Shown: positions 1 through 64,000 of the stretch, piece after piece
How positions within the stretch are numbered: position 1 is the first letter of the stretch
Layout: every line of letters begins with the position of its first letter
Assembly (NCBI GenBank): GCA_001898465.1
Contig: MKTX01000010.1
Location: 62,001 to 126,000, forward strand
DNA length: 64,000 bases
Source of the DNA: Sphingobacteriales bacterium 39-19
Lineage (GTDB): Bacteria; Bacteroidota; Bacteroidia; Chitinophagales; Chitinophagaceae
Direction of reading: 5' to 3'
Translations under genes and position numbers: made by a program
Notes under the pieces: generated by a model
The model's database searches: none
What the model was told of the DNA's origin: nothing
What the model saw: only the letters and a program-made list of their open reading frames with translations

Positions 1-825
1 ACCCAGGGCAAAAAATGCACGGCCTGTTTCTGTTACTAAATCTGCCAGTTCTTTTGGCTCCAGTGAAAACGCACTATCAACACCACCCTCTGCCCTGCTT
101 AATGTAAAATGCTTTTCAATTACCGTGGCACCTAATGCTACAGCAGCTACAGAAGCGCCGATACCCAGGGTATGATCTGACAAGCCCACCTGGCATTGAA
201 AAATTTCTTTGAGGTAAGGGATGGTTTTTAAATTTGAATTTTCAGGAGAAGCCGGGTACGTGCTGGTACATTTCAGCAATATCAAATCCTGGCATCCATT
301 CGAACGCAATATTCTTACGGATTCATCAATATCAGCTAAAGTAGCCAGCCCGGTTGACATAATAACCGGCTTGCCGGTAGCTGCCACTTTTTTTAATAAA
401 GCCCAATCCGTATTTTCAAAGGAAGCTATTTTATAGGCAGGCACATGCAGTGATTCCAGGAAATCTACAGCTGTTTCATCAAATGGGGAACTAAAGGCCA
501 GTATCCCCAATTCCTTTGCTTTTGCAAAAAGAGGTTCATGCCATTCCCAGGGTGTATGGGCTTCCTCGTATAATTCATAAAGATTTTTTCCTTTCCATAA
601 AGACTGCTCATCAGTAATAGCAAACATTCCTTTACTGGAAGGCATGGTCATGGTATCTGCCGTGTATGTTTGCAGTTTAATGGCATGCGCACCTGCGGTG
701 GCTGCGGCCTGTACAATTTCCATAGCCCGTTCTAATGACTGGTTATGATTGCCAGACATTTCGGCAATAATAAATGGTTTATTATTACTACCAATATTAT
801 AACTTCCTATATTAAATTCATTCAT
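1..825 (-). CDS. pseI: Pseudaminic acid synthase PseI, 3' end cut by window edge
   Basis: This open frame of 275 codons starts at ATG 825-823 and runs off the left edge without a stop. PseI condenses 2,4-diacetamido-2,4,6-trideoxy-L-altrose with phosphoenolpyruvate to make pseudaminic acid in the cytoplasm. The N-terminus reads FIIAEMSGNHNQSLERA and continues AGAHAIKLQTYTADTMTM, which is typical of the NeuB/PseI TIM barrel and closer to PseI than to sialic acid NeuB. Later segments such as FSSPFDETAVDFLE, PVIMSTGLATLADI, VGLSDHTLGIG and ATVIEKHFTL fit the same barrel. The family is about 350 residues, so the C-terminal SAF (antifreeze-like) domain is outside the window. The start overlaps the end of the upstream GNAT gene by 8 bases, so it is translationally coupled and last of the visible pse operon. 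Family identity is firm; the PseI subtype is supported by the neighbours. Confidence 0.93.
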   Translation of the reverse strand, partial: MNEFNIGSYNIGSNNKPFIIAEMSGNHNQSLERAMEIVQAAATAGAHAIKLQTYTADTMTMPSSKGMFAITDEQSLWKGKNLYELYEEAHTPWEWHEPLFAKAKELGILAFSSPFDETAVDFLESLHVPAYKIASFENTDWALLKKVAATGKPVIMSTGLATLADIDESVRILRSNGCQDLILLKCTSTYPASPENSNLKTIPYLKEIFQCQVGLSDHTLGIGASVAAVALGATVIEKHFTLSRAEGGVDSAFSLEPKELADLVTETGRAFFALG

Positions 826-1852
826 CCGCTTCTTTATATAATTTATAGCATTTATAACCTTGTTCTATTACAAGTTCTTCATTTGCAAATCCGGCTTTTT
901 TAAAACTACTTAACGAAGCTTTGTTATTTTCTTTTATATAAGCTACAATTGTTGAAGTAGGGTGTTTTAAAAAATAGCTATTGCTTGCTTCCAGCAACAT
1001 TTGTTTGCTTAATGAGTTTCCCCTGTAATTTTTATCAATTGAAATACCAATAACCGTTTCATTATTACTTTTATATATTCTTACTTGTCCAGCAAACTCT
1101 CCTTTGTATAAAAATAAATAGAAATAACATTCTTTGGACTCTAATTTCGACAAAAACCATTTGCTATGATTTTCAATTGTTATTTTTTCAGTAGAAAATG
1201 AATTGCTTCTTACTTCCGCATCGTTTGCCCATTCATAGTATTTGTATAAATCAGCTTCAGTTGCCATTCTAAAAACAAGTTCATTCAAAAAACACGTATG
1301 TATTAGTACGTCGCAATATTTATCGTCAATCCTAACATGATTTTTTATACGTGTTACTTCTATAAATCCACTTAGCAATAAAGCAGTATATAAATGGGGG
1401 CGTAAATCATAAGCATAAGTATAAATTTTTGTAAACTGCAATTGTTCTTTAGCGATTTGCTTTAGTAAACTTAAATAAGTACACCAATCATTAATAAATA
1501 TCTCATTGTTGATATTTCTTGATGTCTCACTTAAAAAAGATATTTCTGCACTTTTACTTTCCCAATCTATATGTACCAAACCACCGTAACCAATGAGTAC
1601 ATCGTTTTCTAAAAAACTAAAAAGTAATTGTTGTGGTTTTTCTTGCAAGAATAAATCAGAAACAACATTAGCAAAATAATTTTCTTGTTGTGTAATGGTA
1701 AGAGGTTCTTTTTGACGAAGAATTGCCAGTTGATCATTGCGCCATTGCATGATTAAGTATTTATCTTCATCACGTATAGGTATGAGTTTATAGTTTCCTG
1801 ATTGAAAAACATTTTGCCTTAAGGCATGATATACTTGAGGAAAGATCGCCAT
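818..1852 (-). CDS. Tandem GNAT acetyltransferase of the pseudaminic acid cluster (PseH-like C-terminal half)
   Basis: The 344-residue protein contains two GNAT-like halves. Residues about 20-190 begin KLIPIRDEDKYLIMQWRND and residues about 193-344 begin LVFRMATEADLYKYYEWAND, so both halves have the same opening strand-helix pattern. The second half keeps a recognisable acetyl-CoA loop (IDKNYRGNSLS) and a terminal AYIKENNKASLSSFKKAGF motif as in PseH and related sugar N-acetyltransferases. The first half lacks a clear RxxGxG loop and may be a degenerate or structural domain. PseH acetylates the 4-amino group of the UDP-linked altrosamine intermediate, so the C-terminal half is the probable PseH of this locus. 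The gene lies between the Pse-associated methylase (50 bases upstream) and pseI (8-base overlap). The two-domain layout is unusual for PseH, which is normally a single domain of 160-200 residues. Confidence 0.75.
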   Translation of the reverse strand: MAIFPQVYHALRQNVFQSGNYKLIPIRDEDKYLIMQWRNDQLAILRQKEPLTITQQENYFANVVSDLFLQEKPQQLLFSFLENDVLIGYGGLVHIDWESKSAEISFLSETSRNINNEIFINDWCTYLSLLKQIAKEQLQFTKIYTYAYDLRPHLYTALLLSGFIEVTRIKNHVRIDDKYCDVLIHTCFLNELVFRMATEADLYKYYEWANDAEVRSNSFSTEKITIENHSKWFLSKLESKECYFYLFLYKGEFAGQVRIYKSNNETVIGISIDKNYRGNSLSKQMLLEASNSYFLKHPTSTIVAYIKENNKASLSSFKKAGFANEELVIEQGYKCYKLYKEADE

Positions 1853-1902
1853 TTATTATTGCTCCTTTCTAAACAAGAATTTTAAATAAATATTATTTGG
1901 CA

Positions 1903-2526
1903 TTAACATTTTTCTACTAAAAACCATGTAATATCGTCTTGCGGAAACTTTACATCTCGTCTGTATGCGAAGCCATAATCAATAAGCTTTAAATCCGGAT
2001 AGCAATCCAGCAGTTCGCCTGCAAAATCTCTTTTAAATAATCTATCTTGATGTCCACGATATGTAATAGTAACGGGTGAGGGATTGTAATATTCGGCAAC
2101 CAGTATGTATTTATTACTTGCATGATAAAGCTTTTCATACACACCGGGCAGTTCATTTGGGTTAATATGAATCAATACACCTTTTATCAAAACCAAATCA
2201 AATTGCTTTGGAACGGGATATTCCAAGATGGATCCCGTATAAATATTCTTTTTATCTACAAGCATTGAAAGCATTTCAACCGCTTTAGTATTTATCTCAA
2301 TAGCATTCAAATCTATATGAGGAAACAATAGTTTTATTGCTTTTAAATTCATTCCTACATTGGCACCAAACTCAATAACAGTATTCAGTTTATCTGCTTT
2401 TTGCAAAGCATTAGTAAAAAAATTCAGGTTAGAGGCTAAATACTCATCGCTTTGATTTCGCTCTATGTATTCATTACCAAATTCTCCCGCCCAAAAATTT
2501 TCTTGTTGTGTTTTATAATCACCCAT
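1903..2526 (-). CDS. Pseudaminic acid biosynthesis-associated methylase
   Basis: A 207-residue class I SAM-dependent methyltransferase. The SAM-binding motif I is seen as TVIEFGANVGMNL around residues 49-61, followed by an acidic residue at the end of the next strand (LNAIEIN) and a motif IV-like FDLVLIKGVLIHINP. The N-terminus (QQENFWAGEFGNEYIERN) is typical of the small family known as pseudaminic acid biosynthesis-associated methylases, which are found next to pse genes. Its start ATG shares one base with the pseF stop (TAATG), so the two are coupled. The acceptor is unknown; family context suggests methylation of the pseudaminic acid or its precursor. In many pse operons pseG stands at about this position, but no PseG features are present here. 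Confidence 0.85.
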   Translation of the reverse strand: MGDYKTQQENFWAGEFGNEYIERNQSDEYLASNLNFFTNALQKADKLNTVIEFGANVGMNLKAIKLLFPHIDLNAIEINTKAVEMLSMLVDKKNIYTGSILEYPVPKQFDLVLIKGVLIHINPNELPGVYEKLYHASNKYILVAEYYNPSPVTITYRGHQDRLFKRDFAGELLDCYPDLKLIDYGFAYRRDVKFPQDDITWFLVEKC

Positions 2527-3233
2527 TATTCGATATTATTACTTAATTTATATTTTAATTCTGCCAACTTCCAATCCGTTTCATTGTCAATATCCTGCAC
2601 TTGTAATTCATTTAATATAATGGCTCCTGTATTTTCTGTAATTAATTTTTTTTCTTCTAAAAAAAGTTGGGTATTCATCCAATAAAACTGACCTGCATCA
2701 TGGTATCGTGCTTGTAAGTCTTGTGAACGTGTATTGCTATTTTCAGGATTCACAAACATTATTTTTGAATCATTATTTATTTCTAATGCTCTTTGTATAG
2801 GATACGAGAAATTACAAACAGGTAATACACTTTTATATCCTTTATCATTAAGTAAACAATAAGCTTCTTTTAATGTTTGCATAGTTATAAGCGGTGCAGT
2901 GGGATAGATACAGCAGGAATTGTTAAACTGCATCCCTTTCTCATTTAATTTATCCAGCACTTCAACCAAAACATCGGCAGTGCTTGCAAAATCAGTAGCT
3001 GATTCTTTGCTTCTCATAAATGGCACTTCAGCACCAGACTGTTTTGCTATTTTAGCAATTTCATCATCATCAGTAGAAACCATTACATAATCAAATAATC
3101 CTGATTGTATAGCTATTTCAATAGAATAAGCAATTATTGGTTTCCCTAAAAAAAGTTTAATATTCTTTCCAGGAATACGTTTGCTGCCTCCACGTGCCGG
3201 AATAATTGCTATGTTATTTTGTAAAGAACTCAT
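2526..3233 (-). CDS. pseF: Pseudaminic acid cytidylyltransferase PseF
   Basis: PseF activates pseudaminic acid with CTP to CMP-Pse, the donor for glycosyltransferases. The protein opens with IAIIPARGGSKRIPGKNIK, the nucleotide-binding loop of the CMP-sialic acid synthetase family, followed by KPIIAYSIEIA and VMVSTDDDEIA (metal-binding aspartates) and CCIYPTAPL. The ATG at 3233-3231 (MSSLQNN) is preferred to an in-frame TTG 12 bases further upstream because it puts the first beta strand at the usual distance from the N-terminus. Even so the start lies inside the end of pseC, giving a 20-base overlap. About 235 residues, normal for the family. The PseF rather than NeuA assignment rests on flanking pseB, pseC and pseI. 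Confidence 0.92.
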   Translation of the reverse strand: MSSLQNNIAIIPARGGSKRIPGKNIKLFLGKPIIAYSIEIAIQSGLFDYVMVSTDDDEIAKIAKQSGAEVPFMRSKESATDFASTADVLVEVLDKLNEKGMQFNNSCCIYPTAPLITMQTLKEAYCLLNDKGYKSVLPVCNFSYPIQRALEINNDSKIMFVNPENSNTRSQDLQARYHDAGQFYWMNTQLFLEEKKLITENTGAIILNELQVQDIDNETDWKLAELKYKLSNNIE

Positions 3234-4365
3234 TAATACTATCAATTACATACTGATGTGCTTCATCTGTTAAACCCGGATACATAGGAATGCTCAAACA
3301 TTCCTCATAATATTTTTCTGCAAAAGGAAAGCTTTCTTTTTTATGCCCCTTCTTTTGATAATAAGGCATCGTATGCACCGGTATATAATGCACCTGCGCA
3401 AAAATATTTTTAGTTCGTAAATAATTATATAAACCTAATCTTTCTTTTATTTTAATAACGTATAAATGAAAAGCATGTCCTTCATTGTATTTAGGAGTTT
3501 CTATATTTTTATTGTGTGCAAAAGCAGTATCGTATTTTTTAGCTATCTCTTTTCGTTTTTCTAATCCTTCGTCTGCTCGTTTTAATTGAGAAATCCCCAA
3601 TGCTGCTTGCATATCGCACAAGCGATAGTTATATCCAAGTTCTTGCATTTCATAATACCAACCCCCGTGATTTTCTTTTAATAGCTCAGGCGCTTTCGTA
3701 ATCCCATGCGTACGCAGCAAACAAAGCTTTTCGAATACATCTTTATTATTGGTTGTAATCATTCCTCCTTCTCCCGTAGCAATATGTTTTACCGGATGGA
3801 AGGAAAAGATAGCCACATCAGCAAATTTCCCATTTCCACAATTTTGTTTTACACCTTCACTATCCGTAAAATAACCTCCCGGAGCATGACAAGCATCTTC
3901 AATAATCCATAAATTATATTCATCAGCTAATTTCCGAAAAGCTTCTAAATCAACCGAAGCCCCTGCAAAATCAACAGGAATAATACCTTTGTATGTTCCT
4001 TTAGGAGATGCCTCTAATAACGCACGAACCTTATTTATATCCAATAAAAAAGTAACCGGATCAATATCAGCAAACACTACTTCACCTCCACAATACCTGA
4101 TGCAATTTGCGGAAGCAGCAAATGTAATCGGCGTAGTAATTACTTTTTGACCGGGTTGTACATTCAGGGCTAATGCACATAAATGCAAAGCGGCAGTTCC
4201 ATTAGAAACTGCTACAGCATATTTGCATCCAATATACTTGGCAAATGCTGCTTCAAACTCTGCAATTTTTGGCCCTTGAGTAAGAAAATCTGAACGCAGT
4301 GTTTCAACTACCGCCTGAATATCTTCTTCTGTAATATGCTGGCGACCGTAAGGAATTGGTTTCAT
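3214..4365 (-). CDS. pseC: UDP-4-amino-4,6-dideoxy-N-acetyl-beta-L-altrosamine transaminase PseC
   Basis: PseC is a PLP-dependent sugar aminotransferase of the DegT/DnrJ/EryC1/StrS family that aminates C4 of the 4-keto sugar made by PseB. The sequence has the family opening IPYGRQHITEEDIQAVVETL, the PLP-phosphate region VSNGTAALHL, the aspartate segment IIEDACHAPGG, and the PLP-lysine motif FSFHPVKHIATGEGG. Later motifs include NYRLCDMQAALGISQL and VHYIPVHTMPYY. The ATG at 4365-4363 shares one base with the pseB stop (TGATG), so it is chosen over an in-frame TTG one codon upstream. The protein is 383 residues, the normal length. Confidence 0.94.
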   Translation of the reverse strand: MKPIPYGRQHITEEDIQAVVETLRSDFLTQGPKIAEFEAAFAKYIGCKYAVAVSNGTAALHLCALALNVQPGQKVITTPITFAASANCIRYCGGEVVFADIDPVTFLLDINKVRALLEASPKGTYKGIIPVDFAGASVDLEAFRKLADEYNLWIIEDACHAPGGYFTDSEGVKQNCGNGKFADVAIFSFHPVKHIATGEGGMITTNNKDVFEKLCLLRTHGITKAPELLKENHGGWYYEMQELGYNYRLCDMQAALGISQLKRADEGLEKRKEIAKKYDTAFAHNKNIETPKYNEGHAFHLYVIKIKERLGLYNYLRTKNIFAQVHYIPVHTMPYYQKKGHKKESFPFAEKYYEECLSIPMYPGLTDEAHQYVIDSINEFFTK

Positions 4366-5378
4366 CAATTTGATAAATTATTTTCTTCTATAAATTCATC
4401 TATTAGTTTTTTTAAATTGGCTACGGTAAGCCAATCGCTATTTTTGCCCGAACTGTAGTTAAAACCTTCCTCCACTTTTACTGCTTTGAATTTTGTAATA
4501 AAGTCGGTTAAGTTCCAGGTGGGTGCCAGGGGTAATATGGCATAGTATTTTCCCAGGTCGTAGGTAGTGAAAGAGTCGGAAGCAGTGATCATTTCTTCAT
4601 GTATTTTTTCACCCGGCCTGATGCCTACAATGGGATATTCACAATCCGGTCCAATGGCTTTGGCAACATCCATTAATTTATAAGAAGGAATTTTAGGCAC
4701 AAAAAGCTCACCCCCCCACGCCGTTTCCAGGGCATGTAACACCATTTCAACTCCATCGCCCAGTGAAATATTGAATCTCGTCATTTGATCGTTGGTGATG
4801 GGCAGCTTGCCTTCTTTTCTTTTTTTTAAAAAAAACGGGATTACCGATCCATTCGATCCCATCACATTGCCGTATCGTACCACGCTAAATTTTATGTCTT
4901 TACTTCCTTTAATATTATTAGCGGCTATAAATAATTTATCTGAAGTGAGTTTGGTAGCGCCGTATAAATTTATGGGCGCACAGGCTTTATCTGTGGAGAG
5001 CGCTACTACCCCTTTTACATCTGTTTCCAGGGATGCTCTTATTACATTCTCAGCACCACCAATATTGGTTTTTACACATTCATCAGGATTATATTCTGCT
5101 ATATGAACATGCTTCATGGCGGCGGCGTGTATCACATAATCTATATTGGCAAATGCCCGTTTCAGCCGTTCATAATCTCTTACATCACCAATAAAGAATC
5201 GCATTTGCGGGTATTTCAATTCAGGATAATCCTGCGCCATTTGAAATTGCTTTTGCTCATCTCTTGAGTAAATAACCAAACGTTTTACATCGGGATACCG
5301 TTTTAAGATTATAGCTGTTAACGCTTTCCCCAAAGATCCAGTACCTCCTGTAATTAATATCGATTTATTTGATAACAT
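4365..5378 (-). CDS. pseB: UDP-N-acetylglucosamine 4,6-dehydratase (inverting) PseB
   Basis: First enzyme of pseudaminic acid synthesis: it dehydrates and epimerises UDP-GlcNAc to UDP-2-acetamido-2,6-dideoxy-L-arabino-hexos-4-ulose. It is a short-chain dehydrogenase/reductase with the NADP-binding motif ILITGGTGSLGKAL at residues 7-20, the segment DYVIHAAAMKHVHIAEYNP, and the catalytic region STDKACAPINLYGATK, where the lysine and tyrosine of YxxxK are present. VVRYGNVMGSNGSVIPFF follows. The protein is 337 residues, as expected. The ATG at 5378 lies one base after the wzt stop, so the pse genes continue the export operon without a break. Confidence 0.95.
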   Translation of the reverse strand: MLSNKSILITGGTGSLGKALTAIILKRYPDVKRLVIYSRDEQKQFQMAQDYPELKYPQMRFFIGDVRDYERLKRAFANIDYVIHAAAMKHVHIAEYNPDECVKTNIGGAENVIRASLETDVKGVVALSTDKACAPINLYGATKLTSDKLFIAANNIKGSKDIKFSVVRYGNVMGSNGSVIPFFLKKRKEGKLPITNDQMTRFNISLGDGVEMVLHALETAWGGELFVPKIPSYKLMDVAKAIGPDCEYPIVGIRPGEKIHEEMITASDSFTTYDLGKYYAILPLAPTWNLTDFITKFKAVKVEEGFNYSSGKNSDWLTVANLKKLIDEFIEENNLSN

Positions 5379-5379
5379 T

Positions 5380-6669
5380 TTAGTTGATTTTTTTCCATTG
5401 AATTATGCTGTTAGTTCTTGCTTTTCTTTTTTGTCCTCTTTTGGTAAACATATCGCTCACTTCAAAATTTAAAATTTCTTTTGGGCTGTGAATATTAAAG
5501 TTTGCTATTGAAAATTCACTTGTAAAATTTACATACACCAAAAATTTTCCGTTAGGCAATATACGTTTAGGAATACTTAAAGTGAAATCATGAATACCTA
5601 TATCAATTGTTTCTAAAATATTAGGTAAAAAATCAAAAGTATCCGTTTCAATAAATACATCATCTTCACGATTTTTAATTACTAAATATCCTTTGATATT
5701 GGGTATATGTACATTTTTTGCTATTCTAAATTTAAGAAAGATTTCTTCCGCCGAATCAAATAAAGCTTTTTGATTATTATTTATATCAACAACTTGACCT
5801 TCCAATAATTCAATCGCACTATCATCTCTACTATTTATTTTGTAGTATGATCCCAGGTCATCAATTTCTTTATCATTATTTGAGCTCAGATAAAATTCAA
5901 TCCCACTTTCAACATTTCCTTCAAAACCAATAAATCCATTTACTAAAACTATTGATTTGTCACACAGTTGTTTTATCGCCGGCATATTATGACTCACAAA
6001 CAACACCGTCCTCCCATCCTTTGCACTCACATCCTTCATTTTCCCCAGCGCTTTTTTTTGAAACTCGGCATCGCCTACGGCCAGCACTTCATCTACTATT
6101 AATATCTCAGGTTCCAGGTGAGCGGCTACGCCAAATGCTAAACGCACATACATACCCGAAGAATATCTTTTTACCGGTGTATCGATATAGCGCTCTACGC
6201 CGGCAAAATCAACGATCTCATCAAACTTGCTTTTGATCTCATGCCGGGTCATACCCAGGATAGCGCCGTTTAGGAAAATATTTTCCCGGCCTGTTAGCTC
6301 GGGGTGAAAACCCGTGCCTACTTCTAATAAAGAAGCCACCCGGCCCTTAATTTTTATCTGCCCCGTGGTGGGTGTGGTGGTACGGCTCAATATTTTCAAC
6401 AAGGTACTCTTGCCGGCCCCATTGCGGCCGATGATGCCCAACACTTCACCCTGCTTTACTTCAAAATTTATATCCTGCAAGGCCCATACATAATCACTCT
6501 CTCCTTTTACGGACCGATCGTTGGCTTCCCCAATTTTTAAATAAGGATCTTCTTTACCCCTAAGCGTAGTTTGATACCAACGGTTGATGTCGTGGCTTAA
6601 TGAGCCCAGTCCCACTTTACCAAGCCGGTATTGCTTACTAATATTTTCTACTTTTATTACTGTACTCAA
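5380..6669 (-). CDS. wzt: Polysaccharide ABC exporter ATP-binding subunit (Wzt-like), TTG start
   Basis: ATPase of an ABC-2 polysaccharide exporter. Residues about 1-250 are the nucleotide-binding domain: Walker A GIIGRNGAGKST, signature YSSGMYVRLAF, Walker B ILIVDEVLAVGD and the H-loop LFVSHNM. Residues about 270-429 form an extra C-terminal beta domain like the carbohydrate-binding domain of Wzt, which selects the finished chain. No ATG is available near the 5' end; the only start that gives the usual N-terminus (STVIKVENISKQYRLG) is TTG at 6669-6667, with an in-frame stop 12 bases further upstream. The heptanucleotide array that flanks the four-helix-bundle gene begins 4 bases upstream of this start. 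It partners with the Wzm permease at 7340-8206, from which it is separated by that cassette. Confidence 0.93.
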   Translation of the reverse strand: MSTVIKVENISKQYRLGKVGLGSLSHDINRWYQTTLRGKEDPYLKIGEANDRSVKGESDYVWALQDINFEVKQGEVLGIIGRNGAGKSTLLKILSRTTTPTTGQIKIKGRVASLLEVGTGFHPELTGRENIFLNGAILGMTRHEIKSKFDEIVDFAGVERYIDTPVKRYSSGMYVRLAFGVAAHLEPEILIVDEVLAVGDAEFQKKALGKMKDVSAKDGRTVLFVSHNMPAIKQLCDKSIVLVNGFIGFEGNVESGIEFYLSSNNDKEIDDLGSYYKINSRDDSAIELLEGQVVDINNNQKALFDSAEEIFLKFRIAKNVHIPNIKGYLVIKNREDDVFIETDTFDFLPNILETIDIGIHDFTLSIPKRILPNGKFLVYVNFTSEFSIANFNIHSPKEILNFEVSDMFTKRGQKRKARTNSIIQWKKIN

Positions 6670-6673
6670 GTTA

Positions 6674-6849
6674 ATGATGAGTTATGAGTGATGAGTTATG
6701 AGTTATGAGTGATGAGTTATGAGTGATGAGTTATGAGTTGTGAGTTGTGAGTGATGAGTTATGAGTTATGAGTTGTGAGTTTTGAGTGATGAGTTGTGAG
6801 TTGTGAGTTATGGATCCGTTCATCATTTATCTCTCATCATTCATCATTA
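6674..6849. repeat. Heptanucleotide tandem array, left flank of the four-helix-bundle cassette
   Basis: From 6674 to 6813 twenty consecutive 7-base units follow one another without any indel; the units are variants of GTKRTGA (GTTATGA, GTGATGA, GTTGTGA). They end in TTATGGATCCGTTC (6808-6821). After this the heptads continue in register but in inverted sense, as TCATCAT units at 6820, 6834 and 6841. The array starts 4 bases from the TTG start of wzt. The units are degenerate but strictly periodic, so this is not simple low complexity. It is non-coding in all likelihood. Confidence 0.95.
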
Positions 6850-6862
6850 ATTATCCCCCATT

Positions 6863-7219
6863 TCAGCGTTTCAAATTTTTCTTTGTTGTTAAAATAGCAC
6901 TCTTAATCATTTTTAATATTTCCTCCCCGTCTTTAGAAAAAGCCACATATTCATCCCGCTCAATATAAGCAGATTGCAAAAGTAGTTCCAGCCAATATAA
7001 ACTTTCATCACATTCTTTTTGTGCTATTGCTAATTTATGAACAAAATCCATTTTACTCTCGGCATTTTGAGCTTCCCGAATCATTGCCCCTACTGAAGTT
7101 GCACTTCGTAAAAGTTGCTTGCTCATCACAAATTCCTTTTTAGACTCAATTAATTTCTTGTAAAGTCGAATTATAGACAAAGCAAATGAAAATGATTTTT
7201 CTTTTAAAAAATTTGGCAT
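6863..7219 (-). CDS. Four helix bundle protein (23S rRNA intervening-sequence/Avd-like family)
   Basis: An all-helical 118-residue protein. The segment QLLRSATSVGAMIREAQ (about residues 35-51) followed by ESKMDFVHKLAIAQKECDES and YWLELLLQS is the diagnostic core of the four-helix-bundle family that includes the protein encoded in 23S rRNA intervening sequences and the bAvd accessory proteins of diversity-generating retroelements. No reverse transcriptase or variable repeat lies nearby, so a DGR role is not supported. The basic C-terminus (KKNLKR) and the family suggest a nucleic-acid-binding, multimeric protein, but its function is unknown. It interrupts the wzm-wzt pair in the same orientation and is bracketed by two heptanucleotide arrays (6674-6849 and 7245-7344), which suggests a mobile or inserted cassette. 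A second member of this family is fused to RidA at 54163-54978. Confidence 0.9.
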   Translation of the reverse strand: MPNFLKEKSFSFALSIIRLYKKLIESKKEFVMSKQLLRSATSVGAMIREAQNAESKMDFVHKLAIAQKECDESLYWLELLLQSAYIERDEYVAFSKDGEEILKMIKSAILTTKKNLKR

Positions 7220-7244
7220 TTCTGTATAATTTTTTAGTCAGGAA

Positions 7245-7344
7245 TTATGAACCCGTTCCACATTCAACATTCATCCTTCCTCCTTCCTCATTCATAATTC
7301 CTCATTCATAATTCCTCATTCACAATTCCTCATTCACAATTAAA
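7245..7344. repeat. Heptanucleotide tandem array, right flank of the four-helix-bundle cassette
   Basis: Begins with TTATGAACCCGTTC (7245-7258), which matches the element TTATGGATCCGTTC in the left flank at 12 of 14 positions and in the same orientation. From 7261 to 7344 twelve heptads follow in perfect register: CATTCAA, CATTCAT, CCTTCCT twice, then alternating CATTCAT or CATTCAC with AATTCCT, ending in AATTAAA. The last unit contains the stop codon of wzm (7342-7340 on the minus strand). The unit sequence differs from that of the left array, but the period is the same. Confidence 0.93.
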
Positions 7345-8206
7345 CCGTATCCATAAAACTCCGTTCTACTTTATTGAATAGTAATACGCCCAAAAATAAA
7401 ACAACGAGTATAAAACTACCGCTGTACAGCAATCCATACACATCTAAGGTTCCTTTTCCAAAGATGGCAAAGCGGAATGTTTCTACTATTGACGTAAGCG
7501 GATTCCATTTGAGTACGGCTATGTATTTCGGCGACAATGCGCTTAACGGGTAAGCGATAGGTGTTGCATACATAAGTAACTGAACCGCAAAGCTAATGAG
7601 CACATTAAAGTCACGGTACTTGGTGGTGAGCGAACTAATAATGATACCCAGCCCCAAGCCGAGACCTGCCATCATAAGTACTAACACAGGTATCAGTAAC
7701 CAGCTTAACCCAATATAAAAATGGCCGGTTTTAATGCCGTAATAAATCAATGCAGTTAACAACAATAAAAACTGGATCCCAAATTTTATGATATTACTCA
7801 GCACCGTGCTCAGGGGAATTACCAGGCGGGGGAAATAAACTTTCCCGAAAATGCCGGCATTGGCTACAAAGGTATTACTGGTAGCGGTAAGGCAATTGCT
7901 GAAATAATTCCAGATGGTGATGCCACTCATATAAAACGGGATGGCGGCAATACCATCGGTAGAGATGCGTGCAATTTTTCCAAACAGAAACAGGAACATC
8001 AGGGTGGTAAAAATGGGCTGGATAAAATGCCAAAGCGGCCCCAACACCGTTTGCTTATACTGGGCTACAAAATCCCGCTTTACAAAAAGCATGAGCAGGT
8101 CTCTATAGCGCCAGACTTCTTGTAAGTTTAAATCGAAAAAACGGGCCTTAGGTTCTATTACCTGGTCCCAATGGTCATCGGCTATATGAATATTAGTTTC
8201 CTGCAT
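7340..8206 (-). CDS. wzm: Polysaccharide ABC exporter permease (Wzm-like, ABC-2 family)
   Basis: A 288-residue ABC-2 membrane protein with about six hydrophobic segments. The N-terminal cytoplasmic amphipathic stretch contains WRYRDLLMLFVKRDFVAQYK and is followed by QTVLGPLWHFIQP, both typical of Wzm/RfbA/TagG permeases. The centre has the loop SSLTTKYRDFNVLI and YATPIAYPLSAL before the last membrane spans. It forms the inner-membrane channel that works with the Wzt ATPase to export an undecaprenyl-linked glycan. The start overlaps the end of the glycosyltransferase gene by 14 bases. The stop codon lies within the heptad array of the adjoining cassette. Confidence 0.94.
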   Translation of the reverse strand: MQETNIHIADDHWDQVIEPKARFFDLNLQEVWRYRDLLMLFVKRDFVAQYKQTVLGPLWHFIQPIFTTLMFLFLFGKIARISTDGIAAIPFYMSGITIWNYFSNCLTATSNTFVANAGIFGKVYFPRLVIPLSTVLSNIIKFGIQFLLLLTALIYYGIKTGHFYIGLSWLLIPVLVLMMAGLGLGLGIIISSLTTKYRDFNVLISFAVQLLMYATPIAYPLSALSPKYIAVLKWNPLTSIVETFRFAIFGKGTLDVYGLLYSGSFILVVLFLGVLLFNKVERSFMDTV

Positions 8207-9335
8207 CTTGTAATTTGGCTCTCTTGTTTTTTAAATAACTAAGCGTTTCTAACTTTTGCTTATAACTATGGTAGCTGAACAATTCATTCAGCAAATGGGT
8301 ATCGGGCTGATAGGCTTCTTTTGCGGCCAGCACTTTTTGAAGGGTATTCTTTATGGCCGTAATATTACCGGGCTCTACCATGCAGCCCAGCTTACCATTT
8401 TGCAGGGCATCGCTGGTACCATCGGCATTACCGCCAATTACGGGTATGCCATAATACATGGCCTCGATAAATACGATGCCGAAACCTTCTTTACTGCTGG
8501 GCATAATATAGCAATCACTGAGAGTAAAATGAGCCGCCAGCTCTTCTTCGGGTATGAACCCCGCCAGTATTACCTGCTGCTGCAAACCCAGGTTTTTCAC
8601 CTGCTGCTTTATTTGGGTTAGCGCCACGGGGTCGGCCTTGCCTGCCAGTATATATTTAATGGCCGGATCGTTTAATTCTTTTAATGCCTGCAACACATCA
8701 TCGTAGCCCTTGTATTTTTCCTTACTGCTCAACCGGGTAAGGGTGAATAGTATTTTATCGCCTTCCTGTAAATGGTAGCGCTGCCTTAAGCCGTGTGGTA
8801 TAAAAATATTTTGAGGAGCCGGCAGGTAAGGGTCTAAGCAATTATTCAGTACCGCTATTTTTTTGGCAGGTACCCGGTGCTGTTCCATGATCCGGTTTTT
8901 TGTAAAATGGCTTACTGCCCAAAAACGATCTACCGCCGTGATATTTATATTTTTAAAAACACTGATCTTTCCCCAAATTTCAATGCCATGGGCCATGAGA
9001 ATGATCTTTGTTTTGGGCGCTATTTTTTTAATGAGCCAGGCAATCATCAGCAAATTAATATGGCTTAAGATCACCGTATCGGCCTGCACGCCCTGCTTTA
9101 CCGCCCGGCTTACAAAAACGGCCCGGTTACCGGAAAAGCTGGTATAATATTCTGCCGGGAAATAGGCATTGCCCGTAATATCTTTTTCGGTATCGTGCAT
9201 ACTCCAAATCATAAGGCTTTGGCTATGCGCTATCGCCTGTTCATACAATGCTTTACCCGCAATACGGCATACTTTTTCGATACCGCCGGTAGCCGAAAAA
9301 ATATTTAAAGTAAGAAAAAGGGTATTAGTTTTCAT
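8193..9335 (-). CDS. Glycosyltransferase family 4 protein
   Basis: A GT-B fold retaining glycosyltransferase of about 380 residues. The N-terminal half has the acceptor-side motif NIFSATGGIEKVCRIAGKAL and LMAHGIEIWG; the C-terminal half has FTLTRLSSKEKYKGYDDVL, VILAGFIPEEELAAHFTLSD and the donor-binding EGFGIVFIEAMYYGIPVIG with the EX7E pattern of GT4. The ATG at 9335 (MKTNTLFLTLNIF) is chosen because homologues start at this strand; further upstream codons overlap asnB and encode no family sequence. It overlaps asnB by 11 bases and wzm by 14. It presumably adds one sugar of the repeat unit made by this locus; donor and acceptor cannot be read from sequence. It is the only glycosyltransferase visible here, so others must lie outside the window. 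Confidence 0.9.
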   Translation of the reverse strand: MKTNTLFLTLNIFSATGGIEKVCRIAGKALYEQAIAHSQSLMIWSMHDTEKDITGNAYFPAEYYTSFSGNRAVFVSRAVKQGVQADTVILSHINLLMIAWLIKKIAPKTKIILMAHGIEIWGKISVFKNINITAVDRFWAVSHFTKNRIMEQHRVPAKKIAVLNNCLDPYLPAPQNIFIPHGLRQRYHLQEGDKILFTLTRLSSKEKYKGYDDVLQALKELNDPAIKYILAGKADPVALTQIKQQVKNLGLQQQVILAGFIPEEELAAHFTLSDCYIMPSSKEGFGIVFIEAMYYGIPVIGGNADGTSDALQNGKLGCMVEPGNITAIKNTLQKVLAAKEAYQPDTHLLNELFSYHSYKQKLETLSYLKNKRAKLQDAGN

Positions 9336-11118
9336 GGGTTTTATTGTGCACCAGCATGAGGGTGAGTAATTGCGACCAGTGCAGGCTGCCCTGTAAAAAA
9401 GCATTGTATTTTTCCTGCGCCAGGGGCCCTGCCTGTTGAATGGTTTCGGTTACATAGCCGCTGTTTTTAAACCATTCGGTAAAGGGGAAACTAAAGCCCA
9501 TTTTAGGACGGTTCCATACCGCTGCGGGCAATTCGTTTTTAAAAGCCTGGATCAATAATGATTTGGGCAGGCGGCCACTATATTTTATACGGGGATGAAT
9601 GTTCATGCAGTACTGTAAAAATGCAGCATCCAAAAAGGGAACCCTGATCTCAATACCATGTGCCATGCTCATTACATCGGCATCTTTCAGCAATTGGTTT
9701 TGCATGTACAGGTGGGTTTCCATCCAGCAGGCCTGGTTGCGGCTGTCGAAGCGCTGAATGGCAGGTAATACCGGGCTTTCTTCCAGGATTTGCCATACTT
9801 CTTTTTCGGTAGCATCCAATTGCCGGGCAATATCAATAGGCAGGTATTGGCCACGCAGCGAAAGATAAATGCCTTTAATGCCGGGTAATCGTAAATAAGC
9901 AAGCCGGCTTAATTTGCGCCCCTTCCAGAATGTAGCTCCGGCGCTAAGCCCGGGTGTTTGCTGTAGTGCCGCTACAATTCCCAGGCGCCTGAACGAGGGA
10001 TAGCCACCCAGCAATTCATCGGCGCCAATACCGCTTAATACCGCTTTAAGCCCCTGCTCACGGGCATAGCGGCTGATAAACCAGGTGTTGATACCGTCGC
10101 AACTGGGCTGGTCCATATCGGTTAAAATGCGGGGCAATTGCTCCAGGAACAAATCTTCTTTTAATAAAAACTGGTTTCTTTTACAATTCACCTTATCTAG
10201 TAAGATATCCTGGTATTTTTTTTCGGAATAGGCTTTTTCATTAAAATATAATGACAGGCTGTTGAGGCCTTCTTTTTTTTGTTCGGCGGCCAGCAGGAAC
10301 AGGATACCAGAATCAATACCTCCGCTCAGGAATACCCCAATGGGCGCATCGGCCAGCAAGTGGCGGTTTACTGAAAGCCGAAGCAGTGAGGCCAGCCGCT
10401 CTTTTACTTCAGTAACATCTTCCTCTTTTTTATACAGGCTGTTAAATGAAAAATTCTGCAAACTGGTTTCGCCGGTTTTTACCCGGTAACTCAAAAAGAA
10501 ACCCTTGGGCAAAGGCTTAACTTCTTTTAAGGTAGTAACCGGTTCGGGCAGGTGGCCATAAGCCATCATAAAAACCGGCCAATGGTTATCCTGCTCCCTG
10601 GCAGAAGGTATAAATTGAAATGCTTTTACTTCTGAAGCAAAGGCCAGCAGGCCGTTACACTGGTGATAATACAAAGGCTTGATGCCCGATGCATCCCGTA
10701 CCAGCAATAATTCCTGCTCCTGCTGATCCCATAGGGCAAAAGCAAACATCCCCTGCAGGCGTTTAAAACTTTGCACGCCCCATTGATCATAAGCAGCCAG
10801 GATCACTTCGGTATCGGTTTGTGTTTGAAACCGATGGCCCATTTGTTCCAGTTCATTTTTTAAAACCGGGAAATTATAGATCTCCCCGTTAAATGAAATA
10901 GAATACCTGTTTTTCCGGCACATGGGCTGGTGGCCGGCAGCGCTTAAGTCCAGTAAACTCAGCCTGCGGTGGCCCAGTACCAGGCCGGCGGCTGCATCGG
11001 CCCAAATGCCTTCATCATCCGGCCCGCCGTGCTGCTGTATGGTACACATTTGCTGCACTGCCTGGTGGCTCTCCTCCAGGTTTCCGGGTGAGGTTAATAT
11101 GCCTGCGATCCTGCACAA
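9325..11118 (-). CDS. asnB: Glutamine-hydrolysing asparagine synthetase-like protein in polysaccharide locus, TTG start
   Basis: A two-domain amidotransferase of 597 residues. The class II glutaminase domain starts MCRIAGILT, where Cys2 must become the N-terminal nucleophile after removal of the initiator; this fixes the start at TTG 11118-11116, as no ATG precedes it. Other glutaminase motifs are GGPDDEGIWAD, LGHRRLSLLDLS, SFNGEIYNF and TDTEVILAAYDQWG. The synthetase half has the PP-loop SGGIDSGILF, LSGIGADELLGGYPSFRR and MSMAHGIEIRVPFLDAAF. The reaction would use ATP and glutamine to form an amide. AsnB-like proteins in polysaccharide loci are thought to amidate sugar carboxylates (WbpS-like); the present context is consistent with this, but true asparagine synthesis is possible. 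It lies between the UpxY-like gene (32-base gap) and the glycosyltransferase (11-base overlap). Confidence 0.9.
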   Translation of the reverse strand: MCRIAGILTSPGNLEESHQAVQQMCTIQQHGGPDDEGIWADAAAGLVLGHRRLSLLDLSAAGHQPMCRKNRYSISFNGEIYNFPVLKNELEQMGHRFQTQTDTEVILAAYDQWGVQSFKRLQGMFAFALWDQQEQELLLVRDASGIKPLYYHQCNGLLAFASEVKAFQFIPSAREQDNHWPVFMMAYGHLPEPVTTLKEVKPLPKGFFLSYRVKTGETSLQNFSFNSLYKKEEDVTEVKERLASLLRLSVNRHLLADAPIGVFLSGGIDSGILFLLAAEQKKEGLNSLSLYFNEKAYSEKKYQDILLDKVNCKRNQFLLKEDLFLEQLPRILTDMDQPSCDGINTWFISRYAREQGLKAVLSGIGADELLGGYPSFRRLGIVAALQQTPGLSAGATFWKGRKLSRLAYLRLPGIKGIYLSLRGQYLPIDIARQLDATEKEVWQILEESPVLPAIQRFDSRNQACWMETHLYMQNQLLKDADVMSMAHGIEIRVPFLDAAFLQYCMNIHPRIKYSGRLPKSLLIQAFKNELPAAVWNRPKMGFSFPFTEWFKNSGYVTETIQQAGPLAQEKYNAFLQGSLHWSQLLTLMLVHNKTHEN

Positions 11119-11150
11119 ATGATTTCGGTTTTACATGAGGGTGAAGTCAA

Positions 11151-11657
11151 TCAAATTGATTTTAATAATTCCAGGTTCTTTTTTTCTATGAGGGCGCTTA
11201 ATACCAGGCCCATCCTTTCAATCCTTACCAATGCCTTGTTGCCGACTATTTCCATGATGGTTCCTTTAAAATCCATCAATGCCCCTTGCTTGATATTCAC
11301 GGGGTCTTGTTTCTTAAAGTTCAGGTTATGCACTTCTACCTGGGTAAACTCGTTTAAAAATTTTTTGATGTTCTCAATTTCCACTTCTTTTATGATGGCG
11401 GGCTTACCCAGCCAATACACAAAATTTACAATCCCGTCAATCTTCCTGAGCTCCCATTTATCTTTTTCAGGCATTTGTATAAAGAGGTAACCTTTAAAGA
11501 GGGGTTCTAATATTACTTTCTTACGGTCGCTCCAGTTCTTTTGCACTTTTTGCAAAGGGCAATAGTTTACAATCCCCATTTCATCGAGCCGGAGCGAAAG
11601 TTTTTTTTCATTCCGGGGACGGGTATATACAGCGTACCATTGTAATTTTTTTTCCAT
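11151..11657 (-). CDS. UpxY/RfaH-like transcription antiterminator (NusG paralogue)
   Basis: A NusG N-terminal (NGN) domain occupies about residues 5-105, with the signature WYAVYTRPRNEKKLSLRLDE, CPLQKV, and EPLFKGYLFIQM. A KOW-like C-terminal domain follows from about residue 115 (VNIKQGALMDFKGTIMEIVGNKALVRIERMG). The length of 168 residues fits the Bacteroidetes UpxY group, in which such proteins bind RNA polymerase and prevent early termination in their own capsule or exopolysaccharide operon. ATG 11657 (MEKKLQWYAVY) is chosen over an upstream in-frame TTG. Unusually for UpxY it is the third gene of the operon, not the first. A hairpin is present in the 124-base gap upstream of it (see 11679-11710). 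Confidence 0.92.
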   Translation of the reverse strand: MEKKLQWYAVYTRPRNEKKLSLRLDEMGIVNYCPLQKVQKNWSDRKKVILEPLFKGYLFIQMPEKDKWELRKIDGIVNFVYWLGKPAIIKEVEIENIKKFLNEFTQVEVHNLNFKKQDPVNIKQGALMDFKGTIMEIVGNKALVRIERMGLVLSALIEKKNLELLKSI

Positions 11658-11678
11658 ACAGGCCAAAGCTTCGCTGTT

Positions 11679-11710
11679 CCTCAGTCACAGGCGAACCTGT
11701 AACGGTGAGG
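11679..11710 (-). promoter_or_regulatory. Candidate RNA hairpin in the leader of the UpxY-like gene
   Basis: On the minus-strand transcript this stretch can fold as CCUCA-N5-ACAGG-UUCG-CCUGU-N3-UGAGG: two 5-base-pair helices separated by a small internal loop and capped by UUCG. It starts about 20 bases upstream of the ATG of the UpxY-like gene. There is no U tract after it, so it is not an ordinary intrinsic terminator. It could be a pause or antitermination signal for the NusG paralogue, but that is inference. Confidence 0.35.
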
Positions 11711-11781
11711 AAAATGTAAAATAATCCTATGTGAAGCGCCCCCTCTTCAGCCTTTTTTTCAGCCGGTTGAGGAAGTGGGAA

Positions 11782-14214
11782 TCAATATCTTCTTTTGAAT
11801 ATATTCTTTATTTTTTTCCAGAAGCCCCATATACTTTTAAAGCCCGGGAAACCTCCATCGGAAGTATAATACCCGTACGTATCTTCACCATACCCATACC
11901 CGTAGCTGTAGCCATAGCCGTAACCATAGCCATAGCCATTTCCATAGCCGCCAAAGCCATAGCCAAACAAATTAACCCCACGGGGCTTGATGCCGTTGAA
12001 CACAACGCACATAGCGGGGAATTTCTTTTCTTTATTGAGGTTATCAATTAAGTTCATAAAAGTAGATGGCGTTACGGCATGGCGCACTACGTACAGCGTT
12101 GTATTAATATAGGGCGCCAGCAATTGGGCATCGGTAACGGGCCCGATGGGCGCTGTATCTATAATGATATAATCAAATTTCTTTTTGAGTTCATCCATCA
12201 TCACCCCAAATTCGGGAAGCTGTATGAGCTCGGTGGGGTTTGGCGGGATGGGCCCGGCAGATACCACAAAGAGATTATCGAAACTCGTTGGCTTGATGAT
12301 CTCATCAATACCTGCCTTGCCTACCAGGTATGAGCTGATACCCGGGTTGCGGGATACTTTTAGCTGTTTGCTTAACCTGGGTTTGCGAAGGTCCATTTCC
12401 ATGAGCGCCACTTTTTTACCGGTAAGGGTGATACTGATGGCCAGGTTGATGGCCACAAAGCTCTTTCCCTCGCCCGAAACACTGGAGGTAACCAATAAGG
12501 TTTTATGGGTTTCGTTAAAGCCCATAAACGCCAGGTTGGTACGCAGGCTGCGTATCTGCTCGGCAATTACGGTACGTTTTCCTTCGCTGATGGCGATATT
12601 GTCTTTATTGGGCGATTGTACAATTTCGGCAATTACCGGTACCCTTGTTTTTTTCTCTATTTCTGAACGGAACAATACTTTATTGTTGAACTGTTCCTGT
12701 ATTTGCACATACAGTAAGAAAATGAGCAGGCCGATAAAGAAGCCGGCCATATAATAGTTCTTGGGAATGGGGCTAATGGGGCCCCCGGCATAGGCATTTT
12801 CAAGTACTTTCAGGTCGGCCACGGTGGCGGCAGCGGCCAGCGCTGTTTCTTCTTTTTTCTGTAATAAGAAAGTGTAAATATTATTTTTTATAGCCTGTTG
12901 CCGGCTAATGTCTAATAAACCTCTTTCTTTGGCGGGTACACCCAAAAGCAGGGAATTGTTTTTCGCAATTTCAGCATTATTGCTGTTTTGCTCCGTTACA
13001 TAACTGGAGCGGATATTGTTTAAATTTTCCCGGATATCTTTTTTAATCTTATTCACTTTATCTGATGCCAGCTCTACCGTTTCGCTTTTATTCCCGGCTA
13101 TGGCTTTGGCTCCTTCCAGGTCAAACTCGGCCGTATATAACTGGTTCAGCAGGTTTCCCAATATAGGGTCTGTTACCATATTCAAAGAAGGCACGGTACC
13201 CCGGTCGGCGCCTTTGCGGTTTACATAATTTTGTATGGATTGCAATACATCTAATTGCAGGCCGAGTTCGGTATTTTTTTGATCCAGTGTTTTTACAGTA
13301 TTAAAATACAGGCTGGCCTGGGCGCTTAAATCGGTTACCGATTCCCGGGCTTTATAATTCATGATATTATTATTCACGCTGTCCAGCTGGCCTTCTACCA
13401 CGGCTAAGCGTTCATCAATAAAATTCATGGTTTTATCACCCGTCTGGTTTTTTTCATTGATCCCTTCGTTATTATAAATTTCAAACAGGGTATTTAAAAC
13501 ATCCACACCTTTATCGGGTACCGGGGTTTGTAAAGTAAGGTTCAGTACACTGGATCCATAACTGTTTGTAACGATCTTTAACCGGGAAATAAGGGCAGAA
13601 CTGGCGCCGGATGCCGAATTAAAGACTACAAAAAAGTTTTTCCCCTTGGCATTGCGATTATAATTTTTATTGCCCACTACGATATACGCCTGGTCAGCAA
13701 TTTTTACAATCCCGCTATCTAAGCTTACTTTTTGATTATTGATCTCCACCTGGTTGCGGGGCCAGTCCACTTCAAATGAAAATTTACCGGCTGCCTTTAC
13801 ACTATCCAGGTCTTTGGCAATAAACCAAAGCGGGGTATTTCTTTTATACAGTTCTTCGGTTTGCACATTGCCTTCATTATATACCGTATTGTATAAATGA
13901 AGTTTATCTACCACTTTGCGCATGAGGTTACCGGAGCGGAGTGTAACAATCTCGTTATCGATTGATTTTTTTTCACCGAATTTGGCCAGGCCTTCCAATA
14001 CCTGCAATTCACTGCTGCTTTTTTGGGGGTCTTTTATAAGTACTTTGGCATTTACCACGTACATCCTGGTTTCTGATCGCAGGTAAATATGGGCTACTAC
14101 CAGGCTGGCAATTGTGAATAATATAAACACCGGCCAGAAAGGTAAATACCGTTGTACGATCTGCTGCAGGATATTGGCCTGCGGCTTCTCATCAAAAAAT
14201 TGTTCTTCTGCCAT
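11782..14214 (-). CDS. wzc: Wzc-type polysaccharide co-polymerase/BY-kinase with Gly-Tyr rich tail
   Basis: An inner-membrane chain-length regulator fused to a bacterial tyrosine kinase, 810 residues. The N-terminal Wzz domain begins with a membrane segment at about residues 29-48 (WPVFILFTIASLVVAHIYL); a long periplasmic coiled region with GNVR-like motifs follows; the second membrane span is near 488-506 (MAGFFIGLLIFLLYV). The cytoplasmic kinase has Walker A SSVSGEGKSFVAINLA (about 577-590), Walker A' LMEMDLRKPRLSK and Walker B FDYIIIDTAPIGPVTD. The tyrosine cluster that is autophosphorylated in BY-kinases is here an extended alternation of Gly and Tyr at about residues 745-780, encoded by a 6-base repeat. 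It works with the Wza exporter 14 bases upstream. The presence of both Wza/Wzc and Wzm/Wzt in one operon is common in Bacteroidetes. Confidence 0.94.
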   Translation of the reverse strand: MAEEQFFDEKPQANILQQIVQRYLPFWPVFILFTIASLVVAHIYLRSETRMYVVNAKVLIKDPQKSSSELQVLEGLAKFGEKKSIDNEIVTLRSGNLMRKVVDKLHLYNTVYNEGNVQTEELYKRNTPLWFIAKDLDSVKAAGKFSFEVDWPRNQVEINNQKVSLDSGIVKIADQAYIVVGNKNYNRNAKGKNFFVVFNSASGASSALISRLKIVTNSYGSSVLNLTLQTPVPDKGVDVLNTLFEIYNNEGINEKNQTGDKTMNFIDERLAVVEGQLDSVNNNIMNYKARESVTDLSAQASLYFNTVKTLDQKNTELGLQLDVLQSIQNYVNRKGADRGTVPSLNMVTDPILGNLLNQLYTAEFDLEGAKAIAGNKSETVELASDKVNKIKKDIRENLNNIRSSYVTEQNSNNAEIAKNNSLLLGVPAKERGLLDISRQQAIKNNIYTFLLQKKEETALAAAATVADLKVLENAYAGGPISPIPKNYYMAGFFIGLLIFLLYVQIQEQFNNKVLFRSEIEKKTRVPVIAEIVQSPNKDNIAISEGKRTVIAEQIRSLRTNLAFMGFNETHKTLLVTSSVSGEGKSFVAINLAISITLTGKKVALMEMDLRKPRLSKQLKVSRNPGISSYLVGKAGIDEIIKPTSFDNLFVVSAGPIPPNPTELIQLPEFGVMMDELKKKFDYIIIDTAPIGPVTDAQLLAPYINTTLYVVRHAVTPSTFMNLIDNLNKEKKFPAMCVVFNGIKPRGVNLFGYGFGGYGNGYGYGYGYGYSYGYGYGEDTYGYYTSDGGFPGFKSIWGFWKKIKNIFKRRY
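11882..11965 (-). repeat. Hexanucleotide tract coding for the Gly-Tyr tail of the Wzc-like kinase
   Basis: On the coding strand this stretch is a run of 6-base units of the form GGCTAY/GGTTAC, each coding Gly-Tyr, with a few Phe, Asn and Ser replacements. On the plus strand it appears as repeated CCATAG or CCGTAG units. Gain or loss of units by slippage would keep the frame and change the number of phosphorylatable tyrosines. Confidence 0.85.
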
Positions 14215-14228
14215 GTAATGCGGGTGGT

Positions 14229-15017
14229 TTACTTAAACACTCTGTCAATTAACAATACCACTAATGTAATGCCTGAAGCCGCTAAAGCCAGGGTGGTTTG
14301 AATATTACGTCTTTTTTGCTCTGCTTCTGTATTCTTCGTATCTGCTTTTACCAGGATCACATCATCGGGTTTTAAATAAAAATAAGGGCTGGTAAGAATA
14401 CTGTGGTCTTCCAGGTTTAAAATCTTTATGGTTTTCCTGCTGCTATCCTGCCGTATCAGCATCACCTGGTTTTTCATTCCTTCCGGGTTAATATCGCCGC
14501 TTTGCACCAGGGCTTCAAATAAATTCATTTGTTCTTCGGCCATGGGGATCACTTTGGGGCTTCCCACGGCGCCCATAACGGTAATGCGGTGATTGCTGAA
14601 ATTTACGGTTACCACCGGCTCTTTCATATAACTCAACAGGCCTTGCTGAAGTTGGGCTGCCAGTTCCCGGCGGGTCAGCCCGGCTACCTGCACCCTGCCC
14701 AGGCGATGGAATAACAAACTGCCATCGGGCTCTACCAGGAAGCCCGGCGTTTCACCCGTGGCCGCCGCCTTATTAAATTGTTCATCTTCTGCCGGGCTCA
14801 GGCTGGTGGCCCGGATGTTTAGCAAATCGCCGGGTTTTATTTTAGATTCAAAATCTTTTGAAACCAGGTCGTTAAAACTGGTATCGGTATTTATATTTTT
14901 AAAGTAAGTATAATTACGGGTGCTGGTACAGGAAGAAAATGCCCAGATAAAAAGCGCCAGGATGCCCCATTTTATTGCTGAGAAAGCATTGCCGGGGCAA
15001 TTGGTGGATTGATACAT
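14229..15017 (-). CDS. wza: Polysaccharide export lipoprotein (Wza-like)
   Basis: Outer-membrane export protein with a lipoprotein signal: the hydrophobic stretch WGILALFIWAFSSC ends in a lipobox cysteine near residue 31 of the 262-residue product. The polysaccharide export domain follows (KIKPGDLLNIRATSLSP, then GFLVEPDGSLLFHRLGRVQVAGLTRREL) with a SLBB-like segment VTVMGAVGSPKVIPMAEEQMNLFEAL. A C-terminal hydrophobic helix is present (TTLALAASGITLVVLLIDRVFK). ATG 15017 is chosen over a TTG 57 bases upstream because it puts the signal peptide near the N-terminus. It is the first gene of the polysaccharide operon and lies 14 bases upstream of the Wzc-like gene. The intergenic region ahead of it holds a 19-base tandem duplication. 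Confidence 0.92.
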   Translation of the reverse strand: MYQSTNCPGNAFSAIKWGILALFIWAFSSCTSTRNYTYFKNINTDTSFNDLVSKDFESKIKPGDLLNIRATSLSPAEDEQFNKAAATGETPGFLVEPDGSLLFHRLGRVQVAGLTRRELAAQLQQGLLSYMKEPVVTVNFSNHRITVMGAVGSPKVIPMAEEQMNLFEALVQSGDINPEGMKNQVMLIRQDSSRKTIKILNLEDHSILTSPYFYLKPDDVILVKADTKNTEAEQKRRNIQTTLALAASGITLVVLLIDRVFK

Positions 15018-15147
15018 AAATCGTTTAAACTGATTTTGGATAGCGATGAAAAAAAATAAAAAAACGATAAACAAATATCGCTAAAATTAGTGAATATACC
15101 CGATTTTCAAATGTGAAAATGGCAGACGCCTGTATGAATCAAATATC

Positions 15148-15185
15148 CCGGCAATACATTGTACATCCGGCAATACATTGTACAT
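15148..15185. repeat. Perfect 19-base tandem duplication upstream of the wza operon
   Basis: CCGGCAATACATTGTACAT occurs twice head to tail (15148-15166 and 15167-15185) with no mismatch. Each copy contains TGTACA, a 6-base palindrome. It sits about 130 bases upstream of the wza start and downstream of the terminator of the small PID-CTERM-like gene, so it is in the promoter region of the polysaccharide operon and could be a double operator. No regulator can be assigned. Confidence 0.8.
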
Positions 15186-15227
15186 ACAGTGGTAAGCTAA
15201 TTTTTTAAAAAACCTCTCTTATTAAAA

Positions 15228-15253
15228 AAGCCAAACGGGTTGTTTGGCATTTT
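15228..15253 (-). terminator. Intrinsic terminator of the PID-CTERM-like gene
   Basis: Inverted repeat GCCAAAC (15230-15236), loop GGGTT, GTTTGGC (15242-15248). On the minus strand the stem is followed by TTTTTTAAT, a good U tract. It lies about 25 bases after the stop of the gene at 15273-15491 and separates it from the wza operon. Confidence 0.85.
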
Positions 15254-15272
15254 ATAAATTATGCTGAGCAGG

Positions 15273-15491
15273 TTAAAACTCACCCGTTGTTTTCTTTTTT
15301 CTGTCGTACGCTTTTTTTGCGCCCAGCCCAATACCCGCTGCGATCAGCAGGCTAAGGCCTCCATCAATGGGGCACAAAGGATCATCGGGATCACAGCCGG
15401 GATCCGGGTCGCCGGCAAAGGCCCGGGAAGCGCCCAGGCTGCATATTGCCGTTATTAAAAATGTAGCAAAAATTTTTCTTAGGTTACTCAT
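15273..15491 (-). CDS. Small exported protein with PID-CTERM-like sorting tail
   Basis: A 72-residue product with an N-terminal signal peptide (MSNLRKIFATFLITAIC, likely cleaved near SRAFA-GD), a short mature stretch DPDPGCDPDDPLC, and then PIDGGLSLLIAAGIGLGAKKAYDRKKK. The last part has three elements in order, a PID-GG signature, a hydrophobic helix and a basic tail, which is the layout of exosortase-type C-terminal sorting signals (PEP-CTERM) and matches the Bacteroidetes PID-CTERM pattern as I remember it. The mature part is only about 30 residues, so the signal makes up most of the protein. It has its own terminator and stands between the Wza/Wzc operon and the giant surface proteins. No exosortase is in the window. 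The role is unknown. Confidence 0.75.
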   Translation of the reverse strand: MSNLRKIFATFLITAICSLGASRAFAGDPDPGCDPDDPLCPIDGGLSLLIAAGIGLGAKKAYDRKKKTTGEF

Positions 15492-15601
15492 ATCAGGTTC
15501 TGCAAATTTTAAGAATCGTAAAAATAAGAATTGTTTATTTAAAATACGAGTCAGGAACGAAAATTAAGGTTTTTTATTTGTTATTTATTGCCGGCTGTTA
15601 A

Positions 15602-15655
15602 AAATAAGATACCCATAACCGGTTTTTACATCCCGGCATGGGTATCTTTTCATCT
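15602..15655 (-). terminator. Intrinsic terminator of the first giant surface protein gene
   Basis: Inverted repeat AAGATACCCAT (15607-15617) with ATGGGTATCTT (15639-15649): 11 perfect base pairs around a 21-base loop that contains a second smaller repeat (CCGG/CCGG). On the minus strand it is followed by a T-rich stretch (TTATTTTT). It lies 8 bases beyond the stop of the 3799-codon gene. Confidence 0.8.
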
Positions 15656-15657
15656 TC

Positions 15658-18600
15658 TTATTCAAGGTACAAGCTTATGCTGGTACCTTTCCCATCCGGG
15701 CCGGTTACCTGTAATGTATAAGAACCTTGTGCTACGGTTGATTTCAGGCGGATAGATTCACTGGCATTGCCATTGCCCAGCGTAATGATATCCTTATAAA
15801 CCAATTGCCCGTTAGCCGCCAGTAATTGTATGCTATAGTTACCCGTGGGCTGGTTACTGAAATTCATTTGCAGGGTTTTGCTCTTTACCGGGTTTGGCGA
15901 TACCGTAATGGCCGGGGCTTGTTTTTGCGAAGCCAGTTTTACAATGGCGCTGTATTCCACACGGCCATCTTCGCCCAATGCTTTTACCCGGTAATAAATA
16001 TCCCCGTCCCAGGGTTGGGGGTCTGTTTTAATATAAGAAGCGGCACCCCCTGCATTATGGGTTGGGGCGATGCCGGTTTCTAATACGGTAAACTGGGTGC
16101 CATTGCTGCTTCGTTGTAATTCATAAGCCGCAATGCCGGTTTCATTTTCTACCTCCCATAATACCCGGTTTGTGTGCCCGCTTGCATGCTCGGCCCGGAT
16201 GCGTACGATCTTCACCGGTATTACCCCGGCTTGTTTAAATACAATCATAAAGCGGTCTTCGGCCGATGTGGCTGCCTCGCTGCTAACCGTAAAGGGATAG
16301 ATGCTGCCGCTAACCAGGTTTATTTCGGTTTGGCTGTTATCAAATTTATCAATGAGCCAGGCCTGCAAACCGGGTTTATCCATATTTTCTACCTGCAGGT
16401 TGAAGCGGTAATTGCGTGGTACCATATTTTTCATACCCAGGAAAACGGTATCTGTTTCCTGCACGCTGCGGTGGTATTCATACATCAGTGTATTTTGTGG
16501 CTTGCGGATGTACAGGTTTTCGCCGGTATTGTTCATCTTGGCCGCATCATCGCCATTTACCTCGTTGCTGTAGGTATCATCAAACTCAATAGCTGTACCA
16601 TCTACTGTTTCTATACCATTGGCCGTAGTGGTTTCCAGGATATTCACCAGGCGTTGTAACCTGCCCGAAGTAAAGAACACTTCCCGGCTGCCATCGGATT
16701 TAGTGTTTTCATCAAACACTACCGAGCCAGCGCCGGCTGCAGCAGATTGTACATAAAAGGCAGCGCCTGATTCCATTAAATTATCTACCGAATTGGCAGC
16801 GCCATAGCTACCCCCGCCGGGGAATACCTGGTAATTGCCGCCACTGAGTGTAAAGAGCTGGAATTTACCCAGGCCATAAGAGCCGCCCAGCTTAGGATCC
16901 CACACATAGAACTTGGCAGAAGCATTGTTACGGGTAATATTGCGCATATCTACCGCCGAGGCATAAGGGTTACCGGCGCTAAAGAACTGGTTGGCCGCTG
17001 TGGCTGTAAAAGGAATGGTAATTATATTCCGTTTTAACTCGCCCCGGCTTCTTAAAATTACAGCGCTGGCCGGGCCGGCAATTACGCTCCGGTCGCCCCG
17101 CACATATTTCATATAACCCAGGTTAGTATTAATAATAGAATCGGGTGTGGGAACCGGTATGTATTTTTGATTGGCATCGTTACTCCAATATTTCATATCG
17201 TGCCCGCCGGGTGTATTAAAATCAAAGCCACGGGCCGCCCAATTTGCATAATAACTGCCCAATTGGGTACCATAGCCCGGTTTCGGGTTGCTGGCGCTAT
17301 TGGCTGCCCCTTCCATCCAGGCTTCCCTGATGGTTTGCGGCGTAACGGTAGGTACACTTAAGAACCGCCATTTTTTTGCATTATACATATAGCGTTCCAC
17401 TACAAAGCGGCCGGAATCGGGTTTCAAAGGAGATGTACCGGCATAGGTAATGGTTACATTGGTGGGTATGGGCGCTACATTGGCCGTTTTTGCGGCGCCA
17501 GAACGCAGGATCACATCCGAAGTATCCCTCAGGCTTATTTTAGCGGCTGAGCCCAGGGTAAATTTACCGGCAATCCCCAGGTCGCTTTGTACATTGAAGC
17601 CCACGGTATTATTATTCGTTATATTATTCATATCTATAATGGGCCCTGTAATGGCTGTATATTTTTGCAGAGCGGTACCACTGAGTAATACCGTACCATC
17701 ATTATGAACAAATACCGCCGAACCATCTTTTGTAATATTTCCTTTTACCTCTAAAATACTGGCAGCAGCCGGTGTTTTATTGCCTGTACCGCTAAAGATG
17801 ATATGCTGGTAAGGCATGGTAGTGGTTACATCCTGCGCTCCCGTGCCGGTTAGCGGCGGGTTACTCCTATAGTAATTAATGGTGCTGTTGGCTGCCAGGC
17901 TAATGTTTTCAATATTACTGTTCACTGAAAAATAATTAGAGCCGGCATTGGGGCCATTAAACCCGGGTTCATTGCCGCAGTTTAACAGGCTGCCTGACTC
18001 CATCGTAAATGTTTGGGTGCCGGTAGGGCCATTAATGCTGTAATTATTGATACTAAATACGCCCCCGTTTTTAATGGTAAAGGTACCCAGGTCATTCAGG
18101 TTGGTATAACCGCTTGAGTTGGCCACATTAGAGCCTGAAACTTCTATATTTTGGTAATAATGAGTACCGCCGTTATTAATGGTTTGTGCTGTTACTGAAT
18201 TATTTGCAAATTCTACTACCCCACCGGTAAGTGTGTATAGCCCATTCATATTGGGCTGGGTGCCTGTACTGCCCAATATTAAGCGGCCACCATCCATTTG
18301 GAATAAAGTGGTATTGGCGCCGGTTTTGCCAAAGTTATTTGCGCTTGCATTTACGGTTGGTGTTCCGGTTATTCTTACCAGGCTTTCTACATAACTGGCA
18401 ACTCCGGGTGTTTTAATTCCGCCCCCCGAAATAATTAAGGTATCGTAAGGCATGCTGCCTTGTAAAACATTGGTATTCGTTATGGTTTGATTACCGGCAG
18501 GCGCATTGTATTCAATGGTGCTGCCCAGGTTTACATTTACGGTAGAAGGGTTTGTACTCACCATCCCTCCTTTCAGGCCACCCAGGTGTGCGGTAATCAG

Positions 18601-21600
18601 TTTACCATTGATGGTAACTTCATTTCCGGGGTTAATTGAATTTGACATTGATACCGTGCTAAAATCTGCGGTACCATTTACAATGAACTTTGCAGGGTCT
18701 GCTTTCGCAAAATTGCCCGAAGTAGAAAGCATTGTAACCATCGAATCTTTTGGAACGGTAACGGTAGCGTTAGCCGGGATATTAATTGGTTTGCCATTTG
18801 TATTAATAATAAGCCCCCCTCCTCCTAATATGGCCGAAGTTGGGGATCCTCCATCACCCAAATAAAGTGTACCTACTCCTGCAACAGTAACAAATGTAGC
18901 TTTACCTGTAATTCCATCTCTGAAAGTTTTCGTACCGGGAGCAGCACCATTCCATGTAATATTAGCATCCACTTTTAATATACCATTGATGGTGGTTGGA
19001 TTAGTTCCCCCCACACCGCCGCCGGGTGTTTTAGAGATTAAGAAAATGGGACTGGTACCCAAAGCTGCACTGGGGAAGAAAGTAACACCTGATGCACCAA
19101 ATGAACTTGTATTATTCCATTCAAATATAGATCCGGTTTCCCAAATATCATTAGTTCTTATAGCAAAACCATTCATGCCGCCCGCTCCTGTGGTAGGGCT
19201 AATGCTGATTCTGCCCGTGCCTAGTACATGCATGGAAGTATTTGTTTCGAAATGTACAACCGTAATAAATGCTGTAGTATTGGTAACCGATAACTGGCCA
19301 CCGGCATTGATGGTAATATCATCGCCGGTTCCATTTTTAATGGTCATATCGCCACCGGTAGCAAATTCCAAAATGCCGTTAATCTGCAACTGGTCAAAAT
19401 TAACCGTAGTATTAATGGTCATGGTATGGCCGGCCTGGATATTAATATTAACAGAGTTCATAGCATTGGGAGCGCTGGGAGCCGGATTCCAGTTTGATAT
19501 ACCATCCGGGCTATATTCCCAATTATTGGCATTATTCCAGGTTCCGGTAGCATAGCTCCGGTAATAATATGGCGTTGCAACCAACATATCAAATTCATCG
19601 GCGCCAATATCAGGGGGAGTTGCTCTTGGGTCATTATCAATATCGGTTACTGGGTAAGTTATTGCCGTACCTGTCCCATCTAAAAATGTATTTGTAGCTG
19701 AATTCACATCAATGTGCAGGTCCATATCACTTACAAATACCGGGTTTACGTTCACCGAATTGGCATCTCCGCCTGTAAATGCTTGTATGGCTGCCAGGTT
19801 TTGGCCTGAGGCATTCCAGCTATTGTAGTTTGCGCCGGAAGCAGTAATAGTTCCGCTATTTTTAATTGCCAAAATGCTACCCGTACCCTGCTTTGTGGCC
19901 AGGTTGGTAACGATATTGTTTTTAATGGCATTCATTGTACCGCCACTTACCAGGATTCCCACGGCGCCAAAATTACCAGTACCCGTTCCATTTAAACGGA
20001 TGGTATTATATAATAACCGGTGAGAGGTTCCCCCTTCGTACCAAACGCCAATTAAGGAGGTATCGGTACTTAAGGCAGTCCCGCCCAAAGAACCATAGCC
20101 AGCTACGGGTGTAAATGTTTTGGTAAGATCTAAATTGATAAAATTATTATAGATAGAATCTATATATGTTGGACTAACCCTGATGCCCACTGCCTTGGCA
20201 TTGGCGCCTGTACCGGGGAATAAGCTATGGATCTTATTTTTTCGCATAATGGCAGTACTGGTGCTATTATATGCATTAATACCCGAAACCACGGTATTCA
20301 CCGCATCGGAATACAAGCTGTCCACCTGGTTATTTTCCACGTAAATAGATTGAAGAGTACCGGAAGCTACTGCCGGGCTGATGCCGCTTAAATTATGAAT
20401 ACCGGTAGAAACACCCCCAATGGATAGTTTACGAATGGTATTATTGCTAATAAGAGCGGGATTCGCAAATGGAGTTTTACATAACATCCCGATACCGCTA
20501 AAAGTAACTACGGTGGCAGCAATATTATTTGTTACCCGGTTATTGATGATTTGGTTACCGGTAACGGTTAATGAAGTAGTATTATTAGATGAGCCTCCAA
20601 TCATATTAATGGTTGCATCGGCGCCGGTTGCACTTAGTATATTATTGGTAACCGTATTATTATTCATAATAAGCGTAGTAGAACCATTCCCATTTAGTAA
20701 ATGCAGGGTAGTTGCAGCGCTCGAAAATGTATTTCCCGAAATACGGTTATTATTAATATTGGCTACACTGGCAAAAGCGCTGTATTGCCCTAAACCAAAA
20801 AAGCTGGTATTCGTGGTAGTAATGATAGAATTTTCCAGTACATTATTGGTAATATTATTTGTACCTGACCCAGCATTTCCCTGGCTTAGAATACCCCTGA
20901 AAATACCAGTTGCAGAGGGTACATTACAATCGTAAACCCGGTTGGCATTCATCAATAAGTTCGTTGCCTGCACATCGTTTTTAATACCATTTACATCACC
21001 GGCCGTACCATTACTATTACCGATTTTAACCTGGTTATTAATAATATTTAAATTGGTTAAAGATGTACTAATAGCACCAAACTCAATACCTGATACAATG
21101 CCGGTTGTATTTGCCAAAAGCACAATATCGTTTCTTTCAATATTGGCAGCAGGATTTCCCGCCAGGTTGGTTCCCATAATACCATATAGTTTACTGGTAA
21201 GTGGGGCTGCATTCAGGGTATCCCGGATGGTATTATAGGCAATATTAAAATTGTATTGGTTTATAAACCTGATGCCGGCGGGATCTGTAGTGCCTGCAGC
21301 GCCTACTTTAAATATAGTATTCCCGGTAGATGCAGCGCTGCCCCCAATATCGTTATTTTGATCTGCACGGGTTGCATTGGGATCAGCTACCAGGTAAATC
21401 CCGGTATTTACATTAGAAATGGTATTCCCATAAAATTTATTATTGCTATTAGAAGTGCTGCCAGAATTTATAGATGTCCAGGGGCTTGTTAATATACTAC
21501 TTGATACAAAAATACCCGTAGAGCCGGATAATAGGTTTCCACTACTGGCTACGGTATTTGCGGCATTTAAAATAATATTACAATTACTAATGGTATTATT

Positions 21601-24600
21601 TTGCACGCCATCGCCTGCACTATATTTAAAAAGGCCATAACCCCAGCGAACCGAAGTGGCGGCGTTTGCATTTTCATCTATCAAATCAATTTGGTCAAAG
21701 CTTACATTGTCCACCCCGCTAATGCTTACGATACCCATCAGGGTGCCCGGATTCTGGGCTTTAATAAGCGGGTTGGGTCCGCCACCCGCCGAATGGAAGA
21801 GGATGGTAAAGGCGCCCACTGAGCCGTTCAGGGTAGTAGAGCCCAGCCTTAAACCGTTGCTGGGTGCTGTTTCTACCAGGCCTGGGCTTACATCAAATAC
21901 CACGCTGGCATCAATACCCCTGCGGTTTAAACTGGAAAAAGCGCTATCGAAACTTTGGAAATTGGTACAGCTTACCGGTGCCGGGCTAATGGTATAGAGG
22001 CCATGCATGGGGCTGTTGTCCATCGCAAGATTAAATACCGGGTTGCTGGTGGTTGTACAATTATAAGTATTGGTAACCTGCACCGTATAGTTACCGGCTG
22101 TGCTGGCCAGGTATTGATCGCCGGTGGCGCCCAGTATGATGGCCGGGTTATACCATTGGTAGCCCGAAATGCTGCCGCTGCCTGCAGTGGCAATGGCATT
22201 GAGGATATTGGTAGCGCCGGGGCATAACAGATTACTGCCCGCAATACTCACCGTGGGGCTTGCAGCCGCAATAATGGTAAAGCTCTGGCTGGCGGTACAG
22301 CCACCGGGGGCGCCGGTTACCAGCACAGAATAATTTCCTGCGGGCTGGCTGGGCCCGGAAGCGCCAAAACTAAGGCTGCTGCCGCTGCCCACCAGGGCAG
22401 GCACGGAATTATACCATTGGTAGCTTAGCGTACCCGTAGGTATGGTTGTATTGGCCGTAATGGTGGTTGTATTGCCGGAACAATAACCCAATATACCCGA
22501 TATGCTTACTGAGGGCGCCGGGTTAATGGCCAGGTACATGCTGTCGAATGACGCAATACAGGGGCTTGCAGGGGTATTGGTGGTAAGAATAAGATATACC
22601 CCGCCTGCCAGGATATCGGCAGCAGAGGGGATATAATTTCCGCCTGCCCCGTAATTATTATTGCTGAAAGAGCCTGTTCCGCTGCTGCTCCAACTGGCCG
22701 AAGTGCCTGTATGGGTTGCCACCGGGCTTTGAGGCAGGGGAAAGCTCGTATTTGAACAAATGCTGTTATCCGGCCCGGCATTAGCACTATAAGAAGATGC
22801 ACAACCGGTAACGCCAAAGGTTACCGAAATCGTATGCGGTGCAGCTACAGCGGTAAAAGTATGGGTATAGGGAGAAGTAAAAGGTCCTGTCAATGGAGTT
22901 CCATCTTCTATAATGCTACTAATGATATACCCGATGTTGGCAGTAATGATATAAGACTGGCTGGCGCCGCAGTTTACGGTAGTGGTACCCAGGGGGCTGA
23001 TGCTGCCATTGGGCCCTGCAGTAGAAACAATATTGTACGTGCTGGTAGGCGATAATGTTACGCTGCTACTGTCTTTACAGCCGCCGCTGGTTTGTACCAG
23101 TAAACCATAATTGCCAGCTATATTGGTTGAATAAGGGTTGGCAGTAGCGCCGCCAATGGCGCCCCCGCTATTATACCATTGATAGGTATAAGGAGCCACT
23201 GAGCTAACTACAGCCGTTAAGCTGGCGGGAGGATCGGTGGCACAAATGGTTGCCGGGCTGGGCGTAATAGAACTAATGCTGGGGTACCCCTGTACCGTCA
23301 TGGTAATCACGCTCCATAATGAATAGCCTCCACAGGGCAATAACAAACCATAGTTCACACTTATCTTATCTCCATTTACCAGGCCTGAAGTTGTATATAC
23401 TTTATAGCCGGGGCCATTACCTCCAAAGCCTACGGCTACTCCATTTTTATACCAGTTATAATACTCATTGGTACCCAGGCTGGTAGGGTTTGCAGTAAAG
23501 CTCACCGTTTGGCCGGTACACAAAATGCTATCTGCATCGTTGTAGGTAATGGTTACATATTCTGAAGCGCCACCTGCCAGCACAATTGCAGGAATGGTAG
23601 TAGAACGGGTACAACCAGTGCCGGGGTCGGAACTTGCCGTAACGGAGAAGCTACCATTGGTATTAGACATAAAATAAACGGTACCTATATTTTCGCCTGC
23701 ATAAGGGATGGTACCTCCGGCGTTTGAATAAAGTAAGCCCGGGGGCGTGCTGCTCCATTGCAGCGGCCGGTAATTGGCATATATTTTCACATTATCTACC
23801 GCCCATTCCCAGTCCCAGGTAGCGCTATAATAAAAACGGATTTTTACATTGGGCTGGCCCAGCGCCGCAGGCGGGAAGCTAATGGTAGCTTTGGTAAAAT
23901 TAGCCGCTGAACCCTGGGTAGAAGTATAAGATACCATGGGTGTAGGCGCCCAGTTGCTCCCCCCATCTATAGAATAATCCACCCTAGCCAATGAACCCAG
24001 GTCGTGGTAATAATGCCAAAACTCCAGGGTAGCTGCCGTGCAGCCCACCAGGCTAAAGGCAGGTGAAATTAAGGTTGAGAGGGTTGTGCTGCCAAGGCCC
24101 TGGTCATCGCTGCTGCTCATAATATATTGAGTGGCATCATTGCTGGTAATGCCCGAATAACCGGAGCTATGAAGCGTCCAGTTATCTGGGGCAGTGCCGC
24201 CATTGAGACTGGTTTTTAACCAGCCTGCGGGCAGTGCGGGGCCGGGGCTATTGAAATTTTCGGTAAGAATAATTTTATTGGGGATCTCACCACCGGTTGC
24301 GGTTATTGGCTGTACCACGTTGGTACAGGTAGAGAACCCGTTGGGGCTAAGCGTAATGGGATTGGGGGTAAGGTTTACCGTAACCAATACCGAATCTTTA
24401 TTTACACAACCATTATATGGGCCTGCTGAGGCATCGGTTGCCGTTACCACGTAGTAGCCGGTTTGCGCCGGGCTCACCGTTTGAGACTGTCCGCCCAGGT
24501 TGCCGGGTTGCCATTGGTAAGTATAACCGGGGTTGGCACTGTTTACAAATAGTGTAGATGAGTTACCTGCACAAATAGCAGCCGGTGTAGCAGAAAGAAC

Positions 24601-27057
24601 CGAAAAAGCAGGTGGCGCTGTTACAGTAGCCGGTACCAGGGTACGGGTACCTTCGCAACCCGCCGTTACTTTTAAATTAAAGAATGAATTATAATAGGCG
24701 GTTGTGGTAGAGGAATTAGAAAAAACGGCAGAGCCTACAATTGAGAAATTACCATTGGTGCTGGTAAATGGATAGCTGCAATTGAAAGGACTGATGCGCC
24801 CTACCGATCCACTGATATTGGTGAGCTGGTATTGGCCGGGCGCAGAGATTACAAAACCAAGCGGAATGGTTTCCCTTCTTGGAAATGTGCCTCCACTATA
24901 TGATATGGTACGGGTATCAATATTGGTTGTACTGCCACTCAGGCGCAGGCCCACCACAATGGTTCCGGCTGCTACTACATAAATATCGGCTTCTTCGATG
25001 GTAACCGGCCCATAAGTATTAAAGCGCAGTGGCCAGTCACTTAAAGTACTATTACTTAAACTACCACAAGTAGCAGGACTTATCAATGGCCCCACATGTT
25101 CTGATGAGCCGGTAGTAGCTGCCACGTAAAAATTAGTGGTGGCGCCAATGGGTGGGGTTACAAAACTATTACCCGTGCCAATGGGCGAGCCGCCGGCAGG
25201 GGCACTGTACCAGTTTAATGTATATCCCGGTGCGGTGGCAGCCAGGGTAACCGGGCCATAGCCGCAGCGGCTGCCGGGCGTGGTAGTAGCTACGGCAGGA
25301 TTGTTTACTGTAATGGTTACCGTATCAGAATACCCGGTAGCGGCGCCGCAAGTAACTTTTAAGCGGTAGTAATGGGTTTGATTTATTACGCCGGTACTGC
25401 CGTTAAAGGGGTTTGTCTGGCCGGCTAAAGAGGTATAGGGCCCGGCGATATTGGTGGCTTCTTGCCATTGGTATCCAATACTCAACCCATAAGAATACCC
25501 GGTTGCACTTAGCGTTGCCGTACCGGAAGCACAAAAATCGATACTGGATGCGGTTGCAGTGCCTCCATTCGCACTGGAACAAGGGCTGGGCGTCATTTCA
25601 TCGGCGCCAATATCGGTGGGTGTATTGCGGGTATCACCATCAATATCGGTGGTAATGCCGGCAATATTGCTGCCCATACCGTTTAAGGGTGAACTGGGGA
25701 ACAAATGTAAATTGGTAGCTGATGTATATACCGGGTCAAATGCACCTGAATTGGCATCCTGGCCGGTGGCCGTTTGCCAGGCTCCAAATGTGGTGATATC
25801 ACCCGACAGGTAACCCAGGGTTCCCAGGCTATAATAGTCGTTATAATTAATGGTAGAATAAGCGCTGGCAGACGCCGCAGAATAAATGGCATAGCGGGTA
25901 TTGGTAGTTTGCTGGTTGGCAAAAATATTATTGGTAATTACATTATTGCCATCTGTGCTGTAACTGATATAAATACCAGAGCTGATGCCCCTGGTTTGAT
26001 TATTGACCAGGTTAATGGAATTATAATGAATAAAGTATTTGCCCCCATCTTTTATGGCAATACCGTGGCCATTATCAATAGCAGAAAAATCCCATCCATA
26101 GCCTACTATATTCCAGATAAAATTATTATATACCTGCAAATTGGTTGCGGCAGAGGTTGACATCAGGGTGATGCCATCGGCTTCCCAACCGGAAGTACTT
26201 GTATTTTCTACATTCGAAATTTTATTGTTACTGATCTTACCGTTTGTAATGCCTCCATCGGCAACAATGCCGCCAAGCGGATTGTAGTTTGAAGAATTAC
26301 TTCCTTTCACACCGAGTACCAGGTTCTGATCTGCCAAAACACCGTCCTGGTTGGATAAATAGATCCCTCTAAACCCGATTTTATTTGCATCTGCCGAGGC
26401 ATCCCCAATGGTGTTTTTGATTACCTGGTTACCCTGTTCAAGCGCAGTATAACCAAATAAAGCAATCCCTACATAGGTTTTTGTAATAATATTTTCAGAA
26501 TACGTATTATCGCTGTTGGGGGCATCGGCCTGGGCTTTAAAATTATTTTCAGATGCCTGGGATATCCCGGCATAGGTCGTGGTATTTGAAGCACCGGTAA
26601 GTATGCAATTGCGTATCACGTTATTCTTGGCAGGATCGCCCCAGGAAGTAGATGCCACCCAGATAAGGGTAGCACTGGTAGATGCATTGGTATTGGAGAT
26701 GGTAAGCTGGTTGTTTCCATCAATGGTTACATTATCGGCGCCGCTGAGTTTTATAATAGCAGAGGCAATATTTCCTGAAATGGTAGAAGCCCCGGTAGTG
26801 GTTATGTTTACTGAAGTATAATTGGCCGTGCCGGTACTGCCATTTAAATTGGCTGTTGCGGTTTCGGTAATGTTGCCGATAATAGAGATACTGATAGTGC
26901 CCTGGTGTACCCCATTATTAATATTATCAAAAGCCGATTTTAGATTTGTGTAGGAGGCGTTTAAAGTGCCTGCCGTTGCCGTAAGATTTACCTGGGCAAA
27001 AATTTTAGTTGTACTCACAAGAATAAGCACACACAAAAAAAGTAAATTTCTTTTCAT
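15658..27057 (-). CDS. Giant T9SS-secreted multidomain surface protein (3799 aa)
   Basis: Signal peptide at residues 1-21 (MKRNLLFLCVLILVSTTKIFA). Residues about 25-490 are a right-handed beta-helix rich in NNTI, GIYL and NxI turns and end in the IGADE motif. Ig-like modules follow (for example TLNWYSAPAGGSPIGTGNSF), then at about 930-1090 a MAM/choice-of-anchor-J-like domain (ENFNSPGPALPAGW to WAVDNVKIY). More Ig-like modules run to about 1690, a second beta-helix spans about 1690-2490 and again ends in IGADE, and an adhesin-like beta-rich region runs to about 3200 (TWNNANNWEYSPDG). A fibronectin-III-like domain lies near 3615-3710 (VLWEVENETGIAAYELQRS). The last ~78 residues are a type A T9SS sorting domain (VSPNPVKSKTLQMNF, ending SYTLQVTGPDGKG). 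It should be exported through the outer membrane by the type IX system. Function, perhaps adhesion or matrix, is inferred. It is paralogous to the next gene, which lies upstream in the same orientation. Confidence 0.9.
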   Translation of the reverse strand: MKRNLLFLCVLILVSTTKIFAQVNLTATAGTLNASYTNLKSAFDNINNGVHQGTISISIIGNITETATANLNGSTGTANYTSVNITTTGASTISGNIASAIIKLSGADNVTIDGNNQLTISNTNASTSATLIWVASTSWGDPAKNNVIRNCILTGASNTTTYAGISQASENNFKAQADAPNSDNTYSENIITKTYVGIALFGYTALEQGNQVIKNTIGDASADANKIGFRGIYLSNQDGVLADQNLVLGVKGSNSSNYNPLGGIVADGGITNGKISNNKISNVENTSTSGWEADGITLMSTSAATNLQVYNNFIWNIVGYGWDFSAIDNGHGIAIKDGGKYFIHYNSINLVNNQTRGISSGIYISYSTDGNNVITNNIFANQQTTNTRYAIYSAASASAYSTINYNDYYSLGTLGYLSGDITTFGAWQTATGQDANSGAFDPVYTSATNLHLFPSSPLNGMGSNIAGITTDIDGDTRNTPTDIGADEMTPSPCSSANGGTATASSIDFCASGTATLSATGYSYGLSIGYQWQEATNIAGPYTSLAGQTNPFNGSTGVINQTHYYRLKVTCGAATGYSDTVTITVNNPAVATTTPGSRCGYGPVTLAATAPGYTLNWYSAPAGGSPIGTGNSFVTPPIGATTNFYVAATTGSSEHVGPLISPATCGSLSNSTLSDWPLRFNTYGPVTIEEADIYVVAAGTIVVGLRLSGSTTNIDTRTISYSGGTFPRRETIPLGFVISAPGQYQLTNISGSVGRISPFNCSYPFTSTNGNFSIVGSAVFSNSSTTTAYYNSFFNLKVTAGCEGTRTLVPATVTAPPAFSVLSATPAAICAGNSSTLFVNSANPGYTYQWQPGNLGGQSQTVSPAQTGYYVVTATDASAGPYNGCVNKDSVLVTVNLTPNPITLSPNGFSTCTNVVQPITATGGEIPNKIILTENFNSPGPALPAGWLKTSLNGGTAPDNWTLHSSGYSGITSNDATQYIMSSSDDQGLGSTTLSTLISPAFSLVGCTAATLEFWHYYHDLGSLARVDYSIDGGSNWAPTPMVSYTSTQGSAANFTKATISFPPAALGQPNVKIRFYYSATWDWEWAVDNVKIYANYRPLQWSSTPPGLLYSNAGGTIPYAGENIGTVYFMSNTNGSFSVTASSDPGTGCTRSTTIPAIVLAGGASEYVTITYNDADSILCTGQTVSFTANPTSLGTNEYYNWYKNGVAVGFGGNGPGYKVYTTSGLVNGDKISVNYGLLLPCGGYSLWSVITMTVQGYPSISSITPSPATICATDPPASLTAVVSSVAPYTYQWYNSGGAIGGATANPYSTNIAGNYGLLVQTSGGCKDSSSVTLSPTSTYNIVSTAGPNGSISPLGTTTVNCGASQSYIITANIGYIISSIIEDGTPLTGPFTSPYTHTFTAVAAPHTISVTFGVTGCASSYSANAGPDNSICSNTSFPLPQSPVATHTGTSASWSSSGTGSFSNNNYGAGGNYIPSAADILAGGVYLILTTNTPASPCIASFDSMYLAINPAPSVSISGILGYCSGNTTTITANTTIPTGTLSYQWYNSVPALVGSGSSLSFGASGPSQPAGNYSVLVTGAPGGCTASQSFTIIAAASPTVSIAGSNLLCPGATNILNAIATAGSGSISGYQWYNPAIILGATGDQYLASTAGNYTVQVTNTYNCTTTSNPVFNLAMDNSPMHGLYTISPAPVSCTNFQSFDSAFSSLNRRGIDASVVFDVSPGLVETAPSNGLRLGSTTLNGSVGAFTILFHSAGGGPNPLIKAQNPGTLMGIVSISGVDNVSFDQIDLIDENANAATSVRWGYGLFKYSAGDGVQNNTISNCNIILNAANTVASSGNLLSGSTGIFVSSSILTSPWTSINSGSTSNSNNKFYGNTISNVNTGIYLVADPNATRADQNNDIGGSAASTGNTIFKVGAAGTTDPAGIRFINQYNFNIAYNTIRDTLNAAPLTSKLYGIMGTNLAGNPAANIERNDIVLLANTTGIVSGIEFGAISTSLTNLNIINNQVKIGNSNGTAGDVNGIKNDVQATNLLMNANRVYDCNVPSATGIFRGILSQGNAGSGTNNITNNVLENSIITTTNTSFFGLGQYSAFASVANINNNRISGNTFSSAATTLHLLNGNGSTTLIMNNNTVTNNILSATGADATINMIGGSSNNTTSLTVTGNQIINNRVTNNIAATVVTFSGIGMLCKTPFANPALISNNTIRKLSIGGVSTGIHNLSGISPAVASGTLQSIYVENNQVDSLYSDAVNTVVSGINAYNSTSTAIMRKNKIHSLFPGTGANAKAVGIRVSPTYIDSIYNNFINLDLTKTFTPVAGYGSLGGTALSTDTSLIGVWYEGGTSHRLLYNTIRLNGTGTGNFGAVGILVSGGTMNAIKNNIVTNLATKQGTGSILAIKNSGTITASGANYNSWNASGQNLAAIQAFTGGDANSVNVNPVFVSDMDLHIDVNSATNTFLDGTGTAITYPVTDIDNDPRATPPDIGADEFDMLVATPYYYRSYATGTWNNANNWEYSPDGISNWNPAPSAPNAMNSVNINIQAGHTMTINTTVNFDQLQINGILEFATGGDMTIKNGTGDDITINAGGQLSVTNTTAFITVVHFETNTSMHVLGTGRISISPTTGAGGMNGFAIRTNDIWETGSIFEWNNTSSFGASGVTFFPSAALGTSPIFLISKTPGGGVGGTNPTTINGILKVDANITWNGAAPGTKTFRDGITGKATFVTVAGVGTLYLGDGGSPTSAILGGGGLIINTNGKPINIPANATVTVPKDSMVTMLSTSGNFAKADPAKFIVNGTADFSTVSMSNSINPGNEVTINGKLITAHLGGLKGGMVSTNPSTVNVNLGSTIEYNAPAGNQTITNTNVLQGSMPYDTLIISGGGIKTPGVASYVESLVRITGTPTVNASANNFGKTGANTTLFQMDGGRLILGSTGTQPNMNGLYTLTGGVVEFANNSVTAQTINNGGTHYYQNIEVSGSNVANSSGYTNLNDLGTFTIKNGGVFSINNYSINGPTGTQTFTMESGSLLNCGNEPGFNGPNAGSNYFSVNSNIENISLAANSTINYYRSNPPLTGTGAQDVTTTMPYQHIIFSGTGNKTPAAASILEVKGNITKDGSAVFVHNDGTVLLSGTALQKYTAITGPIIDMNNITNNNTVGFNVQSDLGIAGKFTLGSAAKISLRDTSDVILRSGAAKTANVAPIPTNVTITYAGTSPLKPDSGRFVVERYMYNAKKWRFLSVPTVTPQTIREAWMEGAANSASNPKPGYGTQLGSYYANWAARGFDFNTPGGHDMKYWSNDANQKYIPVPTPDSIINTNLGYMKYVRGDRSVIAGPASAVILRSRGELKRNIITIPFTATAANQFFSAGNPYASAVDMRNITRNNASAKFYVWDPKLGGSYGLGKFQLFTLSGGNYQVFPGGGSYGAANSVDNLMESGAAFYVQSAAAGAGSVVFDENTKSDGSREVFFTSGRLQRLVNILETTTANGIETVDGTAIEFDDTYSNEVNGDDAAKMNNTGENLYIRKPQNTLMYEYHRSVQETDTVFLGMKNMVPRNYRFNLQVENMDKPGLQAWLIDKFDNSQTEINLVSGSIYPFTVSSEAATSAEDRFMIVFKQAGVIPVKIVRIRAEHASGHTNRVLWEVENETGIAAYELQRSSNGTQFTVLETGIAPTHNAGGAASYIKTDPQPWDGDIYYRVKALGEDGRVEYSAIVKLASQKQAPAITVSPNPVKSKTLQMNFSNQPTGNYSIQLLAANGQLVYKDIITLGNGNASESIRLKSTVAQGSYTLQVTGPDGKGTSISLYLE

Positions 27058-27205
27058 GAAACAGGGGTCCTTAATAATTAATTAATTACAAAACAGTAAT
27101 CCAGGATTTAAAAGGGATTCTAAAATAATCAGGAGGTACAGATGATCACGAGAGTAACAGATTATGAGGGGGTAACCGGAAGTAAATATAAGGTTATTCT
27201 TAATA

Positions 27206-27246
27206 AAATAACTCATCCTGCGCCAGGCAGGATGAGTTATTTTTTA
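27206..27246 (-). terminator. Intrinsic terminator of the second giant surface protein gene
   Basis: Inverted repeat ATAACTCATCCTGC (27208-27221) and GCAGGATGAGTTAT (27227-27240): 14 perfect base pairs with a 5-base loop, followed on the minus strand by TTTTATT. It lies about 20 bases beyond the stop of the 4186-codon gene and so separates transcription of the two giants. Confidence 0.92.
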
Positions 27247-27261
27247 GAACATCAATCAAAA

Positions 27262-30200
27262 TTAGAGTTTGATCAGTTTCACAACTTTGGAACGCCCTGA
27301 CTGTATTACTTCTACGTGGTAATTACCCGCCTTGAGTTCCCTGCCAAACCGTACGAGTTCGCCCGGTTCGGAAGTAAATTGTTTATAAGTTCTGCCTACG
27401 GCATCCACTACTCTAACCAGGATGCGGTTTTTCATATTATCTGTCGATATCTTGAGTTTAAATTCATCGGTAGATGGGTTCGGATACACGGTTACATCAA
27501 ACAATCCTTCGGGCGCTACCTGGTCAGTACCGGCTTTGATTTCCGGTGCTGTGGGAGGCGGTGTATTATTACCGCTGATGAGGTGAGCGGGCCTTAAGAT
27601 GGTGATATTGGCAGATCCGTATCCAATATAGTAACCACTGCTGCTATTGCTGCTGGCATCGTAACCCACGTACACATCCACGGTATAGTTACGGCTGCTG
27701 CTGCTGCCAATGCTGGTACTAAAGCTATAACTAAGGGTACCGCTGCGCAGGTCGCCGGGTGTAAGTAAAGTACTTACTGATAACCAGCCCGAGTTTTTCA
27801 CTACACTGCCGCCGGTGGTTTTTACAATGAATTTCACTTTGGCATTTGTAATATTGCCGGGTGAGTTATCGTAAGCCGGGTTGGCAGGAGATGCCGGTAC
27901 GCTGATGTCGTGAATATTTGCTTTCAATACTACATTGGCTGTAGATGAAGATGGGCTGTTGGTAAAGATCTGTGTATTACCTGTGTAATCTACCCATGCA
28001 TCTTCTTGTTTCACCAGGAGTGATTTATCGGCAACCAGTGCATTGATGACACCACCAAACTGGAAGCCCTGGAAGTTTACACTGATATTTTTCAATCCCG
28101 GTGCAAATGCTCCATTGCCAGAGGTTTCTACCATGGGAACAATTATTGATGCTTCCAAATCTACACCGTTTACAGCCGGGCTAAAGTTTGCACTACCCAG
28201 GTTTACGTTTCCGCTACCCGTCATTTTAAATGTAACCGCTCCGCCGGAACCATTACAAACCGCAACCCCGCCTGGTATGGTTACTTTAAGCTGTACATTA
28301 TCGCTGTATTGAGTTACCGGCGGGGTACTGTTGCTGGTAGGTTGTATTGGCGTAACGGTAAGTTCAGGAATACGTGGCAGGATATTTACCGCCGTAGTAC
28401 ATTTAGATACATTACCAGCCAGGTCGGTAGCCGTGTACACTACTTTAAAGTTACCCTGGCCAAATAAGATAGCGATCAGGATATTTCCTCCACTCACCGG
28501 TTGGCCCGATGAAGTAAGAATTTGGTAAGTAGTATTTACGGGGCCGCAATTATCAGTAACTGAAATGCTTCCCAGGTTAAAGGCGGCGCCGCAAGGCGTA
28601 AATACCGGGCCTACATTGGCAGGGCAAGTAATTACAGGTGGCGTTACGTCTTTAGCTGTAAGGGTTACATTACAGGTTGTGGAATTGTTATTGGCATCAG
28701 TAGCTGTTAAAGTTACAATCACAGTACCATTGTTAGTGGTAGATACATGTGTACCTGCTGCCGGGCTTTGTGTTACGGTAACCGTACCGCTTCCGCAATT
28801 GTCGCTCACTACCAGCTCTGGTACCAGGTTAGGTACGGTGAGGGTGCAACCGCTGCCTGCATCCAGGTTCACGTTGCGGTTTGGAGGACAAGAACCGATT
28901 ACGGGTACTGTTACATCTTTAGCGGTAAGGGTAGCTGTACAAGTTGCAAACAATCCTGCCGCATCGGTAGCTGTTATAACTACAGGGAAAGTAGCATTGT
29001 TGGTTGCACTTAATACGGTACCTGCAGCAGGAGATTGTGTAAGGGTAAATCCGCAATTATCGCCTGCACCTACATCACCGGTAAGGTCGGGTACTATAAT
29101 GCTGCAACCGGAAGTCATATTTACATCCTGGTCTTCGGCACAGATGATGATTACCGGAGGTACATTATCTATTGCAGTAAGCGTAGTAGAGCAGGTAGCC
29201 TGGTTGCCCGCTGCATCTGTTACCGTAAAGGTTACAGTTACCGGTGCATTGTGGCCGGCGCTTACTTCGCTGTTTGGCAATGGACTTTGAGTGATGGTAG
29301 CGCCGCAATTATCGCTGAATACCACCATGCTGGTCAAATCAGGAATGGTAATAGAACATTTACCACCCATGTTTACATTTTGATCTGTTACACATTGGGT
29401 AATAACCGGTGGCGTTACATCTTTTGCTGTAAGTGTTACGTTACAAGAAGCAGTAAGGCCACTAATATCTGTTACTGTGATGGTAACAACCTGTGTGCTG
29501 TTGTTAGAAAGGCTCAGCACAGTTCCAGCCAGCGGGCTTTGTTTCACATTGGCAATACCGCTATTATCAGATGCTGTGATAGCGCCTGTAAGATCGGGTA
29601 CTACAAATTCGCAGGCATTGCCCAGGTTTACATCCTGGTCAGGAGCACACTGTGTAATTACCGGTGGTTCATTATCCACTACGGTAATGGTAAAGCTGCA
29701 AACGGCATCGGGACTGCAACTGTTGTGTGCCGTTAAAGTAACGGTGGTTACCCCTCTTGTAAATACTGATCCGCTGCCGTCGCCGGTACCGCTGCCGGTA
29801 GTAGCGCCGCTGAAGCTATAGCTTACATCGGGGTTAGGCTGGCCTGTAATTACAGGAGTATAATTCACCACTGCTGTATTTAAACCCGCATCGGTGTTCA
29901 CATTCATATTAGCAGGGCAGGTAGTAAATACAGGAGCTGTATTTACGGTTACAGTTACCGTACCTGTTGCAGAACATCCGCTCACGGCATCTTTAGCCAC
30001 TACAGTAAATTCTGTTGTATTGGTTAAGTTGTTAGCCATCGGGCTGGCAACGGTGGCGCTGCTCAGGTTAGCCGAAGGCGTCCAGGTATAACTAAGCGCC
30101 TGAACCGGTGTAAAGATGTACCTTCTTCCTGCTGCAGGGAATACAGTAAGAGAATTGTTGGCAGTAGTGGTACTTGCCACGTTGCTGGCATTTACACTCA

Positions 30201-33200
30201 TATAATTACTAGCCGTAGAAGTAAATCCGGATAAGCCCACAGAAGCGCTAGAGCTAGCTCCTCCTGCAGTACCATAGCGGAATTCTACTACGTTGGTACT
30301 TTCGTATAACCATACCTGGTAGGTGCTGTTGGCAGCCCCTGTGGTATTCCTTGGGATGGTTACATACCATTGTACTTTTAAAATTCTGTTAGGCGCTGTA
30401 CCACTCAATAAGTATTGTACAGAACCGGTAGTACCTGTTGCCAGGTCGTCCCACCAGGGCGCCAGTTTAGGCACATTGGTGGTACTGGTTAATGAATTAG
30501 CGTACTGGCTTGACGCTGCTGTAGAACCTAATTTCATAAAGCCATCAGGCGATACAGAGAAATCAGTATAGTAATTGCCTTCAAAGTAGAAGCCAAACCC
30601 GATTGGGAGGACTCCGGAAGGGGTATCATCATCACTGGAACCAATCGCTTGGGTAGCACCGGCCATGGCATCTAAAGCGCCATTGGTATCGGTAGCAAAA
30701 GCATAGGTTTTTACCAGTCCGCCCATTTTTCCGCTCACTACTGCGTTAGCAGCTAATTGTGCGTTTCCGCCAGAGCATATCACATTTGCCACAGCAGTTG
30801 GGTTTACAGCAATGCCGGGCCCTACTACGATATTTTGTGACACTATACTGGTACAACCGTTATCATCTGTACCGGTAATGGTATAGTTGGTATTAGCCGG
30901 AGGACTGGCAATAACGGTGCTTCCGGTAGTAGCAGACAAACCGACTGCGGGGCTCCAGCTATATGTAGTAGCTCCCGATGCAGTAAGCGTAGTAGAACCG
31001 GTAGGTCCGCACACGGTAAATGATGGATTGCCACTGATGCTGAGTGAAGGCAATTCATGCACGGTAATGGGTAAGGTTTGTGTGCAGGTTTCACCGCAAG
31101 GGCTGCTGATTACTACAGTAAAGTTGTAATTACCAATGGGCAGGTTTGCCGAAATGGTAGCTGCATTGGGATATACAGTAGCGGTAACCCCATCGCTCCA
31201 ACTATAGTTCAGGCCGGCACTGCCATTTGCCCCAACCGTTAAAGTAAATGATTTGCTCTTACAGGTAGGTCCGCTCACCGCAATGGGAGAGCAGGTTAAA
31301 GGCACTACGGTTACTGAAACCGGCGATGAAGTGTTGCTGCAACCCGTACCATTATCCAGCACAGTAGCTACATAATTTGTACTTATGGTGGGGTTCACCA
31401 CTATACTGCTGCCGGTAATATTTCCGGGGTTCCAGGTAATGGTTTGGCTTGATTTACCAAATACCATATTGGGCCTGTAAGTATAGTAAGTGCTGGAAAC
31501 GCTTGAAGAGGCCTGTGTTCCGCAACTTTGCGCATTATCGGCATAGCTGCCAAATACTGAGTTGAATGAAGTGGCTGTGTAATAAATAGTACTGTTGCTG
31601 TTATAGCATAAAGAACAGGTACCATCCACGTCATTATCGTGGCACACATCCACCAGTATATTGGATACGCCATCCCATACAAATGGAGTGGTAAAGTTAA
31701 ACGTCTTAACACCTGTAGTATTCACCATTTCATCAACCGGGCCATAGCAATTGGTAAAGGAACCCACCGGTGTGCCATAGGCGCCTGTGATGCTTGTATT
31801 GGCAGTGTTAGCGATCTTAATACTAAAGGCATTCATGAGCCTGCTATTAGAGGTAGAAGAAACATGAAAGGCAAGGCTTGTGATGGGGCCGGCTGTTAAA
31901 CCTGCTCCACTGAGTTCACTTGCCAGTACCAGGTATTGGCTCCTTGATCCTTCCCACAGGTTAGCAAAAGGAGTTATACCAGTCGTACTTGTAGTGGTAG
32001 TACCTGTACCCAGGGTAGCTGTAACCGTAGGTGGAACCACTGCTGAAAGCGTTACCGGTGCGCCTGCACAGATTACAGAAGGTGATGCCGAAACCGAAGT
32101 AAACTGAGGCAAGGCATTTACTGTAACTATTACATCGGCATAAATGGTACAGCCCAGGCTGGCATCTACTCCGGTTACCCGGTAAGTATATACCCCGGCG
32201 GCAGTAGGTGTAACGGCATTGATTGACGGGCCTGTGGGGGTTCCGGAAATACCACTGGTAGCGGCATTAGCGGAAGTAACTTCCCAACTGTACACATAAG
32301 TTTGTGTATTACCTGCTTTTGAAACGGAGAGATCAAATGAAGAACCGATACACACAGCGGCAGCCGAACTCATGGGGGTAATGGCATCCGGTTGGTTCAC
32401 CGTAGCAACCACAGCCGCACGAGGCCCTTCGCAACCGGTGGTACCGTTTTGCTCAGAAACATAGAAGGTAGTTGTATTTAAAATAGATTGTAAATAAGTA
32501 TTGTTAGTTCCGGTTTGCAATACATTGCCTCCGGTTGCGGCATCATACCAGGTAAAGATACCGGTACCATTTCCAGCTCCTGATACCGAAGCAGCAGGGA
32601 TACCGGCGCCACATTGTACCGAATTGGTAACATTGGGCAGCAATGGCAGCGGGTTCACATTTACCGTAATGGTAGCAGCAGGATCAGAACTGCAACCCAG
32701 TGCATTTGTGGCCACCACGCTATATACGGTAGTTAGCTGGGGTTGTACTGAAATTGCATTACCCGTTGCAGAGCCACCACTCCAGGTCCATGCCCAATTA
32801 TAATTCGTTGCCGCTGAACTATTGGTAGTGCCGCCAAATACAAATTGAGGACGGGATGAAGTAGTACCTGTGGTACTGGAATAACTACAGATTGTAGAAG
32901 CCGCCGTATTATCTGTCCGGTAATAACTTTCAGAAACGTATGAAGTATTATCATACGCTACTTCAGATGCATCTCCACCGTAATCTAAATCGCTCCAGCA
33001 AATTTGTACCAGGATGTTTGAGGTACCATCCCATGCAAATGGTGTACTAAAGTTGTAGGTATTGGTACCCACTACCGGTATTTCAGATGCATTGGTATAA
33101 ACGGTACTCAGTCCTGTTGTAACCATACTGGAACTTAGGCTGGTTAATGAAGTTTGTGCTAATGAAACGGCAAAATTGTCGTGGTAAGAGCCCGCTGAAG

Positions 33201-36200
33201 TAACCTGTAAAGCCAATGAGGTCAAATTACCTGCCATTAAGTTGGCAGCCTGTAATTCACTTGCTTTTACCAGGTATTGAGCTTTAAAGCCACCATAATA
33301 ATGACTAAATGGAGACACATTATTACCTGTATAAGAATCACTGGTTGATGTAACCAGTGCACCGGCACCAATAGTAACCGTTCCTGGTCCGATGCTAGCA
33401 ATATCTGCCGTTAAGTTCACATTTTCACCTGCACAAACCGGTGGAACGGGTGAGGCTACCACGGATGTAATTACAGGCAGTGCTTTCACTTCTACCACCA
33501 CGGTTGACATGGCATAGCAATTAGATCCCAAATCTTCACCATTTAATGTGTAAGTAAAGGTACCTGCCTGGGTAGGTGTGATGGTAATGGGGCCCGTAGC
33601 AGAAGCAGGATTGGTAATACCACTTCCTGATTCGGGGCTGGCAGACCAACTAAAGTTATATGTATTGCTGCTGCCTGTTTGGGAATAGCTTAATGTTACC
33701 GGGCTGCCAACGCATACCGGGCTGGCGCTTGCCATCGCTGTAATTGGATCAGCTTCTATCACATACACCTGAACAATTGTTTTCTCGCTTTCGCAACCAT
33801 CTGCGCTTAGTTCAGAAACATTGAAGTTTATGCTGCTGCTGATGGGTTGTAAATAAGTAGTAGATGTGCCTGTTTGCAACAGTACATTATTTTCATCGTA
33901 CCAGTTGAATACGGGGCTGGCAGCGCCAGAAGCAGAATATACTTCGGCAGTAGGAATGCCCGTACCGCATTGCAGTGAGAACCCTCCAGAAGGAGTTGGC
34001 GGCGGTTGATTCACTATCACATCCACCGTTTTTGTGCTATAGCAACCCGTTAGCGGGTTGGTTGCTTTCACTGTATAGGTATCGCTATTATAAACAGGGA
34101 TATCTATACTGCTACCGGCCATAGCGCCCGGGTTCCATTCAAAATTATATTGCGAAGTAAAATCAGTGCCCACCATACCGCCAAATTGCATATTGGGCCT
34201 GTTATTATAAGTAGATACAGAATAAGATGCTTCCACACCGCAACTTTGAGCATCGTCATCGTAGCTGCCATATACTGAGTTAAATGAAGTAACAGAATAA
34301 GAAACACTATTTGTACTTCCGTAAGCGCCACTAATAACCCCGGTAGGATCATTATCGTGGCAAATATCAACCAGTATATTCGATACGCCATCCCATACAA
34401 ATGGAGTGGTAAAAGTAAAGCTGCGTGTACCAATACCGGGTGCCGGAATGGTAGTAGGTCCAAATACAGTAGTGAAACTACCGCTTGGCGTACCATAACC
34501 CGATAAAGAAGTATTGGCTGTGTTCGCAATTTTGATGGTATAAGCAGATAAGTCATAATTGGTAGCTGTACCGGTTACATTAAAGCTAAGCGATGTAATA
34601 TTTCCTGCTACCAGATGAGCGGCTTGTAATTCGCTGGCCAAAACCAGGTACTGGGACCTTGCCCCTTCCCAATAATTAGAGAAAGGACTTATCCCTGTTG
34701 TACTTGTAGTACCGGTACCTGTACCAATGGTTGCAACACCTGCTGCTGCTGCCAGGCTACTGGCTGCAAAATGTACCGTAGTACCCGAGCAAACTGCTGT
34801 TGCCGGGGTTACCGTAGCACTGTTAATAACCGGGTTATCGTTTACCAAAACAGAAATGGAATAACTGGTATGGCAAGCGCCATCTACTCCTTCTACGGTA
34901 TAGGTATAATTGCCGGCGGCTACGGGTGTAATTGTTATGGAAGCGCCCTGGGTATTGGCTGCTAAACCACTGCCGCTGGCAGGGCTGGCATCCCAGCTAT
35001 ATACATAATTATTAGAACCGGCTGCTTTTTGTACATCCAGCGTAAGTGAGGCTTGCAGGCATATAACGGTACTGCTGGGAATGATGCTAATGGCATCCGG
35101 TGCATTCACCGTAGCTAATACGGGTGTCCTGGGACTTTCGCAAGTAGCATCTGCAACAGATACATAAAAAGTAGTTGTTGTGTTGATTGAGTAAGCACCC
35201 AATACAAAGCTATTTTCACCTGCTAATGGAGAACCTCCTGTAGAAGTTGTGTACCAGTTGTAATGCTGGCCTGCTCCTGCTCCTATTGCATACGCAGTAG
35301 GAATACCTTCACCGCATTGTGCAGATGGGAATGTAGAAGGTGCCGCCGGAACGGGTAAGATCGTTACTGAAACCGGTGCAGATGTATTTTGGCAACCATA
35401 GTTATTTTCAATGGTTACGGTATAAGAAGTTGTTCCGCCGGGTAAAACATTAATTGTTGGTGAAGAACCTGATCCAATGGTATTGGTGCCATCGCTCCAG
35501 CTATAGGTATATACTGGCGGGGTAAAGCTATAAATGGTACCCGAAGCAGGAGCCACTGTATTATTATCGTTTGCTGCAGTTGCGCTGCTGGTATTGCTAC
35601 TGTAAGTAATACTTTGATAATTTGCAGAACCTACGGTAATACCGGCAGATCCGCTGGAGGTAGTACCTACTGATCCATAACGCAATTCAATATTATTTGA
35701 TCCTTCGTATAACCAAACCTGGAATTTAGAATTGGCCGCACCTGTTGTATTCCGGGGTACTGTTACATTCCATTGTATTTTAAATATACGGTTAGGAGCC
35801 AGTCCTGTTACAAGGGACGATACATTACCATCTGTACCGGTAGCCAGGTCGTCCCACAACGCATATATTTTCGGCGTATTGGTACTGCTGGTTACAGAAT
35901 TAGTGAATTGGCTTGATGGCGTAGTTGTACTGTTTGTAAGCATGATCCATCCATCGGGAGAAGCTGCGAAATTAGCATAATTAACCCCATCTAATTTAAA
36001 TGCAAATGGTAAGGCAATGGGCGCTGCAGGTGCATCATCCACACTACTATTAATAACAATAGTTGCGCCTGTCATGGGGTCTAAACTACCTCCCGTAGCG
36101 GCGCCAAAGTTATAAGCTGCCAGGCCCTGGTTAAGGTCACTGGCTGTAAGGGTAATTTCACTGCCGCTACATACATTATTGGAAGATGCTGCGATTTGTG

Positions 36201-39200
36201 CTATAGGCGCTTTTGATACGGTTACATCTACTGATTCTACTGTACTGCAACCACTCACGGCATCAAATGCTGATACGGTATAAGTAGTGTTTACAGCAGG
36301 AGAAACATTTTGACTGGCGCCTGTTAAATTACCCGGCATCCAGGTATAGCTATAACCTGAGTTGGAACTGCTTGCCGTTAAAGCAATGCTATTGCCCGGG
36401 CAAACCACAGGGTTGGCAGGGCTGATAGAAATACCTGGCGCAGTAGTGCTGCTGGCTAATACCGGAACCCTTCCACTACCACAGGATACTTGACCTACTA
36501 AAGTAAAGTTTGGCCTGTTATAATAATAGGAGTTAGAAGTGGTAGTACTATTACAAGCATCACTATTAGAATCACTCTGGTAATTTACAAATGAATAAAA
36601 AGAAGTAGAAGTATATGTATTTACCGAACTGGATGATCCTGAACTGCCAGCTCCAAAACAGTAGTCAATAATTATATTAGATACTCCATCCCATACAAAT
36701 GGGGTAGAGAATGTAAGCGTATTGGTACCCACGGTTACGGTATAATCAACCGGACCGAATACCGTAGTAAAGGTTCCGGATTGGAAACTGGTAAGTGAGG
36801 TGGCTGATGTGGCCATCATCTTCATGCTGTAACCCGCTAATGTAGCAGGACTGCCTACACTTGTGATGTTGATGGAGGCAGCGCTGATATTACCCGCTCT
36901 TAAACCGGCCGAAGACAATTCGCTTGCCAATACCAGTATCTGTGCACGGCCATTGCCATAAAAGGTTCCAAATGCAGCGCCCACAGCAGTAGTGTTTGTA
37001 CTAGTACCAGTACCCAATACGGCTGACCCTGCAGAAAGACTTTCTGCAGCTACATAAAATGTAGTGTTGGCAGAAATGCTGGGCGTATTAAAAGTATTGC
37101 CGGTGCCTAATGGCGCACCCCCTGTAGCGGCTGCATACCAGGTGGGTGTAGAGCCTGCCGAAGCAGTGGCCTGTAGTGTTGCAGAACCTATACCACAAAT
37201 TGTACCGGGTGTAGTGGACACAATATTGTGCTGAAAAATGACGTGTATGGGTGTAGAAACTACTGTAACCGGTCCATTAGAACATGTTATCTGTAGTTGA
37301 TAATAAATGTTGGTTGTAGGTGTCACCGTAAGTGTAGGCGTAATAGCATTTGCTACATTCACATAAGTGATGCCATCTGTAGAAGATTGCCATTGGTAAC
37401 TATATCCTGATTCTAAACTAGAAGGAGGATTCTCTACACTGAGTGTAATCTGCTGACCAATACAAATCGGGTTAGACGTGCTAACTGTATTACCCGGTGT
37501 AGGCGTAACACAAGTAACAGATGGATTACCATCAAACTCATCAGCACCTATATCATTTTTATCTGCTATAGCGCCGCCATTCACCGAGCCTGCCGGGCCG
37601 GGCCTTGCATCACCGTCAATATCTGTTGTAACTGTACTGATAGCTAAGCCCGCACTTTCTAACTGATTTGGCGTTGCTGAAGCCGGTATATGCAAATAGC
37701 CGGCATCGTTTCCTACTTCACTTACAAAAACCGGATCTACTGAAATAGAAGCCAGGTCTCTGCCTCCCATGGCTGGTTTATAAGTTACAAAATCAGGATA
37801 AAAATTGGTGCCATCCCAAAAAACTCCGGATGTACCTAAAAATGAGTTATTGTTTGAAGCAGAGGCATAACTGGTAAGGGTAGTTGAACTCCTTCCATAA
37901 GCAATAGATTTACCCAGGCCTTTGGGTGCAGAACGATTTACCAGTAAATTATTTTGCATGAGCAGCGTGGATGAAGTAGAAGCATATATAGCTGCTGTAG
38001 ATGCATTGGTACCGGAAGAAACAGAAGAAGCAGGAATGAAAACGGTATTATTATACAAGTTTACAGTACCCGCTGATACATAGATACCTGCTATTGACAA
38101 ATAGGGTGCCGTAGTGGATGAATAGGTAGTGGAATTTAAATTTCCTATCATATTATTATATACATCCAATGCCGTGCTACTGGTAGACAAGTATATACCA
38201 TAACAAACACCTGTAGTTCCGGATGTTGAAAAATTATATCCTTTGTTTTTCGATACTTTACCTCCATAAACACTGGAGGATATATAATAAGGATAAATAG
38301 TTGCCGATGTACCACCGGTAGAATTCAAATCATGAACCTCGTTATTACTCATGCTGATATCATAACCATAACTTACTCTAAGGCCAATAATTGTCGCCCC
38401 ACCGGAAGCATTAAAATTGTACACCTTGTTATTGTTGTAAGATTTAGTTCCTGTAGTAGTAGTTAATTGATAAATACCATAAAGAGTAGATGAACTTGTA
38501 GCGGTAGTAGTAAAATTAAATACATTGTTATTATTCACTTGTTCTGTATAGGAAGAACTTCCTGAATACATACCATACATAGTAGCAGAAGCAGATTTAG
38601 AAATATCTTTTATGGTATTACCTGATAAGGAAATGATAAAACCGCTACCCCAGCTTATACCATAAAAAGCACCCGTGGTACTGCTGCTGATGTTTTTAAT
38701 GGTATTATTGTTAAAATTAAGTGTACTGGAACCTGAGGAAGTGGAATTTAAAATCCCGTAAAATGAACCGCTGCCAGATTGGTTGCAGGCGAAATTAGCA
38801 ATGGTATTCCCATTCACGTTACAGGGAAGTGAAGCAGAAGAATTAAAAGTAGTATTTATGCCATAAACAGAAGCCCCTGTTCCGGTATATGTTGTAGTAC
38901 CCGTACCATCTGCAGCAGCATATCCAATCTTATTATTCTCAATGGTTACGCCTTCTCCATAAGTGGAATTACTGAAATAAATATAATAAAAACTACTCGT
39001 GCCGGTAAATGCCCGGCTCGCTGTTTGGTATAATTTGTTTTGAGAGATATTATACTGTGTATTTCCGCCACTAACATATATAAACGATGCCGCTCCTGAT
39101 GCCAGGAAAATATCATGAATATTATTGTTTGTAATGTTAATCCCGCTATTTGCAATGTTCAGGTTGGTAGTGGTACCATTTGCATAAATCCCTTTAGAGG

Positions 39201-39822
39201 GTGTACCCGCCGGTGAGGCCCCAATATCATTATTGGAGATGGTATTATTATCATTTCCATTACCACCCGAAGCAGCCGTAGAAATATAAATATTACCCCC
39301 ATTGGTAGAAGATGACATTGTAGCCGAACCCAGGATAATGGAATTGGTGATTGTATTATTTGTAGCATCGCCGATTAACCTGATGGTACAGGTACCTGAT
39401 GTAGCTGAGGTACTGGTATTACTTATGGTAAGGCTGTTGCCCCCGGTATTCAACCCATCAATCACTACATTATCGGCACCGTTTAAGTCCACAAGGGGTA
39501 ATGCTAAATTACCGGTAACTACGGCATTGCCCACCGGGTTAATGGTAACGCCGGTATAACTGGCGGTCCCCGACCCGCTTGCATTCAGCGAAGCGGTGGC
39601 GGTTTCGGTGACTGTACCGGTAATGCTTATTTGAATTACATTGGTATGGGTGCCGGCATTGATCGCATCAAAGGCACCCTTTAAGGTAGGGTAACTTGCC
39701 GTAGCCGTACCCCCGGTTGCCGTAACATCTACCTGGGCAAATAGGCCCAGGCTGGTTAGCATGCTAAGAGTGATCACCAGGATTACTCTGCTGTGTTTAG
39801 TTAGTAGGTTCATAGTTGTCAT
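27262..39822 (-). CDS. Giant T9SS-secreted multidomain surface protein with HYR repeats (4186 aa)
   Basis: N-terminal signal peptide (VILVITLSMLTSLGLFA). The following stretch VDVTATGGTATASYPTLKGAF is clearly homologous to the start of the neighbouring giant (VNLTATAGTLNASYTNLKSAF) and opens a beta-helix that ends near residue 765 at IGADEFDG. Ig-like modules (TWYAAATGGAPLGTGNTF type) alternate with two repeated modules: four copies of a ~185-residue unit containing SQYLVLASEL and FTTPFVWDGVSNILVDIC, and two copies of a ~200-residue unit containing WDDLATGT and TVPRNTTGAANS. From about 3295 to 3815 come about six HYR-like repeats (PPVITQCAPDQDVN and similar). The C-terminal type A T9SS sorting domain starts near 4110 (VYPNPSTDEFKLKIS). 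Two ATGs, 9 bases apart, could start the protein. It is secreted or cell-surface bound; an adhesive or structural role is inferred. Confidence 0.9.
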   Translation of the reverse strand: MTTMNLLTKHSRVILVITLSMLTSLGLFAQVDVTATGGTATASYPTLKGAFDAINAGTHTNVIQISITGTVTETATASLNASGSGTASYTGVTINPVGNAVVTGNLALPLVDLNGADNVVIDGLNTGGNSLTISNTSTSATSGTCTIRLIGDATNNTITNSIILGSATMSSSTNGGNIYISTAASGGNGNDNNTISNNDIGASPAGTPSKGIYANGTTTNLNIANSGINITNNNIHDIFLASGAASFIYVSGGNTQYNISQNKLYQTASRAFTGTSSFYYIYFSNSTYGEGVTIENNKIGYAAADGTGTTTYTGTGASVYGINTTFNSSASLPCNVNGNTIANFACNQSGSGSFYGILNSTSSGSSTLNFNNNTIKNISSSTTGAFYGISWGSGFIISLSGNTIKDISKSASATMYGMYSGSSSYTEQVNNNNVFNFTTTATSSSTLYGIYQLTTTTGTKSYNNNKVYNFNASGGATIIGLRVSYGYDISMSNNEVHDLNSTGGTSATIYPYYISSSVYGGKVSKNKGYNFSTSGTTGVCYGIYLSTSSTALDVYNNMIGNLNSTTYSSTTAPYLSIAGIYVSAGTVNLYNNTVFIPASSVSSGTNASTAAIYASTSSTLLMQNNLLVNRSAPKGLGKSIAYGRSSTTLTSYASASNNNSFLGTSGVFWDGTNFYPDFVTYKPAMGGRDLASISVDPVFVSEVGNDAGYLHIPASATPNQLESAGLAISTVTTDIDGDARPGPAGSVNGGAIADKNDIGADEFDGNPSVTCVTPTPGNTVSTSNPICIGQQITLSVENPPSSLESGYSYQWQSSTDGITYVNVANAITPTLTVTPTTNIYYQLQITCSNGPVTVVSTPIHVIFQHNIVSTTPGTICGIGSATLQATASAGSTPTWYAAATGGAPLGTGNTFNTPSISANTTFYVAAESLSAGSAVLGTGTSTNTTAVGAAFGTFYGNGRAQILVLASELSSAGLRAGNISAASINITSVGSPATLAGYSMKMMATSATSLTSFQSGTFTTVFGPVDYTVTVGTNTLTFSTPFVWDGVSNIIIDYCFGAGSSGSSSSVNTYTSTSFYSFVNYQSDSNSDACNSTTTSNSYYYNRPNFTLVGQVSCGSGRVPVLASSTTAPGISISPANPVVCPGNSIALTASSSNSGYSYTWMPGNLTGASQNVSPAVNTTYTVSAFDAVSGCSTVESVDVTVSKAPIAQIAASSNNVCSGSEITLTASDLNQGLAAYNFGAATGGSLDPMTGATIVINSSVDDAPAAPIALPFAFKLDGVNYANFAASPDGWIMLTNSTTTPSSQFTNSVTSSTNTPKIYALWDDLATGTDGNVSSLVTGLAPNRIFKIQWNVTVPRNTTGAANSKFQVWLYEGSNNIELRYGSVGTTSSGSAGITVGSANYQSITYSSNTSSATAANDNNTVAPASGTIYSFTPPVYTYSWSDGTNTIGSGSSPTINVLPGGTTSYTVTIENNYGCQNTSAPVSVTILPVPAAPSTFPSAQCGEGIPTAYAIGAGAGQHYNWYTTSTGGSPLAGENSFVLGAYSINTTTTFYVSVADATCESPRTPVLATVNAPDAISIIPSSTVICLQASLTLDVQKAAGSNNYVYSWDASPASGSGLAANTQGASITITPVAAGNYTYTVEGVDGACHTSYSISVLVNDNPVINSATVTPATAVCSGTTVHFAASSLAAAAGVATIGTGTGTTSTTGISPFSNYWEGARSQYLVLASELQAAHLVAGNITSLSFNVTGTATNYDLSAYTIKIANTANTSLSGYGTPSGSFTTVFGPTTIPAPGIGTRSFTFTTPFVWDGVSNILVDICHDNDPTGVISGAYGSTNSVSYSVTSFNSVYGSYDDDAQSCGVEASYSVSTYNNRPNMQFGGMVGTDFTSQYNFEWNPGAMAGSSIDIPVYNSDTYTVKATNPLTGCYSTKTVDVIVNQPPPTPSGGFSLQCGTGIPTAEVYSASGAASPVFNWYDENNVLLQTGTSTTYLQPISSSINFNVSELSADGCESEKTIVQVYVIEADPITAMASASPVCVGSPVTLSYSQTGSSNTYNFSWSASPESGSGITNPASATGPITITPTQAGTFTYTLNGEDLGSNCYAMSTVVVEVKALPVITSVVASPVPPVCAGENVNLTADIASIGPGTVTIGAGALVTSTSDSYTGNNVSPFSHYYGGFKAQYLVKASELQAANLMAGNLTSLALQVTSAGSYHDNFAVSLAQTSLTSLSSSMVTTGLSTVYTNASEIPVVGTNTYNFSTPFAWDGTSNILVQICWSDLDYGGDASEVAYDNTSYVSESYYRTDNTAASTICSYSSTTGTTSSRPQFVFGGTTNSSAATNYNWAWTWSGGSATGNAISVQPQLTTVYSVVATNALGCSSDPAATITVNVNPLPLLPNVTNSVQCGAGIPAASVSGAGNGTGIFTWYDAATGGNVLQTGTNNTYLQSILNTTTFYVSEQNGTTGCEGPRAAVVATVNQPDAITPMSSAAAVCIGSSFDLSVSKAGNTQTYVYSWEVTSANAATSGISGTPTGPSINAVTPTAAGVYTYRVTGVDASLGCTIYADVIVTVNALPQFTSVSASPSVICAGAPVTLSAVVPPTVTATLGTGTTTTSTTGITPFANLWEGSRSQYLVLASELSGAGLTAGPITSLAFHVSSTSNSRLMNAFSIKIANTANTSITGAYGTPVGSFTNCYGPVDEMVNTTGVKTFNFTTPFVWDGVSNILVDVCHDNDVDGTCSLCYNSNSTIYYTATSFNSVFGSYADNAQSCGTQASSSVSSTYYTYRPNMVFGKSSQTITWNPGNITGSSIVVNPTISTNYVATVLDNGTGCSNTSSPVSVTVVPLTCSPIAVSGPTCKSKSFTLTVGANGSAGLNYSWSDGVTATVYPNAATISANLPIGNYNFTVVISSPCGETCTQTLPITVHELPSLSISGNPSFTVCGPTGSTTLTASGATTYSWSPAVGLSATTGSTVIASPPANTNYTITGTDDNGCTSIVSQNIVVGPGIAVNPTAVANVICSGGNAQLAANAVVSGKMGGLVKTYAFATDTNGALDAMAGATQAIGSSDDDTPSGVLPIGFGFYFEGNYYTDFSVSPDGFMKLGSTAASSQYANSLTSTTNVPKLAPWWDDLATGTTGSVQYLLSGTAPNRILKVQWYVTIPRNTTGAANSTYQVWLYESTNVVEFRYGTAGGASSSASVGLSGFTSTASNYMSVNASNVASTTTANNSLTVFPAAGRRYIFTPVQALSYTWTPSANLSSATVASPMANNLTNTTEFTVVAKDAVSGCSATGTVTVTVNTAPVFTTCPANMNVNTDAGLNTAVVNYTPVITGQPNPDVSYSFSGATTGSGTGDGSGSVFTRGVTTVTLTAHNSCSPDAVCSFTITVVDNEPPVITQCAPDQDVNLGNACEFVVPDLTGAITASDNSGIANVKQSPLAGTVLSLSNNSTQVVTITVTDISGLTASCNVTLTAKDVTPPVITQCVTDQNVNMGGKCSITIPDLTSMVVFSDNCGATITQSPLPNSEVSAGHNAPVTVTFTVTDAAGNQATCSTTLTAIDNVPPVIIICAEDQDVNMTSGCSIIVPDLTGDVGAGDNCGFTLTQSPAAGTVLSATNNATFPVVITATDAAGLFATCTATLTAKDVTVPVIGSCPPNRNVNLDAGSGCTLTVPNLVPELVVSDNCGSGTVTVTQSPAAGTHVSTTNNGTVIVTLTATDANNNSTTCNVTLTAKDVTPPVITCPANVGPVFTPCGAAFNLGSISVTDNCGPVNTTYQILTSSGQPVSGGNILIAILFGQGNFKVVYTATDLAGNVSKCTTAVNILPRIPELTVTPIQPTSNSTPPVTQYSDNVQLKVTIPGGVAVCNGSGGAVTFKMTGSGNVNLGSANFSPAVNGVDLEASIIVPMVETSGNGAFAPGLKNISVNFQGFQFGGVINALVADKSLLVKQEDAWVDYTGNTQIFTNSPSSSTANVVLKANIHDISVPASPANPAYDNSPGNITNAKVKFIVKTTGGSVVKNSGWLSVSTLLTPGDLRSGTLSYSFSTSIGSSSSRNYTVDVYVGYDASSNSSSGYYIGYGSANITILRPAHLISGNNTPPPTAPEIKAGTDQVAPEGLFDVTVYPNPSTDEFKLKISTDNMKNRILVRVVDAVGRTYKQFTSEPGELVRFGRELKAGNYHVEVIQSGRSKVVKLIKL
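28370..29945 (-). repeat. Run of about six HYR-like domain repeats inside the 4186-aa protein
   Basis: The coding strand holds about six consecutive units of roughly 85 codons. Each begins with a variant of PPVITQC-x-x-D-Q-x-V-N, has an inner DNCG motif and ends with VTLTAKDVT or similar. The second to fifth units are the closest to each other. This is the hyalin repeat pattern, an Ig-like fold common in bacterial surface proteins. Confidence 0.8.
30108..36119 (-). repeat. Two-copy module (~200 aa) in the 4186-aa protein
   Basis: Copies lie at about 35518-36119 and 30108-30712. They share SPDGxxML/KL, SxxTNxPKxxxxWDDLATGT, the stretch APNRIxKxQWxVTxPRNTTGAANS and xxQVWLYExxN, with about half or more of positions identical by eye. 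The sheet-rich composition and the VWLYE..N..E.RYG pattern suggest a jelly-roll or NHL-like adhesive domain, but I cannot name the family with certainty. Confidence 0.75.
31455..37030 (-). repeat. Four-copy module (~185 aa) in the 4186-aa protein
   Basis: Copies lie at about 36490-37030, 34175-34735, 32832-33378 and 31455-32020. Each starts with a GTGT(T)-rich strand, has (A/S)QYLVLASEL, AGNITSL, a central FGPV/FTTPFVWDGVSNILVD(I/V)C and ends with RPNM-x-FGG. The second and fourth copies are the most alike, including the segment CHDND. The copies are separated by Ig-like modules, so the protein was built by duplication of a larger Ig-plus-module block. Confidence 0.8.
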
Positions 39823-40220
39823 AAATGTTTAAAAACAATAAAAATATACAGGCAATACAATCTCCATGGGTTAATACAAAGCAATGGCTATTGCAAAAAC
39901 CAAAGGATTTGTAATTATTTAAAATAGAAAGTGAATGGAATTAACCAATCAAGTTAAAATGGGAACGTACAGGCTGTAGCCACGAAAGACAAGCAGTTGG
40001 TTTAATCAGATCATTTGGATAGAAAGGTAACGGAGTGTTGTTATTTATATCACAGGGTACAGTTAATACAAATAATGCAGTAAATATATAAAGAAGATTG
40101 TACTATCCAAATTTATTTTGTATTTTTTTTAACACAAACTCATTAATTATAATAAATTATACTATTTAAAATTGAAAAATGCCGCCAGTTATTAGTGGTA
40201 AAAGGCCGCCGAAATAAAAT
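39823..40220. other. 398-base intergenic region upstream of the 4186-codon giant gene
   Basis: No open frame of note. It contains one good minus-strand promoter candidate (40108-40138) and an A+T-rich stretch next to it. The 5' leader of the giant mRNA would be about 280 bases. No clear terminator for the radical SAM gene that ends at 40221 was found. Confidence 0.6.
40108..40138 (-). promoter_or_regulatory. Bacteroidetes-type promoter candidate for the 4186-codon giant gene
   Basis: On the minus strand TTTG (40138-40135) is followed after 19 bases by TAAATTTG (40115-40108), which matches the Bacteroidetes -33 TTTG and -7 TAnnTTTG consensus with normal spacing. The direction fits the giant gene starting at 39822. 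Confidence 0.5.
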
Positions 40221-41525
40221 TTAATGATGGGCAAAATCTTTTAAAAAATCGCCTTTTATTCTTTCCCGGGATGGGTTAAAATAGCCAAAACGAAGCGCCG
40301 GGAATTCTTTTCGGATTAAATTCATCATGGGTTTGATTCCCATGGTCATTTCGGTATCGGCAATCCCTATTTTACCCAGGTACCAATCGGGGTCAATATT
40401 AAAATTTCTCCATTGAATCATATCCAGGCCTGTTTCCATTATAAGTTTTCGTAAAGCCTGGTATTCTTCTTCCCGGTCGGTCATACCCGGGAAAGTGAAA
40501 TAGTTGATACTGGTCCAGCCACCAAATTCATGTACTGTTTTAAGGCTCTCCATAATATCCGCAAAGTGGTAATTATTGGGCCTGTAATAAGGCATATATA
40601 CTTCTTCTAAAGCCGAGTTTGTACTTACCCGGATACTATTGAGACCGGCTTCGCAAAGCGCCCTAACGGCATGGGGCATGCTGCCGTTAGTATTGATATT
40701 GATACTGCCTTTTGCTGTATGTTTTCTTATTTCTATAATGGCTTCCCGGATGGTTTGCCACATGAGCAGGGGTTCGCCTTCGCAGCCCTGCCCAAAACTC
40801 ACAATCGGGAAGGGAGCGGTTTCTAAATGAGGCACGGTAAATTCTACAATTTCTTCAGCAGTGGGTTTAAAACTGAGCCTGTCCTGCGGGCTTACAATAT
40901 CTTCATCTGCCGGTTGAAAACTGATGCATCCCACACAATTGGCATTGCATGCCGGTGATACCGGTACGGGGCATTCCCAGCGGCTTAATGCAAAGTTCCT
41001 GGCAGCAGGGCAGGTATAAGTCATGCAGCAGGTTTGCATCAAATGCTTCACCAGCCGGTTATGCGGGTATGCTTCCACTAAATGGGCGGCCCCGGTTTTT
41101 ATTTTTTTATCATCATAGCCGCTGCATTCCTGCCGGATATCATCTTCTACCCGGATGGCCGGAACGTATAATTTGTCATGCTGCCAGCCTGCTGCCGTAT
41201 AACAAAACAGCGGAAGTGTGGGCGCAATGGGCAGGGTTTCGTAGGCCGATAAATATAAACCGGTATGGGCCGGTGGTATGAAAGCTGCTACGGCCCAGCC
41301 TTTTTCACAAAGGCGCATTTCCCCGGTTGCTACATCAATACCAATACCCCGGCGGCCGGGTAATTCATATAACTGGCCTCCTTCGGGAAGTTCAATCCAG
41401 TCTTCCACGGGAACGGGGAGTGCATCCCACCCACTACGGCCGGTAACATACAGGCTTTCATCTTCAAATATATTCCCCACGCCATCAGAATACATCAGGA
41501 AAGGCGATTGCTTCAGTGCTTTCAT
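40221..41525 (-). CDS. Radical SAM protein, function unknown
   Basis: A 434-residue protein with the radical SAM cluster motif CNANCVGC (CX3CX2C) near residue 193-200. It is followed by a GQGCEGEPLL segment (the SAM-binding glycine-rich strand), NINTNGSMP and a further beta-alpha pattern of a partial TIM barrel (SINYFTFPGMTDREEEYQAL). About 190 residues precede the motif, which is long; they contain a second cysteine group (CCMTYTCPAARN and RWECPV) that could hold an auxiliary cluster. The substrate is not evident. It lies 31 bases downstream of the membrane protein gene and forms an operon with it and the arginase-family gene. I recognise the superfamily but not a characterised subgroup. Confidence 0.85.
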   Translation of the reverse strand: MKALKQSPFLMYSDGVGNIFEDESLYVTGRSGWDALPVPVEDWIELPEGGQLYELPGRRGIGIDVATGEMRLCEKGWAVAAFIPPAHTGLYLSAYETLPIAPTLPLFCYTAAGWQHDKLYVPAIRVEDDIRQECSGYDDKKIKTGAAHLVEAYPHNRLVKHLMQTCCMTYTCPAARNFALSRWECPVPVSPACNANCVGCISFQPADEDIVSPQDRLSFKPTAEEIVEFTVPHLETAPFPIVSFGQGCEGEPLLMWQTIREAIIEIRKHTAKGSININTNGSMPHAVRALCEAGLNSIRVSTNSALEEVYMPYYRPNNYHFADIMESLKTVHEFGGWTSINYFTFPGMTDREEEYQALRKLIMETGLDMIQWRNFNIDPDWYLGKIGIADTEMTMGIKPMMNLIRKEFPALRFGYFNPSRERIKGDFLKDFAHH

Positions 41526-41556
41526 TTGTTAAAATTACAATTTCAGGATGAGTGTA

Positions 41557-42114
41557 TCATGAATTTCCCGAAAGGGTTTGTTGGTTGCAAAATTCATTAA
41601 ATTCATTTTGCTGCAAGCCGGGATTATCTCCCGGTTGTAATACAAATTGATAAAAATGATTGTCTTTAAGATCTATAGAGAGTACATCTTCTTTTAACAA
41701 TACCCGGTGTATTTTTTTCCAGGTAAAAAATTGCGGCGGGAAGGATGGGTATTGAATGCCGGCAGCAGAAATTTTTATTATCTTTTTTTTGCGTGCAAAT
41801 AAACCTGCCGCCGCCAGCAACAGAAATAAAATGGCTACCCAACCAGCCCCCAGTACATACCATAATAGGGCAAAGATCCCATAGAGCAAGGGGATTAAGG
41901 GAAATGTTTTTTTATTTTGAAACCGGGGTAACCAGGCGATGATGCCCGTAAAGGAACCTGCCACACCGGCTACAGCATACGGGAACCGGGCAGTGCCCAG
42001 GTGTACAAACAATACAAAAGAAAAAGAGGTAATACACATCAGCAATACACATAACGTTACCACCCGGTAGAGGGTATTGTTTTTTTCGGGCAATTGTATA
42101 ATATAATTATCCAC
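41557..42114 (-). CDS. Conserved small membrane protein, GTG start
   Basis: A 185-residue protein with about four hydrophobic segments (VVTLCVLLMCITSFSFVLFV, AVAGVAGSFTGIIAWL, LIPLLYGIFALLWYVLGAG, AILFLLLAAAGLF), a basic KKKK cluster, and a soluble C-terminal beta region (IQYPSFPPQFFTWKKIHRVLLKEDVLSIDLKDN) that resembles the PH-like domains attached to small membrane proteins. The only suitable start is GTG 42114-42112, which overlaps the end of the arginase-family gene by 8 bases. No function can be assigned. Confidence 0.75.
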   Translation of the reverse strand: MDNYIIQLPEKNNTLYRVVTLCVLLMCITSFSFVLFVHLGTARFPYAVAGVAGSFTGIIAWLPRFQNKKTFPLIPLLYGIFALLWYVLGAGWVAILFLLLAAAGLFARKKKIIKISAAGIQYPSFPPQFFTWKKIHRVLLKEDVLSIDLKDNHFYQFVLQPGDNPGLQQNEFNEFCNQQTLSGNS

Positions 42115-43153
42115 CCTGGCTGGTTATAAGAAGGCTGCACATTTTAAACAGGATTCGGGCGCCCACATTTTCATCCCATTCGTTTTGGCTTACACCTACT
42201 TCCACCAGGTCGAAGCCAATGATTTTTTTACCCGCTTCATGCATTTTTCTAAACAGGTAAAATATCTGGTCTGCTTCAAAGCCACCCTGAACGGGGGTAC
42301 CTGTTTGCGGGCAAAGCTTGGGGTTTAAGCCATCAATATCAAAGCTGATATATACCTGGTCGGGCAACTGGCTGATGATGGTATCCACGATCTGCTTCCA
42401 GGTAATTCCTTCCATCATGCTTTCTTTGATCTCTTTATCAAAATAACACACTACCCTGCCCTGGCTTTGTTGTATATAAGCTAATTCTTCTTCACAATAA
42501 TCTCTTGCGCCTATTTGCACCAGCTTTGTTAACTGGGGTAATTGCTCTAATGCATTATACATGATGGAGGCATGGGAATAATCGAAACCTTCAAAACTTT
42601 TACGTAAATCGCAATGTGCATCTATCTGTAAAATGCCAAATGATTCATATTTATCTGCCATGGCTTTATAAAAACCAAAGGGCGTACTATGATCGCCGCC
42701 CAGTAAAGCCACCAGTTTATTTTTTTCAAAAAGTTTTTTTGTTTGCTGGTACACCCAGTCATTTAAAAACACACTGCCTTCGTTTACTTCTTTCAGGCTC
42801 TTGGTCATAAACTTATTGTCTTCCACGGCTTCGCCCTGGGAGATGTAGTTGATGTAGAGTTCGGCTTCTTTGCGCAGGTAATCGCTTTTGGTTAATATTT
42901 TTTTATTGGTTTCCATCATATAGATTCCCTGCTTCCAGGCATCTTTATAATCGGGATCATACAGATCTACCTGCAGGCTTGCATTGAGTATATGATCCGG
43001 GGCACGGGCGGTACCCGCCCGGTAACTTACGGTAACTTCCCAGGGGATGGGCAGGATCACCAGCCTGGCCGATTCTTCGGACGTGGGCAATCCAAAAATA
43101 TTGTTATTGGCATTTGCTACCGAATTGGGATCAAAATGCATTAAATCATTCAT
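42107..43153 (-). CDS. Arginase/agmatinase/formimidoylglutamase family hydrolase
   Basis: A 348-residue ureohydrolase. The metal ligands are all present: ALLGGDHSTPFGF, LQIDAHCDLRKSFEG and YISFDIDGLNPKLCPQTGTP, that is GGDHS, DAHxD and DxD of the dimanganese site. The family hydrolyses a guanidino or formimino group from arginine, agmatine or formimidoylglutamate. The Bacteroidetes branch to which this seems to belong is usually called formimidoylglutamase or arginase, and the substrate cannot be decided by eye. No other histidine-degradation gene is near. It is the first gene of a three-gene operon with the membrane protein and the radical SAM protein. Confidence 0.88.
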   Translation of the reverse strand: MNDLMHFDPNSVANANNNIFGLPTSEESARLVILPIPWEVTVSYRAGTARAPDHILNASLQVDLYDPDYKDAWKQGIYMMETNKKILTKSDYLRKEAELYINYISQGEAVEDNKFMTKSLKEVNEGSVFLNDWVYQQTKKLFEKNKLVALLGGDHSTPFGFYKAMADKYESFGILQIDAHCDLRKSFEGFDYSHASIMYNALEQLPQLTKLVQIGARDYCEEELAYIQQSQGRVVCYFDKEIKESMMEGITWKQIVDTIISQLPDQVYISFDIDGLNPKLCPQTGTPVQGGFEADQIFYLFRKMHEAGKKIIGFDLVEVGVSQNEWDENVGARILFKMCSLLITSQGG

Positions 43154-43169
43154 GAAAACTTTTTTTTTG

Positions 43170-43177
43170 CAAATATA
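43170..43177 (-). promoter_or_regulatory. -7 element candidate for the arginase-family operon
   Basis: CAAATATA on the plus strand reads TATATTTG on the minus strand, a match to TAnnTTTG, followed by C as is frequent in Bacteroidetes. It lies 17 bases upstream of the ATG, implying a leader of only about 10 bases. No convincing -33 TTTG is found at the right distance. Confidence 0.35.
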
Positions 43178-43330
43178 TATACATTACAAGAAGGCGGGGT
43201 GAATGCCGGCGCTGGGATAAAAAGCCGTGGCCGGAAAAGGTTTTAAAATATGAATAAATAACATGATTTGTTTTTGATAAGGATAACCACAATAAACTGT
43301 TTTTTTAGGGGAGTTCCAGCCGAATTGAAG

Positions 43331-43338
43331 TACCTTTG
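43331..43338 (+). promoter_or_regulatory. -7 promoter element candidate for ccmE-ccmF, with leader hairpin
   Basis: TACCTTTG followed by C matches the Bacteroidetes -7 consensus and lies 60 bases upstream of the ccmE ATG. A run of T at 43300-43306 could stand for the -33 element, but spacing is long. The leader then contains CCCCG-GGTTA-CGGGG (43360-43374), a short GC hairpin. Confidence 0.45.
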
Positions 43339-43398
43339 CCAAAATTTAAAAACAGTTTTCCCCGGGTTACGGGGAATGCATTTTAAAAAGTGATCAAC

Positions 43399-43824
43399 AT
43401 GAAAAAATCACACATTATTATTTTAGTGGGTATCGCTGTGCTGATTGCCGGTTTACTGGCCTATTCGGCCGATTTCTCCACTTACGATTCTATTGCATCG
43501 GCCAAACACAAGGAAGGTAAATTTGTACATATCATCGCAAAGCTGGATCATAACTACCCGCTGGAGTATGACCCGCTGAAAGACCCCAATTATTTAAGCT
43601 TTTATGCTATTGACAGCCTGGGAGGCAGCACGAAAGTGATTTACCGCAATAGCAAACCCACTGATATTGAAAAAAGTGAGCGCCTGGTGATGAAAGGGAA
43701 AATGCAAAAAGACCATTTTGAATGTTCGGAGATATTGCTAAAGTGCCCCAGTAAATATAAGGATGATAAAAAGCAGTTAGAAAAAAACATGCAGGAACAA
43801 ACTTCTGCTGCTGCCCAGCATTAA
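43399..43824 (+). CDS. ccmE: Cytochrome c maturation haem chaperone CcmE, CXXXY variant
   Basis: CcmE binds haem covalently in the periplasm and hands it to the CcmF haem lyase. The 141-residue product has one N-terminal membrane anchor (IIILVGIAVLIAGLLAY) and a short OB-fold domain with the segment ERLVMKGKMQKDHFECSEILLKC. The haem-binding position is C116 in C116-P-S-K-Y120, that is CXXXY, where most proteobacterial CcmE proteins have HXXXY. ATG 43399 (MKKSH) is chosen over an in-frame GTG 9 bases upstream. ccmF follows after 17 bases. The ABC subunits CcmA-C are not in the window. Confidence 0.9.
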   Translation: MKKSHIIILVGIAVLIAGLLAYSADFSTYDSIASAKHKEGKFVHIIAKLDHNYPLEYDPLKDPNYLSFYAIDSLGGSTKVIYRNSKPTDIEKSERLVMKGKMQKDHFECSEILLKCPSKYKDDKKQLEKNMQEQTSAAAQH

Positions 43825-43841
43825 AAATTTAAACTCAATCC

Positions 43842-46358
43842 ATGGAATTTATAGGCGAACATTTACTGCCCGGGCAATTCGGACATTTTTTTGTTATACT
43901 TTCTTTTGTTGCCTCATTGGTAGCAGTCATTTCATTTTTCCTGGCATCTACCCACAAAAATGATTTACAAAAAACACAATGGCTCAGGCTGGGTAAAGCC
44001 GCCTTTATTACCCAGGCCCTTTGCATCTTTATCATATTTGCACTTGTATTTTACATTTGCTCACAGCATTTGTATGAATATTTATATGCGTATAAACATG
44101 CTTCCAAAGAGCTGGAACCCAAGTATCTGCTGGCTTGCATTTGGGAAGGACAGGAAGGGAGTTTTTTACTTTGGAGTATTTGGAATGCCCTGATTGGATT
44201 GTTGCTGATGCGAAAGAATGCCCTTTCCAAAGCCCCCGTACTGACCGCATCCAGCTTAGCACAATTTTTTATGATGCTGATGATACTGGGTATTTATATA
44301 GGTGATACCCGTATTGGCAATAGTTTATTTTCTCTCACCCGCAATGAGATTAACGGCCCCATATTCAACCAGCCCAATTACTTGGTTTTTATAAAAGACG
44401 GTATGGGTTTAAATGTTCTTTTGCGCAATTACTGGATGGTAATACATCCGCCTGTTTTATTTTTAGGATTTGCCCTGTGCCTGGTACCCTTTGGGTATGC
44501 CTATAGCGGCTTGCTTACAAAAAAATACGGCGATTGGGTAAAGCCGGCCCTGCCCTGGGCATTAGCTGCAACAGCTGTATTGGGTTCAGGCATTATGATG
44601 GGAGGCAAATGGGCTTATGAGTCTTTAAGCTTTGGTGGTTACTGGGCCTGGGATCCGGTAGAAAATGCTTCTTTTGTACCCTGGCTTATTATGGTGGCCG
44701 GTTTGCATACCATGCTTATTTATAAAGCAACGGGGCATTCTTTACGGGCCAGTTATTTTTTCAGCATCCTGAGTTTTTCATTTGTTTTATATTCTACTTT
44801 TTTAACCAGAACGGGCATATTAGGCGACACTTCTGTACATTCTTTTACCGAAGCCGGCAAGGCCATCAATATCATGATTGGTTTGTTTGTGGCTTCATTT
44901 GTAATACCGGCGCTGGTTTTATTTATTGTACGGTACAAAAAAATTCCTGCCATTGTAAAAGAAGAAAACACCGATTCCCGTGAGTTTTGGATGTTCATCG
45001 GTTCGCTGGTATTATTTTTTACGGCATTATTCATTATTGCAAAAACATCATTACCGGTTTACAATAAAATATTCGGCACCTCGATGGCGGCGCCGCAGGA
45101 TGTAGAGTTTTCGTATAATAAAGTGGCTCTTATGGTAGCCATCATCCTGGGGTTGCTTACTGCGCTTACACAATATTTAAAATACCGGAACACAACCCGG
45201 TCTTATTTTCTTAAGAAATTAATGTGGCCCACCTTGATGGCGGTACTGGCCACTGCCCTTCTTGTGGTGTTTTATCCTTTGGAATTTCATAAGCATGGGG
45301 CCGGGTTTTTAGGAGCCATTTACCTGGGTGCCTTTGCGACGATATATTCTTTTTTCGCCAATGTATTTTACATCTGGCTGGTATTAAAAGGAAAGCTGGT
45401 AAATGCAGGCGCTTCTATTGCACACGCTGGTTTTGCATTGATGATAGTGGGCATGCTTATCTCTTCTTCTAATAAAGAAGTGATTAGCAGCAGCCTGGTA
45501 AACGGCATCAATATGCCGGGCATGATTGACCCCATGACTAAGCAACAGGACAACCCGATGGAGAACCTCACCCTGATAAGGGATGTGCCCACCCGCATGG
45601 GCCCTTACGAAGTTACTTACCGCAGCGATAGTGCAGGCCATGAAAAAGGAAGAAAATTTTACCGCCTTCATTTTAATAAAAAACAAAAGAACTCCAAACA
45701 GGTTAGCGAATCCTTTATACTGGAACCGGATGTGTACCAGATGAAAGATAATAATATGAGCAGCAACCCGGATACAAAATCATATTTAACCCGGGATATT
45801 TTTACTTACATCTCTTATGCATTAAGCGGTAAAAACACCGAAGATACCAGCCAGTTTAATATTGTGACTTTAAAACCCGGCGATAGCAGTTTTTACAGCA
45901 GGGGTTATATTATTTTAAATAGCGTAAAGAAAAACCCGATAAATGAAAGGTATCATTTTGCTCCCAACGATATGGCCCTGATGGCAGATATTACCGTGGT
46001 AAGCAAAGACAGTATGCACTACCCTGCCATGCCGCTCATTCAAATTGATAGCCTGAACCAGGTACAATTGACAGATGATACCGTTTATGCCCAAAACCTT
46101 TTCCTTCGTTTTGCCGGCGTTACAGATAGCGCTGCCATCAGGATCGGCATTAAAGAATCGGATGAGCCCATTGATTTTGTTACCGTGAAAACCTATATCT
46201 TCCCGGGCATTAACCTGGTGTGGCTCGGCCTTGTGATTATGGGTATTGGCGTAATACTAAGCCTCTTACACCGGTTACAACTAAACCGTACCCAAACATT
46301 AATGGCATTAATACCCATTGCATTGGCCTTATTTTACCTTTTCTTACTGGCTAATTAA
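43842..46358 (+). CDS. ccmF: Cytochrome c haem lyase subunit CcmF
   Basis: An 838-residue polytopic inner-membrane protein with many hydrophobic segments. The tryptophan-rich haem-handling motif is FGGYWAWDPVENASFVPWLI (residues about 266-285). Other family sequence is FLLWSIWNALIG in the first third and the conserved histidine segments NYWMVIHPPVLFLGFAL and FLTRTGILGDTSVHSF. A large periplasmic part (about residues 570-780) precedes the last membrane helices (LVWLGLVIMGIGVILSLL). It attaches haem to apocytochrome CXXCH motifs with CcmE. Longer than proteobacterial CcmF (about 650) because of the extended periplasmic domain. Confidence 0.95.
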   Translation: MEFIGEHLLPGQFGHFFVILSFVASLVAVISFFLASTHKNDLQKTQWLRLGKAAFITQALCIFIIFALVFYICSQHLYEYLYAYKHASKELEPKYLLACIWEGQEGSFLLWSIWNALIGLLLMRKNALSKAPVLTASSLAQFFMMLMILGIYIGDTRIGNSLFSLTRNEINGPIFNQPNYLVFIKDGMGLNVLLRNYWMVIHPPVLFLGFALCLVPFGYAYSGLLTKKYGDWVKPALPWALAATAVLGSGIMMGGKWAYESLSFGGYWAWDPVENASFVPWLIMVAGLHTMLIYKATGHSLRASYFFSILSFSFVLYSTFLTRTGILGDTSVHSFTEAGKAINIMIGLFVASFVIPALVLFIVRYKKIPAIVKEENTDSREFWMFIGSLVLFFTALFIIAKTSLPVYNKIFGTSMAAPQDVEFSYNKVALMVAIILGLLTALTQYLKYRNTTRSYFLKKLMWPTLMAVLATALLVVFYPLEFHKHGAGFLGAIYLGAFATIYSFFANVFYIWLVLKGKLVNAGASIAHAGFALMIVGMLISSSNKEVISSSLVNGINMPGMIDPMTKQQDNPMENLTLIRDVPTRMGPYEVTYRSDSAGHEKGRKFYRLHFNKKQKNSKQVSESFILEPDVYQMKDNNMSSNPDTKSYLTRDIFTYISYALSGKNTEDTSQFNIVTLKPGDSSFYSRGYIILNSVKKNPINERYHFAPNDMALMADITVVSKDSMHYPAMPLIQIDSLNQVQLTDDTVYAQNLFLRFAGVTDSAAIRIGIKESDEPIDFVTVKTYIFPGINLVWLGLVIMGIGVILSLLHRLQLNRTQTLMALIPIALALFYLFLLAN

Positions 46359-46447
46359 CAGTTTTTATATTATATTGAAGCAACATTTTGGGTTACTTTG
46401 TTACTCTAATACGTATAATATAAAAATACAGTTGCCGGTTTATACCT

Positions 46448-47092
46448 ATGTACGTTTATAAAAAACAACTCCTCATTTTATTTATATGCCTGGTGGGTAT
46501 ATTATATTCCCAGGCGCAAACTCCTGCCGGGCATGGCATGTATGATACCCTGCTTACAGAAGCTGTTATTTATAATGGCGATACAATAGAAGCCAGGACA
46601 CTTGAAAATGTTTTTCTCTATAGTAAATTAACAAAAGCCCAACTGGCTTCCATTGCAAAATATAACCGGTTGCGTAATGCCGTATATGTAACATACCCTT
46701 ATGCCCGGCGGGCCGGCATGGTGATGAACGATATCAATATGCGGCTTGCCTTATTAGATCCCAAAAAATCGAGAAAAGAATATATCTTGTCCCGGGAAAA
46801 AGAACTCAAAAAAGAATTTACAGATCCGCTTACCAACCTTTCGGTGTACCAGGGCAAAGTGTTAATGAAACTCATAAACCGGGAAACGGGCAATAATTGT
46901 TACGAGATCATTAAGGAATATAAAGGAGGGCTTACAGCCCGGTTTTATCAAACGGTTGCTTTTTTCTTTAACAGTAATTTGAAACAACCTTATGATCTTA
47001 AAAATACAGACGATGCTTATATTGAGCATTTTGTAAAAGAAGTGCAGCGTATGTATGGATATGCTGAAATCAGGAATACCAAATTGTTATAA
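46448..47092 (+). CDS. DUF4294 family secreted protein
   Basis: A 214-residue protein with a signal peptide (LLILFICLVGILYSQAQ). The body is largely helical and charged, with AVIYNGDTIEARTLENVFLYSK, a YNRLRNAVYVTYPYARRAG segment and KEYILSREKELKKEF. This pattern is that of DUF4294, a family confined mostly to Bacteroidetes, of unknown function and probably periplasmic. It lies between ccmF and bshB1 with gaps of 89 and 132 bases, so operon membership is uncertain. Confidence 0.85.
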   Translation: MYVYKKQLLILFICLVGILYSQAQTPAGHGMYDTLLTEAVIYNGDTIEARTLENVFLYSKLTKAQLASIAKYNRLRNAVYVTYPYARRAGMVMNDINMRLALLDPKKSRKEYILSREKELKKEFTDPLTNLSVYQGKVLMKLINRETGNNCYEIIKEYKGGLTARFYQTVAFFFNSNLKQPYDLKNTDDAYIEHFVKEVQRMYGYAEIRNTKLL

Positions 47093-47224
47093 AATAAACC
47101 GGCTCATACCGTTTACCATCGGGTTTGATGAGCGAATTGGTTTTCCCCATGGGTTTTTAGATATGCACAATCTAAAGGAATACGCCGATTAAAGCGTATC
47201 TTGCCCCGCAATTACAAGTTTTAT

Positions 47225-47959
47225 ATGAAGTTAGATGTTCTCGCTTTTGGCGTTCACCCCGATGATGTAGAACTGGGATGCGCCGGAACATTGTTGTTAG
47301 AAAAGAGTAAAGGAAAAAGAACCGGAATTATTGATTTAACGCAAGGAGAAATGGGAACCCGGGGTACCCCCGAAACCCGGGCATCAGAATCTGCCAGGGC
47401 AGCAAAAATTTTACAGGTAGATGTAAGGGAAAACCTTAGAATGGCGGATGGCTTTTTTAGAAATGATGAAGCTCATCAAAAAAAAATCATCCAGGTGATC
47501 CGGCGCTATCGGCCTGAAATTATTTTATGCAATGCACCCCGTGACCGGCATCCCGATCATGGGCGCAGTGCCGGGTTGGTTGCAGATGCCGCTTTTTTAT
47601 CCGGGTTAATGAAAGTGGAGACCAGCGATGCGGGAAAAATACAGCAAGCCTGGAGGCCCAAATATGTTTTGAATTATATACAAGATTATTATTTGAACCC
47701 CAACTTTGTAATAGATGTATCGGAACATTTTGTACAAAAAATGGAATCGATAAAAGCATACGACACACAGTTTTATACCGATCAAAAAAATGATGATGAA
47801 CCAGAGACTTATATTTCTACCCCGTTTTTTTTAGAGGGTATTGTAAACCGGGCCAAAATGTTTGGTAAGATGATTGGGGTTGAATATGCAGAAGGTTTTA
47901 TCTCTGCTAAAATGGTAGGCCTCGCCGGTTTGGAAGCGTTAATTTTAAAAGACACTTAA
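47225..47959 (+). CDS. bshB1: Bacillithiol biosynthesis deacetylase BshB1
   Basis: A zinc-dependent N-deacetylase of the LmbE/PIG-L family, 244 residues. The zinc site is formed by GVHPDDVELG (AHPDD motif, residues about 8-17) and RDRHPDHGRSAGL (about 110-122). Early residues TGIIDLTQGEMGTRGTPETRA are characteristic of BshB1, which removes the acetyl group from GlcNAc-malate in bacillithiol synthesis. ATG 47225 (MKLDVLAFG) is chosen over an upstream in-frame codon because the family starts at this strand. The desaturase gene follows after 7 bases, which suggests cotranscription. bshA and bshC are not in the window. Confidence 0.93.
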   Translation: MKLDVLAFGVHPDDVELGCAGTLLLEKSKGKRTGIIDLTQGEMGTRGTPETRASESARAAKILQVDVRENLRMADGFFRNDEAHQKKIIQVIRRYRPEIILCNAPRDRHPDHGRSAGLVADAAFLSGLMKVETSDAGKIQQAWRPKYVLNYIQDYYLNPNFVIDVSEHFVQKMESIKAYDTQFYTDQKNDDEPETYISTPFFLEGIVNRAKMFGKMIGVEYAEGFISAKMVGLAGLEALILKDT

Positions 47960-47966
47960 ATTATTT

Positions 47967-49046
47967 ATGAAAATATCAATCACACCTAAGTTTGTAAACT
48001 CCTCAAAAAATTCTTTTCACCAGGAACTTAAAAAGAGAGTAAACAATTATTTTACCGAAAACAATAAGAAACCAACCGGTAACTTTTCTTTATTTTTTAA
48101 AGCAGGCCTATTATGGGCTTTATACATTGCCCTGTATGTGCATGTGATGTTCTTTACACCCTCTTTATGGATCGCCGCATTTGAATGTTTACTTATGGGT
48201 GGGCTTACTGCTGCCATTGGTTTTAATGTAATGCACGATGGCGGGCACGGCAGTTTCAGTGAGAGTAAATTCTGGAACAAAATTGCGGCTTATTCTGTAA
48301 ATGCATTAGGCGCCAGCGGGCTGATGTGGAACAATAAACACAATATTGTACACCATACCTACACCAATATAGAAGGGATAGATGATGATATAGAAATACA
48401 ACCCCTGCTGCGTATGTGCAGTACTCAAAAAAAATATAAGATTCACAGGTTCCAGCATATTTATGTTTGGTTCCTGTACACTTTATTGCTTATCATTTGG
48501 GTTTTTGCTACTGATTATACCAAGTATTTCCGTAAAAAAGTGGGGCCGGTGCCCATTAAAAAATTAAGCGTGTATGATCACTTTGCATTTTGGATTGCCA
48601 AACTGGGTTATTATTTCTTTATGATAGTACTGCCCATCATGCTGATTGGATTTACAGAATGGCTGGTTGGCTTTTTAATCATCAGCATGACGGCTGGCCT
48701 GATCTTAAGCACCGTATTTCAATTGGCGCATACCGTAGAGATCACTGAATTTCCACAACGGTCAGCAGATACCCATAATATTGAAAATGAATGGGCCATT
48801 CACCAATTGGAAACTACCGCCAATTTTGCTACAAAAAATAAGTTTGTAAGCTGGATGGTGGGCGGGCTGAACTTCCAGGTGGAACATCATTTATTTCCCC
48901 GTATTTCGCATGTGCACTACCCGGCCATTAGCAAGATCATTAAAAGCACTTGCGAAGAATTTAATGTAAAGTATAATGAATTTAAACATACCCGCCAGGC
49001 GATTATTTCGCATACGCTGCATTTAAAGCACATGGGCGTGGCATAA
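47967..49046 (+). CDS. Membrane fatty acid desaturase (acyl-CoA/acyl-lipid type)
   Basis: A 359-residue di-iron membrane desaturase. The three histidine boxes are MHDGGHGSFS, NKHNIVHHTYTN and FQVEHHLFPRISH. The third box with Q in front of VEHH is typical of front-end (delta-6 type) desaturases such as the bacterial linoleoyl-CoA desaturase-like proteins; no cytochrome b5 domain is attached. Hydrophobic pairs around residues 37-80 and 195-245 fit the four-helix membrane architecture. The regiospecificity cannot be read from sequence. A strong intrinsic terminator follows at 49071-49088. Confidence 0.9.
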   Translation: MKISITPKFVNSSKNSFHQELKKRVNNYFTENNKKPTGNFSLFFKAGLLWALYIALYVHVMFFTPSLWIAAFECLLMGGLTAAIGFNVMHDGGHGSFSESKFWNKIAAYSVNALGASGLMWNNKHNIVHHTYTNIEGIDDDIEIQPLLRMCSTQKKYKIHRFQHIYVWFLYTLLLIIWVFATDYTKYFRKKVGPVPIKKLSVYDHFAFWIAKLGYYFFMIVLPIMLIGFTEWLVGFLIISMTAGLILSTVFQLAHTVEITEFPQRSADTHNIENEWAIHQLETTANFATKNKFVSWMVGGLNFQVEHHLFPRISHVHYPAISKIIKSTCEEFNVKYNEFKHTRQAIISHTLHLKHMGVA

Positions 49047-49065
49047 CCCCTGCCTGGTAAAATAA

Positions 49066-49096
49066 AAAACAGCCGCTGCATAGCGGCTATTTTTAT
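49066..49096 (+). terminator. Intrinsic terminator after the desaturase gene
   Basis: AGCCGCT (49071-49077), loop GCAT, AGCGGCT (49082-49088), followed by ATTTTTAT; preceded by an A-rich tract. It closes the bshB1-desaturase unit before glnS. Confidence 0.88.
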
Positions 49097-49127
49097 GAAT
49101 GAGAAACAAGCAAAAATGAATAAGCAT

Positions 49128-49135
49128 TACCTTTG
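49128..49135 (+). promoter_or_regulatory. -7 promoter element candidate for glnS
   Basis: TACCTTTG, the same octamer as in front of ccmE, lies just after the terminator of the preceding gene and about 110 bases upstream of the glnS ATG. No clear -33 TTTG at the expected distance. Confidence 0.38.
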
Positions 49136-49243
49136 TTGTTTTGCTGACTGGCGCTCCGGAGTACAAGTGAGTGACACCTATGAAGCCGGGCTTTGCAGGA
49201 TGCCGGAAACAAAAAAATAAAAACTTAAGCTGAAATAAATTTT

Positions 49244-50899
49244 ATGAGTGAAGAAAGAAGCCTCAATTTTTTAGAGGAAATTATTGAGAAAGACCTGGCC
49301 GAAGGAAAATACAAATCCATTGTAACCCGTTTTCCGCCCGAGCCCAATGGATACCTGCATATGGGCCATGCCACCAGTATTTGCCTGAACTTTGGGCTTA
49401 CCCAAAAATACCCGGGCTATACCAACCTTCGTTTTGATGATACCAACCCGGTTACTGAAGACACTGAATATGTAGAAAATATTAAGAACGATATCAAATG
49501 GCTGGGCTTTGAATGGAAGAATGAACATTATGCATCGGACTACTTTGATACTTTGTATGAATATGCCACCCTGCTTATACAAAAAGGGCTGGCTTATGTA
49601 GATGATTTAAGCAGCGAAGAGATTGCACAACTAAAAGGGTCGCCCACAGAACCGGGCAAAGATAGCCCGTACCGCAATCGTTCCGTAGCAGAAAACCTGG
49701 ATTTATTTGAACGCATGAAGCAGGGTGAATTTGAAGATGGCGCCCGTACCCTGCGGGCTAAAATTGATATGGCCCACCCCAATATGCTGATGCGTGACCC
49801 GCTGCTGTACCGTATAAAACATGCCCACCATCACCGTACCGGCGATACCTGGTGCATTTACCCGATGTATGATTTTGCCCATGGCCAAAGTGATTCTATT
49901 GAACAGATCACCCACTCCATTTGCACGTTAGAATTTGTGCCCCACCGGGAATTATATGACTGGCTGATTGAAAAATTAGAAATATATCCATCGCACCAAT
50001 ATGAGTTTGCCCGCCGCAACCTTTCTTATACGGTAATGAGTAAAAGAAAACTATTGCAATTGGTTACTGATAAATATGTAAACGGCTGGGATGATCCCCG
50101 CATGCCCACCATCAGCGGTATGCGCCGGCGTGGATTTACTGCCGCAAGCATCCGGAATTTTTGTGAAACCATTGGAGTGGCTAAAAGAGAAAACCTGGTA
50201 GATTTTAGTTTGCTGGAATTTCATTTGCGTGAAGATTTAAATAAGACTGCATTAAGAGCCATGGCCGTGCTGGACCCTGTAAAACTGGTGATTACAAATT
50301 ATGCCGATGGCCATACCGAAGAACTGCCAAGTGAAAACGGGCCGGATGAAGCGTATGGCCATCGTACGATTCCTTTTAGCAAAGAACTATGGATAGAAAG
50401 GGAAGATTTTATGGAAGTGCCGGCAAAGAAATGGTTTAGGCTGGCACCGGGCGCCATGGTTCGCTTAAAGAGCGCTTACATAGTACGTTGCGATCATTTT
50501 ATAAAAGATGAAAACGGGATCCTTTTAGAAATACAATGTACTTATTTTCCCGAAAGCAAGAGTGGGCAAGATACCAGTGGTTTGACAGTAAAAGGAACCA
50601 TTCATTGGGTATCGGCTAACCATGCGGGCATTGCCGAAGTACGATTGTATGACCGTTTGTTTAAAGTAGAAGACCCTTCGGGAGAAGAGGGCGATTTTAA
50701 AGATTACATCAACCCTAATTCGCTGCAGGTGATCAATGCCTTTGTAGAACCTTCGCTATTGAAAGCAAGCCCGGAAAAGCGGTACCAGTTTTTACGCAAA
50801 GGCTATTTTTGCCTGGACCCCGACAGTACAGAAAAAAAATTAGTGTTTAACCGAACCGTTACACTAAAAGATGCCTGGGCGAAGGAAGTAAAGAAATAA
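49244..50899 (+). CDS. glnS: Glutaminyl-tRNA synthetase
   Basis: A 551-residue class I aminoacyl-tRNA synthetase. The HIGH-type motif is [17 protein letters not shown] (about residues 30-46) and the KMSKS-type motif is [12 protein letters not shown] (about 263-274). The acceptor-binding segment RFDDTNP and the GlnRS-specific [13 protein letters not shown] and [14 protein letters not shown] segments are present. The C-terminal anticodon-binding beta barrels start near residue 340 ([12 protein letters not shown]) and include [24 protein letters not shown]. Presence of GlnRS means Gln-tRNA is charged directly in this organism. It converges with the ACMSD gene. Confidence 0.97.
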
Positions 50900-50947
50900 A
50901 TATTCCGGATGATGCCGGGAGGGCTCAGCCACTACTTTCCAATTCAT

Positions 50948-51943
50948 TTACAGCCCGGGTACATGTAACCAGGCCTGTGCATTTTTATATAGTAATTTTT
51001 CCTGCAATTCCTGACCGGGAACAGAGGTTTCAATTAATTTCCCGGGATGCTGTTCACCTAAAGGAAATGGATAATCACTGCCCAGGCATATTTTATCTTC
51101 GCCCATTACATCTATAATAAATTGCAATGCCAGCGGATCATGCACCAGGCTATCAATCCAGAATTTACCAATATAATTTTTCGGGTTGATGGCATTATCA
51201 ACAGCCACCAAATCGGGGCGTACCTGAAAGCCGTGCTGAATGCGGCCCAGCGTAGCAGGAAAAGAGCCTCCGCCGTGGGCAAATGCAATCCTGAGTGCCG
51301 GGAATTTTTCAAGCACCCCGGCAAAAATCAATGAACAGATCGCTCTTGAAGTTTCTGCCGGCATCCCCACTAGCCAGGGCAACCAATATTTTTGCATTTG
51401 CGATTGCCCCATCATATCCCAGGGATGTACAAACAGGGCACAGTTTAATTCTGCAGCCCGCTTATAGAAAGGGAAAAACTTTTCTTCACCCAGGTTTTCG
51501 CCATTTATATTACTGCCCATTTCTACACCAGGCATTTTTAATTCGGTTACACATCTTTCCATTTCCTGTATGGCCAGGTCAATATCCTGCATGGGTAACG
51601 TACCTAATCCTATAAACCGGTCGGGGGTTTTACTTACCGTATCGGCTATATGGTCATTAAAAAAACGGCTGGTCTCCCATCCATCTTTCGGCTTTGCCCA
51701 ATAATTAAATAAAACCGGGATGGTAGATAATACCTGTACGCTTACGCCGGTGGCATCCATTTCTTTTTGCCGTTCACTGGCATCAAAGCAATTATTATCT
51801 ACTACTCTAAAAACGGTATCGCCTTTCATCATACAGGCCTGGCAATTCCTATGTTCCAGGTGAATAAAATCGCCATAGCCAAATTTTTTAATCCAGTTTG
51901 GCATGGTACCGGGCATGATATGTGTATGTATGTCTATTTTCAT
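50948..51943 (-). CDS. nbaD: 2-amino-3-carboxymuconate-6-semialdehyde decarboxylase (ACMSD)
   Basis: A zinc-dependent amidohydrolase-fold decarboxylase that converts ACMS to 2-aminomuconate-6-semialdehyde and so draws kynurenine carbon away from quinolinate. The N-terminus MKIDIHTHIMP supplies the two zinc histidines; FVHPWDM (about residue 170) gives a third and LGSDYPFPLG (about 290) the catalytic/ligand aspartate. The segments FRVVDNNCFD, MDATGVSVQVLSTIPVLF and RIAFAHGGGSFPATLGRI are specific to ACMSD. About 331 residues with this start; an in-frame ATG 21 bases upstream (51964) would add seven residues not seen in the family as I know it. It follows the dioxygenase gene on the same strand. 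Confidence 0.93.
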   Translation of the reverse strand: MKIDIHTHIMPGTMPNWIKKFGYGDFIHLEHRNCQACMMKGDTVFRVVDNNCFDASERQKEMDATGVSVQVLSTIPVLFNYWAKPKDGWETSRFFNDHIADTVSKTPDRFIGLGTLPMQDIDLAIQEMERCVTELKMPGVEMGSNINGENLGEEKFFPFYKRAAELNCALFVHPWDMMGQSQMQKYWLPWLVGMPAETSRAICSLIFAGVLEKFPALRIAFAHGGGSFPATLGRIQHGFQVRPDLVAVDNAINPKNYIGKFWIDSLVHDPLALQFIIDVMGEDKICLGSDYPFPLGEQHPGKLIETSVPGQELQEKLLYKNAQAWLHVPGL

Positions 51944-51982
51944 TTTATTACCGATCACGGGCATATTTATGATGGCTTATTC

Positions 51983-52507
51983 TTACCCTTTTTTAACCGG
52001 TAAGCTCATAACGGCACCGCATTGGGTACAGGTTCTCTTGTGTTCATCTTTATAAAAACCTTCCATAATGGGCGGTAATTGAGAAACGATATCGTTTATT
52101 ACTTCGTACTCTTCATACAATTTATTGCCGCAATTTTCGCAATACCAAAGAAAACCGTCCTTTTCATTTTCCCTTACTTTTTCTATTACCAACCCAATGG
52201 TGCCGGGGCCTCTTTGTGGTGAATGCGGCGTTTGGGGAGGCAATAAAAACATATCGCCCTCATGGATATGTATGTCCCGGGGCTTACCATCTTCAATAAT
52301 TTTCACCACAATATCTCCCTCCAGTTGGTAATACAATTCTTCGGTTTCGTTGTAATGATAATCTTTACGGGAGTTAGGGCCACCCACTACCATTACAATA
52401 AAGTTTTCGGCATCTTTATAAATACATTGGTTTCCCACGGGTGGCTTCAATAAATCCCGGTGTTCATCAACCCATTTTTTTAAGTTGAAAGGCGCTGCTA
52501 TTGACAT
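51983..52507 (-). CDS. nbaC: 3-hydroxyanthranilate 3,4-dioxygenase
   Basis: A cupin-fold Fe(II) extradiol dioxygenase of 174 residues that opens 3-hydroxyanthranilate to ACMS. With ATG 52507 as start, the iron ligands fall at H51, E57 and H95, and substrate residues R47, R99 and E109 are present, in close agreement with the numbering of the characterised Cupriavidus enzyme. The bacterial rubredoxin-like second iron site is kept as C123-x-x-C126 and C160-x-x-C163 near the C-terminus. An in-frame TTG 6 bases upstream is less likely. It is first in the minus-strand pair and transcribed away from the dehydrogenase gene, with a 134-base shared regulatory region. Confidence 0.96.
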   Translation of the reverse strand: MSIAAPFNLKKWVDEHRDLLKPPVGNQCIYKDAENFIVMVVGGPNSRKDYHYNETEELYYQLEGDIVVKIIEDGKPRDIHIHEGDMFLLPPQTPHSPQRGPGTIGLVIEKVRENEKDGFLWYCENCGNKLYEEYEVINDIVSQLPPIMEGFYKDEHKRTCTQCGAVMSLPVKKG

Positions 52508-52641
52508 ATACAAAAGTTTTAATTGAAAAAATAAACCGCTATTACCGGGATCGCCGTTTTATTTGCGGATATCGTAAAGTTAAGCCTTTGCATTTATTTT
52601 TATTGCCATGCCCTTTTTGATGAAATGCTTAATTTTGAACC

Positions 52642-54099
52642 ATGCAACTGGACATCCCCTATCACCTGGAAAATTTTATTGGCGGAAATTTTATCGGGCC
52701 CCTGAGCGGTAAATTTATAGATGATATAAACCCGGCCACAGGCACCGTGTTTGCACAAATACCCAATAGTAACGAAAGGGATATTGATATTGCCGTACAG
52801 GCAGCCAAAAAAGTGCAGGCATCCTGGGCGGCCGGCAGTTTAGAAAATCGTTTTTTAATCTTACATAAAATCGCTGATTTAATTGATGAAAATGCCGAAG
52901 CGCTGGCAGAAGCCGAAACAAAAGATAATGGAAAACCCTTGTGGCTTAGCCGCAAAGTGGATATTTACCGGGCAGCTGCAAACTTCCGTTTTTTTGCAAC
53001 AGGCCTGATGCATTTTGCTTCGGAAAGCCATGCAAGCGAAAATAAATATATTAATTACACTTTGCGGCAACCCATCGGTATTGTGGGCTGTATATCTCCC
53101 TGGAACCTGCCTCTTTATTTATTCACCTGGAAAATTGCCCCGGCATTAGCTGCCGGTAATTGTGTAATTGCAAAACCTTCGGAAGTAACACCCGTTACTG
53201 CATTTCTTTTAGGTAAGATAGCCCGGGAAGCGGGGCTGCCTGCCGGTGTTTTAAATATTGTTCATGGTGATGGTATAAGCTGTGGCGAAGCCATAGTAAA
53301 ACACCCCGATATCAAGGCCATCTCTTTTACCGGCAGTACCCGTGCCGGGGCTCAAATAGCATCCATAGCCGCACCTGCTTTTAAAAAGCTTTCTTTAGAA
53401 CTGGGCGGTAAAAATCCTAATATCATTTTTGCAGATTGTGATTGGGATAAGATGATGAAAACAACATTGCAATCTTCTTTCAGCAACCAGGGGCAAATAT
53501 GCCTCTGCGGTAGCCGCATTTTAATAGAAGCCAGCGTATATGAAAAATTTAAAAAAGAATTTGTTGAAAAAACAAAAGCTTTAAAAACCGGCGATCCAAG
53601 GCAGCCGGAAAACCAGCAGGGCGCTATTGTAAGTAAAATGCATTTTGATAAAATTTTACATGCTATTGAGTTGGCTAAAGAAGAAGGCGGCATCCTGTTA
53701 TGCGGTGGTAATGCTGTAAACCCTGGCGGGGATTGTGCTGGTGGCTATTTTATAGAACCTGCCATAATAGAAGGATTGGGGCCTGACTGCAAAACCAATA
53801 CCGATGAAATTTTTGGACCCGTAGTTACTTTACAGGCATTTCATCATATAGAAGAAGCGCTGGAACTAGCCAATGCCACTCCCTACGGACTGGCCTGCAG
53901 TATATGGACGAGCAACATCGGCATAGCGAATAGCGTTGCCAGCCGCATAGAAGCCGGTATTGTGTGGATAAACTGCTGGCTACAGCGGGATTTACGCACC
54001 CCGTTTGGCGGCATTAAAAATAGTGGCGTAGGAAGAGAAGGCGGTTGGGAGGCTTTGCGTTTTTTTACAGAAGCAAAAAATGTTTGTATTGAATATTAA
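52642..54099 (+). CDS. nbaE: 2-aminomuconate-6-semialdehyde dehydrogenase
   Basis: An NAD-dependent aldehyde dehydrogenase of 485 residues that oxidises 2-aminomuconate semialdehyde to 2-aminomuconate. The general base E253 lies in LELGGKNPN and the catalytic nucleophile C287 in NQGQICLCGSRI; the NAD-binding FTGSTRAGAQIA and the proline-rich PWNLPLYLFTWKIAPALAAGN are typical. The C-terminus has GIVWINCWLQRDLRTPFGGIKNSG, the segment characteristic of the 2-hydroxymuconic/2-aminomuconic semialdehyde dehydrogenase group rather than of general ALDHs. It begins the plus-strand kynurenine operon. Confidence 0.94.
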   Translation: MQLDIPYHLENFIGGNFIGPLSGKFIDDINPATGTVFAQIPNSNERDIDIAVQAAKKVQASWAAGSLENRFLILHKIADLIDENAEALAEAETKDNGKPLWLSRKVDIYRAAANFRFFATGLMHFASESHASENKYINYTLRQPIGIVGCISPWNLPLYLFTWKIAPALAAGNCVIAKPSEVTPVTAFLLGKIAREAGLPAGVLNIVHGDGISCGEAIVKHPDIKAISFTGSTRAGAQIASIAAPAFKKLSLELGGKNPNIIFADCDWDKMMKTTLQSSFSNQGQICLCGSRILIEASVYEKFKKEFVEKTKALKTGDPRQPENQQGAIVSKMHFDKILHAIELAKEEGGILLCGGNAVNPGGDCAGGYFIEPAIIEGLGPDCKTNTDEIFGPVVTLQAFHHIEEALELANATPYGLACSIWTSNIGIANSVASRIEAGIVWINCWLQRDLRTPFGGIKNSGVGREGGWEALRFFTEAKNVCIEY

Positions 54100-54162
54100 A
54101 ATGCATAGTTACTTTTATAAGCAGCATCATTCATTTACATTTCTAATTGGGAGGGCATTACA

Positions 54163-54978
54163 ATGATCAAAAAATTTACTGACCTGGAAATCTGGCAAGC
54201 AGCCCATGCATTAGGCAATAAAGCAAATGCGATCCTGAACCAGTCAAACTTTACCCCTGATGAAGCTTTGAAAGAACAGGCAAACAAATCCGCCGGCTCC
54301 ATCGCCGACAATATTGCAGCAGGATTTGGAAAGGGCGATAACCCGGCCTTTATACAATACCTTCAGCTGTCCAAAGCATCGGCCTTTGCATTACAATCGC
54401 AATTGATGAGATGCTGTGAACGCCAATATATTTCAAAAGAAATACGTGATGAACTGGTTTCTGGTACAGATAATATCGTAACAAAAATAGATGCCTTTAT
54501 CAGCCATTTACAACCGGCAACGAAGGCGGATTCTATACCTGCTGATACCCTGCCCCATGATGTACACCCGGAAGTTGTGAGTACCTTACATGCGGCCCGG
54601 CCCCTGGGTGCTTACCCACATGCACGCAAGGCAGGTAATTTATTATTCCTGTCAGGGATTGGCCCCAGGCAGGCGGCTGACAATTCCATTCCCGGGCTGG
54701 TATTGGATGCGGAAGGCAACATCGTAACCTATGATATAGAAGCCGAGTGCCATGCCGTATTTGCCAATGTAAAAGCAGTGCTGGAAGCCAGTGGCAGTTG
54801 CTGGGAAAACATGATAGATGTAACAGTTTTTTTAACCCATATGAAAAAAGATTTTGAAATATATAATAAAATCTATGGCCATTACTTTCAAGGAATAAAT
54901 GCATGCAGAACAACAGTAGAAGTAAAAAGCCTCCCTACTCCTATTGCTATTGAATTAAAAGTTATTGCTACCCTATAA
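54163..54978 (+). CDS. Four-helix-bundle/RidA fusion, probable 2-aminomuconate deaminase
   Basis: One uninterrupted frame of 271 residues joins two unrelated domains. Residues 1-117 are a four-helix-bundle (23S-IVP/Avd-like) domain: KFTDLEIWQAAHALG, then LKEQANKSAGSIADNIAAGF, GDNPAFIQYLQLSKASAFAL. A linker (118-142) leads to a RidA/YjgF domain (143-271) with RPLGAYPHARKAGNLLFLSG and NACRTTVEVKSLPTP, where R249 is the conserved substrate-carboxylate arginine. The RPLGAYPHAR and SGIGPR segments are those of 2-aminomuconate deaminase (NbaF/AmnD), which hydrolyses 2-aminomuconate to 4-oxalocrotonate; neighbours on both sides act just before and earlier in that pathway. Normal deaminases of this type are about 140-150 residues. 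A GGGAGG stretch lies 8 bases before the ATG, which is rare here. kynU follows after 10 bases. The role of the helical domain is unknown. Confidence 0.9.
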   Translation: MIKKFTDLEIWQAAHALGNKANAILNQSNFTPDEALKEQANKSAGSIADNIAAGFGKGDNPAFIQYLQLSKASAFALQSQLMRCCERQYISKEIRDELVSGTDNIVTKIDAFISHLQPATKADSIPADTLPHDVHPEVVSTLHAARPLGAYPHARKAGNLLFLSGIGPRQAADNSIPGLVLDAEGNIVTYDIEAECHAVFANVKAVLEASGSCWENMIDVTVFLTHMKKDFEIYNKIYGHYFQGINACRTTVEVKSLPTPIAIELKVIATL

Positions 54979-54988
54979 AAAATACATT

Positions 54989-56293
54989 ATGGAAAAACAT
55001 ACCGGTTTGCCTTTGCAATTTAAAAATACACTGGAGTACGCCCAATATTTAGATGAGCAGGATCACCTGAAAAGTTTCCGGGATCAATTTTATATCCCGC
55101 TGCTGCATGGTAAAGATGCTATATATTTTACCGGCAACTCATTGGGCTTACAACCCAAAACCACCCAGGATTATGTATTGAATGAACTGGAAGATTGGGC
55201 CAATTACGGCGTAGAAGGACATTTAAATGCCCGTAACCCCTGGATGTATTACCATGAAATGTTTACCGAACCGCTTACAAAAATTACAGGGGCATTACCT
55301 ACCGAAGTGGTAGCCATGAACCAACTCACTGTAAACCTGCACCTGCTTTTAGTTAGTTTTTACAGGCCTAGCAAACAGCGCTATAAAATTATTTGTGAAG
55401 CCAAAGCATTTCCTTCTGATCAATATGCCCTGGAATCGCAGGTGAAACTGCATGGTTTTAATTATGATGAAACCGTAATTGAAATAGCCCCCGAACCGGG
55501 TGAGCATACCGTAAAATTAGAAAATATTTTAGCCGCAATCGATCAGCATAAAAATGAACTGGCGCTCGTTATTTTGGGTGCTGTAAATTATTATAATGGC
55601 CAGGTATATAATATGGAAGCCATCACAAAGGCCGCCCATGCAGCTGGCGCCTATGCCGGGTTCGACCTGGCCCACGCAGCCGGCAATATAGAATTAAAAC
55701 TGCATGAATGGGATGTTGATTTTGCCTGCTGGTGCAGTTATAAATATTTAAATAGCGGCCCGGGTGGCGTAGCCGGTGTGTACATTCATGAAAGGCATGC
55801 CCAAAATACAAGCCTGCCCCGCTTTGCAGGCTGGTGGGGTTACCCCGATGAAACCCGGTTTGAAATGAAAAAAGGATTTATACCCACGCCCACTGCCGAA
55901 GGCTGGCAACTGAGTAATGCCCCCATCTTAAGTATGGCCGCCCATAAAGCTTCCTTAGATATTTTTGATGAAGCCGGCATGGTGCATATTGCAAAAAAAG
56001 GAAAAGATTTAAGCAGTTATTTAATGTACTTGTTGCATGACCTCAACAGCATCACCGCAGAAAAGAGAATTGAAGTAATTACCCCATCACATGAAAATGA
56101 ACGGGGCTGCCAGGTAAGTATGCTGATGCTGAAAGACGGTAAAAAAATATTTGAAACTTTAAAAAAAGAAAGTGTTATTGCCGACTGGCGTGAGCCGAAT
56201 GTAATAAGAGTAGCACCCGTTGCTTTATATAACCGTTTTGAAGAAGTATTTCGTTTTTATGAAATCATACGGGCTATTATAACCGCATCGTAA
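54989..56293 (+). CDS. kynU: Kynureninase
   Basis: A PLP-dependent hydrolase of 434 residues that cleaves 3-hydroxykynurenine (or kynurenine) to 3-hydroxyanthranilate (or anthranilate) and alanine. The fold-type I signature CWCSYKYLNSGPGG holds the PLP lysine; FTGNSLGLQP, the substrate segment NPWMYYHEMFTEPL and the PLP-aspartate region AGFDLAHAAGN are present, as is GWWGYPDETRFEM. ATG 54989 (MEKHTG) is chosen because the alternative TTG at 54965 would overlap the previous gene. kmo follows after 7 bases. Confidence 0.95.
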   Translation: MEKHTGLPLQFKNTLEYAQYLDEQDHLKSFRDQFYIPLLHGKDAIYFTGNSLGLQPKTTQDYVLNELEDWANYGVEGHLNARNPWMYYHEMFTEPLTKITGALPTEVVAMNQLTVNLHLLLVSFYRPSKQRYKIICEAKAFPSDQYALESQVKLHGFNYDETVIEIAPEPGEHTVKLENILAAIDQHKNELALVILGAVNYYNGQVYNMEAITKAAHAAGAYAGFDLAHAAGNIELKLHEWDVDFACWCSYKYLNSGPGGVAGVYIHERHAQNTSLPRFAGWWGYPDETRFEMKKGFIPTPTAEGWQLSNAPILSMAAHKASLDIFDEAGMVHIAKKGKDLSSYLMYLLHDLNSITAEKRIEVITPSHENERGCQVSMLMLKDGKKIFETLKKESVIADWREPNVIRVAPVALYNRFEEVFRFYEIIRAIITAS

Positions 56294-56300
56294 ATACAAT

Positions 56301-57650
56301 ATGAAAAGAGAAGTAACCATTATAGGGGCCGGTTTGGTAGGTTCCCTGCTAGGCATCTACCTGGCAAAAAGAGGATACCCGGTTGTAATTTATGAACGCC
56401 GGGGAGATATGCGCAAAGAAAATATGGCTGCTGGCCGGTCTATCAACCTGGCATTGAGCGACCGGGGCATACAAGCCCTGGAAGAAGTAGGCATAATGAA
56501 TGAGATACGCCCCATTACCATACCCATGCATGGCAGGCAAATTCATCATGAAGACGGAAGCAGCGCTTACCAACCTTATGGATTAGAAGGCCAGTTTATA
56601 AATTCGGTTTCCCGGGGTGAACTTAATATTAAATTAATGAACCTGGCAGAATCGTACGGCGTGGAAATATTTTTTAATCATACTTGTGATTTTATTAATT
56701 GGGATAAAAAAACCATTCAATTTAAAAACGCAGAAACTACGGTTATTAAAAATTTCGATCTTTTATTTGGCAGCGATGGCGCTTATTCTGCAGCCCGGCT
56801 CAATCACCAGTTACAGCACGACCGCTTTCAATATCACCAATACTATATTGATTATGGTTATAAAGAACTCCATATACCTCCCGGCAACCAGGGTGCATTC
56901 AGGATGAAAGAAAATGCATTGCATATTTGGCCCCGGGGAAACTATATGCTCATTGCCTTACCCAATACAGACGGAAGTTTTACCTGTACTTTATTTTTTC
57001 CTTTCGAGGGGAACCCTTCTTTTGCCAGCTTACAGACAAAACAGGAAATAAACGATTTTTTTAATCAGCATTTTCCCGATGCGGCTCAACTGATGCCAAC
57101 ACTTTTAGAAGATTTTATCAATAACCCCACCTCTTCATTGGTTACCGTAAAATGTTTTCCCTGGGTACGAAAAAATAATTTTACACTTATCGGCGATGCC
57201 GCCCATGCGCTGGTTCCCTTCTTTGGCCAGGGCATGAATTGCGGTTTTGAAGATTGTTCGGTTTTAAATAAACTGGCAGATGAAGAAAAAGAAGATTGGG
57301 AAAAAATATTAGAACGATTCCAGGCATTACGCAAACCCGATGCAGATGCCATTGCTGATTTGGCATTGAATAATTTTATTGAAATGAGGGATAAAGTGGC
57401 CGACCCGGTATTCCTGCTGCAAAAGAAAATTGAAAACCGGTTTAGCAGTAAATACCCCCGGCTGTGGACACCGGCTTACGGGCTGGTTACCTTTAGGCCC
57501 GATATCCGGTACAGTACGGCACTTGAAAAAGGGAACCGGCAACAAGCCATTATGGATGAAATCATGCGCCTGCCGGGTATTGAAGACATTTGGGATAGCC
57601 CCCGGGTAGAAGAAGCGATATTACAAAAAATAAACAGCGCCCATGTATAA
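56301..57650 (+). CDS. kmo: Kynurenine 3-monooxygenase
   Basis: An FAD/NADPH-dependent hydroxylase of 449 residues making 3-hydroxykynurenine from kynurenine. FAD motifs: VTIIGAGLVGSLLGIYLAKRG at the N-terminus (GxGxxG), the acidic YERRGD, and the second FAD motif IGDAAHALVPFFGQGMNCGFEDC. AGRSINLALSDRG and the FSxDGAYSA-like GSDGAYSAAR segment are typical of KMO. A C-terminal hydrophobic helix seen in eukaryotic KMO is absent. The end overlaps the next gene by 8 bases. Confidence 0.96.
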   Translation: MKREVTIIGAGLVGSLLGIYLAKRGYPVVIYERRGDMRKENMAAGRSINLALSDRGIQALEEVGIMNEIRPITIPMHGRQIHHEDGSSAYQPYGLEGQFINSVSRGELNIKLMNLAESYGVEIFFNHTCDFINWDKKTIQFKNAETTVIKNFDLLFGSDGAYSAARLNHQLQHDRFQYHQYYIDYGYKELHIPPGNQGAFRMKENALHIWPRGNYMLIALPNTDGSFTCTLFFPFEGNPSFASLQTKQEINDFFNQHFPDAAQLMPTLLEDFINNPTSSLVTVKCFPWVRKNNFTLIGDAAHALVPFFGQGMNCGFEDCSVLNKLADEEKEDWEKILERFQALRKPDADAIADLALNNFIEMRDKVADPVFLLQKKIENRFSSKYPRLWTPAYGLVTFRPDIRYSTALEKGNRQQAIMDEIMRLPGIEDIWDSPRVEEAILQKINSAHV

Positions 57651-58254
57651 GTTTTCTTATTACCGTGAAATTGATGAAAAAAAAGTACTCGAATTTATGA
57701 GGGAACAATCATTTGCCATGGTAATAGGTATGGGCGTTCAATTTCCTGCCGCCACCCAACTGCCGCTGGAAGTAACAGAAGAAAATGGAAAAATTTGGTT
57801 TACCGGCCACCTGATGAGAAATACGGATCACCACCGGGCATTTGAAAAAAATAAAAATGTATTAGTGATCTTTAGCAGCCCGCATGCTTATATTGATGCG
57901 AATTGGTATAAACAAAAAGCAAAAGCCAGTACGGTAAATTACATGTCAGTACATGCACAGGGTATTATTCATTTTTTAGATGAAACCGGCACCCGTAAAA
58001 CCATTGAGCAAATAACGGATAAGCATATTGGCAAAAATACCGAAGCCTCTTTTGCTCATTTACCCGAAGCGTATATTCAACAAAACTTAAAAGCCATAAT
58101 TGGGTTCCGGGTTGAAGTCACACAACTGGACCATGTATTTAAACTTAGCCAAAACTATGATGCCGAAGACCGGGCCGCTATAGTAACAGAGTTGGAAAAA
58201 AGAAAAACCCCAGGCGATTTGTTCATAGCCCATCAAATGAAAAAGCAATTATAA
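57643..58254 (+). CDS. PaiB-like FMN-binding split-barrel protein
   Basis: A 203-residue protein that matches the PaiB family (FMN-binding_2, pyridoxamine-phosphate-oxidase-like split barrel): N-terminal YREIDEKKVLEFMREQSFAMVI, then LPLEVTEENGKIWFTGHLMRNTDHHRAF, FSSPHAYIDANWY and STVNYMSVHAQG, and a C-terminal IGFRVEVTQLDHVFKLSQNY. In Bacillus PaiB was named a transcriptional regulator, but many members look like flavin or haem-binding proteins. The 8-base overlap with kmo suggests a job in kynurenine degradation, perhaps flavin supply or regulation; this is inference. Confidence 0.85.
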   Translation: MYKFSYYREIDEKKVLEFMREQSFAMVIGMGVQFPAATQLPLEVTEENGKIWFTGHLMRNTDHHRAFEKNKNVLVIFSSPHAYIDANWYKQKAKASTVNYMSVHAQGIIHFLDETGTRKTIEQITDKHIGKNTEASFAHLPEAYIQQNLKAIIGFRVEVTQLDHVFKLSQNYDAEDRAAIVTELEKRKTPGDLFIAHQMKKQL

Positions 58255-58256
58255 TT

Positions 58257-59099
58257 ATGCACCGGAATATTTTAATAGAACAAATAAAAACAAAGAAATC
58301 ATACCTCTGTGTGGGGTTAGATACGGATATTGATAAAATTCCTCAACATCTAAAGCAGCAACCCGATGCCATTGTTAATTTTAATAAGGCCATCATTGAT
58401 GCCACCCTGCCCTATTGTGTATCTTATAAATTGAATACTGCATTTTATGAAGCCCTGGGCCCAAAGGGCTGGGAAGCCATGGCAGAAACGCTCGCCTATA
58501 TTCCCAATACCCATTTTAAAATTGCGGATGCCAAGCGGGCCGATATTGGCAATACATCCAGTCAATATGCCAAAGCATTTTTTGAAACCCTGCCATTTGA
58601 TGCCATTACCCTGGCGCCCTATATGGGAGAAGATAGCATCCGCCCTTTTTTAGAATATGAAAATAAATGGGCGATTGTACTGGCGCTTACCAGTAATAAA
58701 GGCGCTGGCGATTTTGAAATGCTGGGATTAAAAAATGATGATGAAAGCAGTCATTTACGCTCTGAATTTTTATATGAGCGGGTTTTAAAAAAAGTGGCCG
58801 GCTGGGGCAATACCAACAACCTGATGTTTGTGGTAGGTGCAACACAAGCCACCGAATTTAAAAATATAAGGGAGATTGTGCCTGATCATTTTTTGCTGGT
58901 GCCCGGCGTTGGCTTCCAGGGAGGCAGTTTACAAAATATAAGTAAACATGCCATGAATAAAGAAGTGGGTTTATTGGTAAATGTTAGCCGTACCATCATA
59001 TTTGCCGGGGCTAAAGAAAATTTTGCCGAAGAAGCCGCCATCATAGCCAGGCAATACCAGTCAGAGATGGAAAAATTTATCAGCACAGCGGGTATTTAA
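58257..59099 (+). CDS. pyrF: Orotidine 5'-phosphate decarboxylase (type 2)
   Basis: A TIM-barrel decarboxylase of 280 residues that makes UMP from OMP in pyrimidine synthesis. The catalytic segment is IADAKRADIGNTSSQYA, which holds the DxKxxD array; the N-terminus has LCVGLDTDIDKIPQHL and the C-terminal phosphate-binding part LLVPGVGFQGGS and LLVNVSRTIIFAG. The length and NTSSQYA motif fit the longer type 2 form. Its start is 2 bases after the PaiB-like gene, so it is carried in the kynurenine operon although the pathway is different. Confidence 0.94.
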   Translation: MHRNILIEQIKTKKSYLCVGLDTDIDKIPQHLKQQPDAIVNFNKAIIDATLPYCVSYKLNTAFYEALGPKGWEAMAETLAYIPNTHFKIADAKRADIGNTSSQYAKAFFETLPFDAITLAPYMGEDSIRPFLEYENKWAIVLALTSNKGAGDFEMLGLKNDDESSHLRSEFLYERVLKKVAGWGNTNNLMFVVGATQATEFKNIREIVPDHFLLVPGVGFQGGSLQNISKHAMNKEVGLLVNVSRTIIFAGAKENFAEEAAIIARQYQSEMEKFISTAGI

Positions 59100-59262
59100 T
59101 AAAAGCGTACACACCCCGTTCCTAGTGGGCAAAAAGAAATAATTTATTTACCTGCCGTTCATTTTATTAAATTACAATATGGACTAAGGAGTTTATTTAT
59201 CTCATGATATTAATACAATTCAATAAAATTTACTTTACAAACTTATCACCGGTTTTACGAAC

Positions 59263-61536
59263 ATGCTAAAGCGTTTTACGATAACCGTATTCATTTCTCT
59301 CCGCCTGATGGTAGCTATGGCTCAAGTGCCGGCAACAGCGTACAGCCCAATGCCCGGGAATGCTGATGCTGCCATGATAATTGCAAAAAAAGAATTAAAA
59401 CAGGCAGGATTAAATAAAGACGAACCGGCTAAAGCAAAAGCATACACCGGAATGGCATTAGCTTATACCTACAAAGGGCAAACGGATTCTGCCTTGTTGT
59501 TTTATATAAAAGCAAAAAATATTTACTTAGAAAATAAGAATGAAGCAGCTTCAGCATATACAGATATTGCACTGGCAAAAGTATTTATCGGGCAATTCAA
59601 AATAGATAGTGCTTTAACTTACCTGCTGCGGGCAGATTCTCTAAGTACTGTTACAGGCAATATTTCTATGCAGGCGGATGTAAACTGGATGAAAGGCCTG
59701 GTATTTAAAAATAAGCAAGATTACAGTACAGCTGCCGGTTATTTTAAAAAAGCGATGGCTGCATTTTACCAGCAAAATAATTTTTCAAAATATATTTCTG
59801 CAGGCTGCAATCTTAGTATGGCCTATCGCCTGATGGATCAAAACGATAGCAGCCTGCGCATACTGGCACAATGTTTATCCGTATTTAACAAACAATCACC
59901 ACCAGACTCCCTGCTTTATGCAAACATCCGGGAAAATTATGCAGATACTTACCTTGAAATGGGAAATTATGCAATGGCCCTGCATTATTTTACAGAGGCC
60001 CTGGCTCAATTTAAAAAGCAGAAGAGTACAGTTGATATTATTTATCAAAAATACTCGATAGGCAGAACGCTTACCGGGATGAACCGGTTTAAAGAAGCAG
60101 AAAGCTATTTACTGGATGCTTATACACTATGTGATTCACTCAAAAACCATAAGTACCTGGTATGGATTTCAAATGTGCTCCAGGAAATGTATTCCAAAAA
60201 AGGAGACTGGAAGAATGCATATTTCTACGTTCAAAAAAAGGCTGACTGGAATGACAGTATTGGCATCATCAATCAAATTGAAAAAGTAAATTCGCTTAAC
60301 AGGAAATTTGAAAATGCAAATAAAGAAAAAGAAATCAGCCTGCTAAAATCTAAAAATCAAATGATCCTTTGGATTTTTATAGCCGGTATTCTTGCTCTTT
60401 TACTCACCAGTTTATTGATTTGGATTTATGATACCCAAAGAAAAATACGGGAACAAAAAACACTCAATTATTTTGCCACCTCTTTATACAATCAAAATAC
60501 GGTAGATGATGTATTTTGGGATATTGCAAAAAATTGTATTTCTCAATTAAATTTTGAAGATTGTGTTATATACAGCTTAGATGAATCCAGGAATATGCTG
60601 ATACAAAAAGCAGCCTTTGGCCCCAAGAACCCCGATGGTTTTATCATCACTAATGTATTGGAGATACCTGTTGGCAAAGGTATTGTAGGATCCGTTGCAA
60701 AATCTTTTAAGCCGGAAATTATAAAAGACACCCGGAATGATAACCGGTACCTGGTAGATGACATAAGCCGTAAATCAGAAATTGCAGTCCCCATAATCGT
60801 AGATGGAAAATTAATAGGTGTTATTGATTCTGAACACAGCCGTGCCGGATTCTTTACCAAAAGGCATTTGGATATACTGCAAAAAATTGCCGACACTTGT
60901 GCCAAAAAGCTCACCCGGAATTTTGTTGAAGAAGGCTTACGTAAAAAAATAGCACGGGATTTACATGATGATATTGGTTCTACACTCAGCAGCATAAATA
61001 TAATAAGTAAAGTGGCTCTTCAGCAATCCAATATACAAGAGCATTTAAAAAACCAATTAACCAGCATAAAAGATTATTCATTACATATTATGGAAAGTAT
61101 GGGTGATATGGTTTGGGCAATAAACCCCGATAATGATAGCATTGAAAGTTTAATATCCAAAATGAAAGAATGGGCGGCAGAAATTTGTGAACCCAGGGAA
61201 GTGCAATTGTATTTTGAATCTTCTGCCGGTATTGAAAACATAAAATTAGATACTGAAAAGCGGAAACATTTTTTCCTGATTTTTAAAGAAGCTATTAACA
61301 ATGCAATTAAATACAGCCAGTGCAAGAATATCCATGTACATATGAATAAAACGGCAGCGGCAATTATCCGAATGTCAATTATGGATGATGGAATTGGGTT
61401 TAACATGCAGGATCACAAAAAGGGAAATGGCTTGCTAAACATGCAAGCCAGGGCACAGCAGTTACAAGCCGAAATGAATATTACATCGGCAGCAGGCAAA
61501 GGTACCCATGTAGAATTAACGAGTAAGATTATATAA
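59263..61536 (+). CDS. Sensor histidine kinase with TPR, membrane span and GAF domain
   Basis: A 757-residue sensor. Signal peptide at residues 1-21; several tetratricopeptide repeats in the periplasmic part up to about 340 (for example AYTGMALAYTYKGQTDSALLFY and YADTYLEMGNYAMALHYF); a membrane helix at 367-390 (ILWIFIAGILALLLTSLLIWI); a GAF domain at about 410-550 (GIVGSVAKSFKPEIIKD, AVPIIVDGKLIGVIDSEHS); then the HisKA_3 box with RDLHDDIGSTLSSI, where H568 is the phospho-acceptor; and an HATPase domain with FKEAINNAIKYS (N box), MDDGIGFN and GNGLLNMQARAQ. It belongs to the NarX/LiaS-type kinases that pair with LuxR-type regulators; the regulator gene follows after 54 bases. Confidence 0.93.
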   Translation: MLKRFTITVFISLRLMVAMAQVPATAYSPMPGNADAAMIIAKKELKQAGLNKDEPAKAKAYTGMALAYTYKGQTDSALLFYIKAKNIYLENKNEAASAYTDIALAKVFIGQFKIDSALTYLLRADSLSTVTGNISMQADVNWMKGLVFKNKQDYSTAAGYFKKAMAAFYQQNNFSKYISAGCNLSMAYRLMDQNDSSLRILAQCLSVFNKQSPPDSLLYANIRENYADTYLEMGNYAMALHYFTEALAQFKKQKSTVDIIYQKYSIGRTLTGMNRFKEAESYLLDAYTLCDSLKNHKYLVWISNVLQEMYSKKGDWKNAYFYVQKKADWNDSIGIINQIEKVNSLNRKFENANKEKEISLLKSKNQMILWIFIAGILALLLTSLLIWIYDTQRKIREQKTLNYFATSLYNQNTVDDVFWDIAKNCISQLNFEDCVIYSLDESRNMLIQKAAFGPKNPDGFIITNVLEIPVGKGIVGSVAKSFKPEIIKDTRNDNRYLVDDISRKSEIAVPIIVDGKLIGVIDSEHSRAGFFTKRHLDILQKIADTCAKKLTRNFVEEGLRKKIARDLHDDIGSTLSSINIISKVALQQSNIQEHLKNQLTSIKDYSLHIMESMGDMVWAINPDNDSIESLISKMKEWAAEICEPREVQLYFESSAGIENIKLDTEKRKHFFLIFKEAINNAIKYSQCKNIHVHMNKTAAAIIRMSIMDDGIGFNMQDHKKGNGLLNMQARAQQLQAEMNITSAAGKGTHVELTSKII

Positions 61537-61549
61537 CCCGAATTGGGGT
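61536..61549. promoter_or_regulatory. Imperfect inverted repeat between the kinase and regulator genes
   Basis: ACCCGAATTGGGGT begins on the last base of the kinase stop codon and lies 41 bases before the regulator start. It resembles the perfect palindrome ACCCCAATTTTGGGGT upstream of the next lipoprotein gene (62335-62350), with a shorter centre. Possible autoregulatory binding site; inference only. Confidence 0.3.
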
Positions 61550-61590
61550 ATTGACATAAGCATTTTTTATTTAGTATTACATAATAATTT

Positions 61591-62217
61591 ATGACCAGCC
61601 ATATTTTAATATACGAGGATAATGATAACCTGCGCTGCGGGCTACAGGAATTATTATTACTTTCCAATGAATTTATTGTAGTAAACTCCAGCGCCAATTG
61701 CTTACATGCTGATGAGGATGTAAAGAAGTACAACCCCGATGTGGTTTTAATGGATATTGATATGCCGGGCATGAGCGGTATTGAAGCTGTAAAAAAAATA
61801 AGGCAGTTCAATAAAAAAATAGCCATATTAATGCTCACCGTTTTTGATGACAATAAAAATGTATTTGATGCGATATGTGCCGGTGCATCGGGCTACCTGC
61901 TTAAAAAAAATGTATCCGATAAGTTGATCCCTTTTATCAGGGAAGTGCTGGAAGGTGGAGCCCCAATGAGCCCGGCCATTGCTAAAATGGTAGTCCACTC
62001 TATTCAGCATGCTGTGGGGAATCCCTATCATTTTACTGCCCGGGAGAGTGAAATTTTACTTTTGCTTTGTAAAGGGAATAGTTATAAAATGATTGCATCA
62101 CAATCAAATTTAGCTTTTGAAACGGTTCGTTCCTATATTAAGAAAATCTACGAAAAATTACAGGTACATTCCGCTACTGAGGCAGTAAGTAAAGCCATAA
62201 ACGAAAGATTGATCTGA
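61591..62217 (+). CDS. LuxR/NarL-family response regulator
   Basis: A 208-residue regulator. The receiver domain (residues 1-120) has the acidic pair E9/D10, the phospho-acceptor D55 in VVLMDIDMPGMSG, the T/S position in LMLTVFDD and the lysine in GYLLKK. The LuxR-type helix-turn-helix is at about 140-205: FTARESEILLLLCKGNSYKMIA, ETVRSYIKKIYEKLQV. It is the cognate partner of the upstream kinase. Confidence 0.95.
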   Translation: MTSHILIYEDNDNLRCGLQELLLLSNEFIVVNSSANCLHADEDVKKYNPDVVLMDIDMPGMSGIEAVKKIRQFNKKIAILMLTVFDDNKNVFDAICAGASGYLLKKNVSDKLIPFIREVLEGGAPMSPAIAKMVVHSIQHAVGNPYHFTARESEILLLLCKGNSYKMIASQSNLAFETVRSYIKKIYEKLQVHSATEAVSKAINERLI

Positions 62218-62334
62218 TGTATTTTATCCCAATACCAGTTACCCTGTTTCCATAACATCCACTCTTATCCCCTCAAAAAAATGGTTCCTGTAAAATTTTT
62301 CAGTGTACTATCTGAATGAGTTTCCTTTCAATTC

Positions 62335-62350
62335 ACCCCAATTTTGGGGT
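62335..62350. promoter_or_regulatory. Perfect inverted repeat upstream of the lipoprotein gene
   Basis: ACCCCAA-TT-TTGGGGT is a 7-base-pair inverted repeat 50 bases upstream of the ATG at 62400. It could be the target of the adjoining LuxR-type regulator. Position is right for an operator or activator site; it is not followed by a T run long enough for a terminator. Confidence 0.4.
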
Positions 62351-62399
62351 TGTATGAGTACGATATCAATTTCAAATTTGTATTTCAAAAAATACTTTT

Positions 62400-63179
62400 A
62401 TGAAAAAGATCTTCCTGTTTTTAGTTTTATTATTTTGTATTACTAGCTTCTTCATTTCATGCACAAAGAATTCATCTAATTCCAATCCCGGAAATTCATC
62501 CGATACCGACCCACGGGATGGCAGCACCTGGATATTAAATGAAGTGGTATATTATTATGAGGCCAGCAATTCAGTACCCGGAAATAATGATCCTGATTCT
62601 CCTTTGTATGGCTTTCCGCATTTAGGGAATTTTGAAGATACCGCCGGGGTATTTAAATTGGTAGCAAAAGATACCGTATTGGATGGAAAGAAATGGTTGG
62701 CCATCTATTCCAGTGGTTTAGTTGCCTATCCGGATATTTATGGTCCCCCGGGACTATTCATCTATTTACAAAAACGGAGTGATGGTTGGTGGTTAAAAAA
62801 AGCAGATACGCCAAACCAAGGAGTAGAGGCGCTATGGCTGCCAATAGATGACTTTCCGGGGTTTCATAACGATTGTGTGGATCTTTTTCAAAGTGGAACT
62901 TTTGATCCTGCCAGGCACAAAATAGTATATTTACAACACGCTACATATCTTCCTGCCTCTAATGGAGCGATGGATCCGCACAGGTACCTGGTTAGTTACG
63001 ATGACCCGGATGAAAATGACGGAATCACCATTTTATCGCATAAGTATTTTACAAATTATATTGCCACCGGCCAGGTATTCAAAATTTATATGAACCAGGA
63101 AACTGAAGCCGAGGCATCAGATCCGCTTCACCGATATGTTACCAACACATTAATTACCGTATCTAGTTTTACAAGGTAA
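62400..63179 (+). CDS. Predicted lipoprotein of unknown function
   Basis: A 259-residue protein with a lipoprotein signal: hydrophobic stretch FLFLVLLFCITSFFIS and lipobox cysteine C21, followed by a Ser/Asn-rich linker (TKNSSNSNPGNSSDTDPRDG). The rest is a soluble beta-rich domain (STWILNEVVYYYEASN, FKLVAKDTVLDGKKWLAIYS, IYLQKRSDGWWLKKA) that looks like the small secreted proteins encoded near two-component systems in Chitinophagaceae. I do not recognise a named family. It lies 182 bases downstream of the response regulator with a palindrome in between. Confidence 0.85.
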   Translation: MKKIFLFLVLLFCITSFFISCTKNSSNSNPGNSSDTDPRDGSTWILNEVVYYYEASNSVPGNNDPDSPLYGFPHLGNFEDTAGVFKLVAKDTVLDGKKWLAIYSSGLVAYPDIYGPPGLFIYLQKRSDGWWLKKADTPNQGVEALWLPIDDFPGFHNDCVDLFQSGTFDPARHKIVYLQHATYLPASNGAMDPHRYLVSYDDPDENDGITILSHKYFTNYIATGQVFKIYMNQETEAEASDPLHRYVTNTLITVSSFTR

Positions 63180-63269
63180 AGGAAACGCTCTAGCGATTAC
63201 CCCCGAATGGATACATTGTCGAATGTGCCGTAGGCAGCAAAAATGGATAAACATTCAAAATAAAAAATT

Positions 63270-64000
63270 ATGAAAAAAATAGTCTTCTTATTGCTGATTA
63301 GTTTTACCTTATCTCAAACTAGTTTTTCCCAATCTGTATCCATCAATAACGATGCCTCTGTTGCTGATGCCAGCGCTGCATTGGATGTAAAGAGTACAAC
63401 TAAAGGAATGTTGGTGCCCCGGATGACAATGGCGCAGCGGGATGCTGTTGTGACGCCTGCAATTGGATTATTGATTTATCAGACAGATAATACAACAGGT
63501 TTTTATAGTTTCAGCGGCAGCAGTTGGAATATTATTGGTGGAAATAAGCTGCCTTCCGGCACTGTTGTAATGAGCGAAACCTACCATGACCTTAATTTGA
63601 TGAACAATGGTTTCTCTTATTTAGGATATTTAGGCAATAACCTGTACCAGGAAACGCCTGTTATCATACCTGCAAAAACATGGTACATTATTAATCAGCA
63701 CGAACCCAATAATGCCTCTGCGCCGTCATACGATATTCTTAGTTCGCTTTCACCGACATTCTATGATGAAACATTGCAAAAAGCATTTATCTTAAAAAGA
63801 GATACCATTTTTTATTATGATCCGGTAAATGACGTATATACTTTTAGTCTATTAACGAACAGTACAATTATCACTCCGAATGATTTTTCTAGTATTACGC
63901 ACAATGCCATTTTAGCCGGGCAGTATATTTTAATGTGGGGAGAAAATTATAACGGTAATGCAGCAATTGGCATTAAGTTAAATTTGCAAACCCTTGCCTG
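63270..64000 (+). CDS. Secreted protein with Bacteroidetes tail-fibre-like N-terminus, 3' end outside window
   Basis: An open frame from ATG 63270 runs to the right edge (243 codons). A signal peptide (MKKIVFLLLISFTLSQTSF) is followed by SVSINNDASVADASAALDVK, TTKGMLVPRMTMAQRDAV and GLLIYQTDNTTGFYSFSG. This SALDVKSTTKGML..PRMT pattern opens many secreted Bacteroidetes proteins that continue into collagen-like, tail-fibre or sorting domains. The later region (TIFYYDPVNDVYTF, GQYILMWGENYNGN) looks a little like Kelch blades. The C-terminus is missing, so sorting domain and function are unknown. Confidence 0.8.
   Translation, partial: MKKIVFLLLISFTLSQTSFSQSVSINNDASVADASAALDVKSTTKGMLVPRMTMAQRDAVVTPAIGLLIYQTDNTTGFYSFSGSSWNIIGGNKLPSGTVVMSETYHDLNLMNNGFSYLGYLGNNLYQETPVIIPAKTWYIINQHEPNNASAPSYDILSSLSPTFYDETLQKAFILKRDTIFYYDPVNDVYTFSLLTNSTIITPNDFSSITHNAILAGQYILMWGENYNGNAAIGIKLNLQTLA

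Follow-up and report, generated by a model that had tools for sequence, protein, structure and literature searches.

The fused gene and its operon

The gene under study lies in a kynurenine operon of the window, the whole stretch of 64,000 nucleotides that was analyzed, and is read as a single open frame of 271 codons without an internal stop (Table 1). Residues 7–109 of the product match PF05635 (E 4e-18, 66 bits against a cut-off of 33.8), and the protein also scores over the cut-off of TIGR02436 (59.9 against 24); residues 143–270 match PF01042 (E 3.6e-22, 79 bits against a cut-off of 27.3). The frame, the profile matches and the neighboring genes confirm the initial annotation, which had read residues 1–117 as a member of a four-helix family and residues 143–271 as a RidA protein within a kynurenine operon. 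R249 and E264 of the RidA domain, presumably catalytic as in E. coli RidA, are invariant across 29 aligned sequences. The best solved relative of residues 144–269 is AmnE, a 2-aminomuconate deaminase (6izh), and the surrounding genes are those of kynurenine catabolism, as expected for this type of enzyme. Judged by profile, closest solved relative and gene context, the RidA part is of the 2-aminomuconate-deaminase type. Structure prediction, one of the checks proposed for this gene, gave the expected architecture: the AlphaFold model (built from 29 aligned sequences; mean pLDDT 77, pTM 0.51) contains four helices at residues 9–116, a stretch with pLDDT below 50 (residues 119–150) and then the RidA fold.

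Table 1. Features of the kynurenine operon and of the second four-helix element in the window
Feature	Position	Strand	Basis
Fused gene, four-helix bundle and RidA-type 2-aminomuconate deaminase, 271 aa	54163..54978	+	ORF reading, Pfam, AlphaFold model
N-terminal four-helix (23S_rRNA_IVP / S23) domain, residues 1–118	54163..54516	+	Pfam, alignment, model
Linker, residues 119–142, low model confidence	54517..54588	+	Alignment, model
RidA domain, residues 143–271	54589..54975	+	Pfam, alignment
Spacer between aldehyde dehydrogenase and fused gene, 63 bp, no detectable inverted-repeat arm (score 18, chance level)	54100..54162	+	Repeat scan
Aldehyde dehydrogenase (ALDH), upstream operon neighbor	52642..54099	+	Profile match
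Kynureninase (TIGR01814), downstream neighbor; listed from TTG, true start probably later	54965..56293	+	Profile match
FAD monooxygenase, KMO by context (below every NCBIfam cut-off)	56301..57650	+	Profile match and context
3-Hydroxyanthranilate 3,4-dioxygenase (3-HAO)	51983..52513	-	Profile match
Amidohydrolase (PF04909), ACMSD by context	50948..51964	-	Profile match and context
Stand-alone, unfused four-helix gene with repeat arms	6863..7219	-	PF05635 E 6e-26, repeat scan
5' arm of the 6863–7219 element, GAATGAGGAATTAT-type units	7285..7337	-	Repeat scan
3' arm of the 6863–7219 element, heptamer array ACTCAYM	6676..6808	-	Repeat scan

An FMN-binding gene (PF04299) at 57643–58254 adjoins the kynurenine genes and is retained there in many relatives. 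Within its own genome, the fused protein has a single further match, a RidA with 35% identity. Among plasmid records 254 match it, none over 80% of the query, and a wider contig search returned four loci, all with the RidA part only. Deaminases 53%–55% identical to the RidA part of the window occur in three Planctomycetota MAGs and one Poseidoniales archaeon MAG (L032–L035).

Spread, exchange and decay of the fused bundle

The same pair of domains was searched for in other genomes, as had been proposed. With the fused protein as query, the near-full-length matches listed among 294 genomes of the family were those of the window's genome (G000), G245 and, with stops, G215; on reading of the family loci two further fusions were found (G281 and G044). 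In G215, a separate four-helix gene, a member of another bundle subfamily, lies directly before the deaminase. Within the window's genus, 55 of 93 genomes match the fused protein, and 54 operons were examined (51 fetched together, two earlier, and that of the window; G378, which matched in part, was omitted). The bundle and the deaminase share one open reading frame in 15 of them (G000, G281, G298, G302, G306, G316, G324, G329, G349, G354, G356, G360, G367, G369 and G372), with a scaffold gap cutting the deaminase in G302 and no in-frame ATG ahead of the bundle in G360. A broken form is present in two, and in the remaining 37 no four-helix gene was detected before the deaminase; in G310, no ALDH was found within the stretch. 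In the second genus the domains are fused in two of three genomes (G245 and G044) and unfused in G197, and G133 lacks a match at the threshold applied. In a 395-genome phylum sample, 41 genomes matched at E 1e-30 or better; coverage of the whole protein was seen only in the window's genome, and no further fusion was listed. Because a diverged bundle can escape the match rows (the row for G281 starts at residue 136), long frames were also read, and no bundle was present in the five of G755, G408 and G698 (phylum sample) and G243 and G293 (family sample).

Two other candidates were rejected. The putative fusion of G233 (L175) is an open stretch with masked bases, and the apparent four-helix gene inside the deaminase of G302 is separated from it by an NN scaffold gap and probably follows the deaminase. 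This second four-helix gene of G302 (L235, 3216–3569) lies between deaminase and kynureninase, beyond the gap. The frequency of the open fusion in the two genera argues against an assembly error, and the identical junction in many other genomes rules out both an assembly and a frameshift artefact. The two domains are therefore truly joined, as first proposed; neither a stop or frameshift between them nor a misassembly applies, and the separate four-helix gene of G215 belongs to the other subfamily.

Sequence comparison indicates that the bundle DNA is exchanged separately from its neighbors. For G298 and G369, identity of the four-helix part reaches 99.4%, against 82%–90% for ALDH (a 315-bp piece), RidA, KYNU and KMO, and its synonymous distance is 0.03 against 0.37–0.62 for the neighbors. 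The corresponding distances are 0.01 and 0.21–0.28 for G329 and G324, and the reverse case is seen for G306 and G367, where the bundle stands at 0.76 and the other genes at 0.51–0.65. Across 105 pairings of fused genomes, the four-helix part ranked lowest of the compared genes in 64 and highest in 7; base composition may add to this count, and the claim of exchange is for this reason based on the extreme pairs. The bundle also decays. A stop codon lies inside it in G350, and in G357 a frame-broken bundle is kept in place with only its C-terminal part in frame. In two unfused genomes, G365 and G377, the deaminase starts with letters like the KFMNR tail and linker of the bundle; these few letters are likely scars of a lost bundle. 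The decayed copies and likely scars indicate that the deaminase can do without the bundle.

It had been suggested that the spread of the fusion be mapped on a species tree. The fused state was mapped, on a tree of the operon rather than of the species (quick search, SH-aLRT support only; G350 scored as fused and G357 as unfused), and 11 changes between fused and unfused states were needed, at least 9 of them forced by well-supported branches. The fused bundles form one group (support 80/85, present in 76% of bootstrap trees), and the fused genes have a common junction to the deaminase. In AU tests, a single clade of the RidA parts of four fusions was rejected (p 0.007) and a single clade of the bundles of the same four was not (p 0.38); a clade of the named fused-bundle rows was rejected (p 0.008), these rows omitting the G350 fragment, which falls within the group. 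A single fusion followed by recombination and loss fits the modest grouping and the shared junction; a single origin is unsure, and independent fusions may have occurred.

Repeat arms and operon placement of four-helix genes

The first sign of inverted repeats came from an alignment of the fused genes of G360, G369 and G298 with unfused G362, in which GTTTGG-type repeats stand before the bundle and CCAAAC-type repeats after it. Collected four-helix genes were scanned for such arms with 250 bp on each side, a score of at least 30 being taken as the mark; the set is non-random and combines the top matches from 30 genomes of the family, the majority of the four-helix genes in ten selected genomes, and the kynurenine operons. 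The median score of 120 genes was 35, with 81 at or above the mark (11 of 15 fused and 70 of 105 others) and 39 below it. The same score was reached by 1.2% of random intervals of the same loci (n = 496), 3.7% of other ORFs (n = 240), 2.9% of swapped flanks (n = 620) and 4 of 115 short genes, and, in a stricter control, by 5 of 42 co-directional genes with gaps of 40 bp or more. On dinucleotide shuffling, 95 of 123 four-helix loci scored above all 20 shuffles. In the phylum sample 13 of 30 loci reached the mark and 17 fell below it, against 0 of 150 random intervals and 1.4% of 146 swapped flanks.

The arms are runs of short tandem units such as GTTTGG, GTTAATTGG, AAGTTGTAAGTATTAAG and GGATACTGGTTGCTGG. 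In predicted minimum-energy folds, 73 of the 81 armed elements have half or more of the 5' arm paired with the 3' arm, and the fold of the G372 element has a z of -7.6. The unit follows the protein: among the 81 elements, compared in pairs without homologous flanks, arm sequence was shared (score of 12 or more) by 63% of 19 pairs at 60%–80% protein identity, 19% of 47 at 50%–60%, 4% of 197 at 40%–50% and 0%–2% of 2751 below 40%. The correlation of 0.20 was reached by none of 2000 permutations; the majority of the 19 close pairs derive from two subfamilies, so that a clear effect is seen but not yet a broad one. The linker of fused genes is a translation of the 3' arm, and many fused relatives carry TKHQTPN- or NNKQQT-type letters there. 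No insertion with a target duplication was caught among the loci compared. The ALDH–RidA gap of unfused G362 (L241) holds an inverted repeat without an ORF, of another unit type (AAGGCACAAAGG / CCTTTGTGCCTTTGTG), where others hold a four-helix gene.

The second member of the helical family that had been noticed in the window at 6863–7219 is borne out by its profile match (Table 1). Its ends are complementary, the arms scoring 36 against a shuffle maximum of 25; the fold of the element is no better than that of shuffles (z -0.08), yet the arms pair. A whole-genome scan with a three-unit pattern and up to one mismatch detected no copies of the ACTCAYM heptamer outside its own array. The element as a whole (6676–7337, minus strand) lies between two genes read as O-antigen-type ABC transporter genes.

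Four-helix genes of this family are common: 98 genomes of the bacterial family contain 416 PF05635 matches, and 113 of the 148 genomes in a phylum sample have at least one. In 27 kynurenine operons outside the window's genus, eleven four-helix genes were counted, ten within the operon and one next to it; they stand ahead of ALDH, between HAO and ACMSD or between ALDH and RidA, and some are fused. These 11 compare with 0.2 expected at the density of the family sample (416 matches in 421 Mb) and 0.7 expected if the 3.1 per Mb of four-helix-rich genomes like G074 is applied; the resulting small Poisson values should not be read literally, since the genomes are related, the query favored the two fused genomes of the second genus, and G245 is denser (18 matches in 2.9 Mb). 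The kynurenine operon is an apparent preferred place for four-helix genes of two subfamilies. One comprises the fused domains together with copies before ALDH (G197 and G245), between HAO and ACMSD (G163) and beside the FMN gene (G074), and the other the copies of G215, G232, G074, G091, G219 and G167. Altogether, non-fused copies occupy five places in or beside kynurenine operons: before ALDH, between ALDH and RidA, between HAO and ACMSD, between RidA and KYNU beyond the scaffold gap, and beside the FMN gene. None of the loci collected places the gene in 23S rRNA; the four-helix genes sit between operon genes. They are also strongly oriented. Among 101 unfused genes with neighbors on both sides, both neighbors agreed in direction in 90 (++), one in 8 (+- 5, -+ 3) and neither in 3 (--), and other genes of those loci agreed with a given neighbor in 111 of 152 cases. 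Such sense placement would arise from selection for expression from the host operon and also from insertion via RNA. In the collected loci, the sequences suggest that the bundle behaves as an invading module.

The copy in the fused gene of the window is an exception. No inverted-repeat arms were detected at 54163, its ends are not complementary, and its linker is without the repeat letters seen in relatives; the origin of this copy as an element thus rests on its relatives. The bundle keeps 5 of 8 positions conserved in at least 80% of 127 relatives (Q39, S46, N50, I51 and G54). At residues 42, 53 and 76 it has K, A and A, where relatives mostly have R, E and E, and the two replaced glutamates are near-invariant (E53 in 124 of 127, E76 in 126 of 126). 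Its dN against three other fused bundles is 0.42–0.45, compared with 0.01–0.19 for the other tested pairs, at saturated synonymous sites, and in the tree it forms a long branch (1.08) among the fused bundles, in a group supported at 95/82. The open frame and the four helices predicted with good confidence indicate that some constraint remains. The window copy would then be a captured domain that is no longer mobile and survives as a normal part of the protein, either domesticated or in slow decay, perhaps as a repurposed remnant.

Origin of the fusion and comparison with known systems

The N-terminal domain is probably the protein of an insert like an intervening sequence (IVS), captured into the deaminase by fusion, the module having later been swapped and lost in lineages. 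A four-helix gene between inverted repeats would be carried in sense within host operons, and one such insert would have come to sit between the ALDH and deaminase genes of a kynurenine operon. Loss of the insert's stop codon and of the deaminase start would have turned the 3' repeat arm into a linker and given the fused protein; the module would then have been swapped among lineages by recombination and lost again in some. The initial annotation had supposed that a mobile-looking four-helix gene landed before the deaminase and was joined to it, and the several operon positions, the arms of most copies and the separate exchange support it. The elements presumably move as units, and the deaminase is expected to work as a RidA trimer with tethered bundles. 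Movement driven by a reverse transcriptase is disfavored, since an RVT_1 match was absent in seven of eight genomes tested, G000 among them (E 0.001). Y1 transposase genes matched in all eight, which leaves a Y1 transposase acting on the hairpins in trans as the more open possibility. In G241 (C1:1320562-1324675), a four-helix gene and a Y1 transposase gene lie approximately 3.5 kb apart, perhaps by chance.

An alternative, which we consider unlikely, is that the bundle was recruited to oligomerize or scaffold the deaminase and has been kept for that function. One open frame covers both domains in 15 of the 17 copies of the genus, and dN/dS of the fused bundles is 0.05–0.14 in nine of ten computable pairs (several with dS >1.3), the tenth, G329/G324, having 0.54 on a dS of 0.01; such constraint can also result from spread of the element itself. 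For the family, two solved chain sequences were retrieved (2rld and 2gsc), each with five chains, and an S23p from Xanthomonas is reported as a homopentamer (PMC4990558). RidA proteins are normally trimers (PMC6742747), so that the fused protein would combine threefold with fivefold symmetry; a mixed-symmetry cage is no more than an idea. Against recruitment, the bundle has decayed in G350 and G357 and has disappeared from G365 and G377, where a likely scar is left, the fused state changes repeatedly on the operon tree, and E53 and E76 are gone in the window copy. The suggestions of the initial annotation that the domain might hold pathway enzymes together or link flux to nucleic-acid binding likewise gained no support, given its loss or decay in relatives that retain the deaminase and the two replaced glutamates.

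It is rather doubtful that the arms are regulatory, the four-helix protein binding repeats of its own mRNA and tuning the operon without being mobile. The sense orientation, the tracking of protein similarity by the repeat unit and the arm pairing in predicted folds would all suit this explanation, but one subfamily with one unit type occurs at different operon places and the module is exchanged between genomes, which requires movement or recombination. A chance read-through fusion without meaning, passively kept, would account for its loss or decay in several relatives but is improbable, given open frames in 15 genus copies and two of the second genus with mostly low dN/dS.

On capture of an IVS-like insert, the fusion shows a route from insert to part of a host enzyme, and an insert of parasite-like character has apparently been built into a metabolic enzyme. 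The arms that follow protein clades, the sense placement and the separate exchange offer testable biology for a common, unexplained family: its binding target, the movement of the unit and its possible cutting from mRNA. More speculatively, Bacteroidota PF05635 proteins could be the genes of widespread mRNA intervening sequences, each recognizing its own tandem-repeat stem, inserted in sense in operons, perhaps moved by Y1 transposases and sometimes captured as coding domains, with the fused deaminase as a captured end state, possibly a mixed trimer and pentamer. A search that covered mainly the open literature, and is weak evidence of absence, found, among the papers listed, no published report of four-helix genes within inverted repeats in protein operons; genes of such kind appear in published prophage tables.

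The RidA domain of the fused protein resembles AmnE, which, unlike the fused protein, is described as a single domain and forms a hexamer that depends on Arg56 (PMC6742747). Counted on the alignment, Arg56 corresponds to N186 of the fused protein, Met96 to M227 and Pro126 to P258. The PF05635 family is described as resembling Avd of diversity-generating retroelements (PMC10053308). Unlike those systems, most of the genomes tested here, that of the window included, are without the reverse transcriptase match, as noted above. In REP/RAYT/REPIN systems, hairpins are tied to a protein clade. The arms described here are likewise linked to a protein clade and occur in genomes with Y1 transposase genes; in contrast, the enclosed gene encodes a four-helix protein instead of the transposase, and in G000 the heptamer array was detected at a single place. 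Closest are the IVSs of 23S rRNA, in which an S23p/IVP ORF of the PF05635 four-helix type lies within complementary borders that form a stem, with a sporadic distribution and horizontal transfer; that of Coxiella has complementary bordering sequences and a 28-bp stem and is cleaved by RNase III in vitro (PMC4990558). Unlike these, the present elements lie between the protein genes of operons, their arms consist of short tandem units that differ between four-helix clades, and in the fused gene the bundle is joined to a host enzyme.
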